This document shows positions 1-13,480 of a stretch of DNA of 13,480 nucleotides, one piece after another. How positions within the stretch are numbered: the stretch's first letter is position 1; each line of letters begins with the position of its first letter. The notes under the pieces are model-generated. The model was not told the origin of the DNA, made no database searches, and was given only the letters and a program-made list of their open reading frames with translations. This stretch comes from Anaerolineales bacterium. GTDB taxonomy: Bacteria; Chloroflexota; Anaerolineae; Anaerolineales; Villigracilaceae. A program made the position numbers and the translations under genes. The stretch is from NCBI GenBank assembly GCA_028689195.1, contig JAQTWR010000030.1, positions 1-13,480 on the forward strand, written 5' to 3'.

Positions 1-1437
1 TTTTTCCGCCGGCCGGTTCTTTGTTTTGACCTGTTGTGCTGAGAGATTCTTCAGCGCCGCTTTTTGTTGTGGTGTAGCTGGAGCATCAATTCTCTCGTAC
101 ACCGGATCGCCAAACTCGCGCGTCAAATCGGAATAGATTTCGCCTGGGTCGCGCCCCATTCGCACAGTGATCTCAGCTGCAAGTAAAGCCAGGATGATTC
201 CATCCTTGTCGGTCGTCCAGACGCTGCCATCCAATCGAACAAAAGAAGCGCCAGCGCTTTCTTCGCCACCGAAGCCAAGCGAGCCGTCGAGCAAGCCACC
301 CACAAACCATTTAAAACCGACGGGTACTTCGTAAAGATTGCGGCCAAGTTTTGTTGTAATACGGTCAATCATCTGGCTGCTAACCAGCGTTTTGCCGACA
401 GCGGCAGTTTTGCCCCATTTAGGTCGGTGTTGAAAGAGATAGTAGATCGCCACTGAAAGATAGTGATTGGGCGGAAGCAGTCCCGCGCCGCGGGTGACAA
501 TTCCGTGCCGATCATGGTCGGTGTCACAAGCGAACGCTATATCGAAGCGATCTTTTAAACCGATCAATCCTTGCATCGCATAAGGCGAGGAGGGATCCAT
601 GCGGATCTGACCGTCCCAATCCACTGTCATGAAACGGAAAGTGGGATCAACAGCCTCGTTGACGACTGTAAGATTCAACTTGTAGCGCTCGGCAATTGGC
701 TCCCAATAATGCACGCCCGCGCCGCCAAGCGGATCAACCCCGAGGCTGATCTTCGCTCCGCGAATTGCGTCCACATCCAGCGCTTGAGCCAGCTCATTAA
801 TGTAGGTATTGAGATAGTCGTAGCGGTGTGTTGTAGATGCGTGCAGGGCTTTTTCCAGGGAAACTCTCTTCACTCCCTTAAGTCCATTCTCCAGAATCTT
901 ATTCGCCTGCGCTTCGATCCAGCCGGTGATGCTGCCTTCCGCCGGTCCGCCGTTGGGCGGGTTGTATTTGAAGCCGCCATCGTGCGGAGGATTGTGGGAA
1001 GGCGTGATCACAATCCCATCAGCAAGACCGGTTTTGCGTTCGCGGTTGTATGTGAGGATCGCGAGAGAAATGGCGGGGGTCGGAGTATATTCATCCCCTT
1101 CCGCTAGCATAACTTCCACGCCGTTGGCTGTCAGCACTTCCAGTGCGCTGGTCAGCGCTGGAACCGAGAGCGCGTGTGTGTCCATGCCGAGAAACAGCGG
1201 ACCGTTGATCTTCTGCTGCTTTCGATAAAGGCAAATTGCCTGACTAATAGCTAGGATGTGCCATTCGTTAAATGCCTTGTCGAAGGCTGAACCACGATGC
1301 CCGGACGTGCCGAATAAAACCCGCTGCGCCGGTATCGAAGGATCGGGGATTTCCGTGTAATAAGCCGTGACCAGTTTGGGTACATTAACTAATAATGCTG
1401 GCTCGGCTGGTTTTCCTGCAAGTGGGCTGACTTCCAT
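1..1437 (-). CDS. pgm: Phosphoglucomutase (alpha-D-glucose-specific), 3' end cut by window edge
   Basis: Interconverts glucose 1-phosphate and glucose 6-phosphate in the cytoplasm, linking glycolysis with glycogen and sugar-nucleotide synthesis. The frame is open from 1437 to base 1 and gives 479 residues; E. coli Pgm is about 546 aa, so roughly 65 residues are missing. Visible motifs: LFGTSGHRG near the N-terminus; the phosphoserine loop TPSHNPP with Ser147 (E. coli Ser146); the metal loop DTDHDRHG with Asp305, Asp307 and Asp309; the sugar-binding loop GGEESAG near residue 389. The start is fixed by GGAGGA just upstream of the ATG. It follows the aldolase gene by 14 nt, so the two are almost certainly co-transcribed. 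The N-terminus and loop spacing match the E. coli Pgm type better than the shorter archaeal-type PMM/PGM enzymes. Confidence 0.95.
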   Translation of the reverse strand, partial: MEVSPLAGKPAEPALLVNVPKLVTAYYTEIPDPSIPAQRVLFGTSGHRGSAFDKAFNEWHILAISQAICLYRKQQKINGPLFLGMDTHALSVPALTSALEVLTANGVEVMLAEGDEYTPTPAISLAILTYNRERKTGLADGIVITPSHNPPHDGGFKYNPPNGGPAEGSITGWIEAQANKILENGLKGVKRVSLEKALHASTTHRYDYLNTYINELAQALDVDAIRGAKISLGVDPLGGAGVHYWEPIAERYKLNLTVVNEAVDPTFRFMTVDWDGQIRMDPSSPYAMQGLIGLKDRFDIAFACDTDHDRHGIVTRGAGLLPPNHYLSVAIYYLFQHRPKWGKTAAVGKTLVSSQMIDRITTKLGRNLYEVPVGFKWFVGGLLDGSLGFGGEESAGASFVRLDGSVWTTDKDGIILALLAAEITVRMGRDPGEIYSDLTREFGDPVYERIDAPATPQQKAALKNLSAQQVKTKNRPAEK

Positions 1438-1451
1438 TGGCTCCTCCGCCG

Positions 1452-2375
1452 TTATGGAGTTTCTCCTTTGTAAATGCGAATAATCTGATCCAGGAGACTC
1501 AACGCCGCCGTCCGTTCGCGTTGGAACGAGTTGCGACCGATGATCGAGCCGAACCCGCCGCCAGCGCGGATAGCGCGGACCTCATCAAGGATGGACGCGT
1601 CATCCGTCTTTGCGCCACCCGAGAAGATAACAATCCGCCGTCCATTGAACGCGCTTTGCACCACATGCCGTACCCGCTCTGTCAATGTAGCGCGCGGAAT
1701 GTGCTGCTCTTCGTAAACTTTTCGATTTTCCTCAAGTTCGATATGTGCGGTGGGTAATTTGATCTTGATAATATGTGCGCCGAGTTGCGCGGCGATATGC
1801 GCTGCGTAAGCGGTTACATCCAATGCCGTTTCACCATCTTTGCTCAATCCGCCGCCGCGCGGATAAGCCCAAACCACGACGACCAGACCAGCCGCCTTGG
1901 CTTCTTCGACTAGTTCCCGCAACTGTTCATATTGCAATCGCCGTTCTGCTGTGCCGGGATAAATAGTGTAACCAACGGCTACACAGCCCAGTTGCAGCGC
2001 GTCGCGGACAGAAGCCGTCTGCGCACCGAGCGGGTCTTGCTCCGGGTGCAATAGATCGTGGCTGTTCAATTTGAGGATGAGCGGCACCTGTCCCGCGAAC
2101 TCCGCCGCGCCTGCTTCCAGAAAACCCAGCAGGCTGGCATACGCGTTCAAACCAGCGTCAATAGCAAACTGGAAATGATACAGTGGATCATAAGCGGGTG
2201 GGTTTGGCGCGAAACTTCGTCCAGGTCCGTGTTCAAAACCCTGATCGACAGGCAAGATGATCATATGACCGGTGCCTCCCAGCCGCCCATGATTGAGTAA
2301 CCGGGATAGATTCGTCAACACACCGGGGTTTTCACTACGGTACCAACTGAGAATTTCACGAATACGATCAGTCAT
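1452..2375 (-). CDS. fbaB: Class I fructose-bisphosphate aldolase (DhnA/FbaB family)
   Basis: Cleaves fructose 1,6-bisphosphate to dihydroxyacetone phosphate and glyceraldehyde 3-phosphate through a Schiff-base lysine. The 307-aa protein has the family signature LPVDQGFEHGPGRSFAPNPP (residues 41-60), the strand IIKIK with candidate Schiff-base lysines 204 and 206, and the phosphate-binding segments FSGGAK (251-256) and IIGRNSFQR (278-286). The frame stays open upstream to 2435, but AAAAGGAG lies 7 nt before the ATG at 2375 and the family aligns from there, so I use that start. First gene of a pair with pgm. Its leader holds a copy of the two-hairpin repeat, 141 nt from the start codon. Family assignment is secure; the exact catalytic lysine is inferred. 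Confidence 0.93.
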   Translation of the reverse strand: MTDRIREILSWYRSENPGVLTNLSRLLNHGRLGGTGHMIILPVDQGFEHGPGRSFAPNPPAYDPLYHFQFAIDAGLNAYASLLGFLEAGAAEFAGQVPLILKLNSHDLLHPEQDPLGAQTASVRDALQLGCVAVGYTIYPGTAERRLQYEQLRELVEEAKAAGLVVVVWAYPRGGGLSKDGETALDVTAYAAHIAAQLGAHIIKIKLPTAHIELEENRKVYEEQHIPRATLTERVRHVVQSAFNGRRIVIFSGGAKTDDASILDEVRAIRAGGGFGSIIGRNSFQRERTAALSLLDQIIRIYKGETP

Positions 2376-2516
2376 CAGGCTACTCCTTTTAATATCAAAC
2401 AGAAAAACGAAATCCAACCACTTGCGCAGAGACATTCCAGTAGATCATGCGTCTCAATCGTGCAAATACTGCTACGCAGTACACAATAAATGCAACGACA
2501 ATTAATTTTATAACCA

Positions 2517-2573
2517 ACACTCCCCGGCCACATCCATCGGTCGGGGAGTATTGGTCTCCGCCAGTTGGGGGAG
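2517..2573 (-). repeat. Two-hairpin intergenic repeat, copy 1
   Basis: First of four copies of a 57-nt element. On the + strand it reads ACTCCCCGGCC (2519-2529), a 9-nt loop, GGTCGGGGAGT (2539-2549), then CTCCGCCAGTTGGGGGAG (2556-2573). It lies between the seven-gene operon and the aldolase gene, 141 nt upstream of the latter. It could terminate the first unit, act in the leader of the second, or both. In this copy, position 9 of the stem is an A-C mismatch on the minus strand. Confidence 0.85.
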
Positions 2574-2659
2574 CTCTTATAGCGGGATGTGATTTAGAAA
2601 AACCATCTTAATTAACCCAAGTTGCTACCATGTTTTCTGGGTAAAAAAATCTCAGACCC

Positions 2660-2729
2660 TTGCCACAGATTTCACCGATTTGCGCGGATTTTTTTTCAAA
2701 TTAGTGAAAATCCGTGTAATCCGTGGCAA
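2660..2729. repeat. Palindromic intergenic repeat (TTGCCAC...GTGGCAA)
   Basis: Imperfect inverted repeat. The left arm begins TTGCCACAGATTTCACCGAT and the right arm, read in reverse complement, begins TTGCCACGGATTACACGGAT. The spacer is T-rich. It ends a few bases beyond the stop codon of the small membrane protein gene. Arms of this 'CCACAGATTACACGG' type are, from memory, dispersed in many bacterial genomes. No coding potential. Confidence 0.7.
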
Positions 2730-2734
2730 AAGAA

Positions 2735-3091
2735 CTAAAAAAACTGGTAAAGGTGGCAACTTGCGTTAATTAGGTTGGGAATACTGGTCTGAGCCACTGC
2801 AGCGTTCATCTCGCTGCCGATGATGGTAAGGAAGACCAACAGCACGATCAAAATTCCGATAACGGTTATGACCTGAATGACTTGGGAGAGACGGCGTGAC
2901 TCTTGTTCCAGCACCTGTGCAGGAGCCCATTCTGCTACGTGCCGCCAGGTTGGGAAAAGTTTTTCGATGTAATAATCCGCGCTGTAGGGCGAGCGTCCCA
3001 AGATATGGTCCATGACAATCAGGCTGACGCCGGCTTGGCGCAGGTGTTGTGTGCGTAAATTTGTAATTTCAGAGGACGTTATAGCGTTCAT
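2735..3091 (-). CDS. Small single-span membrane protein, unknown function
   Basis: 118 aa. The N-terminal ~65 residues look soluble (Arg- and Trp-containing, e.g. FPTWRHVAEWAPAQV). One hydrophobic helix follows at about residues 71-91 (VIQVITVIGILIVLLVFLTI), then a short uncharged tail. I chose the ATG at 3091 because AAAGGAA lies about 9 nt upstream; an in-frame ATG at 3136 has no such signal. It is the last gene of the seven-gene cluster, 61 nt after the CbpM-like gene, so it may tether or accompany the DnaJ system at the membrane (inference). The final residues (SCHLYQFF) abut the palindromic repeat at 2660-2729, so the native C-terminus may have been altered. I do not recognise the family. 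Confidence 0.7.
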   Translation of the reverse strand: MNAITSSEITNLRTQHLRQAGVSLIVMDHILGRSPYSADYYIEKLFPTWRHVAEWAPAQVLEQESRRLSQVIQVITVIGILIVLLVFLTIIGSEMNAAVAQTSIPNLINASCHLYQFF

Positions 3092-3152
3092 TTGATATAT
3101 TCCTTTTATCGGATGCGTATATTTTTCGAGACGCATGGAATCCTCCGTAACA

Positions 3153-3431
3153 TCATTCCTGAATTTCTAATTCGATCCAGGTCGCTTCGTAATAGATTTC
3201 TCGATAACGCGCCAGACGCGCCTGTTTGCTTTCAAACCGGGCTTCCAATTCGATCTCCAACTGGCGGATATGAGACTGCAACTCAAGTACCTGCTTGCGC
3301 AAACGTAAGAGCGCTTCAGCAGTCGTCTCGTCAACGCCGAGGTCATTCTTTAGACGACGTTGACTGCGCGCTTCATAACCTTCGTATGGCGCATACCAAT
3401 ATTTTTTGGGAGGAGGGTTTTCGGGAATCAT
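3153..3431 (-). CDS. CbpM-like chaperone modulator, short form
   Basis: 92 aa, following the DnaJ gene with its ATG sharing one base with that stop codon (TGATG), so translation is probably coupled. A GTG three bases earlier is an alternative start. After an aromatic N-terminus (KKYWYAPYEGY), the segment RRLKNDLGVDETTAEALLRLRKQV followed by an Arg/Glu-rich helix resembles the second half of CbpM/MerR-like modulators, where R-L-x-x-D-L-G-V precedes a coiled coil. The N-terminal winged-helix part of CbpM is absent. In E. coli, CbpM binds the J-domain of CbpA and restrains it. Position directly after a CbpA-type gene supports the same role here; sequence similarity is weak and the role is inferred. 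Confidence 0.65.
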   Translation of the reverse strand: MIPENPPPKKYWYAPYEGYEARSQRRLKNDLGVDETTAEALLRLRKQVLELQSHIRQLEIELEARFESKQARLARYREIYYEATWIELEIQE

Positions 3432-4393
3432 CACTTGACATCGCTTGGTTCAGCATGTTTTTGACGGGCAGAAGCCAACGCGCGGATGCTCTCCACTTCC
3501 AGATCGGTCAGCGCGTCGGGCAGGATCAACTTGACGCGGGCAAACATATCACCGCGTTTCGTGGATTCGCGCAGATAGGGCATGCCTTTGCCGCGTAGGC
3601 GAAAAATCTGATTGGCGTTGGTGCGCGGTGGGATTTTCAAAGTCAGTGTCTTTTCCAAAGTGTGGATACGAATCTCGCCCCCGGCAACCGCAGTGAAGAT
3701 ATCAACCGGCGCGTCAAGATGAAGGTCATCGCCGTCGCGCTCGAATGTTTCGTTGGGCAAAACTTTGATGATCAAATACAAATCGCCAGCGGCGCCGCCA
3801 TTCTTCCCCGGTTCTGCGCGACCCGCCAAACGGACGCGCGTGCCAGTGCGCACCCCAAGCGGAATGCTTGCCTGAATGCGATGTCCGTCTATTTCCAACG
3901 CGCGCTCAGCGCCGCGAAAAGCCTCTTCGAGAGTCAGGTCAACTTCGTATTCGACATCACGTCCGCGGCGCGGACTGGGCGAAGCGCTTCGTCCACTACT
4001 GGCTTTACCGCCAAAAATATTGGCGAAGAAATCGGAATATGGCGAATCGTTCCCAAATAAATCTTCCAGATCTTCGGCAGTGGCATATTGAACGCGCGCG
4101 CCTTGGTCGGGTTGCGACGACCAGTTTTGCCAGTCGAAATCCTGCTGGCGTCCGCCCTTTTGCTGCCACTGCTGATATTGCGCGCGCAACGCATCGTACT
4201 TCTTGCGTTGTTTCTCGTCCGATAAAACCTGATACGCCTCATTGATCGTCTTGAATTTTTCTTCCGCTGCTTTGTTGCCCGGGTTTACGTCAGGATGATG
4301 TTTGCGCGCCAACTGCCGATACGTTTGTTTGATTGCCTTCTTATCGGCATTCGGCGCTACGCCTAGGATTTCGTAATAGTCTTTGAAATCCAT
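3431..4393 (-). CDS. cbpA: DnaJ-type co-chaperone, CbpA class (no zinc finger)
   Basis: 320-aa Hsp40 that would stimulate DnaK ATPase and deliver substrates. The J-domain occupies residues 1-70 with HPD at 33-35 and the YYEILGV start. A linker with Phe/Gly/Ser content follows ([13 protein letters not shown], about 120-140). The two C-terminal beta domains begin at [20 protein letters not shown] (about 145) and include the substrate-loop segment FRLRGKGMP. The four CxxCxGxG zinc repeats of true DnaJ are missing, which makes it CbpA-like. The start ATG overlaps the stop of the upstream 87-aa gene by one base and the stop overlaps the downstream gene, so it sits mid-operon. Some CbpA proteins also bind DNA; nothing here decides that. 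Confidence 0.92.
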
Positions 4394-4656
4394 TATTCAT
4401 CTTCTTGTTCAGCATCAAATGCTTTGCCGGTTTTGGACAGCCATCTTTTGTGAGCAGACTTAACTTCCTCTTCTGTGTGAATATCACAGGCGACCAATGG
4501 TTGATGTTCATCAGGCACGATATGACCGCCGGGGCTGGTCACGGTGCAATCCAGCAACTTGCCGTCCGGGGTATACACAGACAGAACATTGAAGAGTTTG
4601 GCACAGACAATACAGCCGTGAATCTCATCTGCAATTTTGTTTTCAACGGTGTTCAT
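4393..4656 (-). CDS. Small cysteine/histidine-containing protein, unknown
   Basis: 87 aa. The sequence has [14 protein letters not shown] near residue 15 (CxxC), another Cys in [11 protein letters not shown], and a His/Asp-rich stretch [19 protein letters not shown], so a small metal- or thiol-binding fold is possible. The open frame extends upstream to 4938, but that part is out-of-frame shadow of the previous gene. The ATG at 4656 has AAGGAGA 9 nt upstream and starts inside the last codons of the upstream gene (14-nt overlap). Its stop shares one base with the DnaJ start (TAATG). Tight coupling on both sides suggests a partner of the chaperone. No family recognised. Confidence 0.8.
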
Positions 4657-5128
4657 GATATTTTTCTCCTTTTTTGAGCCAGCCTTTCTTTTGCCAGGAA
4701 TCCAAATATCGGGGCTCGGGCCAAAACTTTCCGGGGATGAAATCGGGGCATTCCACAGGATATATGCCCCCGCCGCGGTTTGATTCCGCCCAGCCGAATT
4801 CGATCTCGCGGTCGCAGCCTGCGCAATTGACGTAGAACTTATCGTTACCCGGATTATCCTCTGACTCAAAAATTTCGTAATCTTCCGGTTTGGAAGAAGA
4901 ATCATCTTGTAAAAACTCGCCGAAGTCTCCCCGCTCATCTTTATCGTCTTCCTCTTCCTCTATCTTTTCCTTGAATTCAAATTTCCACGTATGGTCCGCT
5001 TCGAGCGCGCCCCATTCCTGCCAGGTTTCGCTTTCAGGTCCGGCGAGGATTTTCCAAACGCGGTAAACGTTCAATTTGTGAGCTCCGCATGTTGTACAGG
5101 TAAACTCCCAGAGTTGATTGTTATTCAT
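4643..5128 (-). CDS. Acidic two-CxxC (zinc-ribbon-like) protein, unknown
   Basis: 161 aa. An N-terminal CTTCGAHKLNVYRVW (residues 11-25) and a later CAGCDREIEFGWAES together supply four cysteines in CxxC pairs, typical of a split zinc ribbon. Between them lies a strongly acidic linker (KIEEEEDDKDERGDFGE). The C-terminal part is rich in Trp, Pro and Lys (PDFIPGKFWPEPRYLDSWQKKGW). The start at 5128 has AAAGGAA about 8 nt upstream. The gene overlaps the next by 14 nt, supporting an operon. The cysteine pairs suggest a structural zinc site and protein or RNA contacts; that is inference, and I do not recognise the family. Confidence 0.82.
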   Translation of the reverse strand: MNNNQLWEFTCTTCGAHKLNVYRVWKILAGPESETWQEWGALEADHTWKFEFKEKIEEEEDDKDERGDFGEFLQDDSSSKPEDYEIFESEDNPGNDKFYVNCAGCDREIEFGWAESNRGGGIYPVECPDFIPGKFWPEPRYLDSWQKKGWLKKGEKYHEHR

Positions 5129-5165
5129 AGATGGTTCCTTTTGTAATGCAGTCCATCACGCGGGC

Positions 5166-5495
5166 TTAATAGTTTCGCTGTTGCATACGGCGCTCACGAA
5201 CCTGACGCTCTACAGCATCTAAAGCGCCATCCAGCGTGGACAGAAAAAATTCGCCCTTTTCGGTTGCCGCAATATGATCTGATCCCATATAAACGACAAT
5301 CGTCACTTCGTTTGTATATGTCGTCTGACGTTCCTTCGCAGGCTGCTTGAAGTTGACCGCCGCGCCTGATATGTCTATGTGACCTTCCGCCAGTTTGCTG
5401 AGCCGATCTACGGCAAGGGCGTAGTACTCGTTCTCGTTTTTCTTTATGTCGTCAATTTCGTTATTAAACTCAACCGGGAAATTTTCTTTGTCCAT
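5166..5495 (-). CDS. RaiA/HPF-like ribosome-associated protein (divergent)
   Basis: 109 aa. The fold order matches the sigma-54-modulation/HPF family: a helix with YYALAVDRLSKLAEGH, a strand ISGAAVNFKQPA, a strand EVTIVVYMGSDHIAATEKGE, and a final helix ALDAVERQVRERRMQQR resembling the family's 'A.D.A..KLE.Q.RK' ending. HPF/RaiA proteins sit in the decoding channel of resting ribosomes and block translation during stress or stationary phase. The sequence is divergent and lacks the long-HPF C-terminal dimerisation domain. The start at 5495 has AAGGAG 8 nt upstream. It lies 19 nt after the 253-aa gene and 37 nt before the acidic CxxC gene. Similarity is by eye, so the assignment is moderate. 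Confidence 0.65.
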   Translation of the reverse strand: MDKENFPVEFNNEIDDIKKNENEYYALAVDRLSKLAEGHIDISGAAVNFKQPAKERQTTYTNEVTIVVYMGSDHIAATEKGEFFLSTLDGALDAVERQVRERRMQQRNY

Positions 5496-5514
5496 TTTTT
5501 ACTCTCCTTTTGTA

Positions 5515-6276
5515 TTACTTCGCGATAATATAAACATAACAGTCGTACAGCAATATGGATATTAAACTCAAGTAATCGCGCGAATCGATCAAATCCCGGC
5601 TTTTCCAAATATCGCTGGTTAATCTTTTCTCTTTAGGCGCATGGAAAACTTTGAGATAATTTTCGAGCATTTGATCGCCCAAGCGGACGAACCTGTCATT
5701 GTCATACGTTTCCGCGCTTGACTCGAACCTGGATTTGATCTCGTTCAGTAACGCGTCGCCTTTTAGCGCTCCGCTGATTTTTCTTTTTCCGGGTTCCAAC
5801 ATGCCAAAAGACGAGTCGCGTTTATATGAAAGCACGTTTCTTTCCGCTGGCGACAGCGAACCAATCTGCCGCGGCGACCAAAATGTGGAATGGGTCAATA
5901 AAGCCTTTTGCATCAGGAATTCGTATAATTTACTTTTGGTATGGAACTCCGGCGCGACGTAATACGCCAGATGATTCATATCCTCCAGATGGAGTAAAAC
6001 TTCGTGCCTTTTGTTCTTGTTTTTTGGGTGGACGAGGAAACGGTAATAGGGAACTCCCCAATCAGCCTGCAATGACGAGGCAACGCCGACAATATGTTCG
6101 CTCAATTTGTATTGAAAGAACAGTAATATGCTTTTGGCGTTCATATCAGTTTGATAGATTGATTCTTTCCGCAGCGAGGGAAAGATGGGCGCGCCGAGCG
6201 TTAGAAAACCATATTGGGTAACCAACTCAAAAGTGAGCGCCGTGCTATAGGAAATATCCGTTATTTCTGGTTTCAT
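5515..6276 (-). CDS. Hypothetical protein, 253 aa, operon leader gene
   Basis: The frame opens further upstream, but AAGGAG lies 6 nt before the ATG at 6276. The protein begins with an alpha/beta-looking region containing GAPIFPSLRKES, an aromatic block (LLFFQYKLSEHIVG), GVPYYRFLVHPK and HEVLLHLED...YYVAPEFH. It ends in a helical tail. I have a vague memory of uncharacterised proteins that share the order 'PIFP - FLQYKLS - PYYRF - YAAPEFH', but cannot name a family or function. No signal peptide, membrane segment or recognisable catalytic motif. First gene of the seven-gene cluster, 100 nt downstream of two-hairpin repeat copy 2. Confidence 0.75.
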   Translation of the reverse strand: MKPEITDISYSTALTFELVTQYGFLTLGAPIFPSLRKESIYQTDMNAKSILLFFQYKLSEHIVGVASSLQADWGVPYYRFLVHPKNKNKRHEVLLHLEDMNHLAYYVAPEFHTKSKLYEFLMQKALLTHSTFWSPRQIGSLSPAERNVLSYKRDSSFGMLEPGKRKISGALKGDALLNEIKSRFESSAETYDNDRFVRLGDQMLENYLKVFHAPKEKRLTSDIWKSRDLIDSRDYLSLISILLYDCYVYIIAK

Positions 6277-6376
6277 GATCTTCTCCTTGTTTCTCCATGA
6301 CAAATTATTCAGGTTTAATACGCGGAGATTCGGCATATCCTGTGTAGAATGCGACTATAAATTAAGCATACAACGA

Positions 6377-6433
6377 ACACTCCCCAGCCGCATCCATCAG
6401 CCGGGGAGTATCCTTCTCCGCCACTTGGGGGAG
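6377..6433 (-). repeat. Two-hairpin intergenic repeat, copy 2
   Basis: On the minus strand: CTCCCCCAAGTGGCGGAG, 4-5 nt spacer, then ACTCCCCGGCT / GGCTGGGGAGT around a GATGGATGC loop. The 11-bp stem includes two G-U pairs on the minus strand that would be A-C mismatches on the plus strand. It begins 20 nt after the lipoprotein stop codon and lies 100 nt before the 253-aa gene start, so it is well placed to be a terminator for the former, a leader element for the latter, or both. Confidence 0.88.
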
Positions 6434-6453
6434 ACGCTTACAAACAAATTGAT

Positions 6454-7413
6454 TTACTTTTCGGGCGCGGTAAACACGGCGGGGACACAGGTAAAGCCCA
6501 GACCCAGTGAATAGGAGTCTTTTACGCCGTCCTGATTGGGATTGAAATTGCCGGAAGCGTCGAGCATATCCAAATCAGGAGAGACCGCCATCATCAACAG
6601 GGGATTGCTCTCAAACTCTTCGACGGTAGTTGTTCCATTGCGGTCTGAGTCAAATAGCGGCAGGAGGGTATTCGCCACATTCTGATCCGCTTTGATTGCC
6701 AGATTAAGTCCTTCCGTAACCGCCGGAAGAATCTTGCCGCGGAACTCCTCAATAGAGAGACCGCCGCCTAATTTGCCATCCGCGCAGCCGTTCGCGCTTA
6801 AGTCGGCTTCGAGGCGCACCCCGGTCAAATCCACGTCAACAGTCTTCCCCAGAAGAAACAGTTGAACCCGTGCATTGCCCGGTCCGCCCGTGAAGTGTCC
6901 ATTTGTGAGCGAGCCGATGATCGGCGGGGTGACAGGCGCGGTGGAATCGATTTTGAAGTTATCAGAGCCATCAAACTTGGGCGCGGACTGGGTCTTTTGT
7001 CCCAGAAAAATAGACCACGAAACGCTCGTGTCGTCGAGAGGGTCGTTTGCTTTCACGACGTGAAGCGTAACCACCTGACCGGCGTTCACTGCCTGATCGA
7101 GCGTTGCCTGCAATTCAACGCCCTGCGCGGTGGACGCGAGCAGGGTAAACAGATCGCCAAACTTGTTGTCGAGACTGTTCTGCGCATCGCCATCCACGTT
7201 GAACGCGAACGCCTGGGTCTGTTCCTGCGTGGTGGGGATCTGCAATTTATTGGCGACAAAGAAATACTGCACGCCCGTAGCAGGCAGGGACTGAGGGGTT
7301 TGCGTCGGCAGCGGCGTTGGTATGGGCGTCGGTTGGAATACATTGCAGGCTGTCAGCAACGCTAAAATCAGGCTGGCGCTTGCGGCGGTAACAAAAGTGT
7401 TTTTTATCTTCAT
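6454..7413 (-). CDS. Lipoprotein with EF-hand-like calcium loop
   Basis: 319 aa. Residues 1-23 form a lipoprotein signal (Lys-rich start, hydrophobic core, lipobox LTAC with Cys23), so it is probably anchored outside the membrane. A Pro/Thr-rich linker (about 27-45) follows. The C-terminal part has a canonical EF-hand loop DSDRNGTTTVEE (255-266: Asp1, Asp3, Asn5, Glu12) and then a second Asp/Asn-rich segment, NPNQDGVKDSYSLGLGF. Similar calcium-loop lipoproteins occur, from memory, in myxobacteria. The frame is open to 7482, but AAGGAGA precedes the ATG at 7413 and the signal peptide starts there. It stands alone between two copies of the two-hairpin repeat. Function unknown; calcium binding is inferred from the motif. 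Confidence 0.85.
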   Translation of the reverse strand: MKIKNTFVTAASASLILALLTACNVFQPTPIPTPLPTQTPQSLPATGVQYFFVANKLQIPTTQEQTQAFAFNVDGDAQNSLDNKFGDLFTLLASTAQGVELQATLDQAVNAGQVVTLHVVKANDPLDDTSVSWSIFLGQKTQSAPKFDGSDNFKIDSTAPVTPPIIGSLTNGHFTGGPGNARVQLFLLGKTVDVDLTGVRLEADLSANGCADGKLGGGLSIEEFRGKILPAVTEGLNLAIKADQNVANTLLPLFDSDRNGTTTVEEFESNPLLMMAVSPDLDMLDASGNFNPNQDGVKDSYSLGLGFTCVPAVFTAPEK

Positions 7414-7499
7414 GGTCTTTCTCCTTTTTATGGGGCAACCCGCTGATTGATATTGGCATACGTGCGGCGCAGTGATACCCATACCTCATCATATATACA

Positions 7500-7556
7500 A
7501 AACTCCCCAACCGCATCCATCGGCTGGGGAGTTTTGTTCTAGTCCACTTGGGGGAG
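7500..7556 (-). repeat. Two-hairpin intergenic repeat, copy 3
   Basis: The minus strand has ACTCCCCAGCC / GGTTGGGGAGT around the conserved GATGGATGC loop, an 11-bp stem with one G-U pair, followed by TTTTGTATATAT. The first hairpin is altered (CTCCCCCAAGTGGACTAG). It lies 86 nt upstream of the lipoprotein start, and the T-rich tail makes this the most terminator-like copy. Confidence 0.85.
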
Positions 7557-7637
7557 AAGGTGAGTTTATGCGGGTTGATTCAGGCTCTACGAAAACGCTT
7601 TGGTCGGCTCAGCGCAACGCCTGTTCAGGTCTCTATT

Positions 7638-7716
7638 GTCTTAAACCATGATTTGTTTGATTGAAAGATTACCCTGATTGGACATAACCTCAGCCATCAC
7701 GCCCCTAATCATGGAC
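7638..7716. repeat. Palindromic repeat with GTCTTAAACCATGATTT end
   Basis: GTCTTAAACCATGATTT at 7638-7654 and AATCATGGACAT at about 7707-7718 face each other. The same end sequence recurs inverted at 8512-8527 as AAATCATGGTTAAGAC. From memory, 'AACCATGATT...GATTAAAGGATT' palindromes are common in several phyla. It overlaps the 3' end of the GIY-YIG reading frame. The rest of the gap 7557-7704 shows nothing else I can name. Confidence 0.5.
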
Positions 7717-8067
7717 ATCCTCTTGACTTTCCTCTGTGTCACCCTGAGCGGAGCGAAGGGTTTCTGCGCCGCCTTTAGATACATACCATTCTTCGCTCAA
7801 ATCCTTCCACTTGGGATTTATAGAATCAATCAATGCTATTTTCTTTGACCTGAGCCAGCCTTTGATTTGCTTTTCTCGTGCAATTGCCGCGTTTATGTCA
7901 TTGCCTGCTTCATAATAAACGAGAAATTGAATGTTGTATTTACTGGTAAACCCTGGGACAAGTTTGTTCTTATGCTCATACACGCGCCGTATTAGGTTGT
8001 TGGTAACGCCTGTATAAAGCGTGCGGGATTTGTTGGTCATAATGTAGACATAGTATTCTTTGCTCAT
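7705..8067 (-). CDS. GIY-YIG nuclease domain protein with repeat-derived tail
   Basis: 120 aa. The single GIY-YIG domain starts at once: YYVYIMTNK (GIY strand), LYTGVTNNL (YIG strand), Arg in IRRVYEHK, and the closing KIALIDSINPKWKDLSEEWY, where such stand-alone proteins normally end (about residue 95). The remaining ~25 residues are encoded by a copy of the repeat found in the neighbouring array (7736-7764) and by palindromic sequence beyond it. The start at 8067 has AGAGG about 5 nt upstream, and the first repeat unit begins 14 nt before the ATG. Small GIY-YIG proteins of this type are uncharacterised; a DNA-cleaving role is a family-based inference. Repeat on both sides suggests mobility or repeat-mediated rearrangement. 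Confidence 0.85.
   Translation of the reverse strand: MSKEYYVYIMTNKSRTLYTGVTNNLIRRVYEHKNKLVPGFTSKYNIQFLVYYEAGNDINAAIAREKQIKGWLRSKKIALIDSINPKWKDLSEEWYVSKGGAETLRSAQGDTEESQEDVHD
7736..7764. repeat. CTGAGCG repeat copy inside GIY-YIG gene 3' end
   Basis: GTGTCACCCTGAGCGGAGCG followed by AAGGGTTTC is the same element as the half-units of the 8081-8513 array. Here it is translated in frame on the minus strand as GAETLRSAQGDT. Confidence 0.8.
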
Positions 8068-8080
8068 AAAACCTCTGTCT

Positions 8081-8513
8081 GTGTCGCTCTGAGCGGAGTG
8101 AAGAGCCTCTACCGTTGTCTCGGGGATTCTTCGCTGCGCTCAGAATGACAAGTCCCTTTAACTCGCCCTTCACTGCCCGCTTGGACAGTTCCAGCCCGTG
8201 TCGCTCTGAGCGGAGTGAAGAGCCTCTACCGTTGTCTCGGGGATTCTTCGCTGCGCTCAGAATGACAAGTCCCTTTGACTCGCCCTTCACTGCCCGCTTG
8301 GACAGTTCCAGCCCGTGTCGCTCTGAGCGGAGTGAAGAGCCTCTACCGTTGTCTCAGGGATTCTTCGCTGCGCTCAGAATGACAAGTCTCTTTGACTCGC
8401 CCTTCTCTGCCCGCTTGGACAGTTCCAGCCCGTGTCGCTCTGAGCGGAGTGAAGAGCCTCTACCGTTGTCTCAGGGATTCTTCGCTGCGCTCAGAATGAC
8501 AAGTCCCTTTGAA
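8081..8513. repeat. Tandem array of 117-bp units with internal inverted halves
   Basis: Units begin at 8081, 8198, 8315 and 8432, an exact 117-bp period. The last is truncated at about 8513. Units differ by only a few substitutions (for example cggggatt versus cagggatt). Each unit contains two inverted copies of one element: GTCGCTCTGAGCGGAGTGAA and, on the other strand, GTCATTCTGAGCGCAGCGAA, separated by CCTCTACCGTTGTC, so each unit can fold into a hairpin. About 48 bp of non-palindromic spacer completes the unit. The array fills the whole gap between the GIY-YIG gene and the restriction-modification gene. Open frames across it on either strand are repeat translations, not genes. Confidence 0.95.
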
Positions 8514-8527
8514 ATCATGGTTAAGAC
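8512..8527. repeat. Inverted copy of the GTCTTAAACCATGATTT end
   Basis: AAATCATGGTTAAGAC is the reverse complement of the 7638-7654 sequence with one base missing. It contains the stop codon of the restriction-modification gene. Together with the left copy it encloses the GIY-YIG gene and the 117-bp array (about 890 bp). Confidence 0.55.
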
Positions 8528-11500
8528 GCCTTCCCTTCCACAATCCTAATCTCTTCCTCGCTCAACCCGTACAGTTGATAGACTAACTCGTCAATCATCC
8601 TATCCGTGGACGTGATTTGACGTTGAATTAACTCCCGTTCCTGATCTTTCGCCGCAGACAGCGACTTGTGCAGCGAGAGCATTTGCTCCACCAGCGTGAC
8701 CATCTTGTCGTGCATGGACTTCTCGGTGGCGTCGTTGAAGTTGATCGGGCGGATGGGAAGTTGCTCAATAAAACGACGTGCATAAGAAAAATACCCACCG
8801 CGAAACGGCGTAGATAATGTTTTCAAACAACTATCAAGTAATTGTGAATTAAGTAAGCCTAATATATATTTTTCTGATAATCCGCTTTGGAGGTTTACTA
8901 AAATCCCATAACCGCCAGCATTTCCACCGCCAACAAAACAATATTCTGCTTGATTATCAAGTGTAAAAGAGCCTTGCTTTGAAAGAACTTGAGTTAAGAT
9001 TTTATTTTTAGTCATCTCAAAAATATTTTGATTTCTACCAAATTGCCACCATTCAGGTACATGCCATTTTCCACCTTCACGTGCCTCTAATAACTTACGA
9101 ACTTCAAGCAAATATTCCCAAGTCAATGGGTATTGTTTTTTTATTTCATTCTCACTGAGTAAAGTCGCCTTGTTCTCATTTGTCTTGTATGGATAAATAA
9201 TGACATTGACAGGCTTGTCTAAATCATAACGACCTATTTCAGCACCTTTTAGTAATGAGCGAGTAATTCCCAATTCAATATCAATTTCTTTTTCAAGTGC
9301 TTTTGAGTAAACTCGCAATATAGTTTGATTTTGTCTAACTACTTTTACAATAAATACGGGATCAGCCCCGGTCACCAAACCTTGAAAGATTCTATCTGCT
9401 ATATCACTTAACTTCACAGGCATTTGACTTAATTTCTCAAATAACTCTGCGCCTTCCCCGACTGTAAAGTTCCATTCACTTGCAGTTACAAGGCTGGCGT
9501 TGATCTTGCCTGAGACCTCCGAGGTCTCTAAGACCTCGGAGGTCTGAACACGCCAACTTTCCAAATCCTGTACCTTTATAAAGTCAAATTCATCATGTCC
9601 TGTTTTATCGAGGAACATCAAACAAGTGTAAGTTGTTGCGCCGCTAAAGACTTGCTGGTCGCTAAAGTGTACGACTTCGGCAAGATGTTTACCATTTGCA
9701 ATTACGCCACGTAAGGGTTCGCCGTATTGAGCATTGAAGAATTTATGCGGCAGAATAAAACCTAGTCTTCCTTTTGGGTTAAGAAGACTCAAGCCTTTCT
9801 CGACGAAGACAACATAAATATCATAATTGCCTTTGCTGGCGGCTTTATATTGTTTCTTGTAAAACTCAACATCAACTTGCGAAGTTTCCTGCAAAGTTTG
9901 AATACGAATATACGGCGGATTCCCAATCACCACGTCAAACCCGCCGCCCTTAGTCCCCCCAAATTCCTTTGGAATTTGGGGGGATGTCACGGTACTCCGT
10001 GACAGGGGGGTAAACACTTCGGGGAATTCATCCTGCCAATCAAACGGCTTCACCCGTTTCATCTCGTCCAAATCGCCAAACATCTGCCCGCTAAAATAGT
10101 CATGCCCGATCAAGGCATTCCCGTTCTTAATGTTCTTATTCAGGTTCGGCAGAATATGTTCCTCATCGAACATCTTCAACTGTCCTGGGTCTTCCACCAC
10201 TTTGAGCAGTAGCGAAAGTTTGGTCACTTCCACCGCCTGCGGGTCGAGGTCAACACCGTAAATATTATTAAGCAGGATGCGCTTCTTTTCCTCCACGCTC
10301 AAAATGTAAGACTTATTATCAGCCGTCAGTAAAACCTTGCTTTTCACATGCTTCTCAGGGCTGTTAGACACATACCAATTCAAATGCCAATCCAGCAAAT
10401 ATTGATACGCCCCCAACAAAAACGAACCCGACCCGCACGCGGGATCAACAATCTTTAATTGCGAAACTTCCACAGGAGTAAGACTATTGTCACTCTGAGC
10501 GGAGTGAAGAGTCTCTGTCTTTCGGGCGGGAGACTCTTCGCTATTGCTCAGGGTGACACCTTTCTGCTCTCTGTTCTCTAATATCTTCCCCACCGTATTC
10601 TTCACAATATAATCCACAATATACGCAGGCGTGTAATATACCCCGCCCGCCTTGCGTACCTCGGGCTTCTCTTCCACTTTGGCATTCCCACCCGCCGTCA
10701 GGCGAATCACCTTGCCTAAAAAGCGTTCATACACCGAGCCAAGAATTTCAGTAGGGATGTAGTTAAACGCATACGGGCTGGGGTAATATAAATCTTTGAT
10801 AATGTCTTTCAGGACTTTATCGTCAATCTCCAAAGCCGGACTGAGCGTATCTGGGTTCTCGCGGTCTTTATCCTTTTTAAAATGGAACAAGCCGGAGTTA
10901 TAGCGCGCGTCTGCCTCGGTAAAGAGTTTAAGCAGGCTCGGATAAAGTTCCGCGCCCTCAGAGATTTCAAACAAGCGTCTATCTTTCTCCATCCCGCGCT
11001 CTTCCGCGATCCGTAAAAAGATAATGCGGTCAATTGTCATCTGCACCGCAAAGTTCACCTGCTCTTCGTTCAAGTTCAGGTTTTTATTGCGCGTGGCAAT
11101 ATTTCGGGCAAGCGTCTCGCGCCACTGCTCTATCTCTTCCAGAAAAGCCGCGTCAACCTCCTGCGTGCCTTTCTTGCCTTTTATACCATCCTTATACTTA
11201 TCCAGCGCGCCCTTGCGAATGGCATCCGGCGAAAAAAGAGCCGCGATCTCATCCCACCGCTCCACATACTCCTTGTAATGGAATAGTTCAATGCGCCCCG
11301 TTGCCGCCTTATCTTTGGAATAATTGGGGCGTGTGCGGCAGTCATAAATAGCAAAATGTTCAAAATCGGTCAGGATATTAATTGGAATTCGCGCGCTCCA
11401 CCCATACCGGCGAATTTGGAACGCCGCGTCAAGGCTGCTTTCCACCTTTACCGAAGGCTTCTTGGCTTCCACCAGAAAATCAAAAGTGTCTTTGCCCGTG

Positions 11501-11736
11501 CGAAAGGCATAATCCGCCTTTTTCTGCTGACCGTCAATCTCAACAGAGTGTTCATGCGCTACTTCCTTATTGCGCTCGTCGTAGCCTTTCTTATTATCCA
11601 CATCCCAACCCAACGCTTCAAAGAACGGGTCGAGGAATTGGCGGCGCAACTCCGTCTCGTTCTTATGTGAACGATACTCATTGATATTTTGCTCGAAAGT
11701 TTCTACCAGTTGTTTAATTCGGTCGGGAGCGGGCAT
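8521..11736 (-). CDS. Single-chain restriction-modification enzyme (Type IIG-like)
   Basis: 1071 aa. One polypeptide should cut and methylate DNA. The N-terminal nuclease domain has the PD-(D/E)XK core: Asp75 in KKADYAF, then Glu90-Ala-Lys92 in FLVEAKKPS. A helical connector follows. The N6-adenine methylase has GGVYYTPAYIVDYI, SAM motif I DPACGSGSF (from Asp431) and catalytic NPPY (606-609) in FDVVIGNPPYIRI. The C-terminal target-recognition region spans about 750-985 and is visibly AT-rich. A helical end closes with YQLYGLSEEEIRIVEG, typical of the family. The ATG at 11736 has GGAG 5 nt upstream; an upstream in-frame ATG at 11784 would start in a palindrome. Three palindromic repeats lie in frame at residues about 393-418, 577-594 and 731-742, adding some 55 residues without breaking the frame. 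No separate R, M or S gene adjoins. Confidence 0.93.
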   Translation of the reverse strand: MPAPDRIKQLVETFEQNINEYRSHKNETELRRQFLDPFFEALGWDVDNKKGYDERNKEVAHEHSVEIDGQQKKADYAFRTGKDTFDFLVEAKKPSVKVESSLDAAFQIRRYGWSARIPINILTDFEHFAIYDCRTRPNYSKDKAATGRIELFHYKEYVERWDEIAALFSPDAIRKGALDKYKDGIKGKKGTQEVDAAFLEEIEQWRETLARNIATRNKNLNLNEEQVNFAVQMTIDRIIFLRIAEERGMEKDRRLFEISEGAELYPSLLKLFTEADARYNSGLFHFKKDKDRENPDTLSPALEIDDKVLKDIIKDLYYPSPYAFNYIPTEILGSVYERFLGKVIRLTAGGNAKVEEKPEVRKAGGVYYTPAYIVDYIVKNTVGKILENREQKGVTLSNSEESPARKTETLHSAQSDNSLTPVEVSQLKIVDPACGSGSFLLGAYQYLLDWHLNWYVSNSPEKHVKSKVLLTADNKSYILSVEEKKRILLNNIYGVDLDPQAVEVTKLSLLLKVVEDPGQLKMFDEEHILPNLNKNIKNGNALIGHDYFSGQMFGDLDEMKRVKPFDWQDEFPEVFTPLSRSTVTSPQIPKEFGGTKGGGFDVVIGNPPYIRIQTLQETSQVDVEFYKKQYKAASKGNYDIYVVFVEKGLSLLNPKGRLGFILPHKFFNAQYGEPLRGVIANGKHLAEVVHFSDQQVFSGATTYTCLMFLDKTGHDEFDFIKVQDLESWRVQTSEVLETSEVSGKINASLVTASEWNFTVGEGAELFEKLSQMPVKLSDIADRIFQGLVTGADPVFIVKVVRQNQTILRVYSKALEKEIDIELGITRSLLKGAEIGRYDLDKPVNVIIYPYKTNENKATLLSENEIKKQYPLTWEYLLEVRKLLEAREGGKWHVPEWWQFGRNQNIFEMTKNKILTQVLSKQGSFTLDNQAEYCFVGGGNAGGYGILVNLQSGLSEKYILGLLNSQLLDSCLKTLSTPFRGGYFSYARRFIEQLPIRPINFNDATEKSMHDKMVTLVEQMLSLHKSLSAAKDQERELIQRQITSTDRMIDELVYQLYGLSEEEIRIVEGKAS
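9513..9545. repeat. In-frame palindrome AGACCTCCGAGGTCT in RM gene
   Basis: AGACCTCCGAGGTCT (9513-9527), CTA, AGACCTCGGAGGTCT (9531-9545): a perfect 15-bp inverted repeat whose arms are themselves nearly palindromic. It encodes QTSEVLETSEVSG (about 731-743), a repeated TSEV peptide, next to the AT-rich target-recognition region. Confidence 0.9.
9955..10010. repeat. In-frame double palindrome in RM gene before NPPY
   Basis: CCCCCCAAATTCC / GGAATTTGGGGGG (9955-9967 and 9971-9983) is a perfect 13-bp stem with a 3-nt loop. TGTCACGG / CCGTGACA (9985-9992 and 9997-10004) is an 8-bp stem, followed by GGGGGG. It is translated as residues about 577-594, 12 residues before the catalytic NPPY motif. 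The AAATTC core and G/C-run edges resemble the palindrome at 11938-11980. Confidence 0.88.
10488..10558. repeat. In-frame CTGAGCG inverted repeat in RM gene
   Basis: The left arm TGTCACTCTGAGCGGAGTGA (10488 on) and the right arm, in reverse complement TGTCACCCTGAGCAATAGCG (ending 10558), flank a 15-nt loop. It is the same family as the 117-bp array. It is translated as about residues 393-418 (VTLSNSEESPARKTETLHSA and on), 13 residues before SAM motif I. Confidence 0.92.
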
Positions 11737-11745
11737 AGTTTCTCC

Positions 11746-11775
11746 ATTATAGCAACGATACATAAGACCTGACAG
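11746..11775 (-). promoter_or_regulatory. Possible promoter of RM gene (TGCTATAAT)
   Basis: The minus strand carries TATAAT at 11751-11746 preceded by TGC (extended -10). CTGTCA lies 18 nt upstream at 11775-11770, inside the palindrome arm, and matches TTGACA at four of six positions. A start about 7 nt downstream would leave almost no 5' leader and would exclude the GGAG, so this is either a near-leaderless promoter or a chance match. Confidence 0.3.
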
Positions 11776-11797
11776 GTTGTCCAAACCTGTCAGGTCT
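11765..11797. repeat. Palindrome AGACCTGACAGGTT upstream of RM gene
   Basis: AGACCTGACAGGTT (11765-11778), 5-nt loop, AACCTGTCAGGTCT (11784-11797): a perfect 14-bp inverted repeat. It resembles the AGACCT...AGGTCT palindrome inside the gene at 9513-9545. It lies 29 nt upstream of the RM start codon. Confidence 0.85.
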
Positions 11798-11810
11798 GGA
11801 GCGTAAAAAT

Positions 11811-11910
11811 ATACTTACATTTTTAAAAAATGTACTTACATCTTTAAGAAAATGTAAGTACATTTTTGGGAAAAAGTACTTACATTTTTTAAAAATATAC
11901 TGACATTTTG
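11811..11910. repeat. Five ~22-bp AT-rich direct repeats upstream of RM gene
   Basis: The core TACTTACAT occurs at 11812, 11833 and 11877, with variants TAAGTACAT in the third unit (about 11855) and TACTGACAT at 11898. Spacing is 21-22 bp throughout, close to two helical turns. Cores are separated by A/T runs (TTTTTAAAAA type). The array ends about 75 nt upstream of the RM start codon. Regular phasing suggests protein-binding sites or curved DNA; it may instead be a degenerate simple repeat. Confidence 0.75.
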
Positions 11911-11937
11911 GCATCCACCCCACCCGACCTTCGGTCA

Positions 11938-11980
11938 CCCTCCCCAAATTCGACAGAAGTACCGTCGAATTTGGGGAGGG
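11938..11980. repeat. 17-bp perfect palindrome CCCTCCCCAAATTCGAC
   Basis: CCCTCCCCAAATTCGAC (11938-11954), 9-nt loop, GTCGAATTTGGGGAGGG (11964-11980). G/C-rich flanks (CCCGACCTTCGGTCACC to the left, CTGGGGAGGGG to the right) probably belong to the same element. It begins immediately after the stop codon of the HU-like fragment on the minus strand. Confidence 0.88.
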
Positions 11981-11997
11981 CTGGGGAGGGGTTGAAT

Positions 11998-12093
11998 TTA
12001 CGCCTTTTCGAACTCGATGGATGGGTAGAACTTCTTGGACGCTTCCCGATTTCCTGGATTTCCGCGCTCGACGATATTGTATTTCACGGTCAT
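11998..12093 (-). pseudogene. N-terminal fragment of HU-related DNA-binding protein
   Basis: The 31-codon frame starts with a strong AGGAGG ribosome site 6 nt before the ATG. It reads MTVKYNIVERGNPGNREASK and ends KKFYPSIEFEKA. This matches the start of HU-related proteins of the HU-HIG type (typically 'M.VKY.LV.RGNP.NPEAPKKYYA'), which are about 120-150 aa. The frame stops just where the palindromic repeat at 11938-11996 begins, and no continuation is visible on the far side. I read it as a truncated gene, but the intact start signals, an upstream TGCTATAAT and the lack of any internal break leave open a short expressed peptide. Confidence 0.6.
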
Positions 12094-12176
12094 GACTACC
12101 TCCTATACAGAAAATGAAATAGGTGTTTTTTCGGGGGATATTTTCTTCAAACGGGATGTCCCCCACAACGCTTGAA

Positions 12177-12185
12177 ATTATAGCA
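12177..12185 (-). promoter_or_regulatory. Extended -10 promoter motif TGCTATAAT
   Basis: TGCTATAAT on the minus strand, 84 nt upstream of the HU-like fragment and immediately after the intrinsic terminator. The same nonamer occurs before the RM gene. No convincing -35 hexamer; the T-run of the terminator fills that place. The leader contains GGGGGA...TCCCCC, which could form a hairpin. Confidence 0.5.
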
Positions 12186-12190
12186 TGAGT

Positions 12191-12222
12191 AAAAATATAA
12201 AAAAAGAGGCGCGCGCCTCTTT
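12191..12222 (-). terminator. Intrinsic terminator
   Basis: A perfect palindrome, AAAGAGGCGCGCGCCTCTTT (12203-12222), is followed on the minus strand by TTTTATATTTTT. The strong GC stem plus U-tract should end transcription of the paralogous gene pair at 12508-13480. On the plus strand there is no extended T-run. Confidence 0.85.
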
Positions 12223-12235
12223 GTCATATATGTAA

Positions 12236-12288
12236 ACACTCCCCAGACACATCAGCCGGGGAGTGTTATTCTCCGCCACTTGGGGGAG
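12236..12288 (-). repeat. Two-hairpin intergenic repeat, copy 4
   Basis: A shortened copy: the loop lacks four bases, but both outer stems (ACTCCCC / GGGGAGT and CTCC...GGAG) are kept. Two stem positions are G-U on the minus strand. It lies between the paralogous gene pair and the terminator at 12191-12222, and 142 nt upstream of the HU-like fragment. Confidence 0.82.
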
Positions 12289-12317
12289 GGGTTTTCTAAC
12301 AGTATTGATCCACTTAG

Positions 12318-12440
12318 AGAGTGTCTAACTTTGTGGGCTAAACACAAAGTCACGAAGACTCGAAGACGCAAAGAAACCTTTGAGGCTTGGCGTCTTTGCG
12401 CCTTCGCGTTAAAGAAAGCCCATCCTTTTAGACACTCCTT
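12318..12440. mobile_element. MITE-like element with 8-bp flanking direct repeats
   Basis: Terminal inverted repeats GAGTGTCTAA (12319-12328) and TTAGACACTC (12428-12437) continue imperfectly inward with a shared TGGGCT. The direct repeat CCACTTAG stands immediately outside each end (12310-12317 and 12441-12448), as expected of an 8-bp target duplication. The interior is an imperfect palindrome: CGAAGACGCAAAG (12361-12373) against CTTTGCGCCTTCG (12394-12406). At 123 bp it encodes nothing, so it would need a transposase in trans. The IS family is not identified. Confidence 0.72.
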
Positions 12441-12507
12441 CCACTTAGGGCGCCCCTCACCCTGAGATGCGGTTAGAGAGGGCACATCTTTGAAAATTCT
12501 GCGGAAC

Positions 12508-13002
12508 TCAAACCACGAGGCGGTTGAAGAAGGAGCGGTAGCGTTGTAATGCCTTGCGGAGATCTTCCGTCGTGACATCCTTGCCTTTTTTCCACTGACC
12601 TTCCAGTGAACTGTGTTCATCGGCGAACATCTTGGCGAGTTTCTCCATCACCTCGGAGACCAATACATCCGCCTGCTGGACGGCAGCGCGCGGTTCGTCC
12701 ACAAATTTGCCCTGGATTTCATTCCAGCGCGCGCGCAAATGTTCCGATTCGTCATGCTCAAGCAGCGACGCCAATAAGCCAACATTCGTGCGCGCAGCGA
12801 CTTCATGAACTGTCGTCTCATTATTCATCGGACCAACGATAAAGGGAGGCTCGACCACGGGTGTGTTTGTATGGATAATAGCGATCGGGACTGTGTCGGT
12901 CATTGGATTTGCGTTTAGCGCCGTCGGGCTGCTCAAGCCGCGATCGGTTCGCGCGCCGATATTTGATGGATTCATATTTTCTCCAATTTTCTGTGTGTTC
13001 AT
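12508..13002 (-). CDS. Unknown protein, paralogue of the upstream gene
   Basis: 164 aa. The N-terminal ~70 residues are of low complexity (Asn, Pro, Thr, Ile rich). The C-terminal ~90 residues form a helical domain with WNEIQGKFVDEPRAAVQQAD, LVSEVMEKLAKMF and TEDLRKALQRYRSFFNRLV. The same pattern (W..VQ.KFVDEP..A..DAD.L..EVM ... TEELRQAL..YRSLFEEL) occurs in the gene just upstream, so the two are paralogues. From memory it is widespread in actinobacteria and Chloroflexota as an uncharacterised protein. Two starts are plausible: 13002 (AAGGAG 8 nt upstream, overlapping the previous stop) and 12975 (GGAG 5 nt upstream). It lies 12 nt after the upstream gene. Confidence 0.85.
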   Translation of the reverse strand: MNTQKIGENMNPSNIGARTDRGLSSPTALNANPMTDTVPIAIIHTNTPVVEPPFIVGPMNNETTVHEVAARTNVGLLASLLEHDESEHLRARWNEIQGKFVDEPRAAVQQADVLVSEVMEKLAKMFADEHSSLEGQWKKGKDVTTEDLRKALQRYRSFFNRLVV

Positions 13003-13014
13003 GTCAATTTCTCC

Positions 13015-13480
13015 TTATGCTGGAACGACGACTGCTTCTGTTTCGAGGAGTTCCTCGAACAGGGAGCGGTAATAAATCAGCGCTTGTCTTAATTCTTCGG
13101 TATCAGCCTGATGCTGTTCGTTTTTGAGGGCGATGACGCGCGCGGCGCGGTAGTTACTCACTAAAGCGGGATATGAGACCGAGACATCCGCTGCCCGCTG
13201 TTCAAAATCGGACAGTGGATAGTTGCGCATCTGCATGACTTCCATGATGAGGCGATCAGCGTCCACGATCGCCTGCCCGGGTTCATCAACAAATTTGGAT
13301 TGGACTGCTGCCCAATCCGCGAGATAACCCTCGCGCTCGTGAACGGAAAGCGGATGAATATCCAAAGCGTCAACGTACTTCTGGCGTTCGTCCAAGTCCG
13401 CCTGCGCTTTCTTATCGCTTCCCAGGGTCTCCACCGCGCGATCATACTCAGTTCCAAAGCGCTCATGGAGCCGTTCTGTA
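13015..13480 (-). CDS. Unknown protein of the same family, N-terminus outside window
   Basis: The frame is open to the right edge (155 codons seen). It reads TERLHERFGTEYDRAVETLG at the edge, then ADLDERQKYVDALDIHPLS, WAAVQSKFVDEPGQAIVDAD, RLIMEVMQMRNYPLSDFEQR, and ends with TEELRQALIYYRSLFEELLE. The order RFG.EYDRAVE - ERQ..V..LDI.PLS - W..VQ.KFVDEP - EVM..R.YP..DFEQRA - Y.A is, from memory, a conserved block in uncharacterised proteins of many high-GC bacteria, often membrane-anchored or stress-associated. A GTG at 13434 is in frame, but the conserved sequence before it shows the gene starts beyond the window. The stop codon overlaps the ribosome site of the next gene. Confidence 0.82.
   Translation of the reverse strand, partial: TERLHERFGTEYDRAVETLGSDKKAQADLDERQKYVDALDIHPLSVHEREGYLADWAAVQSKFVDEPGQAIVDADRLIMEVMQMRNYPLSDFEQRAADVSVSYPALVSNYRAARVIALKNEQHQADTEELRQALIYYRSLFEELLETEAVVVPA

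Follow-up and report, generated by a model that had tools for sequence, protein, structure and literature searches.

In this genome a CGTC-like REP dimer, which is a small repeat of the non-autonomous kind, has very probably been inserted in frame into a Type IIG-like restriction-modification (RM) gene, at a length-tolerant stretch of the encoded protein. The genome is a 2.85-Mb draft of 422 contigs (82% complete), and the window, by which we mean the whole stretch of DNA that was analysed (13,480 nucleotides), is its contig C4.

The repeat in the RM gene and its neighbourhood

The RM gene (Eco57I-type restriction-methylase) is located on the minus strand at 8521–11736, within an ORF that spans 8521–11784 and starts with TTG at 11784. 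Counted from the ATG at 11736, the protein has 1071 aa with the Pfam domains HSDR_N, Eco57I methylase, N6_Mtase, and TaqI_C, and the catalytic motifs VEAKK (residues 89–93), DPACGSGSF (431–439), and NPPY (606–609) are present in it. This protein probably works. The repeat, designated here as site A, occupies 71 bp at 10488–10558 (minus strand), encodes residues 393–417 in frame, and ends 13 residues ahead of methylase motif I. An earlier sequence-only reading had placed a CTGAGCG inverted repeat at 10488–10558, coding in frame just before DPACGSGSF, and both arms were indeed found there, inside the minus-strand ORF.

Arm 1 (10488–10515, plus strand) is TGTCACTCTGAGCGGAGTGAAGAGTCTC, with the tag TGTC and of the ACT...AGT subtype. 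Arm 2 (10530–10558, minus strand) is GAGACTCTTCGCTATTGCTCAGGGTGACA, with the same tag and ACC...AGT, its own outer triplet being one pair short. Folding of site A gave −35.8 kcal/mol (z −8.9) as single-stranded RNA and −18.3 (z −6.9) as DNA. This copy is atypical both in its end-to-end fold and in the missing pair of its second arm. On the coding strand just outside the element (window 10559–10578) lies the roughly 7-periodic sequence GAGAACAGAGAGCAGAAAGG, whose residues are also missing in homologues.

We aligned the RM protein with 16 ORFs from related genomes, two of which (L076 and L080) end before site A, leaving 14 that cover it. A block of ~30 residues (~90 nt, slightly longer than the element) is missing in all 14; in L070 and L073 the position is occupied by one to a few additional residues, still without the block. 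In the protein search, the alignments with the best homologues stop near query residue 405 and restart near 435 (numbered from the TTG at 11784). The alignment with homologues which the sequence-only reading had proposed thus finds the block in no covering homologue, and site A is therefore an insertion. Close homologues with similar residues but unrelated DNA were not seen among these 14.

Site A has a close neighbour. A tandem array at 8081–8512 (plus strand), with 3.7 copies of a 117-bp unit, holds four dimers of the same family. The core 19-mer of arm 1, CTCTGAGCGGAGTGAAGAG, occurs five times in the 2.85-Mb genome when up to two mismatches are allowed, always in the window: four copies are in the array and one is in the RM gene. 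We infer that arm 1 and the local array share a recent source. The RM copy could then have been produced by local copying or gene conversion of the array, which lies ~2 kb away, rather than by transposition, and the confinement of the 19-mer to these two places agrees with this. However, arm 2 of the RM gene is of the ACC type and the second arm of the array belongs to a different subtype, and even in arm 1 two compensatory changes separate the outer triplets (ACT/AGT in the RM gene versus GCT/AGC in the array), so we consider this origin rather unlikely. The claim that the RM gene contains the same element as the array is consequently true of arm 1 but not of arm 2.

The window has several other repeats. 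A single arm at 7733–7765 (plus strand) stands at the 3′ end of a GIY-YIG ORF (7705–8067, minus strand), where it is in frame and forms the C-terminal tail. A plus-strand ORF of 144 aa at 8115–8549 is built of the array; its match to ArgoL1 is below the Pfam cut-off, and therefore the ORF is probably spurious. Upstream of the RM gene, at 11805–11909, there is an array of 4.9 copies of a 21-bp unit, AAAAATGTACTTACATTTTTA, inverted members included. A 74-bp hairpin repeat, CACTCCCC...GGGGAGT, is present in four copies (2500–2573, 6360–6433, 7483–7556, and 12215–12288), with 61–82% identity to the first copy.

Dispersal and architecture of the unit

If site A has been inserted, then we can ask: Does the same unit occur elsewhere? 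The arm pattern with at most one mismatch was found 10 times in the window versus 0.1 times in base shuffles, and the exact pattern 33 times in the whole genome versus 0 for the pattern read backwards, which identifies site A as a member of a dispersed repeat. A search of 41 genomes gave 273 arm matches, with at least one in 33 genomes; the reversed control gave 8 matches in 7 genomes, so that genomes with one or two matches prove nothing. The consensus element is approximately TGTCATTCTGAGCGNAGCGAAGAATCTC, a short spacer, and a second arm in inverted orientation, the commonest dimer lengths being 70 and 69 bp. A literature search with the arm sequence found no related description, and no report of in-frame copies was found in the literature on REPs of Chloroflexota; the available text of PMC12306157, whose table includes three Chloroflexota genomes, uses neither the word intragenic nor in-frame.

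For a closer comparison we used 118 distinct GTC-tagged places from 21 genomes, to which this genome contributed 31; the sample consists of the fetched matches and not of all (G002 and G011, for example, have 28 and 29 matches, and one locus was read from each). Among 141 unique arms, 110 have the tag (TGTC in 107, CGTC in 3) and 90 have the tail CTC. The outer triplets are complementary within the arm in 95 of the 110 GTC-tagged arms versus 4 of the 31 untagged ones, and the paired triplets are varied (ATT/AAT, ACC/GGT, GTT/AAC, ATG/CAT, GCT/AGC, and others). The consensus arm folds into 5 bp, a 2+2 internal loop, 2 bp, and a 3-base loop with z −0.5, while RM arm 1 alone (z −1.3) prefers another hairpin. 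Single arms thus fold no better than shuffles, and the local hairpin rests on covariation. Mini-hairpins with GNA loops are exceptionally stable. The loop of one arm often has extra, sometimes palindromic, bases (L225, L028, L016, L048, L049), such as GCCAAAGAACGGC in L225, which gives the impression that further insertions go into the hairpin loop.

By a fuzzy rule, 69 of the 118 places are two-armed. In the 46 dimers that were parsed, three of which are identical to another, the outer triplets pair locally in 40 left and 36 right arms, whereas matches between the arms number 0 for outer and 1 for inner triplets. When arms were reshuffled among dimers, the mean was 8.1 outer matches, and none of 2000 shuffles reached 0. 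A separate count on a set that may contain duplicates gave 38 left, 34 right, 0 outer, and 1 inner of 44. Because the outer triplets pair within arms and never between them, the dimers are made of unlike units: the unit is the half, and the element is an inverted dimer of two unlike hairpins with tags outward, not one palindrome. One possible reason for the unlike arms is the avoidance of a perfect long palindrome.

These figures also bear on a second alternative, namely a MITE, in which terminal inverted repeats would bound a single long palindrome and a transposase would read both ends. Its ends are in fact inverted copies (TGTC...GACA), and the RM copy does fold as one long hairpin. Pairing within arms with none between them, where about eight outer matches are expected, speaks against this model, as does the lack of an arm-flanked transposase among those checked, which were Y1 transposases; we regard a MITE as improbable. 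The palindrome described by the sequence-only reading is real as an inverted repeat that folds from end to end in the RM copy, but the unit behind it is a dimer of locally paired, unlike hairpins.

RAYT was also considered as the mobiliser and rejected. A search with PF01797 across the 41 genomes listed 143 matches, and at none of the 49 distinct Y1_Tnp loci examined was an arm (at most two mismatches) found in a flank of up to 1.5 kb.

Repeats within proteins of the genus

The place of the insertion is itself a variable one. In BrxX, a relative with a solved structure, a long loop without repeats stands before motif I, and the alignment across it has no large gap; CamA has a short loop there. 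The long natural loop of BrxX weakens the idea of a loop unique to this protein; the loop before motif I is length-variable by nature in the wider family, and its repeat content is the unusual part. In the RM protein this loop is probably exposed. That the segment is just an ordinary long native loop whose DNA is palindromic by chance is hardly credible, even though BrxX aligns across it, when 14/14 covering homologues are short and the repeat family of its DNA has 33 exact arms in this genome versus none in the control.

The insertion of a REP dimer can be pictured as follows. Each half is its own hairpin unit, which by the consensus has the TGTC tag, an outer stem of 5 bp, a G.A/A.G step, and a GC-closed three-base loop. 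Two units of unlike subtypes are joined in inverted orientation with their tags outward, one arm probably sharing its source with the neighbouring array, and the dimer very probably inserted just before motif I, leaving the catalytic motifs in place. Stop codons are lacking in at least one of six frames in 59 of 66 two-armed copies; since most of these ~70-bp copies leave one to three frames open, translation can pass through an insertion whose net length is divisible by three. The copy at site A probably survived because it fell in a length-tolerant stretch and the catalytic motifs were kept.

Two more palindromic stretches lie in the same gene, both in frame on the minus strand. Site B (9946–10011, residues 576–597) consists of two adjacent hairpins (9955–9983 and 9985–10004) and is missing in 11 of 13 covering homologues, the other two (L073 and L077) carrying different inserts there. 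Upstream of the RM gene, at 11938–11980, a 17-bp perfect inverted repeat, CCCTCCCCAAATTCGAC, resembles part of site B in its wording. Site C (9505–9549, residues 730–744) is GACCTCCGAGGTCT present twice in inverted orientation. It was found in six homologues (L066–L071) and not at that place in the other seven examined. The DNA of these six is GACTTCCGAAGTC-like instead of GACCTCCGAGGTC, the paired changes preserving the palindrome. Two further contigs of this genome, C209 and C326, have the site C palindrome as well, and it was found in 16 of the 41 genomes (control 0).

How often does the site A element lie inside other genes? We required an ORF of at least 150 aa with at least 25 codons on each side of the element, and 13 of the 118 tagged places lay inside such ORFs, a count from which an in-frame preference is not inferable because the search demanded an open frame and genes broken by the element fall outside it. 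By judgement, seven were accepted as real genes: RM, PrmA, heparinase-like L144, kinase-like L054, LysA-like L064 with one arm only, the LutB–LutC fusion L167, and L154, a long ORF without a Pfam match. The six that were dropped are L174, L201, a pair from the array of the window, and a pair from L036; in L201 the element precedes the probable start. Two loci that the tagged count does not include, L210 with the tag ATC and L102 with no GTC tag, also appear to have in-frame copies. The comparison with element-free homologues covered RM, PrmA, LysA-like, and LutBC. The arm is read in at least two frames, one giving CHSERSEES-like peptides (PrmA, L154) and the other NVILSEAKN-like peptides (L054, L167), so no particular peptide is favoured. 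The proposal that other genes carry the element is thus borne out in the genus (PrmA, LutB–LutC linker, LysA-like), whereas in this genome only one of 31 tagged places, the RM copy, lies in a long gene, besides the terminal case at the GIY-YIG ORF; here the element is mostly intergenic.

In PrmA the element again lies just before motif I, where PrmA of T. thermophilus has 7 residues versus 28. A PrmA search gave matches in 59 of 61 genomes, some of them weak, and no match in the genome studied here; the best 30 loci were read. Their loops before motif I are 15–87 nt long. Recognisable repeats were assigned by eye to the loops of 16 of the 30 species; they are of seven types (GAAAGAN words in 6 loops, GACCATN words in 4, the REP dimer in L224 and L225, and four others in one each). 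The remaining 14 loops are short or unassigned. We scored hairpins in 60-base windows centred on the loops: z ≤ −3 was reached in 13 of 30 PrmA loops versus 12 of 1157 control windows from these genes. Base matching within PrmA loops at lag 7 was 0.525 versus 0.21–0.31 at the other lags from 3 to 12, and as 7 is not a multiple of 3 this points to repeats of DNA rather than of peptide. The loop families, labelled by eye, required 16 changes on a tree of 29 species versus a shuffled mean of 14.9; the PrmA loop repeats are without phylogenetic signal.

The 7-base words, in which one position is free (GAAAGAN, GACCATN, and others), form inverted arrays that are both dispersed in the genus and found inside PrmA (L224–L253), and no known class was identified for them. 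Dispersed GAAAGAN triplets were found in 20 of 41 genomes; in most of these their number far exceeds that of the reversed control (58 versus 1 in G004), though not in all (1 versus 2 in G010). GACCATN pairs are dispersed in 18 of 41 (control 0).

The LutBC linker is 78–120 nt long in 30 species, and about five were read as the REP dimer or its remains. It is about equally long in all 30, so the element there is not established as an added insertion. LutBC families also gave no phylogenetic signal (13 changes versus a shuffled mean of 13.1). In the LysA-like loop one arm was seen in 2 of 30. The GGAGTC family stands in the LysA-like loop of G001 (14 genome copies) and in the LutBC linker of G003 (8 genome copies); elsewhere there are 8 copies in G009 and 0 or 1 in the others, including G014 and G021 with loosely similar linkers (control 0). 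The idea that all loops are palindromes was rejected, as z ≤ −3 was reached in 1 of 30 LutBC linkers versus 7 of 618 controls and in 1 of 30 LysA-like loops versus 20 of 1101. Whole-loop scoring, which has no matched control, gave z ≤ −3 in 11, 10, and 3 of 30 for PrmA, LutBC, and LysA, respectively. Matching at lag 7 was raised in LysA (0.399) and hardly in LutBC (0.309).

We tentatively suggest that these loops and linkers may be docking sites, where a lineage-specific process writes in-frame repeats in and out with a turnover fast enough to erase phylogenetic signal, though the balance tips against it. This reading is weakened by the nearly half of PrmA loops without an assignable repeat and by the absence of a hairpin excess in the matched windows of LutBC and LysA. 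If it were true, protein loops would record the repeat-writing process. With in-frame repeats, whether related to the element or not, serving as loops and linkers of ordinary enzymes in sister species, the genus seems to let selfish DNA stand as spare protein sequence. The recurrence of CGTC-like dimers with unlike arms and of unrelated families in core-enzyme loops and linkers across ~30 species would amount to a replicated natural experiment in the conversion of selfish DNA into protein sequence.

Comparison with known repeats

In-frame repeats are best known from Rickettsia. The Rickettsia-specific RPE, of 105–146 bp, have been reviewed together with other in-frame small repeats (PMC2229807). 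In the available part of Di Nocera et al. 2013, in-frame CGTC REPs coding 20–30 residues are reported outside Rickettsia too, and rickettsial RPE-4, RPE-6, and neisserial dRS3 are classed among CGTC REPs (PMC3733652). The parallel with Rickettsia drawn by the sequence-only reading for a repeat from another organism is therefore right about the frame but describes nothing new in kind. The element resembles RPE in its in-frame insertion in conserved genes (RM, PrmA, LysA-like, and the LutBC linker), and differs in length, ~70 bp in general and 71 bp in the RM copy.

As described in the same part of PMC3733652, CGTC-tagged REPs have CGTC, TGTC, or CCTC at one hairpin end, complementary AT at the first two stem positions almost invariably, a stem of 8–9 bp, a loop of 4–5 bases, and an unpaired tail which is mostly CCA; they are predominantly inverted dimers and apparently lack a dedicated transposase. 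Our element shares with them the CGTC/TGTC tag, the small hairpin unit, the inverted dimers, the dispersal, and some in-frame copies, and no flanking transposase was seen here in the class checked, Y1 transposases. In contrast, AT fills the first two stem positions in only 49 of the 110 tagged arms, the tail is CTC and not CCA, and the dimer arms are unlike. As the AT start and the CCA tail are missing, we name it CGTC-like. Chloroflexi is absent from the five phyla that the available text of PMC3733652 gives for CGTC repeats; for Chloroflexi it gives GTAG repeats. The mobiliser of CGTC-type repeats is an open question there (PMC3733652), and the genus offers many genomes in which to seek it.

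In the REPIN/RAYT system, as in our case, two inverted hairpin units make one element (PMC3116915, PMC3733652), but its tag is GTAG and the RAYT gene is flanked by the repeat, while here the tag is TGTC and no Y1 transposase gene flanked by arms was found at the 49 loci. The intragenic MITEs ERIC and NEMIS are likewise small non-autonomous elements that make in-frame gene fusions (PMC2229807). According to the available part of that source they are single palindromes with terminal repeats, whereas the element described here is a dimer of locally paired units.
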